Part shown: in pieces, positions 1 to 44,613 of the stretch
Layout of the letters: every line of letters begins with the position of its first letter
Numbering within the stretch: the first letter of the stretch is position 1
Origin: a virus
IMG/VR virus record: IMGVR_UViG_3300046491_000283
Coordinates: 1-44,613 of that record
Length of the DNA stretch: 44,613 nt
Strand: one strand, 5' to 3'
Position numbers and translations under genes: made by a program
The notes under the pieces: generated by a model
What the model was told of the DNA's origin: nothing
The model's database searches: none
The model's input: the letters and a program-made list of their open reading frames with translations, nothing else

Positions 1-233
1 AATGCCTTGAGCTGTTCCAGCAGCTGGGCATAGTCGCGGCGAATCAGCGTGTTCACGTATTCGTTGAACGTGTACGGCGAGTCACCGCCGCGCACCAGGG
101 CACAGAAGTCGGCCAGCTCGCTTTCGCGGATCGATTGCTTAATCTCGCGGCGCTCAATGCCCAAGGCGGCATCGCGCTTGCGCTGTTCCTCTTTGCGGAT
201 CGCCTCGGGCGAGCGCGGATCAATGTCGGTCAT
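1..233 (-). CDS. Hypothetical protein, N-terminal part, cut by window start
   Basis: This is the first 77 codons of a leftward gene starting at ATG 233, overlapping the stop of the upstream gene by ATGA. The product begins MTDIDPRSPEAIRKEEQRKR and is charged and helical. The reading frame runs off base 1 without a stop. The other end of the window (44528-44613) carries a matching C-terminal piece with a Cys-Gly-Gly-Arg-Phe stretch, so this is probably one gene split by linearisation. I do not recognise a function; it resembles small conserved proteins of Pseudomonas phages. Confidence 0.6.
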   Translation of the reverse strand, partial: MTDIDPRSPEAIRKEEQRKRDAALGIERREIKQSIRESELADFCALVRGGDSPYTFNEYVNTLIRRDYAQLLEQLKA

Positions 234-478
234 GCTCGCCCCTGGCGAACGGCATCGCCCAGGCACTGCGCCGCCGGCACGCCCTGGCGACGGCGAATCT
301 GCCCCGCGCGGCGCTGTTCGATGAACTCGGGGGTAAAGCCCAGCAGGCTCACCACCGTACACAACAGCGCCTCCCGGTATTCGGACACGCCCTTGCAGCT
401 CGACGCGAACCCGTCATCCGCGACCAGGCTGGCCAGCTTCAACAGGCGCTCCAGATCAGTCATCGGTGCGGCGTCCAT
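230..478 (-). CDS. Small hypothetical phage protein (82 aa)
   Basis: The start at 478 overlaps the upstream stop as TGATG, which suggests translational coupling, and the stop overlaps the next start as ATGA. An internal ATG at 463 (MTDLERLLKL) is an alternative start. The product is mostly helical, with no membrane segment and no motif I recognise. It belongs to the tightly packed leftward cluster that follows the recombinase. Confidence 0.5.
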   Translation of the reverse strand: MDAAPMTDLERLLKLASLVADDGFASSCKGVSEYREALLCTVVSLLGFTPEFIEQRRAGQIRRRQGVPAAQCLGDAVRQGRA

Positions 479-735
479 CAGTTGATTCTCACGGTCGAAC
501 CACGGAACAGCTCGCTACACACCCGCCCCGTCACCGGCACGCCATTGACCCCGACCGCGCGAAACGCTGTCGACTTGTAGGAATCATCCGGGCAGCTGGA
601 AAACAGATCGAAACCGCCCGCGTCGATACGGGTAAAACCTTGGGCCGCCAGGACGCGCTCGGCGCCCTTGGGGTCGCTGCAGCCCGCCAGGAAGGCAATG
701 GCCAGGCCGGCCGTAATCACTAGGCCCCGGCTCAT
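478..735 (-). CDS. Small predicted lipoprotein
   Basis: An 85-residue protein with a short basic start, a hydrophobic stretch and a lipobox LAGC with Cys19, so it is probably exported and lipid-anchored. The mature part contains a second Cys pair (SSCPDD and RVCSELF) that could form a disulfide. This overall pattern, with 'A.GFT.I...G' after the lipobox and 'G.PV.G.VCS..F.G' near the end, is familiar from small phage and prophage lipoproteins, but no function is established that I know of. Its ATG at 735 overlaps the upstream stop. Confidence 0.6.
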   Translation of the reverse strand: MSRGLVITAGLAIAFLAGCSDPKGAERVLAAQGFTRIDAGGFDLFSSCPDDSYKSTAFRAVGVNGVPVTGRVCSELFRGSTVRIN

Positions 736-1103
736 TGCGCAGCGTCCTGGGTACGCAACGTGGCGCCGAACCCGGCAAGCGCAGCCCGGAACCCTTCTGA
801 AATCATGCGCGCCAATTCCGTTTGAAGTTTCATCCGGCGATCCCGCTCGGCATTCGCACGCTTGGCCATGCCTTCCACCACGCGGCGGCTGTAGTGCATA
901 TCGCCTGGAAAGCGGCGCAGATGATCAGCGATAAATCGGCGCGGATACGGCCCGGCCTGGCCATCGGGCGGTATCGGCAGCGCGTCGGTCAGAACCGGCA
1001 GTTTCCCGACACTAAACCGGCCCTTGGGATTGCCTAGGGGCGCTATCAGGTAGTACAGGGTTTGCCCGACGCGGATCGACTGGGCCGTTGGTTTGCGCTT
1101 CAT
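732..1103 (-). CDS. Hypothetical phage protein (123 aa)
   Basis: First gene of the small leftward cluster left of the recombinase. The product is basic at both ends (MKRKPTAQSIRVGQ; a KRANAERDRRMKLQ helix) with a central Pro-rich stretch. I recognise no domain. The 180 bp before it (1104-1283) hold AT-rich sequence with an AAAGTATATTTC element related to possible operator sites elsewhere, so a promoter there is plausible. Confidence 0.5.
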   Translation of the reverse strand: MKRKPTAQSIRVGQTLYYLIAPLGNPKGRFSVGKLPVLTDALPIPPDGQAGPYPRRFIADHLRRFPGDMHYSRRVVEGMAKRANAERDRRMKLQTELARMISEGFRAALAGFGATLRTQDAAQ

Positions 1104-1283
1104 GCGTTCCCCTTCACGAAAAGGGCGGCCAACAAACTGTTAACCGCTGATTTACGAAAAGTATATTTCAGCGCAAAGAGTTAAAACAACTTCCTCTCAG
1201 GGTAGGGAAGCGAAAAAGCCTCGCCGGGCCGCGCCGTCCGTGGCGTTGGGCCTGCTCAACTTTTCCAGGCGTCTAGCGAATGT

Positions 1284-2486
1284 CTAACGGCAGAGCGCAG
1301 AAAAACCGCGCTCGTCCAGCCACGCATGCCACCGTTCCAGGCCGTCGCGCTTGCGTTCCTCGGCATGGGTATGGATGTACGCCTTGTTCACGCCCTTGAC
1401 CTTGTGGTTCAGCAGCAGGTCGATGATCAGGCTGTCGACGCCCAGGTCCAGCAGGGTCGAGGCACCGACTTTGCGCAGGTCGTGACTGGTCCACTCGCCG
1501 GCCCCCAGGCGCGCAAACAGTTCGGATGCCTGGCGTTCGGTAATCGGTCGTTTGGTGCGCTTGCCCGGGAACAGATAGGCCCCTTCATAACCCCTGGCCC
1601 GCTGCCACTGGCGATAGCGGTCGAGAAAGGCCCGCATCTGCGCGGTTAAGGGCAGGTTGTGCGATACGCGGGTTTTCGCCGTGGCCTGGGGGATATGCCA
1701 GGTCTGTGCGTCGAAGTGGCTCCACTTGGCCTGGCGGGTTTCGCCCAGGCGCGTGACGTTGCCCAGCATCAGCACCGCAAGCGCCGTCTGTGATGGGTCA
1801 CGCTCCCAGTTAGTGACCAGGTGGGTGATCAGCTCAGGCACCAGGGACGCACGCAGGCGCGAATCCTTGGCACTGATCGAGGTCGAAATGAAGTCGGTGA
1901 ACATCATCCCGGCCAGCGGATCCAGGTCGGCCACTCCCGCACTTTTGGCCCGTCGCGTGATCATCTTGAGCGCTTGCCAAACCAGGCGCACATGGGCCAG
2001 CGAGTAGCGCGATTGCAGCGGCCAGAGCAATTGACTGTCGAGGTTGCCCCGGGTCAGTTCGATCAGCTCGAACCCGCCCAGCATGGGCCGTAGGTGACAC
2101 TTGATCGCCGACCGCACGGTGTCTTTGCGCTTTTTCGATAGGTTGCGGTCCAGGCTCATACGGGCTTCAAACCACACCAGGACATCGTTCAGCGTGGTGT
2201 ACATGCCGACGGTAGCGGTCGCGTGCTTGGGGTCGGCATACAGGCGGCCCATGATCGCCGGCAACGCCGCTTTCAGACCCTTGGTGGTCAGGGCAGGGAA
2301 GGTGCCGGCCTTTTTCCAGCGCGGTTTGCCTTCCACACTTTTGACGATGTGCCAGGACCCGCCCAGGCGTTTTTTGTCGTAGCGAAAGCGATAGGGCAAG
2401 CGGCTGTCGTTCAGCTCGCGGATGGTGGGATCGTCGGCATAACGGCGGATCGCCGCATCGGAGATATCCAGGGTCAGGGTGGGCAT
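1284..2486 (-). CDS. int: Tyrosine recombinase (integrase or resolvase)
   Basis: A 400-residue tyrosine recombinase. The N-terminal third (about 1-95) resembles the arm-binding part of phage integrases, residues 97-190 look like the core-binding SAM-like domain, and the catalytic domain carries the set Arg246 (in TRLGET), Lys271, His335 and Arg338 (HDLR), His361 and the nucleophile Tyr370. Phage integrases have this size; protelomerases of linear phage-plasmids are much larger, so linear plasmid ends are not supported. In an element with its own Rep and Par the enzyme could resolve multimers or circularise incoming DNA, as Cre does for P1, rather than integrate. No att site was identified. 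A CTAC octamer array lies 89 bp upstream of its start. Confidence 0.9.
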   Translation of the reverse strand: MPTLTLDISDAAIRRYADDPTIRELNDSRLPYRFRYDKKRLGGSWHIVKSVEGKPRWKKAGTFPALTTKGLKAALPAIMGRLYADPKHATATVGMYTTLNDVLVWFEARMSLDRNLSKKRKDTVRSAIKCHLRPMLGGFELIELTRGNLDSQLLWPLQSRYSLAHVRLVWQALKMITRRAKSAGVADLDPLAGMMFTDFISTSISAKDSRLRASLVPELITHLVTNWERDPSQTALAVLMLGNVTRLGETRQAKWSHFDAQTWHIPQATAKTRVSHNLPLTAQMRAFLDRYRQWQRARGYEGAYLFPGKRTKRPITERQASELFARLGAGEWTSHDLRKVGASTLLDLGVDSLIIDLLLNHKVKGVNKAYIHTHAEERKRDGLERWHAWLDERGFSALCR

Positions 2487-2574
2487 TGCGGGGGTTTCCT
2501 CAGTGGAACGGGGCGCACCGCCGAACGGCAGGCAGCCGAAAGCCGCCCAGCAGAACGCCAGGCAGCGGAATTTT

Positions 2575-2602
2575 CTACAAAGCTACATTTCTATAAAGCT
2601 AC
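2575..2602. repeat. CTAC octamer array 1, upstream of the recombinase
   Basis: Tetramers CTAC, CTAC, CTAT, CTAC at 2575, 2583, 2591 and 2599, separated by 4-base spacers AAAG, ATTT, AAAG. The period is exactly 8 bp. It sits in the gap between the LytTR gene and the recombinase gene, both leftward, so it could act on the recombinase promoter. It belongs to a family of seven such arrays. Confidence 0.8.
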
Positions 2603-2624
2603 AGGCCCCGTTGCAGGGCCTGAC

Positions 2625-2975
2625 TTATCGGCGCGCCAGGTCGGGGCGACGCTCCAGCAGTTTGCGCAGCTGTCGCCGGCCCAGGGGCACCAGCTCGGGC
2701 ACACCGTGCAACTGGACGAACATCGGCTGATTGGTCTTGCTGTACAGCTTGACGATGCGATCCAGGTCGACCAGGTGCGATACATGCACGCGGAAAAACC
2801 GCTCGGGGAACTCGGCCGCCAGAGCGGTCAGGGTATCGGTCAGCACAAGAGAGGCATCCAGGCTGTGCGCCGATACGTACTTGTCGCCCGACTCAAACCG
2901 CACCACGTCGGCCATGGCCATCCGGCGGTGTTTGCGGGGAGGGTGGTTACGCTCGATCAGTTCATGGCGCGGCAT
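2625..2975 (-). CDS. LytTR-domain DNA-binding regulator
   Basis: A 116-residue protein that is almost only a LytTR domain: VVRFESGDKYVSAHS near residue 25, the FFRVHVSHLVDLDRI segment near 60, and the closing VPLGRRQLRKLLE near 95. LytTR domains bind direct repeats in promoters and are usually fused to response-regulator receivers (AlgR, AgrA). Here there is no receiver, so activity is probably set by expression or a partner. The start at 2975 has a GGAG 9 bases upstream and overlaps the end of the Q-like gene, making it the last gene of the 4633-2625 operon. A late or host-gene regulator is plausible but not shown. Confidence 0.8.
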   Translation of the reverse strand: MPRHELIERNHPPRKHRRMAMADVVRFESGDKYVSAHSLDASLVLTDTLTALAAEFPERFFRVHVSHLVDLDRIVKLYSKTNQPMFVQLHGVPELVPLGRRQLRKLLERRPDLARR

Positions 2976-3417
2976 GGGTGGACGGCTCCCGAGGTGCTAG
3001 CGCAAGGGTCAGCGCTTCGTTAACGAGTTTCTTGGCTTCCGCCAGGCGGCGGCGATAGGTGCGATAGGAGATGCCCAGGGCGCTGGCCAAACGGGCTTGG
3101 CTGGGCGTGCGCGGGTCGTAGTCTTTAATCTTTCGCCGTTCGGCCACGTTCCAGGAACCTGCGCCGAACTCCAGGCGCAGCACGTCGGCGCGCAGCTGGC
3201 CCAGCTCGTCACTGGCGAACATACGCAAAACGGCGGCCTCGATCACCGTTTCGATGATATCGGCCGGCTCGCTGGAGCCACCGCCAAAGACGATATGGCC
3301 CTTTCCTTCCATCCAGCGGGCCAGCAGCGACGGCGGGGCCTTGTCCTGGCCGCCGGCCACGACCCAGCGCGCCCAGGCATCCAGGCGCCGCTCCAGGCGC
3401 CCAGGGCGGGCGCTCAT
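2962..3417 (-). CDS. Q-like late antitermination protein
   Basis: A 151-residue protein with the layout of phage Q-type antiterminators: an N-terminal helix with LDAWARWV, a middle helical part (AAVLRMFASDELGQLRADVLRL), and a C-terminal helix-turn-helix (SQARLASALGISYRTYRRRL, about 107-126). Q proteins bind near the late promoter and let RNA polymerase read through a downstream terminator. A matching promoter and terminator pair exists upstream of the holin gene (44247-44461). It overlaps its neighbours on both sides in the early leftward operon. A RinA or ArpU-like late activator is the alternative; the family call rests on pattern, not on an alignment. Confidence 0.6.
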   Translation of the reverse strand: MSARPGRLERRLDAWARWVVAGGQDKAPPSLLARWMEGKGHIVFGGGSSEPADIIETVIEAAVLRMFASDELGQLRADVLRLEFGAGSWNVAERRKIKDYDPRTPSQARLASALGISYRTYRRRLAEAKKLVNEALTLALAPREPSTHAAP

Positions 3418-3617
3418 CGCTCACCCCCGGCCGCGCGTGACAACTTGTAACCCTTGTTCGGGACCTTGCGGCACGCCGGATATTTCAGCGAAGCGGTGCA
3501 GACGTACTGGCCTAACACGCGCTCGGCCCGTGCGCAGCCGCCACAGCCCAGCGTGTGCAGCTCGTCATCCTCGGCAATCCGCGCCGGGTCGCGGTAGGCA
3601 TGACCAGGCAGGGCCAT
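3414..3617 (-). CDS. Small Cys-rich (zinc-binding-like) phage protein
   Basis: A 67-residue protein with Cys spaced as HTLGCGGCARAE, then VCTAS and PACRKV. Four Cys in this order could bind one zinc. It starts with ATG 3617, which shares a base with the upstream stop, and ends inside the Q-like gene start. Similar small Cys-rich proteins often sit just before the late regulator in Pseudomonas prophages, but the role is unknown. Confidence 0.6.
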   Translation of the reverse strand: MALPGHAYRDPARIAEDDELHTLGCGGCARAERVLGQYVCTASLKYPACRKVPNKGYKLSRAAGGER

Positions 3618-4021
3618 TAGCGCGCCCGCCCTTTGGCCAGCAGCACCTCGGAATAGGCTTCCACGGGATCCAGGTAATGCCCATAACCGCCCGGCGTGAC
3701 GGTCACGGCCAGGTCTTCAAGGGTGATCGGGATCACCTCGGACGGCGCGCCCTGGACGTACAGCAAGCGACCGCCCCGGGCGCGAATGGCATCGGCCTCT
3801 TCACAGCTCATGACGTGGGTGATCAGCAAACCCCGGTCTTTGACCTGGGCACCCACACCGCGCAGCACGATGGCCAGTTTTTCCAGACGGGCCTCGCCAT
3901 CCAGGGTCGAACTGGGCGCCAGGCGGTAGGTGCCCAGTTCGATGCCGGCCGCCTCGACCATGACGCGGGTTATTTCTTCGCGGGACTCAGGCGAGCCACC
4001 AAACAGACCGATAAGGATCAT
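3617..4021 (-). CDS. Degenerate dNMP-kinase-like protein
   Basis: A 134-residue protein that begins ILIGLFGGSPESREEI, where phage deoxynucleoside monophosphate kinases have a GLSGK.GSGKDT P-loop. The loop here lacks the Lys and the second Gly. The later segment GLLITHVMSCEEADAIRARGG resembles the kinase segment VI.DVRF.NEA..IR..GG. My reading is a shortened kinase fold without ATP-binding residues, so a regulatory or scaffold role is more likely than catalysis. This is inference from motif resemblance. It is the second gene of the early leftward operon. Confidence 0.45.
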   Translation of the reverse strand: MILIGLFGGSPESREEITRVMVEAAGIELGTYRLAPSSTLDGEARLEKLAIVLRGVGAQVKDRGLLITHVMSCEEADAIRARGGRLLYVQGAPSEVIPITLEDLAVTVTPGGYGHYLDPVEAYSEVLLAKGRAR

Positions 4022-4063
4022 TGCAATACCTTCTAGAGAATGCCCAGGGCGGGCAAAACAGCG

Positions 4064-4633
4064 CTAGGGCGCGCGGTTATAAGCGTGAGCGACCCGCGTG
4101 GCGCGGACCTCTTTCCATTTTGCGTGCAGACCGTTGGGGGTCAGGTCAGGCACCAGCGCCGCCAGTTCGGCGGCCTGGCTCATTTCGCCGAGGGTGACGT
4201 TAGAGGCGCACCAGCGGCGGAACAATTCTTGTGAGGCGGGATCGCTGGTCAGCCAGCCCGGGGCGGCCAACTCGACAGCCATCCAGTCGGCCCATTGTGC
4301 GGCCGTAGTCAGTACCACCGTGGCCGGGTCGGGTTTGACCAGGAGAAATTGCAGCGACTGGGCCATGCTCAGCATCAGCGGGGCCAGTTCGCCAGGCAAT
4401 TGGCTGGACCGAAAGGCGCCGACCTGGTCGAGCACGCCCAGCAACTCGTCGAACTCGACGGCGCTGCATTGCAGGGTGGCCAGCCAGTCGCGCCGGCTCA
4501 TCGACACCTGGCCGGCGTCGGTGCATTCCTCAAGGATCAGCACCAGGCGCGCGAAGCCGACCAGGCCCAGGCGCTGGGTGATGGTGCGCACCGTGGGATG
4601 GGTCGAAAACTGGTCGTAAAAAAAGGCCGTCAT
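4064..4633 (-). CDS. Winged-helix-like early protein, possible replication organiser
   Basis: First gene of the early leftward operon, 189 residues. Residues 1-75 (FFYDQFSTHPTVRTITQRLGLVGFARLVLILEE, then a region ending FDELLGVLDQVGAF) have the look of the winged-helix module found at the start of several phage replication-organiser proteins. The C-terminal part has a Trp-rich helix and no ATPase motif. A strong promoter lies directly upstream (4683-4711), so this is probably the first product made on induction. Function is inferred from position and fold impression only. Confidence 0.5.
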   Translation of the reverse strand: MTAFFYDQFSTHPTVRTITQRLGLVGFARLVLILEECTDAGQVSMSRRDWLATLQCSAVEFDELLGVLDQVGAFRSSQLPGELAPLMLSMAQSLQFLLVKPDPATVVLTTAAQWADWMAVELAAPGWLTSDPASQELFRRWCASNVTLGEMSQAAELAALVPDLTPNGLHAKWKEVRATRVAHAYNRAP

Positions 4634-4645
4634 GCTGATTCGTTT

Positions 4646-4674
4646 AATTAACTATATGAATTTGAATTAACTAT
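4646..4674. repeat. Direct repeat AATTAACTAT, candidate repressor operators
   Basis: AATTAACTAT occurs at 4646-4655 and again at 4665-4674, 19 bp apart, around the expected start of the early leftward transcript. Related TTAACT-containing sites occur at 5559-5570. Repressor binding is inferred from position. Confidence 0.45.
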
Positions 4675-4682
4675 TAGTAAAT

Positions 4683-4711
4683 TTTATAACGGCAGTACGC
4701 CATCTTTTCAA
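4683..4711 (-). promoter_or_regulatory. Early leftward promoter (sigma-70)
   Basis: On the minus strand TTGAAA (4711-4706) is followed by exactly 17 bases and TATAAA (4688-4683). This is close to consensus and points into the 4633-2625 operon. The transcript would start near 4676, among the AATTAACTAT repeats. Confidence 0.75.
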
Positions 4712-4788
4712 CTTTTTTTTGTATAAATTTACGAAATGGGTCGCAAAAGCTTGAAAACTTAACTCAGAGTGTATTAATTACGCATATA

Positions 4789-4817
4789 TTGACAATGGCA
4801 TTGACATTGCAATTTTT
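4789..4817 (+). promoter_or_regulatory. Candidate promoter for the repressor gene
   Basis: TTGACA at 4789-4794 with an AT-rich hexamer (ATTTTT) about 17 bases on. A second TTGACA follows at 4801. Position and direction fit transcription of the repressor gene that starts at 4859. The exact -10 is uncertain. Confidence 0.45.
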
Positions 4818-4858
4818 ACCAAAGAATGGATCCACCCCACTCAGGACTCTAAAACCCT

Positions 4859-5515
4859 ATGGACATCCGTAAAGAGACAGCCCGACGCCTTCGCGCGCGG
4901 CGCCTTGAACTGGACCTAACCGTCGGCCAGGTCAGCGCCCGCATGCCCTCGCGCCCAAGCGACCCACGGTATAACCACTGGGAGAAGGGCGAGCGACTGC
5001 CCAAAATGGAGCAAATCCTGGAGCTGGCCGAAGCCTTGAACGTTTCGCCCGCCTACATCTGCGGCTTTACCCCGGACATGCACGACCAGATTCAGAACGC
5101 TTGCCAGTTCTCGACCTTCAAAAAGGCCGCCATATCGCTGCCCACGGGCGAGGTGGTACAGCTGCCGTCCGATCACTCGGTGCAGTTCAACATGGAGTCC
5201 CTGCGCGCGCGCGGCCTCAATCCGGAACGCTTGATTTTGCTGGTGGCCGATGGCAACAGCATGGCCCCCGTGTTGAATGAGGGCGATTTCGCCTTGGTCG
5301 ACCGCGATCAAAGGGTGCCCGAGCGAAAACGCGATATTTTTGCCATGCTGGTGCGAAATAAAGTGTGGTTCCGCTGGATTTGCCCGGAACTTGACGGTAG
5401 CTTTACGGTCACCGCCGAGGACGGCGAGCAACAAAGGGAAACACGGATAGAAGCGGACGCGCTCGATAAGCTGTGCATCATTGGTCGGGTGACGAATATT
5501 TCAAGTTACCGCTAG
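4859..5515 (+). CDS. XRE/S24-type phage repressor, catalytic Lys replaced
   Basis: A 218-residue CI/C2-like repressor. Residues 5-70 form an XRE helix-turn-helix (LTVGQVSARMPSRP, then WEKGERLPKMEQILELAEALNV). Residues 125-215 are an S24 peptidase-like dimerisation domain with the Ser134 motif GNSMAPVLNEGD. At the place of the catalytic Lys (VKRL in LexA) the sequence reads VWFRWI, giving Arg172, and no clear Ala-Gly cleavage site is seen before Ser134. Self-cleavage may be lost, so induction may need an antirepressor. It faces the early leftward promoter and is followed by a terminator at 5528-5550. It should maintain the plasmid-like lysogenic state. Confidence 0.85.
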   Translation: MDIRKETARRLRARRLELDLTVGQVSARMPSRPSDPRYNHWEKGERLPKMEQILELAEALNVSPAYICGFTPDMHDQIQNACQFSTFKKAAISLPTGEVVQLPSDHSVQFNMESLRARGLNPERLILLVADGNSMAPVLNEGDFALVDRDQRVPERKRDIFAMLVRNKVWFRWICPELDGSFTVTAEDGEQQRETRIEADALDKLCIIGRVTNISSYR

Positions 5516-5527
5516 AGTTTCAGCGCG

Positions 5528-5550
5528 GCCCCAGGATCAGGGGCTTTTTT
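5528..5550 (+). terminator. Intrinsic terminator after the repressor gene
   Basis: GCCCC (5528-5532), a 7-base loop, GGGGC (5540-5544), then six T. It lies 13 bases after the repressor stop and should separate the repressor transcript from the next rightward gene. Confidence 0.8.
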
Positions 5551-5558
5551 ACGGTCTT

Positions 5559-5589
5559 GAAGTTAACTTTTAGTTTGAAAGTACACTTT
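5559..5589. promoter_or_regulatory. Two candidate operators AAAGTNNACTTT
   Basis: GAAGTTAACTTT (5559-5570) and AAAGTACACTTT (5578-5589) lie 19 bp apart between the repressor terminator and the gene at 5611. A third copy, AAAGTTTACTTT, is at 18743-18754 upstream of the rep leader. The symmetry and placement suggest operators, probably for the repressor; this is inference. Confidence 0.45.
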
Positions 5590-5610
5590 TTTTAGAAGGG
5601 ATCTTTACTA

Positions 5611-5967
5611 ATGCGCCAAAATGAAGTTGTCACTGCCGACACGCGCGCAATCACTGTTTTCGACGACACCCAACGCCAGGCCCTGGTCGATTGCCTGGCC
5701 CAGCAAACGACGATCATCGGCGTCCTGGGCAAGACGCTGTTACAAGCGCTCGACCAGGGCCAGGCCAGCTATGACGAATTGATCGAGTTCAAATGGCTCC
5801 ACGCGCAAATGGTGCTCGGCCAGGAAGCCGCCCTAGTCCTGATCGAGCGCACCCGCCCCGTCAATCCGCCGGCCTTGCTCGATGGCCCCCAGGCGCAAAC
5901 GTTGGCGACCCTTACCCTCGACAGCCCGAACCTACTCACCCAGCCCCACCCCCTGGCCCAGGATTAA
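5611..5967 (+). CDS. Hypothetical protein (118 aa) in the lysogeny module
   Basis: A helical, mildly acidic protein with a central hydrophobic helix (TIIGVLGKTLLQAL) too short and polar for a clear membrane segment. GAAGGG lies about 12 bases before the ATG. It is the first rightward gene after the repressor terminator and is controlled by the operator-like sites at 5559-5589. It is followed after 9 bases by the membrane LuxR-type gene, so the two may work together. No family recognised. Confidence 0.55.
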   Translation: MRQNEVVTADTRAITVFDDTQRQALVDCLAQQTTIIGVLGKTLLQALDQGQASYDELIEFKWLHAQMVLGQEAALVLIERTRPVNPPALLDGPQAQTLATLTLDSPNLLTQPHPLAQD

Positions 5968-5976
5968 GGATTTTCC

Positions 5977-6423
5977 ATGGCAGCCTCAACCGTTACCGGT
6001 GAAGACGTGATCGCCGTTCCAGGACAGCAACTAAATGAGCGCGAATTGCGCTACCTGGTCGGCCTGGCCGATGGCGAAACAAACCCGCAAATTGCCCACG
6101 CGCTCAAGCTCAGGCCCGACGAACTGCCCTTTGTCGAAATGCCCATCCGCTACAAGCTGGGCGCAAAGACGCGCACACAAATGATCGCCCGCGCGTTCAT
6201 CCTTGGCGTGCTCCAGGCGCGCGCCCTGATCGTGTTTGCCCTGGTGGCCGCTGTGATCGGCACCACCAGCGTGCTCTATTTCAAAAAGCAGCAGATCCCC
6301 GCCGGGGAGACTGACAGCAAGGCCATGGAATACGACATCATGGCCGGGGGCAGTGGCGGCCCCGCCGTCAGTGATCCGCGTTACCTGGAACTGATCAACC
6401 GCCGCAACCATCCCCGCTCGTAA
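5977..6423 (+). CDS. Membrane-anchored LuxR/GerE-type DNA-binding protein
   Basis: A 148-residue protein. Residues 18-79 match the GerE helix-turn-helix pattern (LNERELRYLVGLADGETNPQ, IAHALKL, then YKLGAKTRTQMIARAFILGVL). Residues 82-102 (ALIVFALVAAVIGTTSVLYF) form one clear membrane segment, followed by a 46-residue polar tail without a known ligand domain. The order (DNA-binding domain inside, one membrane pass, short outer tail) recalls ToxR/CadC-like regulators, but with a LuxR-type head. A sensor of an envelope signal that acts on prophage genes is possible. No LuxR autoinducer domain is present. Confidence 0.75.
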   Translation: MAASTVTGEDVIAVPGQQLNERELRYLVGLADGETNPQIAHALKLRPDELPFVEMPIRYKLGAKTRTQMIARAFILGVLQARALIVFALVAAVIGTTSVLYFKKQQIPAGETDSKAMEYDIMAGGSGGPAVSDPRYLELINRRNHPRS

Positions 6424-6535
6424 CCCGTCACGCCTGGCCGGGGCGTTTCTCTCGGCCGTTTCCCTCCCGTCTACCCCTCCCGCTTGCGCACCAGGCATGC
6501 GCCCCGTCCGTGCCACCGTTCGGCCGCGCCAATTG

Positions 6536-6563
6536 CTACATTTCTACATTTGTATTTTTCTAT
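6536..6563. repeat. CTAC octamer array 2, upstream of the parA promoter
   Basis: Boxes CTAC, CTAC, GTAT, CTAT at 6536, 6544, 6552 and 6560 with AT-only 4-base spacers and an exact 8 bp period. The array abuts the -35 region of the parA promoter. Confidence 0.8.
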
Positions 6564-6591
6564 TGCGTGACCGGTCACGTCGGACTAGACT
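6563..6591 (+). promoter_or_regulatory. Candidate parA promoter with an operator in its spacer
   Basis: TTGCGT (6563-6568), 17 bases, TAGACT (6586-6591). The palindrome GTGACCGGTCAC lies inside the spacer at 6567-6578, so a bound protein would block RNA polymerase. Octamer arrays flank the promoter on both sides. This is a typical arrangement for an autoregulated partition operon. Confidence 0.55.
6567..6578. promoter_or_regulatory. Palindrome GTGACCGGTCAC, copy 1 (parA promoter)
   Basis: Perfect 12 bp palindrome, extended to 14 bp (CGTGACCGGTCACG, 6566-6579), located between the -35 and -10 of the parA promoter. One of at least eight GTGACNNGTCAC sites in the window. Confidence 0.75.
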
Positions 6592-6602
6592 CCGCTCAAC
6601 CG

Positions 6603-6630
6603 CTACAAAACTACATTTCTATAAATCTAT
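6603..6630. repeat. CTAC octamer array 3, in the parA leader
   Basis: Boxes CTAC, CTAC, CTAT, CTAT at 6603, 6611, 6619 and 6627 with spacers AAAA, ATTT, AAAT. It lies downstream of the -10 and ends 15 bases before the parA ATG. With array 2 it brackets the promoter. It may be the centromere and operator of the par system. Confidence 0.8.
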
Positions 6631-6645
6631 GGCAGGGCTTGCGAC

Positions 6646-7290
6646 ATGGGATTTACGGTATTCATCGCTTCGCAGAAAGGCGGCACCCGGAAAAGCACGA
6701 TTGCCCGCCCGCTAAACGTGGCTTTCACGCTAGCGGGTTGGCAGACCAAAATCATCGACATGGACGGCAACCAGGCCACGGCCTGGAGCTGGAATGAACG
6801 CCGCAAGGCCAACGGGATCTTGCCCGCGCTGATCGTGGAAAAGCATTTGCATGCCTCGGGCGCGATCCAGGCGCGGGAGGGTTACGACATGGTGATCATC
6901 GACGGCAAGGGGTATGCCTCCAAGGAAACCACCGACGTGGCCCTGGTGTCCGACCTGATCCTGATCCCCAGCGGCACCGGCCTCGACGACCTGGAGCCAG
7001 CCGTGGACCTGGCGTTGGGCCTGGTGCAAAAACACGGTATCGATCCATCGCGCATCCTGTTCCCGCTCACCAACTTGGGTAAAAGCGTGGCCGACCTGGT
7101 CGAAGCGCGCGACTACCTGGCGCAGGCCGGCTTTCAAGCCTCACCCGGCGATATCAGCATCATGAGCTGTTACCACCAGGCGCATACCGCTGGCCGCGCG
7201 ATCACTGAGGTCAGTTCGCCATCGCCAAAAAAGAAGGCGAACGACTGGATTCGCGGGATAATCGACCGTATCGAACAGCTCAACGCCTAA
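6646..7290 (+). CDS. parA: ParA-family partition ATPase (ParF-like)
   Basis: A 214-residue P-loop ATPase with a deviant Walker A box (QKGGTRKSTIA, Lys11 and Lys16), the Walker A' segment IIDMDGNQAT and Walker B YDMVIIDG. There is no N-terminal helix-turn-helix, so it is the small type Ib class (ParF, about 206 residues). In this class ATP-driven movement on the nucleoid separates plasmid copies, guided by a small centromere-binding partner. Arg replaces the usual Gly in KGGxGK; P1 ParA also varies at this position. It is followed after 33 bases by a ribbon-helix-helix gene. It should keep the prophage plasmid stable. Confidence 0.9.
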   Translation: MGFTVFIASQKGGTRKSTIARPLNVAFTLAGWQTKIIDMDGNQATAWSWNERRKANGILPALIVEKHLHASGAIQAREGYDMVIIDGKGYASKETTDVALVSDLILIPSGTGLDDLEPAVDLALGLVQKHGIDPSRILFPLTNLGKSVADLVEARDYLAQAGFQASPGDISIMSCYHQAHTAGRAITEVSSPSPKKKANDWIRGIIDRIEQLNA

Positions 7291-7323
7291 GCCTTAAAAA
7301 TCAGACTCACAGGGAAAACTATC

Positions 7324-7599
7324 ATGGCCAAACCGACCACCACCCAAGCCGCCGACATGGCAATGCCCAGCCCGCCAAAAAAGACAAGCCGCCTGGGTTC
7401 ACCGGCCAAAACCATCGACGAAACCACCGCGATGGGCACACACCTCGCCACGCCGCCGAAAACCGGCAAAGTGGGATTAAACACGGAAGTCACCGCCGAG
7501 TTTCGCGCCGAACTCAAGGTTTGGGCGGCTCAGAACGGCATGAAGATGGGCGAAGCGCTACAGAAGGGTTTCGAGCTGTTGAAGGCAAAACACCGCTGA
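7324..7599 (+). CDS. Ribbon-helix-helix partition protein (ParG-like)
   Basis: A 91-residue protein. Residues 1-47 are Pro, Lys and Thr-rich and probably disordered; residues 48-91 (KVGLNTEVTAEFRAELKVWA followed by GMKMGEALQKGFELL) fit a ribbon-helix-helix fold. ParG of plasmid TP228 has the same order: a mobile tail that stimulates ParF, then a dimeric DNA-binding fold that reads tetramer boxes separated by AT-rich spacers. The CTAC boxes with 4-base AT spacers upstream of parA are therefore natural candidate targets. Its position directly behind parA supports the assignment. Confidence 0.75.
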   Translation: MAKPTTTQAADMAMPSPPKKTSRLGSPAKTIDETTAMGTHLATPPKTGKVGLNTEVTAEFRAELKVWAAQNGMKMGEALQKGFELLKAKHR

Positions 7600-7617
7600 T
7601 CAGCGGTTAGAAAGGAG

Positions 7618-7651
7618 TGGTGGCCAGGGTCTTCGACCTCCCTGGCCACCA
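7618..7651. repeat. Perfect 12 bp inverted repeat after the par genes
   Basis: TGGTGGCCAGGG (7618-7629), a 10-base loop, and CCCTGGCCACCA (7640-7651). There is no T run on either side, so it is not a standard intrinsic terminator. It lies between the parG-like gene and a 50-codon ORF. It may protect the par mRNA 3' end or be a protein-binding site. Confidence 0.6.
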
Positions 7652-7689
7652 GTGACAAAACCTCACCCCCGACTAAAGAGATAAGAGCC

Positions 7690-7842
7690 ATGTCAGACAT
7701 TGATTATACCTTGATTCGTCAGACCCCGGTAAACCAGCTGGGCCAGATTCGCCAGGCACCGCTCGGGCTGATTGCCGCTTACCTGGTGCGTTGCTCGCCG
7801 CGCACCCGCGATGCGATCACCCAGGCGCTTTGCCACCGCTAA
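7690..7842 (+). CDS. Short ORF (50 aa) at the end of the par operon
   Basis: ATG at 7690 to TAA at 7842, product MSDIDYTLIRQTPVNQLGQI and onwards, ending DAITQALCHR. A purine-rich stretch (AAAGAGATAAGAG) precedes the ATG. It is followed 15 bases later by a strong terminator, which suggests that it is transcribed with parA and the parG-like gene. The composition looks like a real protein, but there is no known family to support it. Confidence 0.5.
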   Translation: MSDIDYTLIRQTPVNQLGQIRQAPLGLIAAYLVRCSPRTRDAITQALCHR

Positions 7843-7857
7843 CCCATGCCGTGAAAC

Positions 7858-7882
7858 AGCCCCGCCCGTGCGGGGCTTTTTT
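7858..7882 (+). terminator. Intrinsic terminator of the rightward par operon
   Basis: AGCCCCGC (7858-7865), 4-base loop, GCGGGGCT (7870-7877), then a run of T. It separates the rightward par transcription from the leftward accessory genes. Confidence 0.85.
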
Positions 7883-7901
7883 ATGCCTGATCGGCGCCCG
7901 T

Positions 7902-7913
7902 GTGACCGGTCAC
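7902..7913. promoter_or_regulatory. Palindrome GTGACCGGTCAC, copy 2
   Basis: Perfect 12 bp palindrome (14 bp as TGTGACCGGTCACA, 7901-7914), just past the par terminator. The TGA stop of the leftward gene 7910-8164 lies within it. Confidence 0.75.
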
Positions 7914-8164
7914 AGCTCCACCGTGAACGTCATCAGCCCGACGTTTTCGGCAAACCGGCCCACCGCCGTTAGGCTGCCCCAGGTGCGCACCGGCTCGCGC
8001 TTGGAGCGAATCGGTATCCAGCGAACCGCCTGGCCGCCCAGGCGAATCTCCACTGTCCAATGCCCTGGACGGCCGAACTTGAAGGCGCGGGCCTCGCGTA
8101 CGGCGCTCTGACTCAAAAGCAGACGCAAGCCTTCTTCGTCGATGGCCTTGCCAATCAATGCCAA
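7910..8164 (-). CDS. Hypothetical accessory protein (84 aa)
   Basis: A basic, beta-rich small protein (WTVEIRLGGQAVRWIPIR near the middle). Its start overlaps the end of the upstream gene, and its stop codon is part of a GTGACCGGTCAC palindrome. It is the last gene of the leftward accessory run. No family recognised. Confidence 0.5.
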   Translation of the reverse strand: MALIGKAIDEEGLRLLLSQSAVREARAFKFGRPGHWTVEIRLGGQAVRWIPIRSKREPVRTWGSLTAVGRFAENVGLMTFTVEL

Positions 8165-8493
8165 TTTCCGGCAATCCAGCCCGGGCGGCGCATCTTGGCC
8201 AGGGCGTGGCCTAGCGTCATTTCGCCGTCAATCAAAGCGCACAACTCATGCGTCGGTAATTCCTTTACGTCATCCAATTGGTACGCCGCAAAACCTTCAT
8301 CGGCGCGGGCCTGCTTGAGCGCCTGGGCAGGCGTATAGGCCGCGTACACGTCGTCATCACCGACCCAATACGCACGCAAGACAGCGCCTTTGCAGGCCGT
8401 ACGACGGCCATACAGAAAGCCAGTGATCAGGGTGATAGCAGGCAGACCGAACGTCTCGGCAAACACAAAAGAGTTAATCATTAACTGACTCAT
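8155..8493 (-). CDS. Accessory protein, paralogue of the next gene upstream
   Basis: A 112-residue protein whose region YWVGDDDVYAAYTPAQALKQ aligns with CVGDFNLYAAEDPAQALTLA of the gene at 8528-8797, followed in both by a YxLDDV segment. The two are clearly duplicated. The N-terminal extension (residues 1-35, somewhat hydrophobic) is absent from the partner, so a downstream start is possible. The sequence around the annotated start holds AGTTAAT-C-ATTAACT, a 15 bp inverted repeat (8472-8486). Function unknown. Confidence 0.55.
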   Translation of the reverse strand: MSQLMINSFVFAETFGLPAITLITGFLYGRRTACKGAVLRAYWVGDDDVYAAYTPAQALKQARADEGFAAYQLDDVKELPTHELCALIDGEMTLGHALAKMRRPGWIAGNWH

Positions 8494-8527
8494 TAGTCGG
8501 GGGTAAGTTCATTTGAGGCGCCGATTA

Positions 8528-8797
8528 TTACTCAAAACTGGCCAAATGGCCCGGGGCCTTGGCATCCATCAGCAGCCCGCGCAGGGTCCAGGCCAGGCGC
8601 GTACCGCTGGCATCGGCCAGGCGCTCGTCCAGCAGCTCGACCGGGGCCGGCGCGACATCGTCCAGGGTATAGGCCGTCGGCCCCGCGACGTTACACGCCA
8701 GGGTCAGCGCCTGGGCCGGATCCTCGGCGGCGTACAGATTAAAATCCCCCACGCACCAGGCTTTGAGCGGCCGGGTCAGGTCCGATTGATAGGTCAT
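8528..8797 (-). CDS. Accessory protein with VGD..YAA..PAQAL motif
   Basis: The start at 8797 is chosen because AGGAGG lies 8 bases upstream; a longer frame exists to 8887. The 89-residue product is the paralogue of the gene at 8155-8493, sharing VGD, LYAAEDPAQAL and YTLDDV. Acidic, soluble, no known domain. Confidence 0.6.
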   Translation of the reverse strand: MTYQSDLTRPLKAWCVGDFNLYAAEDPAQALTLACNVAGPTAYTLDDVAPAPVELLDERLADASGTRLAWTLRGLLMDAKAPGHLASFE

Positions 8798-8808
8798 GGC
8801 ACTGCCTC

Positions 8809-9012
8809 CTAAAACGGGTTGAAGTGAATCAGCGCGGCGAATATGCCGACGCATAGACAGAAAGCCAGGCGGGTCAGGATCGGCCATCGCAATCCATCAC
8901 TCGGGAACAGCGAACACAAACCCATAAACACAATTCCAGAAAGGGCGGCCAGGCCACTCACCAGCCATAGCAGAACACCGGCGGCAAACGCCCAGGTAAA
9001 TGTCAGCGTCAT
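8809..9012 (-). CDS. Small membrane protein (67 aa)
   Basis: Two membrane segments (residues about 3-33 and 45-63) joined by a short polar loop (FPSDGLRWP). The start overlaps the stop of the upstream gene as ATGA. It belongs to the tightly packed leftward cluster 10697-8528. No function recognised; such proteins in phages include holin-like, exclusion and immunity proteins. Confidence 0.55.
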   Translation of the reverse strand: MTLTFTWAFAAGVLLWLVSGLAALSGIVFMGLCSLFPSDGLRWPILTRLAFCLCVGIFAALIHFNPF

Positions 9013-9332
9013 AGCAGCCCCCGGGATTGCTCGCCGCCCAGCTGGTTTAGGTCGCCCAGGAAACGCTCATACCAGGGACCCGGCAGCATGTTGGCCAGGT
9101 ACAGCCCCTTGAGCACGCCCCGGGCTTCAACCAGGTGCGGCCGATGGTGCTGGGCCACGCCTTCAAACAGGCGCACCAGGACGCCGCGCAGCTCGATTCG
9201 CGGTTGCGGCAATACCGTCTCCAGGCGACTAACGATGTCATGGACCAGCGCCCGGGCCTTTTCCGCGCGGCCCTGGGTCAGTTCCTCGGCGACCTCAGCG
9301 GCCTGCGGATAGTGCAGATCCGCCAGGCTCAT
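9009..9332 (-). CDS. Hypothetical accessory protein (107 aa)
   Basis: Helical throughout, no membrane segment. It is overlapped on both sides by ATGA junctions in the 10697-8528 cluster, so expression is probably coupled. The C-terminal part (LYLANMLPGPWYERFLGDLN) is the most patterned piece. No family recognised. Confidence 0.5.
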   Translation of the reverse strand: MSLADLHYPQAAEVAEELTQGRAEKARALVHDIVSRLETVLPQPRIELRGVLVRLFEGVAQHHRPHLVEARGVLKGLYLANMLPGPWYERFLGDLNQLGGEQSRGLL

Positions 9333-9526
9333 GCGCGCCCCCGTGGCCGTGCCGGCACAACCTGGTGATGCGCACGCTTTTCCGAACCGTCGGGCAGGAT
9401 GATCCGGCTATCCCCGTGACGGGTCACACGAATGGCGTCGGTGACCTCGATCACGGTAAAGCCCTGGGCTTTGCGTTGCTCTAGGGTCGCCCGTTGCGGG
9501 GCGCTGATTCGGCTCAGATTGATCAT
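9329..9526 (-). CDS. Small basic protein (65 aa)
   Basis: Start ATG 9526 overlaps the upstream stop, stop overlaps the next start. The product has a helix with APQRATLEQRKAQGF, then beta-like VIEVTDAIRVTRHGDSRIIL. The GTGACGGGTCAC palindrome at 9416-9427 lies inside the gene and encodes the VTRHG segment. Function unknown. Confidence 0.5.
   Translation of the reverse strand: MINLSRISAPQRATLEQRKAQGFTVIEVTDAIRVTRHGDSRIILPDGSEKRAHHQVVPARPRGRA
9416..9427. promoter_or_regulatory. GTGACNNGTCAC site, copy 3 (within a gene)
   Basis: GTGACGGGTCAC. The half sites are perfect and the two central bases are not self-complementary. It lies inside the 9329-9526 gene. Confidence 0.55.
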
Positions 9527-9969
9527 TGCTCGCCTTCCTCTTGTTCGGTCAGGGCGCGCAGGTCGGCCAGGTCCTGGCGGGCCTGCTCGGCCATGATTTC
9601 GAAATGTTCGGCCGGGGTGAACGGCGACGGGATCACCTGGAACACCGGAACAAAGTCCCAGCCCTCGCGGGCGGCGAATCCATTGATGTATTCGGTCGAG
9701 CGCTTGGCCTCGGCCTCGGCGTCCTCCTTGCTCGGGAAGGGAAACACCTCGCCAGGGCCAGGGGTGTACAGGCACCACAGCGGATCCTCGGGCGCGGCCA
9801 GGGCGGCGCGCAGCTCGATCACCAACGAGCGCAGCGGGTTGGCCTCTTCCAGCTCGGCCAGGATGGTCTCCACCAGGTGACGCGGCAAGGTCACCACCGG
9901 CGCGGCCGGGGCCGGGGTCTGCCCCAACAGCTTGGCGCGCATCACCGGGTCAATCGTGGCCGGCATCAT
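9523..9969 (-). CDS. Hypothetical accessory protein (148 aa)
   Basis: Acidic helical protein. The middle part (PLWCLYTPGPGEVFPFPSKE) resembles the segment MWCLHKEHGQLIRSVMS of the protein at 11564-12004, suggesting a shared small domain. It overlaps both neighbours by ATGA. Function unknown. Confidence 0.5.
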   Translation of the reverse strand: MMPATIDPVMRAKLLGQTPAPAAPVVTLPRHLVETILAELEEANPLRSLVIELRAALAAPEDPLWCLYTPGPGEVFPFPSKEDAEAEAKRSTEYINGFAAREGWDFVPVFQVIPSPFTPAEHFEIMAEQARQDLADLRALTEQEEGEQ

Positions 9970-10697
9970 TGCGCAGCCTCGACCAGGTGGCGGGCATCGG
10001 CCTGGCGCACGGCAGAGGCCAGGGTTTTCAGGTACTTCACCGCCGCTTCGGGCACCAGGCCCAGCTCGATGAATTGCGCCAGGTGCTCGACGGTGTCGGC
10101 GGCAAACTCGCGCACGCTGGCCCGATCCAGGGCCGTGCGGACCATGTCCAGGGAATCCAGCAGCGTGGCGTTCATGCTCGCGCCCCGGGCTTGCAGTTCC
10201 GGCGAATAACGCAGGCCGGCGGCCAGCGCATCCAGCCCGCTCTCGTCAGATCGGCCGGGCCAGGCGATGCGCGCAGGCATGTCACGGAACAGGTCGGCCC
10301 ATTCCTGGACGGTCTGCGGACGGGGCAGCGGCGGAAACAGGGTGTCGCGGCGCCGGGCTGGACGCTGGAGCGGAAACCAGGTCGTGCGCGGCTGCATCAG
10401 GTCGAACGGCTCGCCGCCCGTCTTGGGTGTGTCCAGGCCAATCAAAGGGCCTTCGACACGCGGGTCGTTCATGCCGTCGCGCGAAGGGATCACGGTCGGG
10501 CGTTGCTCGCCGCACAACAGGCGCCAGGACTTAATCACGGCGTCACGGCCTGGGCGTAGCTCCAGGATCAGACGCTTTACCAGGGCCAGGTCGCTGACGT
10601 ATTCAATGGGCACGGACAGGGTCAGGGTGGCGTCGCCGTCGGCCACACTGCCGTCGGCCAGGTATTGCGAGAAATAGACGTGGTACACGTAGGACAT
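9966..10697 (-). CDS. Hypothetical accessory protein (243 aa)
   Basis: The longest of the small-gene cluster. Residues 1-65 (YHVYFSQYLADGSVADGDAT followed by a helix ending VIKSWRLL) resemble the N-terminus of the protein at 11564-12004 (FIQFTATRDGQSGHTEHTR followed by NNWREL), so the first domain is shared. The rest is helical. It begins the tightly overlapping set that ends at 8528. I do not recognise a function. Confidence 0.5.
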   Translation of the reverse strand: MSYVYHVYFSQYLADGSVADGDATLTLSVPIEYVSDLALVKRLILELRPGRDAVIKSWRLLCGEQRPTVIPSRDGMNDPRVEGPLIGLDTPKTGGEPFDLMQPRTTWFPLQRPARRRDTLFPPLPRPQTVQEWADLFRDMPARIAWPGRSDESGLDALAAGLRYSPELQARGASMNATLLDSLDMVRTALDRASVREFAADTVEHLAQFIELGLVPEAAVKYLKTLASAVRQADARHLVEAAQ

Positions 10698-10755
10698 GGA
10701 TTGTCTCTCGGGGAGTGGTGCCGCACCAGACGGCGCGGCGGCAGGGCGGGAACGC

Positions 10756-11214
10756 TTACTGAAACTCGTCTTCGGTCAATACGCGGGGGTCAGCCTGGCG
10801 CGCCATTCGCGCGCACTCGCGGGCCAGCTCGGCGGGGCTGTAGTTGCTCAGGATCGACAGCACGCCCTTGAGCCGCTTGCAGAAGTGCGGCACGTCCAGG
10901 CCGGCGGCGTTGATCCCGGCCGGCGACTTTTCGGCGGCCTCGGCGCGGGCCTGGGCAAACCGCGATTGCGCGGCGGCCTTACGGGCACGCGCCTGGAAAC
11001 CTTCGGCGGCGACCGGGTGATAGCCGTTATCGGTCATCACCTCCAGGAAGATCCGCGCCATGGCCGTGGCGTCCTCCAGGTCCTCGGCGCTGCGCGCCTG
11101 CTCGACGTGCTCGATGTATCGCAGCATGCGCGCCTCCAGCCGCTGACTGGCGGCCAGGGTCAGCGTGGGGGCCGTTGCCGTCTCGTCCTGGACCTTGGTT
11201 TGGCGCCGGCTCAT
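10756..11214 (-). CDS. Hypothetical accessory protein (152 aa)
   Basis: Start at ATG 11214 (MSRRQTKVQDE) is chosen because it overlaps the upstream stop as ATGA; a longer frame to 11316 exists. The product is helical and rich in Ala and Arg (GFQARARKAAAQSRFAQARA), with a late Cys (DVPHFCKRL). No motif recognised. Confidence 0.5.
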   Translation of the reverse strand: MSRRQTKVQDETATAPTLTLAASQRLEARMLRYIEHVEQARSAEDLEDATAMARIFLEVMTDNGYHPVAAEGFQARARKAAAQSRFAQARAEAAEKSPAGINAAGLDVPHFCKRLKGVLSILSNYSPAELARECARMARQADPRVLTEDEFQ

Positions 11215-11567
11215 TGGCTGGACTCCGGCAGGTACAACGCGACCAGGGGCACGGTAAAGAACACCGACAGTCGGCCCGCCAGGGTCGTCGGTGCGCTGCA
11301 CACCCGATCCAGGCAATGCAGCCAGGCGGCGCGCAGCCGATCCTCGGGCGGGTACTCGGCATCCAGCTCGGTGCGAAAGGCAACGAACTTGTCAGCCGCG
11401 CGCAGAAACAGCGGGGTCTGATCGCACAGGCTCGCCAGTTCACGCACCAGTGGCGCCTCGGCGCGCAGGCGCTCCAGCAATTGCGCATCGGTGCCGGTGC
11501 CGTCGGTGCGCTCCAGCAGCTGGCCAAACAGCTGGAAAACCTTGTCGATGTTAGGGCTGTCGCTCAT
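11211..11567 (-). CDS. Hypothetical accessory protein (118 aa)
   Basis: All-helical protein starting MSDSPNIDKVFQLFGQLLER, ending in a hydrophobic stretch (GRLSVFFTVPLVALYL) that could be membrane-associated or a buried helix. Overlaps both neighbours by ATGA. Function unknown. Confidence 0.5.
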   Translation of the reverse strand: MSDSPNIDKVFQLFGQLLERTDGTGTDAQLLERLRAEAPLVRELASLCDQTPLFLRAADKFVAFRTELDAEYPPEDRLRAAWLHCLDRVCSAPTTLAGRLSVFFTVPLVALYLPESSQ

Positions 11568-12004
11568 TTCGACTCCCCCGCGTGAATGACTTCCTCGGCA
11601 CCGGTAAAGAGCGGGGCACGGGTGACCCGAAAGGCCACGTCGTGATCGATGCCCGCTAGACCGAACGGCGAGGGCGGATCCTCCCGATTATCTACCGACA
11701 TCACCGAGCGAATCAGCTGGCCGTGCTCCTTGTGCAAACACCACATCCAGCCTTCCCGCGCGGGCGCCTGGTCTGCCGCTTTCGGCTCAGGCACCGGCGC
11801 GGCGGCGCGGAACTGGCCTTTCAGCTCGCGCCAATTATTCAAAATGGCGTGATCGGCGCCGACCAGCTCGGCCGCGATCCCCTGAATCGCGATGATGTCG
11901 CTGTCGAATTCGACCGGGTATTTCCGTTCGATCACCCGCGTGTGCTCAGTGTGTCCGGACTGGCCGTCGCGGGTCGCGGTGAACTGAATAAACAGGCGCG
12001 TCAT
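11564..12004 (-). CDS. Hypothetical protein with TRDGQSG motif
   Basis: A 146-residue protein. The first 60 residues resemble those of the 9966-10697 product. The TRDGQSG motif is also present in the product of 15538-15915 (SVQSTRDGQSGGAAQP), so a recurring small domain appears in three proteins of this region. Overlaps its neighbours by ATGA. Function unknown. Confidence 0.5.
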   Translation of the reverse strand: MTRLFIQFTATRDGQSGHTEHTRVIERKYPVEFDSDIIAIQGIAAELVGADHAILNNWRELKGQFRAAAPVPEPKAADQAPAREGWMWCLHKEHGQLIRSVMSVDNREDPPSPFGLAGIDHDVAFRVTRAPLFTGAEEVIHAGESK

Positions 12005-12378
12005 GCCGCCGCCCTCCAGCCTGGCACCTGGTCAAAGGCCGGGTGTCCGTCTTTGTACAAGCCGTATTCGTACGGCGTTTCCGGGGCACAGGCATGGGTG
12101 CCGACCACTGGCAGCCAGGCCCACGCCAGTGGCATGGCGCGATAGACCATCCGATGAGGCCAGCCACAGGTGACATAGGCGGCATTCATGGCGCTTAGCA
12201 GGTTGCGGGCACGCTGACGGCCGATCTTAAAACGACGGGCCAGGCCCTCGGGGCCAATCCGGCCCCGGGCGGCCAGGCAGCGCACCGCATCCCAGTACAG
12301 GGGATCGGCGCGGCCGCTGTCGACCTTTGAGGTATCCGGGGTAAAAACAGCACGAGCGGAACGGGGAATGTAGGCCAT
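12001..12378 (-). CDS. Small protein with helix-turn-helix-like segment
   Basis: Start MAYIPRSARA at 12378 is preferred; ATG 12393 is possible, and neither has a strong ribosome site. Residues 35-70 (CLAARGRIGPEGLARRFKIG followed by RQRARNLLSAM) look like a winged helix-turn-helix. The C-terminal part is rich in aromatic residues. A regulator role is possible but unproven. Confidence 0.5.
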   Translation of the reverse strand: MAYIPRSARAVFTPDTSKVDSGRADPLYWDAVRCLAARGRIGPEGLARRFKIGRQRARNLLSAMNAAYVTCGWPHRMVYRAMPLAWAWLPVVGTHACAPETPYEYGLYKDGHPAFDQVPGWRAAA

Positions 12379-12478
12379 CGGGCAAGGACTCATTGCGAGT
12401 GAGGGGGTCGTTACGCAGAAAACCAGACCCCGGCAGTGTGGGTGCCCAGTCTACCGGGGAGTGGTCGCCGTCGGCAAT

Positions 12479-12499
12479 AAAAAAGGCCGTCAGTGGCCA
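12479..12499 (-). terminator. Weak terminator-like hairpin
   Basis: On the minus strand GGCC-ACTGAC-GGCC is followed by six T. The stem is only 4-5 bp. It lies in the 171-base gap between the genes at 12550 and 12378 and could partly end leftward transcription. Confidence 0.35.
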
Positions 12500-12549
12500 G
12501 GCAAATGGGGGTGCGTGTTTAACATAGCACCCGTTATTCGTAACGCGGG

Positions 12550-12786
12550 TTACTCGCCCTGGGCGGCCTCGCCCGGCGCCGACCACTGCAACGGCTCACC
12601 GACGATCCGGGCGGCGGCCAGCTTAGCGCCGCGTGCCGTTTGGTAGCGGCGAGGCAGCTCCAGCCAAATCATGCTGCCATTGCGCGCCCTATCGCACGTC
12701 AGGGTAAACGCCAAGTCGGCACGGTTGGCCACCTCGATACGCATTTGAGCGCGGCCGACTTGCGCTGTGAATAGGGTCTGACTCAT
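12550..12786 (-). CDS. Hypothetical accessory protein (78 aa)
   Basis: Start ATG 12786 has AAAGGAACC upstream, the same ribosome-site pattern used by the genes at 13063 and 13287. The product is beta-rich (LFTAQVGRAQMRIEVANRAD) and basic. Function unknown. Confidence 0.55.
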   Translation of the reverse strand: MSQTLFTAQVGRAQMRIEVANRADLAFTLTCDRARNGSMIWLELPRRYQTARGAKLAAARIVGEPLQWSAPGEAAQGE

Positions 12787-12811
12787 TGCGGGGGTTCCTT
12801 TCTGTTGGTTA

Positions 12812-13063
12812 TTAGTAGTCGCTCAGGTCCCAATTTTCGACCCTCACCCTGTTAGGCAGGCCCCGTGCCTCATCGACATAACCGAGGCGGGCCAGCCTCT
12901 GCCCCGGGTACTTGAGCACTCCGGCATAATTCCAGCCCCGTGCCCGCCCCTGGGCACGCGCACTGCGCCCGGCCAGGTAGCAGTAATCCGCCAGCGTCTT
13001 GCCGGGCCACGCCTGGACAAAGGCCCGCAACCGGGCGGCGTAGCGTTCGTGATACGTCAGCAT
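12812..13063 (-). CDS. Hypothetical basic protein (83 aa)
   Basis: GAAAGGAACCC precedes the ATG at 13063. The product is rich in Arg and Tyr, with a central GRSARAQGRARGWNYAGVL stretch that could contact nucleic acid. No family recognised. Confidence 0.5.
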   Translation of the reverse strand: MLTYHERYAARLRAFVQAWPGKTLADYCYLAGRSARAQGRARGWNYAGVLKYPGQRLARLGYVDEARGLPNRVRVENWDLSDY

Positions 13064-13101
13064 AATTTGGGTTCCTTTCGGTTAGTTGCGCGTAGCTGCG
13101 C

Positions 13102-13287
13102 TTAGCCTTCGGCGCGCTTTTCGGCCTCGGCAGCATGCCAGCCGCTTGACCAGTTATGCGCCGCCTCGGGCTGTTCGTCATAGTCCGGGCACAGGTCCAG
13201 AGGCTGGCCAAAGCGAAACGCTTCTGCGCCCATGGCGAACCATTCATCGGCGGAGTAGGTCGGCTGTACAGCGGATTGTTCAGTCAT
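13102..13287 (-). CDS. Ribosome-modulation-factor-like small protein
   Basis: A 61-residue protein with the pattern MGAEAFRFGQPLDLCPDYDE, then HNWSSGWHAAEAEK. E. coli RMF, which pairs 70S ribosomes into inactive dimers, has A..GY.AG..G.....CP followed by W..GW..A, so the resemblance is in motif order and spacing. AAAGGAACCC precedes the chosen ATG at 13287. An action on ribosomes is inference; many phages carry similar small proteins without a known role. Confidence 0.5.
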   Translation of the reverse strand: MTEQSAVQPTYSADEWFAMGAEAFRFGQPLDLCPDYDEQPEAAHNWSSGWHAAEAEKRAEG

Positions 13288-13300
13288 CGTAAGGGTTCCT

Positions 13301-13540
13301 TTATTCGGGAGTGCGCCGCTTGCGCGACGTGATGCGTTTCGGGGTGATGTCGCGAAGCTGGTCGATATGCTCCAGGCCCACGTCGACGCGAATATCCAGG
13401 GCCTCACCGGCGTACCAAATGGCACTGCCCTGAATGCGCACGGCATGCGTGCGCAGCCAGCGATATCGCTCGGCCGCCTGGCGCAGCGCGGCCAGCTCGT
13501 CAGCGTCGATCAGAACAGCCGGGGCCAGCGGCTCAGTCAT
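13301..13540 (-). CDS. Hypothetical phage protein (79 aa)
   Basis: N-terminal helix with LAALRQAAERYRWLR, then a beta-like segment with VRIQGSAIWY and EALDIRVD, and a basic end. The RYRWLR plus EALD..VD pattern recurs in small proteins of many phages. Starts within the stop of the upstream gene. Function unknown. Confidence 0.55.
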   Translation of the reverse strand: MTEPLAPAVLIDADELAALRQAAERYRWLRTHAVRIQGSAIWYAGEALDIRVDVGLEHIDQLRDITPKRITSRKRRTPE

Positions 13541-13839
13541 GGCGGCGTCGGGCGAACGGATTCGCGCTGTTCCAGGCGATACGCGGCATAACCGTCGTCA
13601 CGCTCTTTGACTGCCGCCGCCAGGTCACTGCCAGCCGGCAGCGCCGGCAGGTTGTGAATCAGCAGTTGCAGCAGGTTTTGCGCTCGGTCGTCACGCTTCA
13701 CGACCGCCTTATCGAACTCGCTGCTAGTCACGTCAAGACGCATAACATGACCATCCATCCGCGCCCATTCGGCCAGCCGATCCACCACCCAGCCCTGCAA
13801 CTCCAAGGTCAGCGGGGCGTTTTTGTCTTCACTCATCAC
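13537..13839 (-). CDS. Hypothetical accessory protein (100 aa)
   Basis: Acidic helical protein with an AAVKERDDGYAAYRLEQRES segment near its end. GAAAGGACC precedes ATG 13839 (MMSEDK). Coupled to the next gene by an ATGA overlap. Function unknown. Confidence 0.5.
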   Translation of the reverse strand: MMSEDKNAPLTLELQGWVVDRLAEWARMDGHVMRLDVTSSEFDKAVVKRDDRAQNLLQLLIHNLPALPAGSDLAAAVKERDDGYAAYRLEQRESVRPTPP

Positions 13840-13869
13840 AGGTCCTTTCGTTGGGTATGTGCGTTTTGT

Positions 13870-14208
13870 TTACAGATCCGTTTCAGGGTCGCCCAGCTCG
13901 GCCAGCAACTCGGCGTTACAGGCATCACAGATGCCCATAGTTTGACTCGCGTGTGACTGGTAACGGTCCCTCGACTGGCACAGCCGGCACGGCGGGATCG
14001 CTTGCCAGGCAGCGGCGTCGGCCTCGTTTTGCAGGCGAACCACCAATTGCTCCCAGCTCTCGCCGGGTCGCGCTTGCAGCGCCAGGGCGTCACGCTGCGC
14101 CTGATTGAGGCCGTGCAGGAGCGGCAAATTTTCCTCATAACGACGCCAGCGACCGCGCCCGGGGGCGTCCCCCAGGTCTTTTAGGCCCTGCTCGATGGCG
14201 TTATTCAT
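13870..14208 (-). CDS. Zinc-ribbon-like small protein
   Basis: Start MNNAIEQ at 14208 is chosen for the AAAGGAGCG ribosome site upstream. Two CxxC pairs (CRLCQSR and GICDACNAE, about 20 residues apart) suggest one zinc ribbon near the C-terminus; the first 70 residues are helical. It is the first gene of a leftward group and shares its upstream region with the divergent SOS-box gene. Nucleic-acid binding is plausible. Confidence 0.6.
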   Translation of the reverse strand: MNNAIEQGLKDLGDAPGRGRWRRYEENLPLLHGLNQAQRDALALQARPGESWEQLVVRLQNEADAAAWQAIPPCRLCQSRDRYQSHASQTMGICDACNAELLAELGDPETDL

Positions 14209-14263
14209 GGTCCCCGCTCCTTTCATTGGTCGCCCCGATGCAGCGACGTGTCATGCTTAGCGA

Positions 14264-14283
14264 TATACTGTTTATATGTACAG
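14264..14283 (+). promoter_or_regulatory. LexA (SOS) box over a -10 element
   Basis: CTGTTTATATGTACAG (14268-14283) matches the SOS consensus CTGT-N8-ACAG exactly, and TATACT (14264-14269) overlapping it is a near-perfect -10. It lies 15 bases before ATG 14299. LexA should hold this promoter off until DNA damage. The same region could affect the divergent gene at 14208. Confidence 0.8.
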
Positions 14284-14298
14284 CCAAAGGCGCCCACC

Positions 14299-14547
14299 AT
14301 GCCCCGCGACTTGCCCCATTTCGAGCCTTTCACGATGGCCCAGCTGCGCGCCCTTTATGCGCAGCGTCCGGACAAAACCGTTCAACGCCTGGTGCTGGAA
14401 GTCGTGCGTTACCGCCAGGTCATGGCGGAAATCGACGACCTTTATAAGGTCACCCACGCGGCCTGGCGCAGCGACCAGGGCGACAACCTGATCGCGCTAA
14501 ACATGCTCCAGGTGGTCATGAACAAAGAGCGGCAACGCCTGCTTTAA
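14299..14547 (+). CDS. SOS-controlled small protein, candidate induction switch
   Basis: Start ATG 14299 has CAAAGG upstream. The 82-residue product (MPRDLPHFEPFTMAQLRALY, then helices with RLVLEVVRYRQVMAEIDDLY and LNMLQVVMNKERQRLL) is helical and soluble; no family recognised. It is the only rightward gene in the 8-18 kb region, lies alone behind a perfect LexA box, and is followed by an octamer array. Temperate phages with non-cleavable repressors often carry a LexA-controlled antirepressor (Tum of phage 186), and the resident repressor lacks its catalytic Lys. Antirepressor is therefore the leading guess. Confidence 0.6.
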   Translation: MPRDLPHFEPFTMAQLRALYAQRPDKTVQRLVLEVVRYRQVMAEIDDLYKVTHAAWRSDQGDNLIALNMLQVVMNKERQRLL

Positions 14548-14554
14548 CTTATAG

Positions 14555-14590
14555 CTATATTTGTAGAAAACTACAAAACTATCTAACTAC
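14555..14590. repeat. CTAC octamer array 4, between convergent genes
   Basis: Boxes CTAT, GTAG, CTAC, CTAT, CTAC at 14555, 14563, 14571, 14579 and 14587, exact 8 bp period. It lies between the SOS gene and the convergent gene at 14579, so it is not at a promoter. The stop codon of that gene lies inside the array. Confidence 0.75.
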
Positions 14591-14878
14591 AGATGGCCCG
14601 GCGGGTAGCGGCCCCAGGGTCACGTCAGCCCCCTGGGCGCGCATGGTGTCGACCACGCGGGCCAGCTCGGCGTCGTCCAGCGTCAGCAGGGCCGCCAGGT
14701 AAAAGTGCATCTGTAAGCCCATTTCACGCGGCTGGACGCCGCCCGTGTATTTGCGCCACTGGCCGCCCTGGGCCAGGCCGGTCAAGTCGGCCATTTGCGC
14801 GCTGGTGAATGCCAGGTCGGTTTTCAGGCGTGCCAGGTCATCCGCCGTCGGCGGTCGGTAATGCTCAATACGTTTCAT
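14579..14878 (-). CDS. XRE-like helix-turn-helix protein
   Basis: A 99-residue protein. Residues 14-45 (LARLKTDLAFTSAQMADLTG followed by GGQWRKYTGG) look like a lambda-repressor-like helix-turn-helix, and the rest is helical. It may be a small transcription regulator of the accessory region. It converges with the SOS-controlled gene, its last codons lying in octamer array 4. Confidence 0.55.
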   Translation of the reverse strand: MKRIEHYRPPTADDLARLKTDLAFTSAQMADLTGLAQGGQWRKYTGGVQPREMGLQMHFYLAALLTLDDAELARVVDTMRAQGADVTLGPLPAGPSVVR

Positions 14879-14931
14879 TCGGCAACCAGAAAGCCCCGAA
14901 CGATGCGGGGCCAGGGGAAAGGGAAGGGGGG

Positions 14932-15114
14932 TCAGACTTTGAGGATCAGGATTGCCACGCCGAACGCGGCCAGGGCCGACACGGCGCCCAGGGCGAACGG
15001 CACCAGGCCGCTACGGGTGGACGCGGCCGCCTGGCGCGCCTGGCGCATTTCTTCGGTGAACGCGTCAACATCGGCGTGCAGCGGGTCCAGCGGTTTGGCT
15101 TGTGCGTTACTCAT
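14932..15114 (-). CDS. Small membrane protein (60 aa)
   Basis: A polar helix (DPLHADVDAFTEEMRQARQA) followed by one C-terminal membrane segment (LGAVSALAAFGVAILIL). Its layout is like that of the next gene upstream (15249-15446), so the two may be related. Function unknown. Confidence 0.55.
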   Translation of the reverse strand: MSNAQAKPLDPLHADVDAFTEEMRQARQAAASTRSGLVPFALGAVSALAAFGVAILILKV

Positions 15115-15222
15115 GCTCGATCATCCTTTAGGGAACGGGCCGCGCCTGTTGCGCCGCCCTTGGGATCAATGTGCGCCCGCCGCCGGAAAATGACAAGGTC
15201 ACGGGGCGGGCACTGGTCAGGT

Positions 15223-15242
15223 GGCCCCGCTTGCGCGGGGCC
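15223..15242. repeat. GC-rich hairpin between two small membrane-protein genes
   Basis: GGCCCCGC (15223-15230), TTGC, GCGGGGCC (15235-15242): a perfect 8 bp stem without a T run. It may shape mRNA ends between the genes at 15249 and 15114. Confidence 0.45.
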
Positions 15243-15248
15243 GGTGGG

Positions 15249-15446
15249 TCAGCTGACGAATTTAACGAAGACGGTCAGCAGGGCCACGATGGCGGTGACA
15301 AGGCCCGCGCCGGCCGCGAAGGGATACCAATCGGACTCACGCTTGAGCTTGCGTGCCTCGGCGTTCAGCTTGCGGCTTTCGGCCATGAATTTTTGAATCT
15401 CTACCCGCAGTTTTTCCAGTTCCAGCTCTTGGCGATCTTCCAGCAT
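15249..15446 (-). CDS. Small coiled-coil membrane protein (65 aa)
   Basis: An N-terminal amphipathic helix (LELEKLRVEIQKFMAESRKL followed by NAEARKL) likely to form a coiled coil, then one membrane segment (AAGAGLVTAIVALLTVFVKF). It resembles many small phage membrane proteins of unknown role. An octamer array (15530-15557) lies 84 bases upstream of its start. Confidence 0.55.
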   Translation of the reverse strand: MLEDRQELELEKLRVEIQKFMAESRKLNAEARKLKRESDWYPFAAGAGLVTAIVALLTVFVKFVS

Positions 15447-15529
15447 GTTGCGTCATCCTTATGGGGTTTGGGTCACGCCCGTTGCGCTTCCCATGGCCTG
15501 TATTCTAGCCGTTCCGGCATAGAAAACAA

Positions 15530-15557
15530 GTAGATTTCTACATTTCTACATTAATAG
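15530..15557. repeat. CTAC octamer array 5
   Basis: Boxes GTAG, CTAC, CTAC, ATAG at 15530, 15538, 15546 and 15554 with AT-only spacers. It overlaps the 3' end of the gene 15538-15915 and lies upstream of the gene at 15446. Confidence 0.75.
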
Positions 15558-15915
15558 ACAAACGAAAACGGTAGGGGCGGGGAGTGCCCTTTTTCTCGGC
15601 GGCTTTCTGGCTGTCCAGCCGGCGCCGCTCCAGATAGGCGTCGCGGTCCTCGGCGGTCTTAAAGTAGTGGTTGGGCTGGGCAGCGCCCCCGCTTTGTCCG
15701 TCACGGGTGGACTGAACGGACGCGGCGAAGTAATGGCCGGGTGCCTCAAAACTGGTGTAGTGAAGGCCCGATTCGTCCGTGGCTTCGACCACGTCGACCT
15801 CCCAGCACAATGCGACCATGCCGATTTCGCGGCCGGCGCTGTCGAGAAAACCGAACGCGTGGTGGCAGGCCGTCGCGTCAGTGCGGTGGCTGATGATCGT
15901 TTTCATGTGGGTCAT
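15538..15915 (-). CDS. Hypothetical protein with TRDGQSG motif (125 aa)
   Basis: Start MTHMKTIISHR at 15915 is chosen for AAAGGAGCG upstream. Contains SVQSTRDGQSGGAAQP followed by a helix with AEDRDAYLERRR, and shares the TRDGQSG motif with the 11564-12004 product. Octamer arrays lie at both ends of the gene (15530-15557 and 15958-15985). Function unknown. Confidence 0.55.
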   Translation of the reverse strand: MTHMKTIISHRTDATACHHAFGFLDSAGREIGMVALCWEVDVVEATDESGLHYTSFEAPGHYFAASVQSTRDGQSGGAAQPNHYFKTAEDRDAYLERRRLDSQKAAEKKGTPRPYRFRLSINVEM

Positions 15916-15957
15916 GGGTAACGCTCCTTTGCGGGTTGGGTGACGCAACATTACAGA

Positions 15958-15985
15958 CTATTTTTCTACATTTCTACATTTATAC
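15958..15985. repeat. CTAC octamer array 6
   Basis: Boxes CTAT, CTAC, CTAC, ATAC at 15958, 15966, 15974 and 15982 with spacers TTTT, ATTT, ATTT. It lies between the genes at 16002 and 15915, upstream of the latter. Confidence 0.8.
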
Positions 15986-16001
15986 AGAAATAAAAGGGCG
16001 A

Positions 16002-16535
16002 TCACTCGCCCGGCTGCCGGCGGTAATCACTGGGCAGAAACGCCCGGCGCAGCCTGTTTTGCAGCACCTCGACCGCCTCGAACGCCTTGCTACGCTCGGC
16101 GATCAGGGCGCTATTGTCCTTTTCCAGGTGCTCGACCTGGCGGCGCAAACTTTCCACCTGGCTGGCGTCCACGCGCGGGACCGGCTTGGCGGCCGCTGGC
16201 CACTTCGCACCAGGGGCGACCGCTTCCAGGGCAGCGTCCAGGGTGGCCGCCAAACCCGGGGCAGGGATGTCGTGCAGCAGCTCCAGGGCGCATTGCACAG
16301 CCAGGCGTTCAACATCGGTCAGCCATACCGCTTTTTTGCCCAGGGCCTTGCGCTTGGCGCGCGCTTTGCGCTGCCGGGCGGCGGCGTCCAGCGGCCCGGC
16401 GTGCGGGTCGTCGGCCTCATCCTGGGGCAGGGCGCTCGACTCGGTCGCCTCGATCAGTTCGGCCAGGTGCTGGCCCGGGCGGCCGCTGGCCAATTCCACC
16501 AGGTCTACGGTGCGTTTGTCGTGGGGGTCGATCAT
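16002..16535 (-). CDS. Basic and coiled-coil protein, candidate plasmid regulator
   Basis: Start ATG 16535 (MIDPHDKRTVDLVEL) is chosen; a GTG start at 16565 would lie inside a palindrome. Residues 50-75 are very basic (ARQRKARAKRKALGKKAVWL) and recall the start of ribbon-helix-helix-type plasmid regulators; residues 125-165 (VESLRRQVEHLEKDNSALIA) form a coiled coil. A DNA-binding head plus coiled coil is seen in plasmid KfrA-like proteins. Its promoter region carries both a GTGACTAGTCAC palindrome and an octamer array, as parA does, so it may be autoregulated and be one of the proteins that reads these motifs. This is inference. Confidence 0.55.
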   Translation of the reverse strand: MIDPHDKRTVDLVELASGRPGQHLAELIEATESSALPQDEADDPHAGPLDAAARQRKARAKRKALGKKAVWLTDVERLAVQCALELLHDIPAPGLAATLDAALEAVAPGAKWPAAAKPVPRVDASQVESLRRQVEHLEKDNSALIAERSKAFEAVEVLQNRLRRAFLPSDYRRQPGE

Positions 16536-16553
16536 CGGGTGTCGTTCCGTTGC

Positions 16554-16565
16554 GTGACTAGTCAC
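16554..16565. promoter_or_regulatory. Palindrome GTGACTAGTCAC, copy 4
   Basis: Perfect 12 bp palindrome (14 bp as CGTGACTAGTCACG, 16553-16566), 18 bases upstream of ATG 16535 and 29 bases from octamer array 7. It probably acts as an operator of that gene. Confidence 0.75.
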
Positions 16566-16594
16566 GACAAGATAGCCCAGGGCAGCCGCAATTA

Positions 16595-16622
16595 CTACAT
16601 TTCTACAAAACTATTTTTGTAT
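16595..16622. repeat. CTAC octamer array 7
   Basis: Boxes CTAC, CTAC, CTAT, GTAT at 16595, 16603, 16611 and 16619 with spacers ATTT, AAAA, TTTT. It lies upstream of the 16002-16535 gene and at the edge of the probable origin region. Confidence 0.8.
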
Positions 16623-17488
16623 GTGTCGCGATGCTCGATGCGGCCAGGCGCACGGCCGGCGGCCGCGCACCTTTGAGGTTTGGCGCTGGGCAGCCTGGCT
16701 TTTCAGTGTCCTGGTCGACCTGGCCAAACGCGGCGCGCGGCGCACCTGGTGAACGGCCGCCGAGTCGAGCGCCGGCCGTCGAACCACCGCGACGCCGTAA
16801 AATCGCCCAGGCGACGCGGTGGCCAAAGCCAGGCGCTGACCTGGCCAGCTCGACAAAATCGCCCAGGCAGGCGCTGGCGAGCTGGCAGACCGACAAATGC
16901 CGCGAGTTCACCCCCGTCACTGATCACTGGAGCGAAGCGACCGACCAGGCCAACGGCCGGCGCGTGATCGATCGGAGGGCCGGGGCACTGTGCTCGACTC
17001 CACGCGGAGGTTCGCGGCCCGTAGGGAGAGTAAGGCGCCTCACTGACGGAACGGCGGCGGCGTGGCCGGCGAGGCTGTCACGTCCCGCCGTGCCGTAGGC
17101 ACGACTTGCGGGCGGCCGTCTTGCCTGGGCTTGCCCAGGCGTAGGTAAACTGTTCTCGGCTACGCCGAGGCATAAAAAAGGCAGGCCGCAGGCATGCCGC
17201 AAGATTCTCAGAAGCAAAAAAGGAAAAGAACACTAGCGACTTAATCGCTCTTTCAAGCCACCTAAGATTTTCAAAACCACGTAATTTTTACGAAATTCCG
17301 CGTCAGGCGTCAGGGCTGTGGATAAGAGGGCAAAACAAGGGGGATTTATGGCGCCGCCAGGCTCGTTTTGAGCCGTTTTATGGGGCAAGGGAGGGCATAG
17401 GCAGGGTGCAGGCGCACGAAAGCCACGGCGCGACCACGGCGGGTCGCCCGAGGCTTCGGGGAGGTTTAGCGGGGAGGGTGGCGGGTGG
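16623..17488. other. Non-coding region downstream of rep, probable origin of replication
   Basis: About 866 bases with no convincing gene; open frames here have poor composition and no ribosome sites. It contains a DnaA box 164 bases past the rep stop, an AT-rich patch (about 17215-17300), the direct repeat AAAATCGCCCAGGC at 16799-16812 and 16855-16868, and two hairpins: GCCTGGGC-TT-GCCCAGGC (17123-17140) and CTCGGC-TAC-GCCGAG (17155-17169). IncFII plasmids such as R1 have a CIS element of similar length between the rep stop and the DnaA box. Leftward replication or packaging of Rep onto this DNA in cis is inferred. Confidence 0.6.
17317..17325 (-). promoter_or_regulatory. DnaA box
   Basis: TTATCCACA on the minus strand (TGTGGATAA on plus) is an exact match to the DnaA consensus and sits in the AT-rich part of the origin region downstream of rep. 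Confidence 0.75.
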
Positions 17489-18499
17489 TTACTGCCCGGC
17501 TCGCTTTCGTTGCCATTCCGGCTCGGACAGGCCGCCGTATTGGCGCCAGAGGCGCTGACCTTCAGCGCCGCCGCGTATCGGTCGGCCCAGGTCTTTGGCG
17601 ATCTTGGCCATCAGCGCAGCGGTGTACGCGCCGTAATCGTTTAGCAGGGCATCGGTGTTGTTGTCGCGGGCGACCGTCTTCGGGTGCTGGTTCTTGCGCA
17701 CCGGGGCGGTGCTCATCTGCTTGCGAAACGCGTCCTGTTGCAGGTCGCGGGCCAGCTGGTCGTCTTCGTCCTTGCTCAGCACGCCGCTCAGGGTCGCGCC
17801 GTTGACGTATTCAGTGACCTTTTCCGAGGATTTAACACGGGCACGCTTAAACGCGGCCTGGGTGAACTTGCCCAGTTGCCGCAGAAACTTGGGGTTGACC
17901 GTCTTAATGGCGGGCCGGCCGCGCTTGCTACCGTCGGCCAGCTCGTCGTACTGCTCGAAAACCTCAATCACGCCGGCTTTTTTCAGCCAGGCAATGGCCC
18001 GCCAGAAGCGGCTCGATGCCACTTCAATGGTGGTCGATGGGTTTTCGGGGTCTTCAATGGTGCGGGACAAGCCGGCGCGGCTGGCCAGCTCGTTGAAATG
18101 CAGGTTCTTGAACTCCCCGCGCGGGGTGTAGGCGCCCACACGCAACGACTTGAGATCCAGGGCGGCAAAGATTGCGCACATGACCAGGGACAAGCCTTCG
18201 CGGGCCTCGCTGCGATTCTGGCGGTAGTCGCCGTCTTTCTTCTTTTTCTTGGCCAGGTAGGTCAAGAGCGGCACGGACGTGGGATCGAGGAAGTAGGCTT
18301 GCGCCTTCTCGATCAGCTTTTCCAGGATCTTGATGCGGTAGCCGCCGCCAGGCGTCGGCAACGCCAGGCGAAACGTCGCCAGGCTTTGCGGATCGTGCCC
18401 GCAGCGATTGCCTGTATTCAGGTTCTCGCCCGGATAGGTGTATGCGCGCTTTCCCCATTTTAAAACGGGTGCGTCGCATAGCTCGATTGAGCCGTGCAT
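17489..18499 (-). CDS. repA: Plasmid replication initiator (IncFII RepA-like)
   Basis: A 336-residue initiator when started at ATG 18499 (TGGGG 6-7 bases upstream); TTG 18511 is an alternative. The core has the IncFII-like pattern REGLSLVMCAIFAALDLKSL, a helix-turn-helix-like FNELASRAGLSRTI, then RFWRAIAWLKKAGVIEVFEQ, followed by a basic C-terminus. It is preceded by a leader peptide overlapping its start and a probable antisense RNA, and followed by a CIS-like gap and a DnaA box, the full IncFII layout. Rep should start theta replication of the circular prophage. Family assignment is from pattern and context. Confidence 0.8.
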   Translation of the reverse strand: MHGSIELCDAPVLKWGKRAYTYPGENLNTGNRCGHDPQSLATFRLALPTPGGGYRIKILEKLIEKAQAYFLDPTSVPLLTYLAKKKKKDGDYRQNRSEAREGLSLVMCAIFAALDLKSLRVGAYTPRGEFKNLHFNELASRAGLSRTIEDPENPSTTIEVASSRFWRAIAWLKKAGVIEVFEQYDELADGSKRGRPAIKTVNPKFLRQLGKFTQAAFKRARVKSSEKVTEYVNGATLSGVLSKDEDDQLARDLQQDAFRKQMSTAPVRKNQHPKTVARDNNTDALLNDYGAYTAALMAKIAKDLGRPIRGGAEGQRLWRQYGGLSEPEWQRKRAGQ

Positions 18500-18561
18500 G
18501 GAGTGCCCCAACTGTCTGCGCTTGCATCAGCGGGCCTACACGCATAAACTCGAACCTTCAT
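18460..18561 (-). CDS. Leader peptide overlapping the rep start
   Basis: A 33-codon frame (MKVRVYACRPADAS to the end YATHPF) that begins 62 bases before ATG 18499 and stops within rep in another frame. IncFII plasmids couple rep translation to such a leader (Tap). No strong ribosome site is visible before its ATG, so the call rests on position and overlap. Confidence 0.45.
   Translation of the reverse strand: MKVRVYACRPADASADSWGTPCTAQSSYATHPF
18522..18550 (+). promoter_or_regulatory. Candidate promoter for the antisense RNA
   Basis: TTGCAT (18522-18527), 17 bases, TAAACT (18545-18550) on the plus strand, opposite to rep. The start would be near 18557, opposite the leader-peptide start codon. 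Confidence 0.4.
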
Positions 18562-18630
18562 GTCGGTTATCACAGAGTTTTTGTGTGGTGGCCCCAAAAA
18601 CCTCAGAGCTTGCCGGCCCTGGGGTTTTTT
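18557..18630 (+). ncRNA. Probable antisense RNA controlling rep (CopA-like)
   Basis: About 74 bases on the plus strand from the candidate promoter to a strong terminator hairpin: AAAAACCTCAG (18596-18606), a 12-base loop starting AGCTTG, CTGGGGTTTTT (18619-18629), then more T. The loop has CUUG, which fits the YUNR U-turn seen in CopA-type loops. The RNA would pair with the rep leader over the leader-peptide start, as CopA does in R1. Expression is not shown. Confidence 0.5.
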
Positions 18631-18742
18631 CTTTTCTGCGAAGCTAAATTCCTGTTTTTTATGGCTTTTTTGCCACGCGCGCCCTACAAATGGGCATCTT
18701 TGTGGCAGCAATCTTAGCGCTCATTTACTTATTGTGCAGCTA

Positions 18743-18754
18743 AAAGTTTACTTT
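18743..18754. promoter_or_regulatory. Candidate operator AAAGTTTACTTT upstream of rep
   Basis: Same pattern as the sites at 5559-5589, placed in the AT-rich region from which rep is transcribed leftward. It could link replication control to the phage repressor. Confidence 0.4.
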
Positions 18755-18853
18755 TTTTAAAGCCTATCCTTGCCCAAACCGCCAGCCTGGCACGCGGGTC
18801 TGACCTTGTTGGCCGACCTTTCTAGAATGCACGACACCGGTTTGTGCCGGCCG

Positions 18854-18876
18854 TTCGGGGAGAGTTATTCCCCGAA
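18854..18876. repeat. Perfect inverted repeat TTCGGGGA-N7-TCCCCGAA
   Basis: Two 8 bp arms around a 7-base spacer GAGTTAT in the gap between rep and the late operon end. No T run follows, so it is not a normal terminator. Arms plus a 6-8 base spacer are also the shape of tyrosine-recombinase core sites, so it is a candidate resolution site. Confidence 0.5.
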
Positions 18877-18959
18877 TCCTACTCCCGAACATGACGATGC
18901 GGCAAACATTTGATTGCCGATTCATGTCCTTAGCGCGGCCAGGCGCCGTAACGCTGCGC

Positions 18960-19544
18960 CTAGATCGACTTGGCGAAATTGACTTTGGTGGTCATGCCGA
19001 TCAGCTCGGCGCCGCCCTGGTCGGCCTTGGTGATCTTGTAGCCCAGGCGCACCACCAGGGCACGCGTCAGGCTCCACGGATGCACCCAATAGAAACCGTA
19101 CCACCGGCGCAGCCCGCGCCGGGCGATCACAAATTGCCAGCCGGTTTGCCCGATATGGTCGCGCACGTAGTCCTGGCCATAGCCGGTGATGGTCACGCTG
19201 GCCACCGGGCAGGAAAACAGCGACGTTTGCCGCATGTTGTTCACCGGGTTGCGCAGCGCCGCCCAGGTGTACATGACCAGGAACGAATCGACCGGCCAGC
19301 CGAACGGCGTCGACGCCGCCCAGGTGCCGTGTTTGTCGCCGGTCAGGCCGTCGTAATCGTTGCCCCACAGCCAGGCCCAGCGCGGCAGGTTGACGATAGG
19401 GCGGCCATCACTGACGGAAACGCCAGGCACCCGGAAGGGAATGGCCAGCGCAACCACCACCAGGCCCAGGACCAACAGCACCACATTGCAGACGAACAGA
19501 AACAGCCACTGCGCCAGCGCGCGCGGCAAGGCAAGCCACCACAT
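18960..19544 (-). CDS. Membrane protein at the end of the late operon
   Basis: A 194-residue protein with a strong N-terminal membrane segment (residues 10-38, LFLFVCNVVLLVLGLVVVAL), then a Trp and Tyr-rich soluble part (WAWLWGNDYDGLTGDKHGTW). Proteins of this layout occur behind tail-fibre genes in Pseudomonas phages and are annotated as conserved unknowns. It is the last gene of the late operon. Superinfection exclusion or lysogenic conversion is possible but not supported by a motif. Confidence 0.55.
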   Translation of the reverse strand: MWWLALPRALAQWLFLFVCNVVLLVLGLVVVALAIPFRVPGVSVSDGRPIVNLPRWAWLWGNDYDGLTGDKHGTWAASTPFGWPVDSFLVMYTWAALRNPVNNMRQTSLFSCPVASVTITGYGQDYVRDHIGQTGWQFVIARRGLRRWYGFYWVHPWSLTRALVVRLGYKITKADQGGAELIGMTTKVNFAKSI

Positions 19545-19599
19545 AGGAAACCTCAGACGGTCAAACGATAGGGAAGGGGTGTTGCGGGGTGTTGCACGC

Positions 19600-19611
19600 G
19601 TGACGGGTCAC
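19600..19611. promoter_or_regulatory. GTGACNNGTCAC site, copy 5
   Basis: GTGACGGGTCAC in the 82-base gap between the tail-fibre assembly gene and the terminal membrane-protein gene. Confidence 0.6.
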
Positions 19612-19626
19612 ACAAGGGAAGGGGTG

Positions 19627-20103
19627 TTAAACGTCCTCGTCGACAGCCTCGGCAGCGGCCAGCCAATCCGGGGCGGCGGGCTTGGTGCTGTCGGCCGGGA
19701 AGTTGGCCACGGTCGGCCAGTCGCGCAGCTTCTGGCGGTAGACCAGCAGTGCCGAATATTGCGCGGCGGTCAGCGTCGTGGCGGTGCCAGCGTCGACCTG
19801 GTCACGGTGGCGCTCGATCAGCCATTGGCTGTCGGTGATTTGCCCATCACGCCAGGCGCGCGCCTGGGCGTCCAGCTGCTCGGCGGTGTAGACCGGCGCG
19901 GCGTACTCGGCGATATCGCCATAGTCACCCTTGACCGCATTGGCAAACAGCTCGCGGGTGTAGTCCTCGGCGGCATCGGCCGTCGCGGAGAATGGCAGCT
20001 CGCCGAACGTGTCTTGCAGTTCCTCAAACAGCACATACAGATCGATGATGGTCTTATCAGGGTTGGCCCAGGCCGGTTTGCTGGCACTCAGTACGGTACG
20101 CAT
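19627..20103 (-). CDS. Tail fibre assembly protein
   Basis: A 158-residue protein located directly after the tail fibre gene and sharing a base with its stop. The C-terminal half (GQITDSQWLIERHRDQVDAG, then TAAQYSALLVYRQKLRDWPT, then FP) carries the Q...LL.YRQ.LRD.P pattern seen in tail fibre assembly chaperones. It probably helps fibre trimers fold and attach. Confidence 0.75.
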   Translation of the reverse strand: MRTVLSASKPAWANPDKTIIDLYVLFEELQDTFGELPFSATADAAEDYTRELFANAVKGDYGDIAEYAAPVYTAEQLDAQARAWRDGQITDSQWLIERHRDQVDAGTATTLTAAQYSALLVYRQKLRDWPTVANFPADSTKPAAPDWLAAAEAVDEDV

Positions 20104-21383
20104 TAGCTGATTCTCTGAAAAAGGGTGGTGGCACCCGTGGAAGTGTTGTTGTTACACGTCCCGCAACAGACCCACGTACCGGGCGGCGCGCCGTAGGCGT
20201 TGCCGACATAACCATTGGTAGGCGCTGGGCGAAGGTTGGAGCCGGCCACCGCTGTGCCTGCGTTGACGGCCGAGCCAGGCTGAAAGGTGAACAGGCCAAA
20301 AGAGCCAATGTTGTACACACCGACCGAGGCGATGCCCGCCGGGAAATAGTTTGTGTAATTGACCTCGGTCAGCATTCGACCCAGGTCCAGCGAGTCGATT
20401 TGCACTCGACAGCCGGCGCCGTCCCAGCCTATCTGCACAATATTGCCTAGCTGGGCGGCGCCCCCACCTTGGCGAACCGGGGTAAACCCTAGGTTGGCCT
20501 GCTTGCCGGCCAACGTGTTGTTGGTGGCGTTCACAAACGTGGGGTAGGTGGTATTAACAAACGTGTTATAGGTCGAGGCGGCCACCGCGTCGGTGATGCC
20601 ATAACCGCCCAGGGTGGTGGCCTTGTCGGCCTTGCCCGATGGGGTGAAGTTGCCCGAGTCCCAGGGCGTATTCCCGGCAAAAACCGGCCGTGCCAACAAC
20701 GAGATAACGCCCGTTGAGCGCAGCACACTCAGGACGTTGGCGACGTACGCGCCGGCGTCGCTGAAGTTGCACAGGTTAAACGTCGTGTCCGTGTGGTTGA
20801 TCCCGAAACGGGTCAGCGTGTTGTCAGCACTGTTGAGCGCTATCGACATCCCCGCCCCTTGCGACACGGCCGACATAGCCTGGCGCAGCAACAAAGGAAC
20901 CGACAGGTCGAACACGCTGCTTTTAACGCTCCACAGCGTGGTGCCGGCCTTGTTGAGCAACGACAATGTGCCGTCGGCGTTGTTGATCAGCCGGACGTTG
21001 TAGTCGGCCGCGTCGCTGCCAAAGTGAAAGTCTAAGTAAGGCGTCGGCCCGGACAGTTCCACACCCGTCAGCGATGGACTGGTGCCGGTCTTAACCAGGG
21101 TGGTGGGCACGTTGGTGATCTTCGACCAATCCACGGTCGCCAGCTTGCTGATCAGCGCCGGGATGGCCTTCGACAACTGGGTGTAATCGGATTTGCTGGG
21201 TGTCAGGCCCGCCGCTACCACCAGGTTGATGAATTCCATCATCAGCATGTTCATGAATTCGGCCGGCAGGATCGTCGCCGGAATCCCCTTGGCCGGGTCG
21301 CCGTCCACGAAATAGCCTGGCGTCTTCGCTGACGAAGGCGCCGGCAGGTTCTGAGACGACGTGTCGTTATCGATTTGAAACAT
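20103..21383 (-). CDS. Tail fibre protein
   Basis: A 426-residue protein starting MFQIDNDTSSQNLPAPSSAK, with the conserved N-terminal region of Mu-like and Pseudomonas phage fibres (YFVDGDPAKGIPATILPAEF, then DYTQLSKAI). The middle is repetitive beta-type sequence and the C-terminus (residues 320-426) is Gly and Cys-rich (GTWVCCGTCNNNTSTG), likely the receptor-binding tip. Start 21383 follows AAGG; a longer frame to 21488 would run into the gp48-like gene. It should decide host range. Confidence 0.85.
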   Translation of the reverse strand: MFQIDNDTSSQNLPAPSSAKTPGYFVDGDPAKGIPATILPAEFMNMLMMEFINLVVAAGLTPSKSDYTQLSKAIPALISKLATVDWSKITNVPTTLVKTGTSPSLTGVELSGPTPYLDFHFGSDAADYNVRLINNADGTLSLLNKAGTTLWSVKSSVFDLSVPLLLRQAMSAVSQGAGMSIALNSADNTLTRFGINHTDTTFNLCNFSDAGAYVANVLSVLRSTGVISLLARPVFAGNTPWDSGNFTPSGKADKATTLGGYGITDAVAASTYNTFVNTTYPTFVNATNNTLAGKQANLGFTPVRQGGGAAQLGNIVQIGWDGAGCRVQIDSLDLGRMLTEVNYTNYFPAGIASVGVYNIGSFGLFTFQPGSAVNAGTAVAGSNLRPAPTNGYVGNAYGAPPGTWVCCGTCNNNTSTGATTLFQRIS

Positions 21384-21393
21384 CGGGGGGACC

Positions 21394-21990
21394 TTACAGG
21401 TAGTGGAATTGAAGGATGGAATGCGCCGGCGCAATGTCGCGCAGCTCGCATTCGAGGACCGCATTGCCCCAGCTGGCCAGGGGTTCACCCATGGCCGCAG
21501 CGCCAGTGCGAAAGCGCGTGATGGTGTTAACCGGCGCTTCGATGGCCCAGGTGTTCAGCCAGTCAACGCCGCCGAGCTGTTGCCCCATGGCGTTCTGACC
21601 GACCCGAAACGGGCTGTATTGCTTGACCTTGATCGCGTAGCCCAGGCCGGCGGCGTACGTCTCAAAATCGCTGACCGACTGGCCGCCGGCACTGGCAAAT
21701 CGCGCGACTACCTGGGCACGGCGGGCTTGCAGAGTGGGGGCGACGCCGGCGCACGGATCCGGCAGGCCCAGCGTCGCCTCCCACTCAGGCAGCAGGTTGA
21801 TCGAGCTGGCCGGAAACCCGTCGTTGAGAAGGTCCACAGCGCTGTCGCTACTGCGCCGAAAGGTCTGCGCGTAACAGCCCAGGGCCTGCATTTGCACGCT
21901 GTCCGGCTCGCGGCTCCAGGCGCGACCAGGTGGCAACAAATTGGCCAGGGCGCGGGTGTAGTCGGCATCGGAAAAAAGGGGATCAACCAT
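21394..21990 (-). CDS. Mu gp48-like baseplate protein
   Basis: A 198-residue protein (YmfQ/DUF2313 type) starting with DYTRALANLLPPGRAWSREP and containing LLPEWEATLGLPDPC, the usual family signatures. In Mu-like tails it belongs to the baseplate wedge and lies between the gp47 protein and the fibres, as here. Confidence 0.85.
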   Translation of the reverse strand: MVDPLFSDADYTRALANLLPPGRAWSREPDSVQMQALGCYAQTFRRSSDSAVDLLNDGFPASSINLLPEWEATLGLPDPCAGVAPTLQARRAQVVARFASAGGQSVSDFETYAAGLGYAIKVKQYSPFRVGQNAMGQQLGGVDWLNTWAIEAPVNTITRFRTGAAAMGEPLASWGNAVLECELRDIAPAHSILQFHYL

Positions 21991-23110
21991 AGGTCACCGG
22001 CCCCAGGGTCGGCAGGTAACCCAACTGGTTGGCGATGTTGCCTTGCGGGCTGGTGATCACGAATCCCTGGGTGCCGGCAATCGCCGCGATAGCCGACTCA
22101 ATCGACGACAGGTCGACGCTGGAGCCGTCATCCAGTGGGGCGCCCTCGTCGAGCATCACCTGGGCGATGGCCTGGGCGATGGCCTGGCGCATGCTGGTGG
22201 GGGCCGTGGCCAGGCCGGTGATGGTAAAGGGCACCGGCGACGGATCCGGCGCACAGGTGTAGACCATGGCCGTGACTGGCTGGACCTTAAAGATTTCGTT
22301 GGCAATGGCCAGCTGATTGCCCTGGGCGACACTGGCGGCCGTGGCGCGGTTATCGAGTGCCGACAGCCCATCACGACCGACGGGGAAGCCGTTGGACGCG
22401 GCGTTCACCGCGTCCAACATCACATAGACCACCACCGTGCCGGGGCCGGCGCCCAGGGGCTTGACCCAGGCGCGGGTGACGCCCGTGGCATTCAAGGCCC
22501 ACAACGTGTAATCGTCCTGGGCACCGCCGCGCGCCTTGGCCTGGTAGGCGGCCAGCATGCGGTTGCGAAAGGAGGGGTCTTTCTCGACTTCGTCGCCCAG
22601 CTCGACCAGGGCCGTCACCGCGCCCGTGGACTGAATGCCGTCCACCACGTCGGCCAGCACCACCAGGGTGCCGGCTTCGGCGTTGGCGGCCGTGCCCGAC
22701 TCACTTGCCAGGATCTCGACCGACAACGTGCCGTCACCGGCAACGGTCGCCTCGGCGGCGGTGGTGTAGTAAACCCCATCGCTGCGCGCCACCTGGGTGC
22801 CGGCGGCCAGGACCTTGCCGACGACCCCCATAAACGTCGCGCGTAGCCTGGCGAACGTGGCAGGCTCTCGATAGACCTGTTTCAGCGCGGCCCAGGCTTC
22901 CAGGATTTCGCCGGTTGCGGTGTAGGGCGTCGCCTGCTTGGCGATCCAGGCCAAATACCCATAGTGCTGGTGGGAAAGGCCGGCGACGCTGGTGCCCAAA
23001 ATGCCCAGGTTAGAAAACCGCAACAGGCCGTCGACCGTTTTAAGCCCCGCCGTCAGGTCAGACGCAACCTGCGCGCGCAGCTCGGACAGGGCCGGGCGTG
23101 GATATGGCAT
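21983..23110 (-). CDS. Baseplate J-like protein (Mu gp47 type)
   Basis: A 375-residue baseplate wedge protein. It starts PYPRPALSELRAQVASDLTA and has the typical J-like pieces VARSDGVYYTTAAEATVAGD, then DPSFRNRMLAAYQAKARGGA and NATGVTRAWVKP. It polymerises around the hub in contractile tails. A strong terminator lies just upstream of its start (23128-23150). Confidence 0.9.
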   Translation of the reverse strand: MPYPRPALSELRAQVASDLTAGLKTVDGLLRFSNLGILGTSVAGLSHQHYGYLAWIAKQATPYTATGEILEAWAALKQVYREPATFARLRATFMGVVGKVLAAGTQVARSDGVYYTTAAEATVAGDGTLSVEILASESGTAANAEAGTLVVLADVVDGIQSTGAVTALVELGDEVEKDPSFRNRMLAAYQAKARGGAQDDYTLWALNATGVTRAWVKPLGAGPGTVVVYVMLDAVNAASNGFPVGRDGLSALDNRATAASVAQGNQLAIANEIFKVQPVTAMVYTCAPDPSPVPFTITGLATAPTSMRQAIAQAIAQVMLDEGAPLDDGSSVDLSSIESAIAAIAGTQGFVITSPQGNIANQLGYLPTLGPVTYG

Positions 23111-23127
23111 AGAAGAAACTCCAGGCG

Positions 23128-23150
23128 AAAAAAAACCGCCGTCAGGCGGT
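23128..23150 (-). terminator. Intrinsic terminator within the late operon, before gp47-like gene
   Basis: On the minus strand ACCGCC-TGAC-GGCGGT is followed by eight T. It lies between the gp46-like and gp47-like genes, in the direction of late transcription. Confidence 0.8.
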
Positions 23151-23169
23151 CGTGATGCGGGGGGATGAA

Positions 23170-23613
23170 TCAGCTGAATTGACTCCAGGCCCAGCCGTAG
23201 CGGTAGGACTGGGCGCCGGCTTTACGCGTGACGGTCACGTTTAGCACCAGGGTTTTGCTGCCGTCAGGGGTGGCCGTGACGGTCACGGCCTCGGCCACCT
23301 TGTCGTCGATCAGCCATTGCAACGCCTCCTTGGCGTAGATAACGGCGAGCTTGGCCACCTCATCACTGAGGATCGAGCGCGACAGCAACCACAGCCGCGA
23401 CCCCAGCGGCACGTCCTGATCGAGGTCGCCCCACCATCCGCGCCGATCAGTGCCGCCGTCAGGCAATACGTCGTCGGCATTGGCCTGGCGATCCGAAAAC
23501 AGGCTCAGCAATAGCGCCGTGCTTAGGTCGTCCGCGCTGGCCAGCGCGCCGTCGGCAATTAGCCAATCGCCGCTGCCCGTCGAAGCGATCCAGACCGTTT
23601 TGATATCACTCAT
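23170..23613 (-). CDS. Mu gp46-like baseplate protein (GpW/gp25 type)
   Basis: A 147-residue protein of the phage GP46 family, with [20 protein letters not shown] and [12 protein letters not shown], which are the family marks. It should be a baseplate wedge part that contacts the sheath. It overlaps the spike gene by an ATGA junction. Confidence 0.85.
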
Positions 23614-24191
23614 TGCTGTTGACTCGGCGCCGGGCCGCCCCCGTGGTTATGGCCGTCGTAGATCGCGCGATCCGCCGCCATGGTGCGCACACTGTCGCGA
23701 ATATCGCCGCCGGCCTCGATGTCGCCACTGACCTTGAGCACGGGCGTATTCATCACCACCGAATCACTGGCGTTGATGGTCACCACCGTGGCGTTGTTGA
23801 CCGTCACCGGCGTGCCCTGGGCCTCGACCACGATCCCGCCGGCACTGGTCAGGTACACCGACTTGCCCCACAGGTCGTACAGCTGGCTTTCGCCCTCGAC
23901 CAGGCCACGCGGGCGCGACGCCTGGTGACCACTGGCGATCACCACCCCGTCGGCACGGTTGCCGGCGGCAAACACGGCCACCACGTCAGAGCCGACCGGG
24001 GGCCGGGAGGCGTGACCGAACTCGCCCAGGCGCGGCGTCCCGTCGCGGGTTTCCAGCTGGCCGAGGCGCACTTGCAGGGTTTGCACGTTGCCGGTGTCGT
24101 TGCTGTAGGTGATCCGGCCTCGCCCGACGGCCAGCTGGACGCGGCGCCAGATCCGCGACAACTGGCCGCCCATTTCAGTTGTTGAGCCCAT
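23610..24191 (-). CDS. Mu gp45-like tail spike/baseplate protein
   Basis: A 193-residue protein. The N-terminal OB-like part ([40 protein letters not shown]) and the C-terminal repetitive beta part ([34 protein letters not shown]) fit the Mu gp45/gpV membrane-piercing spike. It overlaps the hub gene by 17 bases. Confidence 0.85.
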
Positions 24192-25263
24192 GGGAAAACT
24201 CGAGAGGCCCCGGCTGCAGTTGCACCGGTTGCGGGGTGAAGGCGCTAGGCGCCATAAGGGTCAGCTCGGCATGATGGCCTTCTTCGGTCAGGGAAAACGT
24301 GACCTCGGATAACAACAGCATGTCGCCTGGGAATTTGAGGGTAGGCAGCTCGACGGGTACGTACGTATTGGGCGTCCAGAGCACGCCCGCCGAGTCGCGC
24401 CAGGAGTCGCAAACGACGCGTACGACCTGGCTGCGCCCGTGACGCCGGGATGCCTCCCACAGCGTGCGCTGCTTGACGAGGTCCACGCCGCCACCGGCCG
24501 CCTCGGCGATCAGGATCAGCCGCCGATGCCGCTGGCAATTCGGATCGGTCGTGCTGTAGATCAGATTGCCGGTATCGCCCACGTCGCCCAGGACATCCAT
24601 CGACTGCAACAGCGCATCGTAATTGCTGTAGATCCCGTCGGCCGAATTCTCGACCCATGCGCTTTCGACGTTGACGCCTTCGATCAAGCCACCCGAGGCA
24701 TAGGTAAGATTGCTGCCGACGCGGCTTAAAAACAGACTGCCCTCGGGCGTGTCGTAGGCCAGCACCGCCGAATAGCGGCTGATTCGCTCGATGATTTCGA
24801 ACGCGCTTTCCCCGTTCAACAGGTTGAATCGCGGGATCACCGGCAGGTCGTCGACATCGCTATACACCGGAATGCCTTCGCCCTCGATGCCGTAGACCGA
24901 CGCCAGTTTTTTCGCGATCACCAAGGCATTTGCCCCGCTGATTTGCCCACCAGGCCACTCGGCCGCGCAGTCGACCAGGTCCGCGCATTTAGACCGTCCG
25001 GTTAGGCGGATCCAGTGCGACGCCTTGGAGAATCCCGGGATCATCTTGTCGATGTAGCCGTTTAGCACCAGGTCATCGCCGATCAGGATTTGCGTCGGGT
25101 CGCCTTGCTTGGCGACCACCGCATTGACGGTGCCCGGGGTCACGTCCGACATGCCCACGTTAAAGTCGCTGGGCAATCGCTCGATGCCCCGGGTAATCCT
25201 TACGTCGGTCCAGCCGCTTAACTGTTGCCCACCGGCAACCACGACCACGTCGTTATCAAACAT
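24175..25263 (-). CDS. Mu gp44-like baseplate hub protein
   Basis: A 362-residue protein of the gpP/gp44 hub family (T4 gp27-like fold). It starts [20 protein letters not shown] and has [35 protein letters not shown]. The hub connects the tube end with the spike encoded next. Confidence 0.85.
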
Positions 25264-25285
25264 GAGGCATTTCCAGAAAGGCGCG

Positions 25286-26716
25286 TCAGCTGCTCAGCGC
25301 GCGAAAACTCGACGGCATGAACGCCGGGTGAATGGGGTCCGCGACACCGATCAGCTCATCCGAACGTGTCGTGTCCTGGTACAGCCGATTCGCCAGGACC
25401 AGGGAGGGCAGGCTGTCGCGCAGGGTGAACACTTCCAGCGGCGCCAGGCTGGCCCCGCGCGCGTCCAGGTCCTGCACCACGGCCTGGCGCAAATCACGCA
25501 GGCTGCCATAGGTGGCGTCGTCGCCCATGTCGCCGGCGATCAGCATTTCCGCCTCAATGAACGCCACCACCGTGTTACGCACACTGATCGCGTCATCGTA
25601 GGAGGTCGGCACATAGGCGTTAGCGGCTTTGGCCAGCTGGCCGATGGCGGCCCGGCGCAACAGCGCGGCGGTCACGTATTGGGCCACTGTCTTAGCCTGG
25701 CCAATCTGTGAGGTGCTGGCATAGTCGGTCGTGGTGAAGCTGGCCAACTGCGACAACAGGCGAATCTTATCCGCCGGCGCCGCGATCCCAGCCGCCACCG
25801 TGGCGACCAGGGATTGGGCGGCCTGGGTGAAGGTGGCCAGCGAGCCGGCGCCGAATCCCGCCGCCGCCGTGGCCAGCGCCGTCGACGCGGTGGCCACCGC
25901 CGCCCGCTGGGCCACGCTGGCGGCAATGATGCCGGCCAGCTCGGCCGATGAATCGTGACCTTTGCGGCTTTGCTGTAGCGCGCTGGTGGTCGCCCCGCCC
26001 TTGTACCGGCCAAAGTCGCCCGACAGCAGGCTGGTCAGGCTCGACAGCTGGCTGGCATCGTGGGAAATGCGGCCGACGATTTGCTGGAAACCGGCGACAG
26101 TATCAACCACCGCATTCACCGCGGACTGGCCGGCATCGATCACCGATTCGACCATGTCCAGGGCGTCGCTGATGTACCCCTCGGCGGTCTTGATGGCCTT
26201 AAACACGGCGCTGACGTTGGCCTGGACCGACGCCACAAAATCCGCCGCCGAGTCCAGCCCCAGGGCGCTTAAAACCAGCTCTAGAAACGAGCGATGATCC
26301 GGCTTTGACGCCGGAAAAACCCGGTCGCCGGATTCGATAAACGAGAAATGCAGCTCAAAATAGCGGCCCTCGTCCCACCGCTCGACGACGGACAGGCCGC
26401 CGGCCGGCACTGACACCAGCATTTGCCCGAGGGTCGGGTGTATCAAGATGCCCGGGCCGGCCTTTTCGGCCGCCCCGATCATCAAATCCCGCTGCTCGAT
26501 CACGTCGCCGCCGTCATAGATCAGGCTGTCACTGATCAGAAACCCGACCAGGTTAACCACCCGCAAACCGCGCCCCATGTCCTCGGCGTACGGTTTGTCA
26601 CGCCCTGGGTATTCGTGGACGGCGAGACGGCGACCGAATCGCGCCTCCCCGCCCAGGACGCCAAAGCGCAGCCCGCGAAACGACGCGGGGTTCAGCTGTT
26701 TCACCCAGCCTTTCAT
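25286..26716 (-). CDS. DNA circularisation / tail protein (Mu gp43-like)
   Basis: A 476-residue protein of the DNA-circularisation family. The N-terminal domain is KQLNPASFRGLRFGVLGGEA, RFGRRLAVHEYPGRDKPYAE, then FLISDSLIYDGG; the rest is Ala-rich and helical. In Mu-like phages the gene lies between the tape measure and the hub, as here. The family name comes from Mu gene N; in practice it is a baseplate or distal tail part. Confidence 0.85.
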   Translation of the reverse strand: MKGWVKQLNPASFRGLRFGVLGGEARFGRRLAVHEYPGRDKPYAEDMGRGLRVVNLVGFLISDSLIYDGGDVIEQRDLMIGAAEKAGPGILIHPTLGQMLVSVPAGGLSVVERWDEGRYFELHFSFIESGDRVFPASKPDHRSFLELVLSALGLDSAADFVASVQANVSAVFKAIKTAEGYISDALDMVESVIDAGQSAVNAVVDTVAGFQQIVGRISHDASQLSSLTSLLSGDFGRYKGGATTSALQQSRKGHDSSAELAGIIAASVAQRAAVATASTALATAAAGFGAGSLATFTQAAQSLVATVAAGIAAPADKIRLLSQLASFTTTDYASTSQIGQAKTVAQYVTAALLRRAAIGQLAKAANAYVPTSYDDAISVRNTVVAFIEAEMLIAGDMGDDATYGSLRDLRQAVVQDLDARGASLAPLEVFTLRDSLPSLVLANRLYQDTTRSDELIGVADPIHPAFMPSSFRALSS

Positions 26717-28779
26717 GCGATAGCCCCTATACCCGAATAACCGATTTTGGAACTGACCTCGGCGCCCGTCGACGACTTGACCTTGGCCGTCACACCCGCA
26801 GGCAGACCGCTAAAGGTCAGTTCGAAGGCATGACGCTGGGGTTCGTCCTTGGCCACGCTGCTCGGCCCAGGCGGGGCGACTTGTTCCGGCGCGGCCTTGG
26901 CGCGGTCGGCTTTCAGGCCGTTTTCAATGTCGCGGATGTAGTTGCGCGTTTCCGCCGGCGCCTGGTCGAGTCCCTTTTTGTCAAGGTTGCCTTGGCCCCA
27001 GTTGTAGGCCGCCAATGCCTTGTCCAGGTCGCCGCCGTTGGCTTTCAACAGGTCCCGATACATCCGGCCCGCCGCGTCCGCCGATTCACCGAAGTTGTTC
27101 GGATCCTTGAGGCCGTATTGCTTGGCGGTCGGGTCCATAAACCCGAAATGCCCCTTGGCGCCCTTGGGCGACAACAGCGCCGCGCCTCGGCTGGATTCCT
27201 GGTTCCAGACCTTGTCTAGCAAGCCCGCAGGCAGCTGATACTTCTGCTCGATGCCGCTCAGCTGTTTTTCAGCGTCCGCCTGTTGCGGATGCAGACGGGC
27301 CATCAGCTCCGGCGAGTAACCGGCCTGGCGGCCGCTGGAAATGTCATTGGCGCGCTCTTCGATGTCCTTATCCGACGGGTTCGGCTGATAGAAATGCGTC
27401 AATTGCTGCTTGGCCAGCGCCAGGGCGGCGCCTCGGTCACCGGCCAGGGCGCGGTTTTCCAGGACGCGCGCGTCACGCTCGCCCTGGTCCTGGTCACCGG
27501 ACAAGGCCAGCGAGCTGCCCACCACCGTGGTGGCCAGCAAGCCGGCGCCCAGCAAGCCACCGCGCGCCGCTGCCGCCTCCCGCACCGCTGCCGCTTCGGC
27601 GGCGGCGGCCGTTTCCAGGGTGGCGACGCTGGCGGCCTTCGAGGCGAATTTCCAGCGCGTCAGCAGGCCGATAAAGGTCAGGATCCCGGCCCCACCGCGC
27701 ACCAGGCTTAGGCCCAAACTGCCCACGGCCACGATCAGGCCGGCATTCATCACCACACCCAGGCCAATGGCGACGGTCTTCCAGCCGCCGAGCTTGTCGA
27801 CCACCGTGCCGACGTCACCGATGAAGTCGTGTATGCCCTTGCCGACGGCCTTCCAGTCCACGCCATTGACCCAGGTGGCAAAGTCCCGCGCCCAGGCGCC
27901 TACGTCCTGGGCGATCAGCTCACGGTTTTGCACGATCCAGCCGCCCAGCTGGTCGACCAGGGGTTTAATCGCCGGGGTCAGCTGCTCGATCACCGAATTT
28001 TTAAGCCCGATCCCGGCGCCCTGGAGAAAGTCCAGGCTGTTGGCAAACTCGGTTGCCGACTTGAGCGCCGATCCCGACAGCACCAGGCCCATGGCCTCGG
28101 CGCGACTCGTCAGGCGGTCGAATGCCTCCGGCCCCTGGCGAATCAGCGGCAGCAGGCTGGTCAGGCCGAATTTCTGCGCGACCAACATTTGCTGTTGCGG
28201 GTTTTTCAGGTTGCCAATGGCGGTGGCCAGCGCCTTGAATTCGCCCGTCGCATCCATGGCCCCGTCAGACGTGCGCTTGATGCCCACGCCCAAGCGGTTG
28301 AACAGCATCAGCGCGCCGTTATCGCGGCCGAATGCGGCGTTTTCCATGGTGGTGGCCAGCCCTTGCAGGCTGTTATCCATGTCCTCAGACGACAGCCCCG
28401 CCAGGCGTGCCGCGCCCTGGAAGCGTTGCAGCTCGCCGGCATTGGCGCCGATGTTGGCCGCCGTGTTGGACGTGGACCGCCCCAGCCTGGCCCAGCCATC
28501 CGCCAGGGCAATGATCCCGGCGACTGACCCCACACCCGTGATCGCGGCCAGGGGCGCGACAATCGAGGTCACCCCCGACGCCGCCCCCCGCGCCTCGCGG
28601 CCAATGCTGCCCAGGTTCTTGCCCAGGCGCTGGAAGCCCATTTCGCGGCCCAGGCTCTTGAACGACTGGCCGACCTGTTCAAAGGGCCGGCTCAGCTGAT
28701 TGACGGCGCCGTTGACCTTGCGAAATACCGCCGTAGCGTTGTCGACGGCGTCAATCGTGATCTTGAAGCTATTGGCCAT
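26713..28779 (-). CDS. Tail tape measure protein with lytic transglycosylase domain
   Basis: A 688-residue tape measure protein: N-terminal helical part, hydrophobic segments about residues 310-380 (VAIGLGVVMNAGLIVAVGSL and ILTFIGLLTRW), an Ala-rich stretch, and near 515-650 a lysozyme-like transglycosylase domain (KVWNQESSRGAALLSPKGAK, FGFMDPTAKQYGL, ALAAYNWGQGNLDKKG) with Glu in QES as the likely catalytic residue. It sets tail length and may open the cell wall at DNA entry. It is short for a tape measure, suggesting a tail of moderate length. Starts inside the end of the frameshifted chaperone frame. Confidence 0.9.
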   Translation of the reverse strand: MANSFKITIDAVDNATAVFRKVNGAVNQLSRPFEQVGQSFKSLGREMGFQRLGKNLGSIGREARGAASGVTSIVAPLAAITGVGSVAGIIALADGWARLGRSTSNTAANIGANAGELQRFQGAARLAGLSSEDMDNSLQGLATTMENAAFGRDNGALMLFNRLGVGIKRTSDGAMDATGEFKALATAIGNLKNPQQQMLVAQKFGLTSLLPLIRQGPEAFDRLTSRAEAMGLVLSGSALKSATEFANSLDFLQGAGIGLKNSVIEQLTPAIKPLVDQLGGWIVQNRELIAQDVGAWARDFATWVNGVDWKAVGKGIHDFIGDVGTVVDKLGGWKTVAIGLGVVMNAGLIVAVGSLGLSLVRGGAGILTFIGLLTRWKFASKAASVATLETAAAAEAAAVREAAAARGGLLGAGLLATTVVGSSLALSGDQDQGERDARVLENRALAGDRGAALALAKQQLTHFYQPNPSDKDIEERANDISSGRQAGYSPELMARLHPQQADAEKQLSGIEQKYQLPAGLLDKVWNQESSRGAALLSPKGAKGHFGFMDPTAKQYGLKDPNNFGESADAAGRMYRDLLKANGGDLDKALAAYNWGQGNLDKKGLDQAPAETRNYIRDIENGLKADRAKAAPEQVAPPGPSSVAKDEPQRHAFELTFSGLPAGVTAKVKSSTGAEVSSKIGYSGIGAIA

Positions 28780-28939
28780 CGCTCTTGTTCTCGCTGATAC
28801 GGATAGATTGCTTGGCCCACCAGCTCAGCTCGCGCAGAGTCAGGGACCAGGCATCACGCGGACCCCAACCGTAGTATTTGGTCAGGTCGGCTATCAGTTC
28901 TGGCCATCCGCCGCCGTCTCGGGGCCATCCTTGAAACCC
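28769..28939 (-). CDS. -1 frame extension of the tail assembly chaperone
   Basis: After a -1 shift at the heptamer G GGT TTC (minus strand, 28939-28933) the chaperone frame continues as QGWPRDGGGWPELIADLTKY, then YGWGPRDAW and LTLRELSWWAKQS, ending at TAG 28771-28769. The YGW, AW.LTL.EL.WW pattern is the usual second half of such fused chaperones. It has no start codon of its own and overlaps the tape measure start by 11 bases. Confidence 0.75.
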   Translation of the reverse strand, partial: GFQGWPRDGGGWPELIADLTKYYGWGPRDAWSLTLRELSWWAKQSIRISENKSDGQ

Positions 28940-29187
28940 GACAGGTAGTTACTGGCGCGGTTGATGTCACGGCCGGACATCTTTTCGGCGACCAGGCGCG
29001 GGATCTTGCCAATGACCGATACCAGGGTGATCACCGACCCTACTGGGGTGTCGGCGCGCTGGGCCTGCTCCAGCTCGAACGCCATGGGTTCGCGCAGATC
29101 CACATGGGCGTAGGTGACGGCGTCGTTACCGCTGCCAATCACAATGGGTTTTCTGAATTCAAGTTTCAGCGTGTCGGACTGGTTCAT
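28894..29187 (-). CDS. Tail assembly chaperone, short form (Mu gp41-like)
   Basis: A 97-residue protein starting MNQSDTLKLEFRKPIVIGSG, then DAVTYAHVDLREPMAFELEQ, of the Mu gp41-like tail assembly chaperone family. The slippery heptamer GGGTTTC lies 13 codons before its stop and would give a longer fused form ending at 28769. Short and long chaperones act with the tape measure encoded next. Confidence 0.85.
   Translation of the reverse strand: MNQSDTLKLEFRKPIVIGSGNDAVTYAHVDLREPMAFELEQAQRADTPVGSVITLVSVIGKIPRLVAEKMSGRDINRASNYLSGFKDGPETAADGQN
28933..28939 (-). promoter_or_regulatory. Slippery heptamer for -1 ribosomal frameshift
   Basis: GGGTTTC in the codon phase G GGT TTC (X XXY YYZ). A GC-rich stretch (GATGGCCCCGAGACGGCGGC) follows and may slow the ribosome. 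Confidence 0.75.
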
Positions 29188-29555
29188 GCGGTCACCTCAG
29201 TTACGGATGGGCCTTCCCAGGACACTTCAAACGTGCCCTCGGCGGTCTTTACTTCTTGTGCGTCAATCGTCCACATGTTCCGGCCGATCACGGTTTTTCC
29301 GTTGGCCAGGCCCAGCACGACGGTTTCGTTGGTCATGGCGTTGATGTCGGCCACGGTCAGGTCGCCGCTGTCGCGCAAGGTCCCGGAAATCTTCCCGGGC
29401 TTTGGCATTTCGGAGAAACCGTGAACGCCATCCTGGCCGCTTTTCGTCTCGCGCTTGACCGACGACGGGTCGTAGGACAGGTCGCCCACCAGCATGTAGT
29501 TTTTGCCGTTTACGGTGATGTTGGCCGTACCGGCGAGAAGGTTTTTGCTACCCAT
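29184..29555 (-). CDS. Tail tube protein (Mu gpM-like)
   Basis: A 123-residue protein starting MGSKNLLAGTANITVNGKNY, with GDLSYDPSSVKRETKSGQDG and TLRDSGDLTVADINAMT, which fit the Mu-type tail tube family. It forms the inner tube under the sheath; the sheath gene is directly upstream. A terminator separates the two. Confidence 0.9.
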   Translation of the reverse strand: MGSKNLLAGTANITVNGKNYMLVGDLSYDPSSVKRETKSGQDGVHGFSEMPKPGKISGTLRDSGDLTVADINAMTNETVVLGLANGKTVIGRNMWTIDAQEVKTAEGTFEVSWEGPSVTEVTA

Positions 29556-29567
29556 TTTTTAAGGTCC

Positions 29568-29594
29568 AAAAAAAGCCACCCGCGTGGGGTGGCT
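29568..29594 (-). terminator. Intrinsic terminator between sheath and tube genes
   Basis: Minus strand: AGCCACCC, 5-base loop, GGGTGGCT, then seven T. It lies between the sheath stop and the tube start. Confidence 0.85.
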
Positions 29595-29612
29595 GGGGTG
29601 GAACAGAAGGGG

Positions 29613-31100
29613 TTACAGGCGGAATTGCGCCAGGAAGGCCATGATGCGCAGCTGATTGATCAGCTCCACCGGCCACAGGACATTGATCCGGTTGGGGTTC
29701 TTCTTGTCCTGCTCGACAATCAGCGCCTGGGCGAACAGCGCGCTGTTCTGGACCATGCCGTCGGTTTCCATTTCCTGGTAGTTGGCGATCAGCTCGGCCT
29801 TGATCGTCGACGGCGTGACCACGCCGGAACCGGGACCGTAGCGGCCGCCATCGGCGCCCAGCTTGACCCGGGCAAACTTCGACGTGATCACCGAACGCTG
29901 GTTACGCAGCACGTACATCAGCAGAAACAGCGTCTCGATTTCCAGGTAGCTGTCGTCGGCCTCGCCGTAGCTGTTCACCTGGTACGTGGTGATCACGTTT
30001 TCCAGGGCCACCGTGCCGTCGGACCCGACGGTAAACGTCGAGATACCGTCCCACAGCAAGGTATTGCGCTCGGTCGCGATAAACCGCGAATCGTGCGGCG
30101 GGGCGGTCACGTAACCCAGGGACAGGGTTTGCAATGGGCGCCCCGGATCCGCGCGCAAGGCCACCGCCGCCGCGCCGGCCATGTCGGCCGCCCACAACCA
30201 GGTCGGGGTCGGCGAGTCGTATACGCCAATCACGGTTTCGTGCTGGTTGTTACGGGTCACGCCGAACGCCGTCAGCGTCGACAGGGTGCCGCTTTTGGCG
30301 GCAAAGACGTGGCCATAAATCTGATTGGCCCAGCTCCAGCGGCCGACCGTATCGCTCAAAAACGCCTTGAGCGAATCCAACGATGCCTTATCGGTGTAGG
30401 GCGATACGATGAAGTCGAAAGGCTCATCACCCAGGTTCGCCAGGGCATCGTCCAATAGCGGGTTGGTCGCACCGCTCGCCATCGCCGTGACGGTCAAGGC
30501 CAGGCCGCTAGGGGTGGATTCGCCGCCCGCCGTGCCCAGGAAGTTCAGGCGGATGTCGATATCGTTGCCGCAGGCGCCGGCGTTCTTCGCGGTTAAGTTG
30601 ACCTTACCCGGCGTCACCGCATCGACCGCCGCCGTCACCGGCAACGCGGTGTTTTGGTTGACCTGGGCAATGATACTGGCCGCCGTGGTCGCTACGGTGT
30701 CCGTCGCCGTGACGGTCACGCTGACCAACTGGCCCGCGATGTACAGCGAAATCACCCCGGACGCACTCGGGGGCGCCGTCACGGCCACCGAACCGATGGC
30801 CTTGATCGACTGCGCGGCATCGGCCAGGGGCAAAAACCAGACCTCGCCGAAATTGTCCGACGCCTTATACGCCAGGGTCATCAGGTGCAACATCGACCCG
30901 GGGCCGCCCTTGGCCTTGGCATCGTTGACGCCGGCGCTGATCACCGGCACCGACGGCACGGCATTACCCGCCGTCGTGATTTGGCCAATGATCAGGGTGC
31001 GCTGATTCTGCGCGCCGCTGTTGGCCTGGCTGTTGTCGACCTCGGCATAAAACAGCGGCAAGCGCAGGTTTGACGGGATCTTGCTAAACGAAACGGTCAT
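29613..31100 (-). CDS. Contractile tail sheath protein (Mu gpL-like)
   Basis: A 495-residue sheath protein. The start SFSKIPSNLRLPLFYAEVDN, the middle NNQHETVIGVYDSPTPTWLW and the late part FNTTxLL-like LWDGISTFTVGSDGTVALEN, then YLEIETLFLLMYVLRNQRSV fit the Mu sheath family. It shows that the virion is a myovirus. Confidence 0.95.
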   Translation of the reverse strand: MTVSFSKIPSNLRLPLFYAEVDNSQANSGAQNQRTLIIGQITTAGNAVPSVPVISAGVNDAKAKGGPGSMLHLMTLAYKASDNFGEVWFLPLADAAQSIKAIGSVAVTAPPSASGVISLYIAGQLVSVTVTATDTVATTAASIIAQVNQNTALPVTAAVDAVTPGKVNLTAKNAGACGNDIDIRLNFLGTAGGESTPSGLALTVTAMASGATNPLLDDALANLGDEPFDFIVSPYTDKASLDSLKAFLSDTVGRWSWANQIYGHVFAAKSGTLSTLTAFGVTRNNQHETVIGVYDSPTPTWLWAADMAGAAAVALRADPGRPLQTLSLGYVTAPPHDSRFIATERNTLLWDGISTFTVGSDGTVALENVITTYQVNSYGEADDSYLEIETLFLLMYVLRNQRSVITSKFARVKLGADGGRYGPGSGVVTPSTIKAELIANYQEMETDGMVQNSALFAQALIVEQDKKNPNRINVLWPVELINQLRIMAFLAQFRL

Positions 31101-31384
31101 TCGGCGTCGCTCCCGTTGTTACCCGCGTCGGCGTCGGCCTGATCGTCGACCAGGGGCGATTCGTCGTCCTGGACCAGGACAGACAGGGCGGTTTCCTCAA
31201 TCACCACCAGCGGCGCCGTCTGCGCGCTGGTCGGGGTCGTTTTGGGCGGGGTCAAGCTGGCGTCATTGACTTTTAGGCGACGGCGCCAGAACGGTGAATC
31301 AGCGACCTCTCGGCCCTCATCGGGCACAAAGTCGCCCTTAACCGGGTCGCGCAGGGGCAGCCCAGGGACTGGATAAACTCGCAT
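31097..31384 (-). CDS. DUF2635-type small tail-operon protein
   Basis: A 95-residue protein starting MRVYPVPGLPLRDPVKGDFV, then EGREVADSPFWRRRLKVNDA, which is the DUF2635 signature of Mu-like tail operons, found just before the sheath gene. The acidic C-terminal tail (PPKTT onwards) is longer than usual. Role unknown. Confidence 0.85.
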   Translation of the reverse strand: MRVYPVPGLPLRDPVKGDFVPDEGREVADSPFWRRRLKVNDASLTPPKTTPTSAQTAPLVVIEETALSVLVQDDESPLVDDQADADAGNNGSDAE

Positions 31385-31388
31385 GGGG

Positions 31389-32024
31389 TCAAGCCTCAGA
31401 ATTGAGTGTGATGATCAAGCCCGCTTCGGCGCGGCCATCTGGCCCGCTGGTGCGCGGCGCATCGGTCACCGAGTCGGGAAACTCGGCGTCGGGATAGGTC
31501 CCTGTAGGGTCAAACACGTTGACCAGGTCGGCATTGATGGCGACGGTTTCCAGCGGCCAGGACGGCAGCGGGAAAAAGTCCTCGACGCTTTGGAAAAACT
31601 CCAAACCGATGGCCACCTCGATTTCGCCCAGTTCCTTGTTGCCGGCGTCGGTCATGCGCATTTCAGTGCGAATGAACGGCACCTGTTGCAGCTCGCCCAT
31701 CAGGGCCGGGTTATTGATCAAAGCGACCTGGATTTGCTGGCCCAACAACGCCAGTTGCCGCTCCAACAGCGCGGCGCTTTGCCCGTTGGGCAAGGCACCG
31801 ACCTCGGCGCGGGCCTCGACCTTGAGCGTGGCGGTGACGTTGAAGCTGGGCGCACCGTTGCGGCTTAGCGATTCCTTGTCCTCGGTCGGGGTCTTGCAAT
31901 AGATCAGCGGGTATTGCGCGGCCGTGGTCGGCCAGTTCAGGGCCGAATAGACCCGGTCCCCGGCCAGGGTCGCGCCCTTGAGCGCATCCACGGCCAGGGT
32001 CAACAGCTCGGCGGTTTGGGTCAT
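31389..32024 (-). CDS. Tail completion or terminator-type protein
   Basis: A 211-residue protein in the slot between the head-tail joining gene and the sheath gene. The sequence (LTLAVDALKGATLAGDRVYS, ATLKVEARAEVGALPNG, EIEVAIGLEFFQSVEDFFPL) resembles tail terminator proteins that cap the tube. Assignment is by position and general pattern. Confidence 0.6.
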   Translation of the reverse strand: MTQTAELLTLAVDALKGATLAGDRVYSALNWPTTAAQYPLIYCKTPTEDKESLSRNGAPSFNVTATLKVEARAEVGALPNGQSAALLERQLALLGQQIQVALINNPALMGELQQVPFIRTEMRMTDAGNKELGEIEVAIGLEFFQSVEDFFPLPSWPLETVAINADLVNVFDPTGTYPDAEFPDSVTDAPRTSGPDGRAEAGLIITLNSEA

Positions 32025-32356
32025 TGCTCGTTTAACTTCAGTTGCACCCAGCCATGACCGTCCGGCTGGACGTCGCGCACCAGGTAGGTTTTGCCCAGGC
32101 GGGTGATGGTGATTCGGTCGCCCTGGAGCGGCGTTGCCTGGAACAACGCCAGGCGCGCACCAAAGACGTTCTCGACGGTGTTGGTCGCCAGGCCCGACAC
32201 CAGGTCAGGCTCGGCGTACGCATCGTCAAAAATGCCGTCGACGGGGTAGGGGGGACCGGTTTGCGGGAGGTAGACCGGCAGGTCTGCGCCATGCCCCGAT
32301 TCGCCGAAAATCGCGCTGATCGGGGCATGTAACAGTCGGTCGAAGTCGAGCGGCAA
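32021..32356 (-). CDS. Head-tail joining protein (lambda FII-like)
   Basis: A 111-residue protein with FDRLLHAPISAIFGES and a beta-rich second half (RITITRLGKTYLVRDVQPDG, WVQLKLNEQ), matching the small head-tail joining family next to gpE-type capsid genes. It should connect the head completion ring with the tail. Confidence 0.7.
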   Translation of the reverse strand: MPLDFDRLLHAPISAIFGESGHGADLPVYLPQTGPPYPVDGIFDDAYAEPDLVSGLATNTVENVFGARLALFQATPLQGDRITITRLGKTYLVRDVQPDGHGWVQLKLNEQ

Positions 32357-32584
32357 TCAGCCTCTTTCGTTCAACGTGACTGGCCCGCGACGGGCCAACG
32401 CTTTGGCTTCCGGATCAACCAGAAAACCCAGGCGAGTCAGGCGCTCCACGTCGTCGTCGAGGACCCAGACCTTAACGCCTGGGCCAACAGACTTTCCGTC
32501 ATGGCCGACCACGGTACGACCCGGCGCGACCAGGCGCGCCACCGGTTTACCTTCGGCGACTTTCTTAGCGGCGGCAGTGGTCAT
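32357..32584 (-). CDS. Small protein after the capsid gene (75 aa)
   Basis: Start MTTAAAKKVAEGKPVARLVA at 32584 shares one base with the capsid stop (TAATG), so translation is probably coupled. The product is basic, with GPGVKVWVLDDDVERLTRLG. It occupies the place of lambda FI; a role in DNA packaging or joining is possible. Confidence 0.6.
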   Translation of the reverse strand: MTTAAAKKVAEGKPVARLVAPGRTVVGHDGKSVGPGVKVWVLDDDVERLTRLGFLVDPEAKALARRGPVTLNERG

Positions 32585-33681
32585 TAATCGTTCTCCAGGT
32601 CGGTTTGCGGCGCACAGACAAAGGCGCACAGGGAGGCGTTCACGCGGGACGGGATCACCAGGGGAGAGGCTTGCATCATCATCATGCGTTGCCCCGGATC
32701 CTCGCGCAGCCAGGTTTTCGGCGCGTAGGCCAGGCTTTCATAGTTGAACGCCGGGTCCATGATCATGCCGAACGCACGAATACCCATCAGGTCGGGGCCG
32801 GCCATGAGCACCGCGCCGTCTTCGAGCATCGGCTGTTCCACGCCGTCCTCGTCCACGAACCACTCGTTATAAATCCACAGGTCGTATTGACCCCATTTGC
32901 CCTTGTAGACGGCGCCCGGGGCGATTTGCGCGCCTGGGTTGATGGTGTTGCCGGCCGTGTTCAGCGCCGGGAACTTGATCGCGCCTTGCATCGCCGAGCC
33001 GTTCTGGAACAGCGCCCAGGAACTGGTCGTAAATACCAGGTCAGTCGCCTGGGCACCGGACAGGCGGAGGATGCGTTGCTGCCAGCGCTCAATCGACTGT
33101 TGCGGGATCGGGTCATGCCCGTTCTCGTCGAAGTTCGCGGCGACGCCCCATTGCTTGTTACCGGTCAGCGCGACGGTCAGTGACGGGTCACGGCCAAAGT
33201 CGATCACCTCCGTGGGGAAGCCCTCACCCTCGACGATGATTTGCCCGGTTTGCAGTGCGCAGGCGGCCATCCATTCCATACGACGGTCGATCATGTCGAT
33301 TTGGTCGTTCATCTCGAAATTGATGTTGGCCATTTCGCGTTCGGCGCCCTTGAGCTGGCCGCCGCCGATGCGTTCGCCAATCTGGCGCATGACCGGCTTG
33401 CGCAGATCCGGCGCGCGCTTGTCCTTGATGTACGGCGGCTTGTACAGGTTGAGCTGACGACCGCGCTGCTCGACCAGCTTGCCCTCGACCAGGGGGCTGA
33501 CAAACGGCGCAATACGACGTTTGCCCACGTCGATGTCGATAGCGACGTATTCGGTTTCGGAAACCTGGATTTGCGGGAAAAAACGGTCGAGCAAAAACTT
33601 AGTCGGACGTTTCAGGGTCGGCACGACCTGGATCAGGTCGGCCGTGGTAAACGCAAGGTTGGGGGTGTTCGCGTCAGGCAT
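32584..33681 (-). CDS. Major capsid protein (lambda gpE-like)
   Basis: A 365-residue protein starting MPDANTPNLAFTTADLIQVV at ATG 33681 with GGAG upstream. Contains PTKFLLDRFFPQIQVSETEY, VAIDIDVGKRRIAPFVSPLV, and the usual DRRMEWMAACALQTG segment of the gpE family. It forms the head shell. A frame extending to 33723 is rejected because it would run through a terminator. It carries a GTGACGGGTCAC site at 33180. Confidence 0.95.
   Translation of the reverse strand: MPDANTPNLAFTTADLIQVVPTLKRPTKFLLDRFFPQIQVSETEYVAIDIDVGKRRIAPFVSPLVEGKLVEQRGRQLNLYKPPYIKDKRAPDLRKPVMRQIGERIGGGQLKGAEREMANINFEMNDQIDMIDRRMEWMAACALQTGQIIVEGEGFPTEVIDFGRDPSLTVALTGNKQWGVAANFDENGHDPIPQQSIERWQQRILRLSGAQATDLVFTTSSWALFQNGSAMQGAIKFPALNTAGNTINPGAQIAPGAVYKGKWGQYDLWIYNEWFVDEDGVEQPMLEDGAVLMAGPDLMGIRAFGMIMDPAFNYESLAYAPKTWLREDPGQRMMMMQASPLVIPSRVNASLCAFVCAPQTDLEND
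33180..33191. promoter_or_regulatory. GTGACNNGTCAC site, copy 6 (within the capsid gene)
   Basis: GTGACGGGTCAC inside the major capsid gene, over the RDPSLTV codons. Half sites are perfect. Confidence 0.5.
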
Positions 33682-33709
33682 GACGACTCCAAGCAAAGCG
33701 AGCGGCCAC

Positions 33710-33734
33710 AAAAAAGCCCGCACGGCGGCGGGCT
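33710..33734 (-). terminator. Intrinsic terminator upstream of the capsid gene (promoter-distal)
   Basis: Minus strand: AGCCCGC, 6-base loop, GCGGGCT, then six T, 29 bases before the capsid ATG. Confidence 0.8.
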
Positions 33735-33756
33735 TCTAGGGGCGAATCTCAGGCAG

Positions 33757-33778
33757 AAAAAAACCCGCGCAGGGCGGG
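33757..33778 (-). terminator. Intrinsic terminator after the decoration gene
   Basis: Minus strand: CCCGC, 5-base loop, GCGGG, then seven T. It lies 21 bases after the decoration-protein stop and in tandem with the terminator at 33710-33734. Confidence 0.75.
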
Positions 33779-33798
33779 CCGGATGGCGGGATCGATCG

Positions 33799-34488
33799 TT
33801 ACGGCGCGGAGTTGTTGAGCGGCGCCGCTGCACTGATCGACGTTTTCGCGTAGATCCCATGTTTGCGCAGTGATGCAGCCAACAGCGACGGGGTCCAGCT
33901 GGCGTCGTAGCTCAGCGCGTTGAGGTTGAATTCGCCGGCAAAGTACGCCCCGACATGACCAGGCACCGCCAGGGTCACGTCGTCGGCCAGGATCGCACTG
34001 GCGTCCTGGCTGCCGTCGCTCGCCGTGCGCACGCTCGGCACGTAAATGCCGGCCGCGTCGAACGCGGTCACGGTGAACAGATCGTTCGCCGCAAAGGCGG
34101 TCGCACCGGCCGACAGGGTGAACCCGATTTCCGCGCTGACAAACGCGATACCCACGGTCGCCACGCCCAGGTCGACGCCTTCGGGGCTGACGACGTGGAA
34201 ATGGGTCGCGTCGGTCGCGGTCACGGTGTACGCGCCGGTATTCAGCGATTTGGTCGACAGCGCGCCAATGCTGCCATTACCAACGTTGGCCGGGCCTGGA
34301 ACGCCTTCCAGGGCGTTGACCGACACCAGGCCAACGACCTGGCCGCGCTTGTAGGTGCCGGCCGCCAATACGACCTTGTCGCTCACCAGGGTGCGCGAAT
34401 CGGCGATCAACTGATCCGGGCGATAGGCCACGGCGCTAATGCCGGGGAGTTGGGCGTTATCGCCCGTCACGATGGGGGTCAGGGACAT
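33799..34488 (-). CDS. Head decoration protein (lambda gpD-like)
   Basis: A 229-residue protein. The start (LPGISAVAYRPDQLIADSRT, VSDKVVLAAGTYKRGQVVG) and end (FNLNALSYDASWTPSLLAAS, LRKHGIYAKTS) match the gpD-type decoration family. It is about twice lambda gpD length because of a central insert (residues about 60-150) seen in many tailed-phage homologues. It should stabilise the expanded head. Confidence 0.85.
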   Translation of the reverse strand: MSLTPIVTGDNAQLPGISAVAYRPDQLIADSRTLVSDKVVLAAGTYKRGQVVGLVSVNALEGVPGPANVGNGSIGALSTKSLNTGAYTVTATDATHFHVVSPEGVDLGVATVGIAFVSAEIGFTLSAGATAFAANDLFTVTAFDAAGIYVPSVRTASDGSQDASAILADDVTLAVPGHVGAYFAGEFNLNALSYDASWTPSLLAASLRKHGIYAKTSISAAAPLNNSAP

Positions 34489-34525
34489 GAACCGTTCCAG
34501 TTACAAGGGGTGGGAGGAAGCCGGC

Positions 34526-35101
34526 TTACTGGCCAGCTTTGATGATGCCGGCCGCAATGGTCGACATGCCTGGCGGCAGCTTGCCGCCGCTGCCTTCGGG
34601 GCCGACCTGGGCGTGGTTGAGCTGTTGCATGCGGCGATTGAGACTCGCCGCCGGGGCCTGGGCAGAACGCCCGCCGCCGGCTTTCAGCACGTTCAGCGCC
34701 GCGTTTTTGCTCATGTTGCTGTTGAACGCCAGGACGCCCGCTTGCTCGGCGCAGCCGTTGGCCAGGCCATAGGCAACGATGGCCGCGCAGCGTTGACGAT
34801 CCGCGCGCACCGCTTTCGGGGTGTCGTCTTCGTCTTCCTCGGCGTTCTCGTCGAGCGTGTCGTCTTCGGCTTTTTTGGCCTTCTTGCCCTTGGGTTCGGT
34901 GTCGTCGTCATCGTCCCCTTCGGGATTCATGTCGTCGTCATCGTCGCCTTCGGCCTTCTTGCCTTTGGCGTTCTGTTGGTCGGCCGGGTCGTCGTCCATT
35001 GGACCCTCGGCGCGGCGCGCCTGGTCGTCGTCTTCGGCCTTGGCGGCACGGGTCGCCAGGCCCACCAGGTGGGCAAAGGAAAAGCTAGTGGTTCGGCTCA
35101 C
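34526..35101 (-). CDS. Acidic scaffold-like head assembly protein
   Basis: A 191-residue protein with long Asp/Glu-rich repeats (residues 22-92, such as EGDDDDDMNPEGDDDDDTEP) and a helical C-terminus (RQRCAAIVAYGLANGCAEQA). In lambda the scaffold Nu3 is encoded in the end of the protease gene; here a separate gene follows the protease directly. The C-terminal helix is like the tail of S49 protease-scaffold proteins. Scaffold role is inferred. Confidence 0.6.
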   Translation of the reverse strand: MSRTTSFSFAHLVGLATRAAKAEDDDQARRAEGPMDDDPADQQNAKGKKAEGDDDDDMNPEGDDDDDTEPKGKKAKKAEDDTLDENAEEDEDDTPKAVRADRQRCAAIVAYGLANGCAEQAGVLAFNSNMSKNAALNVLKAGGGRSAQAPAASLNRRMQQLNHAQVGPEGSGGKLPPGMSTIAAGIIKAGQ

Positions 35102-35129
35102 GGGAAATAGATCCTTGATCAGGTTGGAG

Positions 35130-36014
35130 TTATGCCAGCTGTTCGATCAGCGAGCGAAAAGCGGCGTCAGGGGCCGCGACGGCATGGGCCAGGCCCATGT
35201 CGACCCCACGAGCGCCGAGGAACGTGCCGGCCTGGGTGGCCTTGACCTTGCTGGCCGGCAAACCCATGTTGCGGGCGACGGTGTCCACAAACAGCTCGCC
35301 CATGGTGTCGATATCGCCCTGGAAGGCGGCCAGCGCCTCGGGTGACAACGGGATTTCCGAATGCCCGTCCGCCTTGCGGTCGCCGTAGGTGATGAACGTC
35401 ACCTGTAGCCCGGCGCTGTTGAGCGCCTTGCTCATGTCGACGTGCATGCAAATCACGCCAATCGAACCGACGCCACCGGTACGCGGGACGATGATCCGAT
35501 CCGCCGAGCTGGCCAGAGCGTAGGCCGCCGAATAGGCCGACTCGTTGAGAATCGACCAGATTGGCTTGTCGCCTCGGGCGGCGTAGATCAGGTCGGCCAG
35601 GTCAAAACAGCCGGCCACCTCGCCGCCGGGCGAATCCACGTCCAGAACAATCGCCTTCACCTTGGGGTCGTACAGCGCCGTCAGAAACGCTTGGCGGATC
35701 CCGTCGTAACCGGTCATGCCCGAATACGGCCGCAGGGTCCCGAGCTTCTGCACCAGGGTGCCGTGAACCGGGATCACCGCGACGGGGCCGGCCATGTCGT
35801 AGCCGTTCTCGCCGCGATCCTGGCGGGTGTAGTCGTAGCCGTCGTCATCCATCATCAGCGGCTTAGCCAGGCTGATCGCATCGCCGCCCAGGTAGCGCAT
35901 CGACGCGATGCCCATCCGCTCGGCCAGGGCGGCCATGATCACTTCGGCTTTTTCCGGGCGAATCGCCACGGGGGTGTTAAACATGCGTTGCGCCAGGTGG
36001 CCAAACTGCATCAT
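35130..36014 (-). CDS. S49 family head maturation protease (lambda gpC-like)
   Basis: A 294-residue SppA-like peptidase. The pieces VIPVHGTLVQKLGTLRPYSG, AIVLDVDSPGGEVAG and NESAYSAAYALASSADRII are typical; the likely catalytic pair is Ser162 (YSAAY) and Lys214 (GDRKADGH). It cleaves scaffold and portal during head maturation. It overlaps the portal gene by an ATGA junction. Confidence 0.92.
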   Translation of the reverse strand: MMQFGHLAQRMFNTPVAIRPEKAEVIMAALAERMGIASMRYLGGDAISLAKPLMMDDDGYDYTRQDRGENGYDMAGPVAVIPVHGTLVQKLGTLRPYSGMTGYDGIRQAFLTALYDPKVKAIVLDVDSPGGEVAGCFDLADLIYAARGDKPIWSILNESAYSAAYALASSADRIIVPRTGGVGSIGVICMHVDMSKALNSAGLQVTFITYGDRKADGHSEIPLSPEALAAFQGDIDTMGELFVDTVARNMGLPASKVKATQAGTFLGARGVDMGLAHAVAAPDAAFRSLIEQLA

Positions 36015-37669
36015 TGCGGCTCCGGTTTGGTGGCGACCTGGTTAGCGGGCACCGGTTGATTTTGATAAACCTGCATCCCCGCCCAGGTGGGCGGGACCAT
36101 GCCCAGGTCCTCAAATTTCTTGATTTCGCGGGCGCGCTGCTCCAGCACTTCCTCGTAATCCAAGTCCTGTTCCTGGGTTTCCAGTTGCAGCGTCGACAAG
36201 CCCGCATCCATGCCCAGCACGGCGCCCTGTTTCTCGGCCACCGGATCGACCCAGCCGCGTGGTGGACGCATCCAGATCATGCGGCCGTACTCGGCGCGGC
36301 ACAGCGCGAACTCGGGCGCGCCGTTGGGCAGGGGGTAGTAATCGATATCGCGGCTTTCTTCGTGCCAACCGTTGGCAATCGGATTAGCAAAGCGGTGGCT
36401 GTAGTCGTAATGCCGGCGGCCCATGGTTTTGTAGGCATCCAGCAACGCGGCGCGCAGGCTCGAATAGTTCGCGTCCGAGTAGTTGCCCGACAGCTGTTGA
36501 GGCGCTAGGCCCGTTTGCTGGGCGAAGTTGCGCAAAAACGTGCTTTGGAACCCGGCAAAGTTGGCGTTTGGCCGGGTCGACGCGACGGCGTTGATTTTCT
36601 CGCCCGGGAACAGGATCGGCACCCGCACACCGCCCAGGGACGTGCGGCGCTCGTTGTGGAACTCCTTGCGGTCTTGCTGGTAGGCCGACAGGCCCGTGTC
36701 GACGTTGTCGCCGATGGCTTCCTCGACCAGCGTGTGGTCGTAGGGGCTTTCGATGTAGGCGCCAAACACGGCGTTCACGACGGCCGCGTCCAGCTCGACG
36801 CCGTCCATCTTGGCCAGCATTTTCATGCGCGCCAGGATCGGCGTGAAAATCCCCGTGCCGCCCTTGTGCTGCCCCGCCCGGTCGGGGTCGTAGTCATGCA
36901 CGATGATCGGCCGGCCCCAGGCCGTTTCGCGCGGGATCAGATCCCAGGTTTGACTCTCGGCCGCTGACCACCAATCGCCTTGGTGCGCCCGGCGGATGTA
37001 GTACCCCTCGGCCGCGCCGTACTGGTCGACCACCACGCCGCCGCGCATGGTCTGCGAATCGAACACCAGTTGCGGGTTGGACAAGCGATCAGGGTCGATC
37101 AGCTGCACCGTGGTCGCATAACTGGCCTTGCCTGGCCCCAGGCGCTCCGGCAGCCACAGCAGTTGGGCCAGGGCGTCGCCGTCGATCAGCTTGTGACGGA
37201 ATGCCAGGCGCATCAGCTGCACTAGGGTCTGGTGCCGCTGGGCGTCGGCGTAATGCCCCGGGCCTTCCGACCAGGTGCGAAAGTTGGCCGCCAGGACCTG
37301 GGCGTATTCGTGCGCCCAGGTTGAATCGAACGCTTTGATGCCCGTGCGCAAGGCCAGGGCCTTGTAATCGGGTTTGAACATCGGCCGGAAGTTGCCGCCG
37401 ATTTGGTTGTCCAGGATCCGCGACACGGCGCCGGACGCCCAGCCGTCATTGCGCACCAGGTCACGCGCTCGCGCGGTGATCCGGTCACGGTACATATTGC
37501 GTTCGCCGTCAGGCGACGCTAGGTAGGGATTCCAATCGGCGACGTGCTCGCCGACATAACCCGCCGCGTCAAACGGCGTGGTACTGCCTTGGGCCAGGGC
37601 CTTGGCCTTGCTGGGTTGCGTCGGCGGCAGGGGCTGGCCATTGGCGCCCAAAATGGTGACCTGGCCCAT
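36011..37669 (-). CDS. Portal protein (lambda gpB-like)
   Basis: A 552-residue portal protein with the gpB-family pieces RDRITARARDLVRNDGWASG, AVSRILDNQIGGNFRP, IDPDRLSNPQLVFDSQ, and NYSDANYSSLRAALLDAYKT. Its ATG shares a base with the gpW-like stop. It forms the dodecameric DNA channel at the head vertex. Confidence 0.95.
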   Translation of the reverse strand: MGQVTILGANGQPLPPTQPSKAKALAQGSTTPFDAAGYVGEHVADWNPYLASPDGERNMYRDRITARARDLVRNDGWASGAVSRILDNQIGGNFRPMFKPDYKALALRTGIKAFDSTWAHEYAQVLAANFRTWSEGPGHYADAQRHQTLVQLMRLAFRHKLIDGDALAQLLWLPERLGPGKASYATTVQLIDPDRLSNPQLVFDSQTMRGGVVVDQYGAAEGYYIRRAHQGDWWSAAESQTWDLIPRETAWGRPIIVHDYDPDRAGQHKGGTGIFTPILARMKMLAKMDGVELDAAVVNAVFGAYIESPYDHTLVEEAIGDNVDTGLSAYQQDRKEFHNERRTSLGGVRVPILFPGEKINAVASTRPNANFAGFQSTFLRNFAQQTGLAPQQLSGNYSDANYSSLRAALLDAYKTMGRRHYDYSHRFANPIANGWHEESRDIDYYPLPNGAPEFALCRAEYGRMIWMRPPRGWVDPVAEKQGAVLGMDAGLSTLQLETQEQDLDYEEVLEQRAREIKKFEDLGMVPPTWAGMQVYQNQPVPANQVATKPEPQ

Positions 37670-37938
37670 CAGAACACCGGCCGAATCGGCGCACGGGCGC
37701 GATCAATGAACCCCAGTTCCATTTGCAGGGTGCGGATCAGCACTTGCACCGCCGCCATGTCGGCCGGCGAGTAGGTGACCGACCGACTGCCCGCGCCCTG
37801 GGCGTACGTAGCATTTGCCACCTTGGACCCGGTCGACAGCTCCAAATAAGCCTGTTGCGCGGCCGCCAGGTTGCTTTGCAGTTGGGCCGTCGGCATGCCG
37901 GCCAACAGCCCGACACCCGGTGAAGAAGAACGGCGCAT
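37669..37938 (-). CDS. Head-tail joining protein (lambda gpW-like)
   Basis: An 89-residue protein when started at MRRSSSPGVG (37938, with a GGGGGG stretch upstream). It has the gpW pattern LQSNLAAAQQAYLELSTGSK, then VTYSPADMAAVQVLIRTLQM, and lies between terminase and portal genes as in lambda. It binds below the portal after DNA packaging. Confidence 0.85.
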   Translation of the reverse strand: MRRSSSPGVGLLAGMPTAQLQSNLAAAQQAYLELSTGSKVANATYAQGAGSRSVTYSPADMAAVQVLIRTLQMELGFIDRARAPIRPVF

Positions 37939-37952
37939 AAATGCCCCCCAAT

Positions 37953-37973
37953 AAAAAACCCGCACGGGGCGGG
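37953..37973 (-). terminator. Intrinsic terminator between terminase and gpW-like genes
   Basis: Minus strand: CCCGC, 5-base loop, GCGGG, then six T. It lies between the terminase stop (37993) and ATG 37938. Confidence 0.75.
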
Positions 37974-37984
37974 CTTATGGTTGT

Positions 37985-37996
37985 GTGACCAGTCAC
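37985..37996. promoter_or_regulatory. GTGACNNGTCAC site, copy 7
   Basis: GTGACCAGTCAC overlapping the terminase TGA stop (37993-37995) and next to the terminator at 37953-37973. Confidence 0.6.
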
Positions 37997-40116
37997 GCCA
38001 GGCGACTGGCGCGCGACCGGCGTTTGGTCGGCGGCGCCGGCTCAGGCGCGACCGCCTGGTCAGGGACGACGCCCTGGTCAGGTTCCGGCTCGACCGGACG
38101 GGCAACCGTCGGGCCAATGGTCTTGGCGATGGCGATGGCCTCGGCGTTGAGGCGGTAGCCGGCATGGATCAAGCCTTGCAACGCGGCGTAGCTGTACACG
38201 CGGCAATCGAGCGCCTCGTTAGCGCGCCCTGGGCGAACCTCCCACACCCGGTAACGGTGCGTGCCCTTGAACTTGACCACCGACCGCTCGGCGGTCAGCT
38301 GCTCGAAATAGCCCAGGTCGCGGGTGATCGGGAAGTGCATATAGCCTGGGCCTGGCGCGTCCTTTTGCAGGCGCAGCGACACGCTGTCCTTGCCGGCGTT
38401 GACGCCCAGGATGATCGGCCGATAGGTCGACTTGTTGCGGCTGTTGGGCTTCTTGACAGGCCATACCGGATTGCGTTCGCCACCGGTGGCCGACTCCCCC
38501 TTAATCGCCCAAATCTTGCGACCGATCCGCGCCTTGCAGAACTTGTACACGTCCTGGGTATGGTTACCGCCCGAGTCCATGCACGCGGCTTTGACCGCGA
38601 ACGGGCGACCATCGGCGCGCAACCAAATACGTTTGAGGTAGGCATCTAGCGCGGCTTGCGTTTCGGGGTCGGATATCTCGCCCTCAATGACGTGATAGTC
38701 AATCGACCATGATTCCTCATCCATGCCCCAGCCGACCGTCTCCAGCTCCAGGCGGTAGGCTTGCACGTCGATCCCGACCGTGACCACGGCCACGCCGTCG
38801 GGGATGTCGGCGGCCCACACCTCGCGCCGCTCCAGCAGGCGCTCCACGCGAATCTCTTTACCGGCGTGTTTGCGGTAGGGCAGGCCCATTTGCGTGTTGT
38901 ACCAAACCTGGAGCATTTCCTCGTTGCCCTGGGCGGTGATCCACTTGCGGGCAATGTCGGCCGGCTTGTCCTTGGGCCAGGGGCTGTACAGCTTGCCGGC
39001 CTGAAACCCGGCGTGCTCGTTGCTCACCGGGTGCTCGCCGCACTTCGGACATTTGGCCATGTACACGGCAAAGCGGTCGCTGTGCTTCCAGGTCCACACC
39101 TCATCCACCGCCGCCGCGCCAGAAATCGCGCGGCGCTGGTCGTACAGCTCCAGGGGCAATACGTGCTGGTCGCAGCAGTCGAACGGCCTGGTTTGGTGCC
39201 AGCGCGCAGTTTGTAGCGCTTGCAGGCGCTGGCCTTCGGACCAGCTGTCGCCGCAGCCCTCGCAATAGATCCGCGCCGTGCGGGTCAGGTGCGTGCTGCC
39301 GTTCTTCTGCCAGTGGACGTGTTTCTGGAAGTCGGGGAACTGCCGATGTTTACAGATCGGGCATTCCAGCGACGCCCGGCGCTGGTCGGAGTCCAGATAG
39401 CTGGCCTCGATCCGGCTTTCTTCCTGGACCGTGGGGGAACACACGCGCACCGACAGCGAGTTAGCGCCGAAGGTGGCCATGCGTTCTTCGGCGATGGGGA
39501 TCGGCTCCCCCTCGCGGGTGATTGGGTATTTGTCGACCTCGTCGAACAGCACGACGCGGATCGGCCGGCGCGCCAGGTTGTCGGGACTGCCGGCGCCGGC
39601 CAGGGCCAGGAACCCGCCCGGGAACGCCTTGTACAGCAAGGTTTCATCGCTGGACCGCGACTTGCCCTTGTTGCCCATGATTTCGCGCAGCACCGGCGTC
39701 ACCCGGATCAGCGGGGAAATCCGCTCTTTGGAAAACTGCTCGGCGGCCGCTTCCTTGGGCTGGATCAACAGAATGGGGCAGGGGTCCAGGTGGGCAAAAA
39801 AGCCGGTGATGTTTTCCAGCATCGCCGTTTTCAACAGCTGGGTGCTGACCATCGCGGTGATGGTGCGCACGCCGGGTTCGGTCACGGCCAGCATGGGGCC
39901 GCGCGCGATTTCCACCGTCGCGGTCGACCAGCGGCCGGACGTGCTGCCCGCCTCCTTGGCCAGAAACCGGAACTCGTCGGCCCAGTCGGGCACGCTGATA
40001 CGCGGCGGCGGGGTCCAGCCTTTGCGGATGGCCTTGCGGATAACGTCAGTCTTGCTCGGCGGTAAGGTCGAGCGGTGGCTCTCCGAGCTGGGTAATGTGT
40101 TTGTGGACATGCTCAT
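37993..40116 (-). CDS. Terminase large subunit (lambda GpA-like)
   Basis: A 707-residue GpA-family terminase. Residues 40-75 carry VPDWADEFRFLAKEAGSTSG, residues 88-100 the Walker A-like MVSTQLLKTAMLE (Lys96), residues 188-194 the Walker B VLFDEVD, two zinc-like CxxC pairs occur near 265-330, and the nuclease part begins at VVTVGIDVQAYRLELE. It cuts and pumps DNA at packaging. The GpA family cuts at cos sites, which fits a cos region upstream of the small subunit. It overlaps the small-subunit gene by 71 bases. Confidence 0.95.
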   Translation of the reverse strand: MSMSTNTLPSSESHRSTLPPSKTDVIRKAIRKGWTPPPRISVPDWADEFRFLAKEAGSTSGRWSTATVEIARGPMLAVTEPGVRTITAMVSTQLLKTAMLENITGFFAHLDPCPILLIQPKEAAAEQFSKERISPLIRVTPVLREIMGNKGKSRSSDETLLYKAFPGGFLALAGAGSPDNLARRPIRVVLFDEVDKYPITREGEPIPIAEERMATFGANSLSVRVCSPTVQEESRIEASYLDSDQRRASLECPICKHRQFPDFQKHVHWQKNGSTHLTRTARIYCEGCGDSWSEGQRLQALQTARWHQTRPFDCCDQHVLPLELYDQRRAISGAAAVDEVWTWKHSDRFAVYMAKCPKCGEHPVSNEHAGFQAGKLYSPWPKDKPADIARKWITAQGNEEMLQVWYNTQMGLPYRKHAGKEIRVERLLERREVWAADIPDGVAVVTVGIDVQAYRLELETVGWGMDEESWSIDYHVIEGEISDPETQAALDAYLKRIWLRADGRPFAVKAACMDSGGNHTQDVYKFCKARIGRKIWAIKGESATGGERNPVWPVKKPNSRNKSTYRPIILGVNAGKDSVSLRLQKDAPGPGYMHFPITRDLGYFEQLTAERSVVKFKGTHRYRVWEVRPGRANEALDCRVYSYAALQGLIHAGYRLNAEAIAIAKTIGPTVARPVEPEPDQGVVPDQAVAPEPAPPTKRRSRASRLA

Positions 40117-40693
40117 TTAGCGCCCCGACAAGCTTGTCAGCCTCCAGGTCAAACTCGGCGGCAATCAGAGGCCCGACACGGGCCGGCCAGTTAAGCCAGG
40201 CATCACGCTGGGCGCGGTGCTCTTCAAACAGCACGCGCTTGACCAGGTCCAGGTCGACCAGGGATCCGGTCTTTTCCTGGTATTCCAGTTCGCGCAGCAG
40301 CGCTAGATAGTTTTCCTTGAGCCGCCGGGCCTCGTTCAGCGTCAGCTTTGCCCCGCGCAAACTCAGTTCCTGCTCGGCCTCAAACTCCAGCGTGTCGGGT
40401 TTGGGCGGCGGTCGTTTTCGCGGGGTTTTTTGCGTGGCCGGCGTGTTACCTGGTGCGGCCTTTTTCGCGTTACCCGCGCTGTTACCTGGCGCGGATTTTT
40501 TGCGTGCGGCGACGGTGGTTGAGGTAACAGCCGGGGCACCGTCGCGGCGGTATTTTTTCAGGACCTTTTTCGACGCTTCCACGTCGACCAAACCACCGGC
40601 GAGCACCAGTAGATTCGAGGCTTTCCAGGTCGTGACTGTTTTTCGGGAAACGTCCATCAAACGGGCAAATTCGGCTTGATTGACTAAGGCCAT
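40046..40693 (-). CDS. Terminase small subunit
   Basis: A 215-residue protein from ATG 40693 (TTG 40711 is possible). Residues 1-25 (MALVNQAEFARLMDVSRKTV) are a helix-turn-helix of the lambda Nu1 type, followed by a Lys, Pro and Ala-rich linker and a helical oligomerisation part (LTLNEARRLKENYLALLREL). It should bind the cos region directly upstream and recruit the large subunit. Confidence 0.85.
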   Translation of the reverse strand: MALVNQAEFARLMDVSRKTVTTWKASNLLVLAGGLVDVEASKKVLKKYRRDGAPAVTSTTVAARKKSAPGNSAGNAKKAAPGNTPATQKTPRKRPPPKPDTLEFEAEQELSLRGAKLTLNEARRLKENYLALLRELEYQEKTGSLVDLDLVKRVLFEEHRAQRDAWLNWPARVGPLIAAEFDLEADKLVGALNEHVHKHITQLGEPPLDLTAEQD

Positions 40694-41063
40694 TTTCTGA
40701 CTGTTACCCAAATTTCAAAATTCATAGCTGGGGGCGCAGCGTGGCGCGCAATGCCCACGCTGCAATAGGACCCAGGAGGGACCCAAACTAGGGGGGGGGT
40801 GCCTATGGCCCTCCTACCCTCCCGCTCAGGCCCTCCAGGGCGTGCCGGTGACGTTATCCGGCGCCGTGCCACGGCCGTCCTTGGTGACCTCTCGCGGTCG
40901 CTAACGGGATCGACTGGCGGTCGATGCACTCCGGGCCTGTATTCAGCTGCACCGCAGGCCAACGCCCCGGGTTGTCGTACCAGGACCAACGGTCACTTGC
41001 GCCCGTGACTCAGGAAACGCGGCTGTCTACTTCATGGCGGCATGCTCCAGAGTGGCAGGGCCG
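40694..41063. other. Non-coding region upstream of terminase, candidate cos region
   Basis: 370 bases with no convincing gene between the small-terminase gene and the membrane-protein gene. It holds the inverted repeat at 40736-40763, a run of nine G at 40791-40799, and GC-rich sequence with several short repeats. Lambda-type phages with GpA terminases carry cos just upstream of the small subunit gene, so the packaging start is probably here. The exact cut is not visible. Confidence 0.5.
40736..40763. repeat. 9 bp inverted repeat upstream of the terminase small subunit
   Basis: GCAGCGTGG (40736-40744), 10-base loop, CCACGCTGC (40755-40763). No T run follows. It is a candidate terminase binding element. 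Confidence 0.55.
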
Positions 41064-41732
41064 TTAGCGGCGACTGCGCGTCATTGAAAACGTCGACTTG
41101 AAGGTCTGACGTGGCGGGGCCACCACTGGCGCGGGCGCAGGTCGCGGCGCAGCTGTCGACGCAACAACGCTGGACGGCGTCGGCCGTGGTGAAACCGGGG
41201 CCGGCGCGGTATAGGACGGCGCCGGCTCGGAGTGAATGACAGTCGTGTGATTCGTCACGGAACGCACGTCGGAACCACGGCCAGCAGATCCGGCCAGGTA
41301 ACCCAGCGCACCGCCCAAGGCCATGTCTTTGAACGTGCTGTCTTCGCGCGGCGCCTGGACCACGACCGGCGCAGCGGCAACAGACGTGACGCCTGGCGCA
41401 ACGCTCGGTGCAACGCCAGGCACGGCCGCAGGGCGTGGCGCCTCGACCACCTGGGCCGGCAGCTCGACAGGCGCAACCGACTGACGGCGCTCGACTTGCC
41501 CGGCGTACTGCTCGGCGCTGGTCGCGCTGACCAGGCGCGGGGCGAGGTAGTCGGACTGGTCGGGGTAGTCGAGCATCACCTGGAGCGACACCACCAGCGC
41601 AACCGCCGCGATAAACACGCTGCCCGCCGTCTTGCCCACGGGCGTCATGTTGTCATCGTTGAAGTGACAAACGACCAGGACCACGGCGGCCACACAAATA
41701 ACGACCGCCAGGATAATTAGAAAAGTATGCAA
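41064..41732 (-). CDS. Membrane protein with Pro/Ala-rich tail
   Basis: A 222-residue protein with two membrane segments (residues about 4-23 and 36-52, FLIILAVVICVAAVVLVVCH and AGSVFIAAVALVVSLQVML), then a low-complexity Pro/Ala/Val tail, containing FKDMALGGALGYLAGSAGRG, a Gly-rich glycine-zipper-like piece. Not recognised as a known family. It lies between the cos region and the lysis and tail genes; a role in the envelope is likely. Confidence 0.55.
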   Translation of the reverse strand: MHTFLIILAVVICVAAVVLVVCHFNDDNMTPVGKTAGSVFIAAVALVVSLQVMLDYPDQSDYLAPRLVSATSAEQYAGQVERRQSVAPVELPAQVVEAPRPAAVPGVAPSVAPGVTSVAAAPVVVQAPREDSTFKDMALGGALGYLAGSAGRGSDVRSVTNHTTVIHSEPAPSYTAPAPVSPRPTPSSVVASTAAPRPAPAPVVAPPRQTFKSTFSMTRSRR

Positions 41733-41805
41733 GTTATTTCCCTTACCTTAATACAGTGAAATAAACGAGTAAGACGCCGATCAATATTAAGAAGTGATCC
41801 ATGAC

Positions 41806-42474
41806 TTACCTCGCGGTTAGTTGCGCCTTATTCATGGCTTGCGCCAATACCGCATTCGCGCGGCGATTGATCAGGGCGGCGGCACGACTTCGATAGTGCA
41901 AACTCTTTTGCACCGGCAGCGCATCGCCGAAACGAATAATCAGTTTCAAGTGCGCGGCGGTATTCATCGCGGCCGCGACGCGGCGGCGCGTTTGTGCGCC
42001 CGTCTTCGCGGCGGGGATCCGCTGCCACACGCCATTGACCGGCCCGGATTTGGTTTGCACCGGGCCGATGAAGATATCCGGCCTGGCCTTGAGCCTGGCC
42101 AGCACACCGCGCGGCAACTGGCCGTTGGCGTTGAGCTTGATGTTTTTCGGGTTGAGCAACGCCTGGCCCGGCAAAACGTGGTTGCCGCCGTCCTCATAGG
42201 GGCGCAGATAACGCGCCGCGATGGGCTTCACAAACACCGTGGCGGTTAGATCGTCTTTGCGTGCGCCCCGCATGCCGACGGCGTTTTTGGTGAACGACTT
42301 AGGCTTGCTGAATGTGTGCCCGATATTGTCGGATTCATCGGCCTGCACTTCTTTTGCCAGTTGCGTCAGGGCCAGCGCCGTGCCGAACCTTAGTTGTTTG
42401 GTTGCCATGCCAGAGAGCTGTTTACTAATTTCCTTTACATTCGAGCGTATCGAAATATTAAACAGGTCAGGCAT
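41806..42474 (-). CDS. Minor tail Z-like / tail component
   Basis: A 222-residue basic protein (KQLRFGTALALTQLAKEVQA, PKSFTKNAVGMRGARKDDLT, ATVFVKPIAARYLRPYEDGG) with the layout of prophage minor tail Z or HK97 gp10-like proteins, which help finish the tail end near the head. Its place before the terminase is unusual for such a gene. Assignment tentative. Confidence 0.45.
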   Translation of the reverse strand: MPDLFNISIRSNVKEISKQLSGMATKQLRFGTALALTQLAKEVQADESDNIGHTFSKPKSFTKNAVGMRGARKDDLTATVFVKPIAARYLRPYEDGGNHVLPGQALLNPKNIKLNANGQLPRGVLARLKARPDIFIGPVQTKSGPVNGVWQRIPAAKTGAQTRRRVAAAMNTAAHLKLIIRFGDALPVQKSLHYRSRAAALINRRANAVLAQAMNKAQLTAR

Positions 42475-42492
42475 GGGCTTTTTTCCAGCAAG

Positions 42493-42765
42493 TTAGTGAA
42501 CGGGCTGTTTCACTTTGTCGCGCACGGCGTTTTGTTTTGCCTGGTAACAAGCAATCACGGCGCCTTGATCGATGGCGAAATTCACCAGGTCGCTAACGGT
42601 GTCCCCTTCCAAGCCAATCAGAGCGCAAGGCGTCAGCAGCGTCTCAGGGATTGTCAGGGGGATTACTTGCACCTGTTGCAGTTGCACCGGCTGATCGCGG
42701 GAACAGCTGCACAACAGCGGCAGGCAGATGGCTGTTAAGAACAGCCATTTCGGCGGGAGTCGCAT
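42493..42765 (-). CDS. Outer-membrane spanin (Rz1-like lipoprotein)
   Basis: A 90-residue lipoprotein with a lipobox ending LCSC (Cys21) and a mature part starting SRDQPVQLQQVQV. Its start lies inside the Rz-like gene in another frame, overlapping by 122 bases, the classic Rz/Rz1 layout. With Rz it fuses inner and outer membranes at lysis. Confidence 0.8.
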   Translation of the reverse strand: MRLPPKWLFLTAICLPLLCSCSRDQPVQLQQVQVIPLTIPETLLTPCALIGLEGDTVSDLVNFAIDQGAVIACYQAKQNAVRDKVKQPVH

Positions 42766-43045
42766 GGCTTAGCACCTTGGCAAAAGCGGCGCGCTGGCTG
42801 GCTTGCACGGCGCTGATCGTCTGGAGCGTCTGCACCAGGTCAGCCACACGCCTGGCGTCCGCATCGCGGTCGGCCTGGAGCTGGGCCAGCGCGCCGGCCT
42901 GGGTTTGGTTGGCCGTGAGCGCCGTGCCTAAGTCCGCATGGTCTTGGGCTTGCTGGCTGGCCAGGGCATAGACCTCATGCCCGAGCCAGCCCAGCGAGCC
43001 GACCAGCAACAGCGCGGCGACAATGACAGCAAGCGCGGTGCGCAT
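42644..43045 (-). CDS. Inner-membrane spanin (Rz-like)
   Basis: A 133-residue protein with an N-terminal membrane segment (residues 4-22) and a long periplasmic coiled coil (GTALTANQTQAGALAQLQAD, ARRVADLVQTLQTISAV). Rz1 is encoded within its 3' part. It acts after holin and endolysin in host lysis. Confidence 0.8.
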   Translation of the reverse strand: MRTALAVIVAALLLVGSLGWLGHEVYALASQQAQDHADLGTALTANQTQAGALAQLQADRDADARRVADLVQTLQTISAVQASQRAAFAKVLSHATPAEMAVLNSHLPAAVVQLFPRSAGATATGASNPPDNP

Positions 43046-43530
43046 CAGAGCTTTGCGGCCAGGGCTTTGGCACGCTCCACCGACTTGTCGTAGGCCGCGT
43101 CGAAGTCATGCCCCAGGTCCAGGGCAAACGCCACCAGGTCTTTGAGCACAGTCACGAACAGGTCCACACCGCCGCCGCTAATGGCCTTGAGGCTTTCCAG
43201 CTCAGCGCCCGCTTCGTCTTCGTCGTCAGGATCCAGAGCCGCAGCCGCGTCCGAATCAACAGCCCCAGGCGCAGCGGCGGCCACCAGGGTGCCCGGCAGA
43301 GCAAGCGCGGTGCCCGCAATGGCAGCCGGCGCACCGATAGCGCTGGCCAGCGCAACGGCGGCAGTAGCGTCAGCAGTACCAGCACCGATAACAACAGTCG
43401 AAGCGTCGGCCACCAGGGCGGCAGGTGCGGCCCCGGGTGCGTCGTTGGTAGGTTCCAAATTGAAAGCCCCTTTCGTTTGGGTAGGAGTGAAAAAGGCGCG
43501 GATCAGCGCCCAGGTTTGGGAAAGGCTCAT
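43045..43530 (-). CDS. Ala-rich protein in the lysis cassette
   Basis: A 161-residue protein with a very Ala-rich middle (residues 30-100), an acidic patch (DPDDEDEAGAELE), and a C-terminal helix (GVDLFVTVLKDLVAFALDLG). It overlaps the endolysin gene by ATGA and shares a base with the Rz start. I know no lysis protein of this kind; it could be a structural or regulatory addition. Confidence 0.5.
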   Translation of the reverse strand: MSLSQTWALIRAFFTPTQTKGAFNLEPTNDAPGAAPAALVADASTVVIGAGTADATAAVALASAIGAPAAIAGTALALPGTLVAAAAPGAVDSDAAAALDPDDEDEAGAELESLKAISGGGVDLFVTVLKDLVAFALDLGHDFDAAYDKSVERAKALAAKL

Positions 43531-44015
43531 GGTTCAAGCTCACAAAGCCAGCGCTCGACATTGCGCCGCGTAACGATCCCCTCGCAGCCCGATCCCTGGA
43601 CCCGGCAGTCATGCCCGGCCGCGTAGACGTACAGCGAGATAGCCGCACAGCCGCCCGCCGTATCACCGGCATTGAGCTTGCGACGGATTGAGGATTTGGC
43701 CAGCAGGCTGGAGCCGCCGTTAATCACGAAATCGGCTAGACCGGCTTTGCGCGTGACGGGTAACGGCGCGGTGATCAGCCGATCCACCGCCGCCAGGGCC
43801 ACGTCAATGTCGGCCTTGAGGTAGGCCGTACACCCGGCGACCGTGGCGTGTTGGCCTGGGCGAACGTCGCCGGTATGGCCATAGCAGATCGTCCAGACGC
43901 CGCCCAGGTCCTGATAGGCGTCATACCGCACGCCTTCAAAAAACTGCACCAGGGCGATCACCAGCGTCAGCGCCGAACCGCCCAGCGTCAGTACCAGGCC
44001 GCGCGGCAGCTTCAT
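43527..44015 (-). CDS. Endolysin, GH24 lysozyme with SAR-type N-terminus
   Basis: A 162-residue lysozyme starting MKLPRGLVLTLGGSALTLVI. The hydrophobic N-terminus (6-25) rich in Gly, Ala and Ser is a signal-anchor-release type, so export by the Sec system in an inactive membrane form is likely. The catalytic set Glu27, Asp36, Thr42 has the same spacing as T4 lysozyme (Glu11, Asp20, Thr26). It degrades peptidoglycan at lysis. ATG 44015 overlaps the holin stop. Confidence 0.9.
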   Translation of the reverse strand: MKLPRGLVLTLGGSALTLVIALVQFFEGVRYDAYQDLGGVWTICYGHTGDVRPGQHATVAGCTAYLKADIDVALAAVDRLITAPLPVTRKAGLADFVINGGSSLLAKSSIRRKLNAGDTAGGCAAISLYVYAAGHDCRVQGSGCEGIVTRRNVERWLCELEP

Positions 44016-44230
44016 CACTTCCACCACTGCGCGCGCTGCCAGGGCTTGGAAGCCAGCCAGGGCAACCACTGCTTGCGGATGTGGTTAAGGATGATCAGGC
44101 CCGTGTACACGATGGCCAGAATCGACGCCCAGGAACTCAGGGGCAGGCCGAAAAACAGGGTTTGGGCCGCCACATAAACCGGCGGCGTGGCCTGGACCGC
44201 GTCCTTAGCAAATTCGATGGCTTTGGACAT
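44015..44230 (-). CDS. Holin
   Basis: A 71-residue protein from ATG 44230 (MSKAIEFAKD, with GGAG upstream). It has a hydrophobic stretch (YVAAQTLFFGLPLSSWASIL, AIVYTGLIILNHI) that can make one or two membrane passes, and a basic Trp-rich end. Position before the endolysin and the pattern WASILAIVYTGLII fit holins of Pseudomonas phages. First gene of the late operon. Confidence 0.8.
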   Translation of the reverse strand: MSKAIEFAKDAVQATPPVYVAAQTLFFGLPLSSWASILAIVYTGLIILNHIRKQWLPWLASKPWQRAQWWK

Positions 44231-44246
44231 GCGGAAAACTCCAGGC

Positions 44247-44278
44247 AAAAAAAAGCCCGGTCGTTGGGGGGACCGGGC
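44247..44278 (-). terminator. Strong terminator before the holin gene (tR'-like)
   Basis: Minus strand: GCCCGGTC, 8-base loop, GACCGGGC, then eight T. It lies between the candidate late promoter and the first late gene, so late transcription must pass it. This is the arrangement of lambda pR'-tR', where Q protein allows read-through. Confidence 0.85.
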
Positions 44279-44432
44279 GAACAGGGATTGTTAGGGCAGC
44301 ACTGACAGCGAAAACAAAGCACAACGTACAAAAGAAAAACCGGCCAGGGTGACCGGGTCCAGCAGGGCGACCAGGGAAGGTCTGGAGGGGCAAGCAGTCC
44401 GCGTGATCGGTGGATTCACCACGCTAGACAAA
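44279..44432 (-). other. Untranslated late leader between promoter and tR'-like terminator
   Basis: About 150 bases with no convincing gene. In lambda-type systems this stretch holds the pause and Q-binding signals; none can be named from sequence here. Confidence 0.4.
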
Positions 44433-44461
44433 ACTTTATAGGATGTGGCCACGGCCGTCAA
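44433..44461 (-). promoter_or_regulatory. Candidate late promoter
   Basis: Minus strand: TTGACG (44461-44456), 17 bases, TAAAGT (44438-44433); TATAAA (44440-44435) with 15-base spacing is an alternative -10. The start would be near 44426, about 150 bases before the terminator and 195 before the holin gene. Confidence 0.65.
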
Positions 44462-44519
44462 ACTTTTAGTAAATATGAAATTTACCCTTTGTTAACCCGC
44501 TGTTGATTTGCGGGCCGTT

Positions 44520-44531
44520 GTGACCGGTCAC
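44520..44531. promoter_or_regulatory. Palindrome GTGACCGGTCAC, copy 8
   Basis: Longest version of the motif, 16 bp as TTGTGACCGGTCACAA (44518-44533). It holds the TGA stop (44528-44530) of the leftward gene that runs off the window end, and it lies about 60 bases upstream of the late promoter. Confidence 0.75.
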
Positions 44532-44613
44532 AACATCAGATCGAAGCGCCCGCGTAATCCCCAGCAGCTGGCCTCGCCCGGGAAGCGGCCACCGCAGGCC
44601 GTCGGCGGGATCC
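44528..44613 (-). CDS. Hypothetical protein, C-terminal part, cut by window end
   Basis: The last 27 codons plus stop of a leftward gene: IPPTACGGRFPGEASCWGLR, then GRFDLML. The frame runs off base 44613. It probably belongs to the same gene as 1-233, since joining the ends with two extra bases gives a continuous frame. The CGGRF.GE..CW piece is seen in small phage proteins. Confidence 0.5.
   Translation of the reverse strand, partial: IPPTACGGRFPGEASCWGLRGRFDLML

What the first reader, a model, noticed from the sequence alone, without database searches (positions are those of the whole stretch)
14264..14547. Lone gene behind a perfect LexA box, likely SOS trigger of the prophage
CTGT-N8-ACAG overlaps a near-consensus -10 just before an 82-residue gene of unknown family, the only rightward gene in the region. 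The resident repressor seems unable to self-cleave, so a LexA-controlled antirepressor is expected, as in phage 186 (Tum). This would be a new antirepressor family.
Basis: partly seen in the sequence, partly recalled or inferred. Interest (0 to 1): 0.78.

Follow-up and report, generated by a model that had tools for sequence, protein, structure and literature searches.

The report
SOS-controlled partner gene of DNA-repair SRAP
The lone gene is real and under damage-response (LexA) control, but it belongs to an undescribed family of small helical proteins found on phages, plasmids and chromosomes, usually beside DNA-damage-tolerance genes in Burkholderiaceae, so it is more likely a DNA-damage helper than the switch that wakes the prophage.

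Summary
A CTGT-N8-ACAG LexA box (14268-14283) overlaps a -10-like TATACT just before an 82-codon gene (14299-14547), the only rightward gene between about 8 and 44.6 kb. Within this window alone the box is weak evidence (0.4 expected by chance). Relatives make it strong: 55 of 82 non-redundant family members have such a box within 70 bp of the domain start (control 1.8%), and 68 of 82 within 270 bp (control 7.4%). The family matches no curated Pfam, NCBIfam or PADLOC model and has no known fold.

The antirepressor reading is not favoured. The gene sits on about 90 plasmids, including conjugative plasmids without annotated phage genes, in phages whose repressors keep the Ser-Lys dyad, and on Burkholderiaceae chromosomes. 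In 16 such genomes 21 of 37 SRAP (HMCES/YedK) genes lie within 2 kb of a family member (0.05 expected), 17 divergent. Four sequenced Burkholderia phages (Mana, Magia, KS9, BgManors32) carry the same pair. Others lie behind imuA or beside UmuD-like genes.

Best reading: an SOS-induced accessory of DNA-damage tolerance, probably acting with SRAP or translesion machinery. Partner and biochemistry are inferred. No description was found in the papers searched.

The parts
14264..14269 (+). -10-like hexamer TATACT overlapping the LexA box
   Evidence: read directly; no -35 match found
14268..14283 (.). LexA (SOS) box CTGTTTATATGTACAG
   Evidence: same element in front of most family members
14286..14290 (+). 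Shine-Dalgarno-like AAAGG, 8 nt before the ATG
   Evidence: read directly
14299..14547 (+). 82-codon gene, member of an undescribed family of small three-helix proteins
13870..14226 (-). 118-codon Zn-ribbon-like ORF reading away from the same intergenic region; could share the LexA box
   Evidence: weak zinc-ribbon hit; co-control not tested
4859..5515 (+). HTH-S24 phage repressor with Ser134 but the catalytic Lys replaced by Arg

Best explanation
The gene encodes a small all-helical protein kept silent by host LexA and made when activated RecA inactivates LexA after DNA damage. It belongs to a mobile family whose members act in SOS DNA-damage tolerance, most often paired with SRAP (the HMCES/YedK family, which shields abasic sites in single-stranded DNA) and otherwise found with ImuA, UmuD/UmuC or other repair genes. 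In this phage it would be a stand-alone accessory that helps damaged phage or host DNA get through replication, working with host-encoded SRAP or translesion machinery. Shown by sequence: LexA box, family, distribution, genetic coupling. Inferred: that it works in damage tolerance. Inferred and weak: that it physically contacts SRAP or the replisome.
For: LexA box within 70 bp upstream in 55/82 non-redundant members (control 1.8%) and within 270 bp in 68/82 (control 7.4%), in Pseudomonas and in Burkholderiaceae. Some apparent exceptions are explained: L015 lies second in an imuA operon that has its own box, and L009/L016 have a transposon or IS upstream. SRAP coupling: 21 of 37 SRAP genes in 16 genomes lie within 2 kb of a member, 17 divergent, 0.05 expected. 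Burkholderia phages Mana, Magia, KS9 and BgManors32 carry the gene divergent from SRAP with a perfect LexA box by the pair. imuA operon with SRAP and umuDC in L015/L104, SRAP + ExoIII + LigD in L105, UmuD-like genes within 600 bp in three Pseudomonas-type viral contigs. SRAP protects abasic sites in ssDNA (PMC9436759), and SRAP itself is associated with umuDC/imuAB (PMC3765255).
Against: The window phage itself encodes no SRAP, and SRAP adjacency is not seen in the Pseudomonas elements, so the partner here would have to be a host protein. No fold match gives a mechanism. Shared LexA control can place functionally unrelated SOS genes side by side. Related genomes inflate the neighbour counts.
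Confidence: 0.6

Rival explanations
1. Antirepressor: the protein binds the phage repressor after SOS induction and releases it from DNA, as Tum of 186 and GfoA/GftA of Gifsy do.
For: Lone LexA-controlled small gene outside the immunity region, and a repressor lacking the catalytic Lys; these resemble the features described for Gifsy antirepressors (PMC3121763). Phages of L037 and L052 show the same repressor change plus the gene. Several P2-like contigs carry it a few kb from the portal gene (P2-like by own reading of the neighbours).
Against: Family carried by conjugative plasmids without annotated phage genes and by chromosomes. Repressors of six other carrier contigs keep Ser and Lys. Neighbours are SRAP/Imu/Umu, not repressors. 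No hit to any antirepressor or regulator family.
Confidence: 0.13
2. SOS modulator: it binds RecA or LexA and tunes the response, like DinI or PsiB (or DdrR as a co-repressor in Acinetobacter).
For: Size, LexA control and a phage-plus-plasmid distribution resemble DinI relatives (own knowledge); imuA-operon and UmuD-adjacent members; DdrR is a small DNA-damage-induced protein divergent from umuDAb (PMC7273328).
Against: Predicted all-helical; net charge about +2, unlike an acidic ssDNA mimic (own knowledge of DinI/PsiB). No sequence match to those families. The SRAP pairing is not typical of them.
Confidence: 0.17
3. SOS-induced growth or cell-division inhibitor carried by mobile elements.
For: Small, tightly LexA-controlled, lone genes of this sort exist (TisB, SulA; own knowledge).
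Against: No toxin match; coupling to repair genes; some members sit inside repair operons.
Confidence: 0.07

Closest known systems
Tum (phage 186), GfoA/GftA (Gifsy), AntC (N15) LexA-controlled antirepressors
   Same: Small LexA-controlled gene outside the immunity region of a temperate phage whose repressor looks non-cleavable (PMC3121763)
   Different: No sequence match; this family is also on plasmids and chromosomes and beside SRAP/TLS genes
DinI / ImpC / PsiB SOS modulators
   Same: Small, carried by phages and plasmids, SOS-linked (own knowledge)
   Different: No sequence match; predicted all-helical and slightly basic here
SRAP (HMCES/YedK) neighbourhoods with UmuDC, ImuAB-DnaE2, Ku-LigD (PMC3765255)
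   Same: Same repair genes surround the beta-proteobacterial members
   Different: No small helical LexA-controlled partner was found in the main-text passages read; the supplement was not available
DdrR of Acinetobacter (PMC7273328)
   Same: Small damage-induced protein divergent from an SOS gene through one shared operator
   Different: Reported only in Acinetobacter and controlled by UmuDAb, not LexA; sequences were not compared directly

Membership tests
LexA-controlled prophage antirepressors (Tum/GfoA type) | LexA box at the promoter | tested here: met
LexA-controlled prophage antirepressors (Tum/GfoA type) | Co-resident repressor that is not self-cleaved | tested here: inconclusive
   window repressor Lys to Arg, but other carriers keep Ser-Lys
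LexA-controlled prophage antirepressors (Tum/GfoA type) | Family confined to elements that have a phage repressor | tested here: not met
   conjugative plasmids without annotated phage genes and bacterial chromosomes carry it
LexA-controlled prophage antirepressors (Tum/GfoA type) | Binds and inactivates the repressor | not testable with these tools
   needs induction and binding assays
DinI/PsiB/ImpC | Sequence match to the family | tested here: not met
   no match in Pfam, NCBIfam or PHROGs
HolE/HOT theta subunit of Pol III | Sequence or fold match | tested here: not met
   profile and Foldseek searches of PDB do not return theta; considered only because of size and plasmid/phage occurrence
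SOS regulon (LexA-regulated) genes | Conserved LexA box upstream across relatives | tested here: met
   55/82 within 70 bp, 68/82 within 270 bp, against 1.8% and 7.4% in control windows
SOS regulon (LexA-regulated) genes | Induction by DNA damage that depends on LexA cleavage | not testable with these tools
   needs a reporter or transcript measurement
SRAP-associated repair module | Adjacent SRAP/TLS genes beyond chance | tested here: met
   for the beta-proteobacterial members; not met for the window copy itself

The most novel reading that the evidence does not exclude
An undescribed protein family, widespread on phages, plasmids and chromosomes of Pseudomonas and Burkholderiaceae, is the dedicated SOS partner of SRAP: it steers or releases SRAP (HMCES-like) at abasic sites in single-stranded DNA, and phages and plasmids carry it to survive or exploit host DNA damage.
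Probability: 0.35. Interest if true: 0.78.

Novelty: new variant of a known kind. Interest (0 to 1): 0.62.

Why it matters
It adds a probable new SOS-regulon family and a candidate partner for SRAP, whose bacterial co-factors are little known, and shows that phages and plasmids mobilise this piece of the damage response. It also warns that a lone LexA-controlled phage gene beside a non-cleavable repressor is not automatically an antirepressor: surveying the relatives changed the reading. It gives a directly testable pair (SRAP plus this protein) in isolated temperate phages such as KS9, Magia and Mana.

Tried and rejected
tblastn of the window protein against 50,697 named phages found nothing; Pseudomonas-type relatives also found none, and only the Burkholderia form reached named phages. 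Single-protein scans of viral and genome contigs found nothing, and a broad alignment was too diverse to scan with; a tighter one worked. PDB profile hits (8g8i, 8eoz) are designed helical repeats and were treated as chance. PHROG 17852 weakly matches 12 members but has no function. The HolE/HOT idea was dropped for lack of any match. A first alignment of S24 proteins forgot the strand and was redone; a first pairwise alignment of the repressor with LexA was wrong and not used. The tandem-domain and paired structures (with SRAP or repressor) were not modelled: the structure tool takes single chains from limited sources. The gene tree is poorly resolved; plasmid and phage copies are mixed in it.

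Full report
Observation. The LexA box CTGTTTATATGTACAG is at 14268-14283 and overlaps TATACT at 14264-14269. It is the only perfect CTGT-N8-ACAG in the window, but shuffled sequence gives 0.40 on average, so in isolation it is weak evidence. AAAGG lies 8 nt before the ATG at 14299; the ORF runs to 14547 with 82 codons. The record is a 44.6-kb virus record with terminase, portal, major head protein, tail sheath, baseplate and tape-measure genes read leftward, plus an integrase, an S24-type repressor and a ParA-like gene. The gene is the only rightward one from about 8 kb on.

Family. No curated Pfam, NCBIfam or PADLOC family matches and PHROGs gives nothing for the window protein. tblastn finds relatives on 94 plasmids, all below 60% identity (33-56% among the rows listed), mostly Pseudomonas with some Burkholderia, Caballeronia and Paraburkholderia. 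A profile-guided scan found 32 viral contigs and 6 genome contigs. In whole genomes it occurs in 9 of 300 of the Pseudomonas genus sample, 3 of 399 Pseudomonadota (one of them the centre genome) and 68 of 300 of the family of G642. Conserved are an N-terminal LPxF, R17, R30, L33, E34, R39, W56, G61, L64, E77 and R80. AlphaFold2 predicts three helices (13-22, 26-57, 62-81; pLDDT 84.6, pTM 0.60). Foldseek finds no match with E below 1 in PDB or BFVD.

LexA control is conserved. Of 38 newly fetched loci, nearly all Pseudomonas, 37 have a box with at most one half-site mismatch, 25-67 bp before the matched start and mostly 25-35 bp. Over 82 non-redundant members from both groups, 55 have it within 70 bp (1.8% of control windows) and 68 within 270 bp (7.4% of control windows). 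The larger distance in part of the Burkholderia set comes from an extra N-terminal domain in front of the helical domain. In Caballeronia L015 the gene is second in an operon whose first gene, imuA, has a perfect box.

Is it an antirepressor? But among carriers with S24 repressors, only the window and the phages of L037 and L052 have that change; repressors in the contigs of L041, L051, L054, L055, L056 and L057 keep Ser and Lys. The gene also sits on plasmids with a type IV secretion system and no phage genes among the annotated features: pNY3045-NR and pPGS17-1. The known LexA-controlled antirepressors (PMC3121763) are phage genes with a cognate repressor. So an antirepressor is unlikely as the family function, though not excluded for this copy.

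What keeps it company. In Burkholderiaceae the gene is typically divergent from SRAP, with the LexA box in or next to the intergenic region: 21 of 37 SRAP genes in 16 genomes lie within 2 kb of a member, 17 divergent, 0.05 expected. These genomes were chosen because they carry the family, and relatedness inflates the count, but the pairing spans several paralogue types and contigs. Burkholderia phages Mana, Magia, KS9 and BgManors32 carry the same pair with perfect boxes; Pfam confirms SRAP in all four. L015/L104 add imuA, umuD and umuC; L105 adds LigD and ExoIII; viral contigs L029, L050 and L052, which carry the Pseudomonas-type gene, have a UmuD-like gene within 600 bp. SRAP shields abasic sites in ssDNA (PMC9436759) and is known to cluster with TLS genes (PMC3765255), but the passages read there mention no such small partner.

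Mechanism. Shown: conserved LexA box, family, mobility between phages, plasmids and chromosomes, coupling to SRAP/TLS genes in beta-proteobacteria and to UmuD-like genes in some Pseudomonas-type contigs. Inferred: a helper of damage tolerance made after SOS induction. Not known: its partner in this phage, which has no SRAP and would have to use the host's. A RecA/LexA modulator remains the nearest rival; the basic net charge (+2) argues against a DinI-like acidic mimic but does not settle it.

Noticed in passing
L034:6435-7586: The family gene reads in frame into a tyrosine integrase without a stop, a possible fusion or assembly deletion in an 8.9-kb contig.
   Followed up: no
L103, L179-L181: Burkholderiaceae chromosomal paralogue of about 226 aa made of two copies of the domain, with its own LexA box.
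   Followed up: partly
L102, L156, L164-L174, L187-L189: Many Burkholderia members carry an extra N-terminal domain (K-P-x-WAY-x-WEY...) before the helical domain.
   Followed up: no
window 13870-14226: A Zn-ribbon-like leftward ORF starts about 42 bp from the LexA box and may be co-controlled, echoing the divergent SRAP arrangement in relatives.
   Followed up: no
L004, L010 and other plasmid records: The gene is missing or annotated as an antisense ORF in many plasmid records.
   Followed up: no
L061, L062, L064: Small S24 (UmuD-like, 114-116 aa) genes lie near the family gene in viral contigs; the UmuC query found no match near them.
   Followed up: partly
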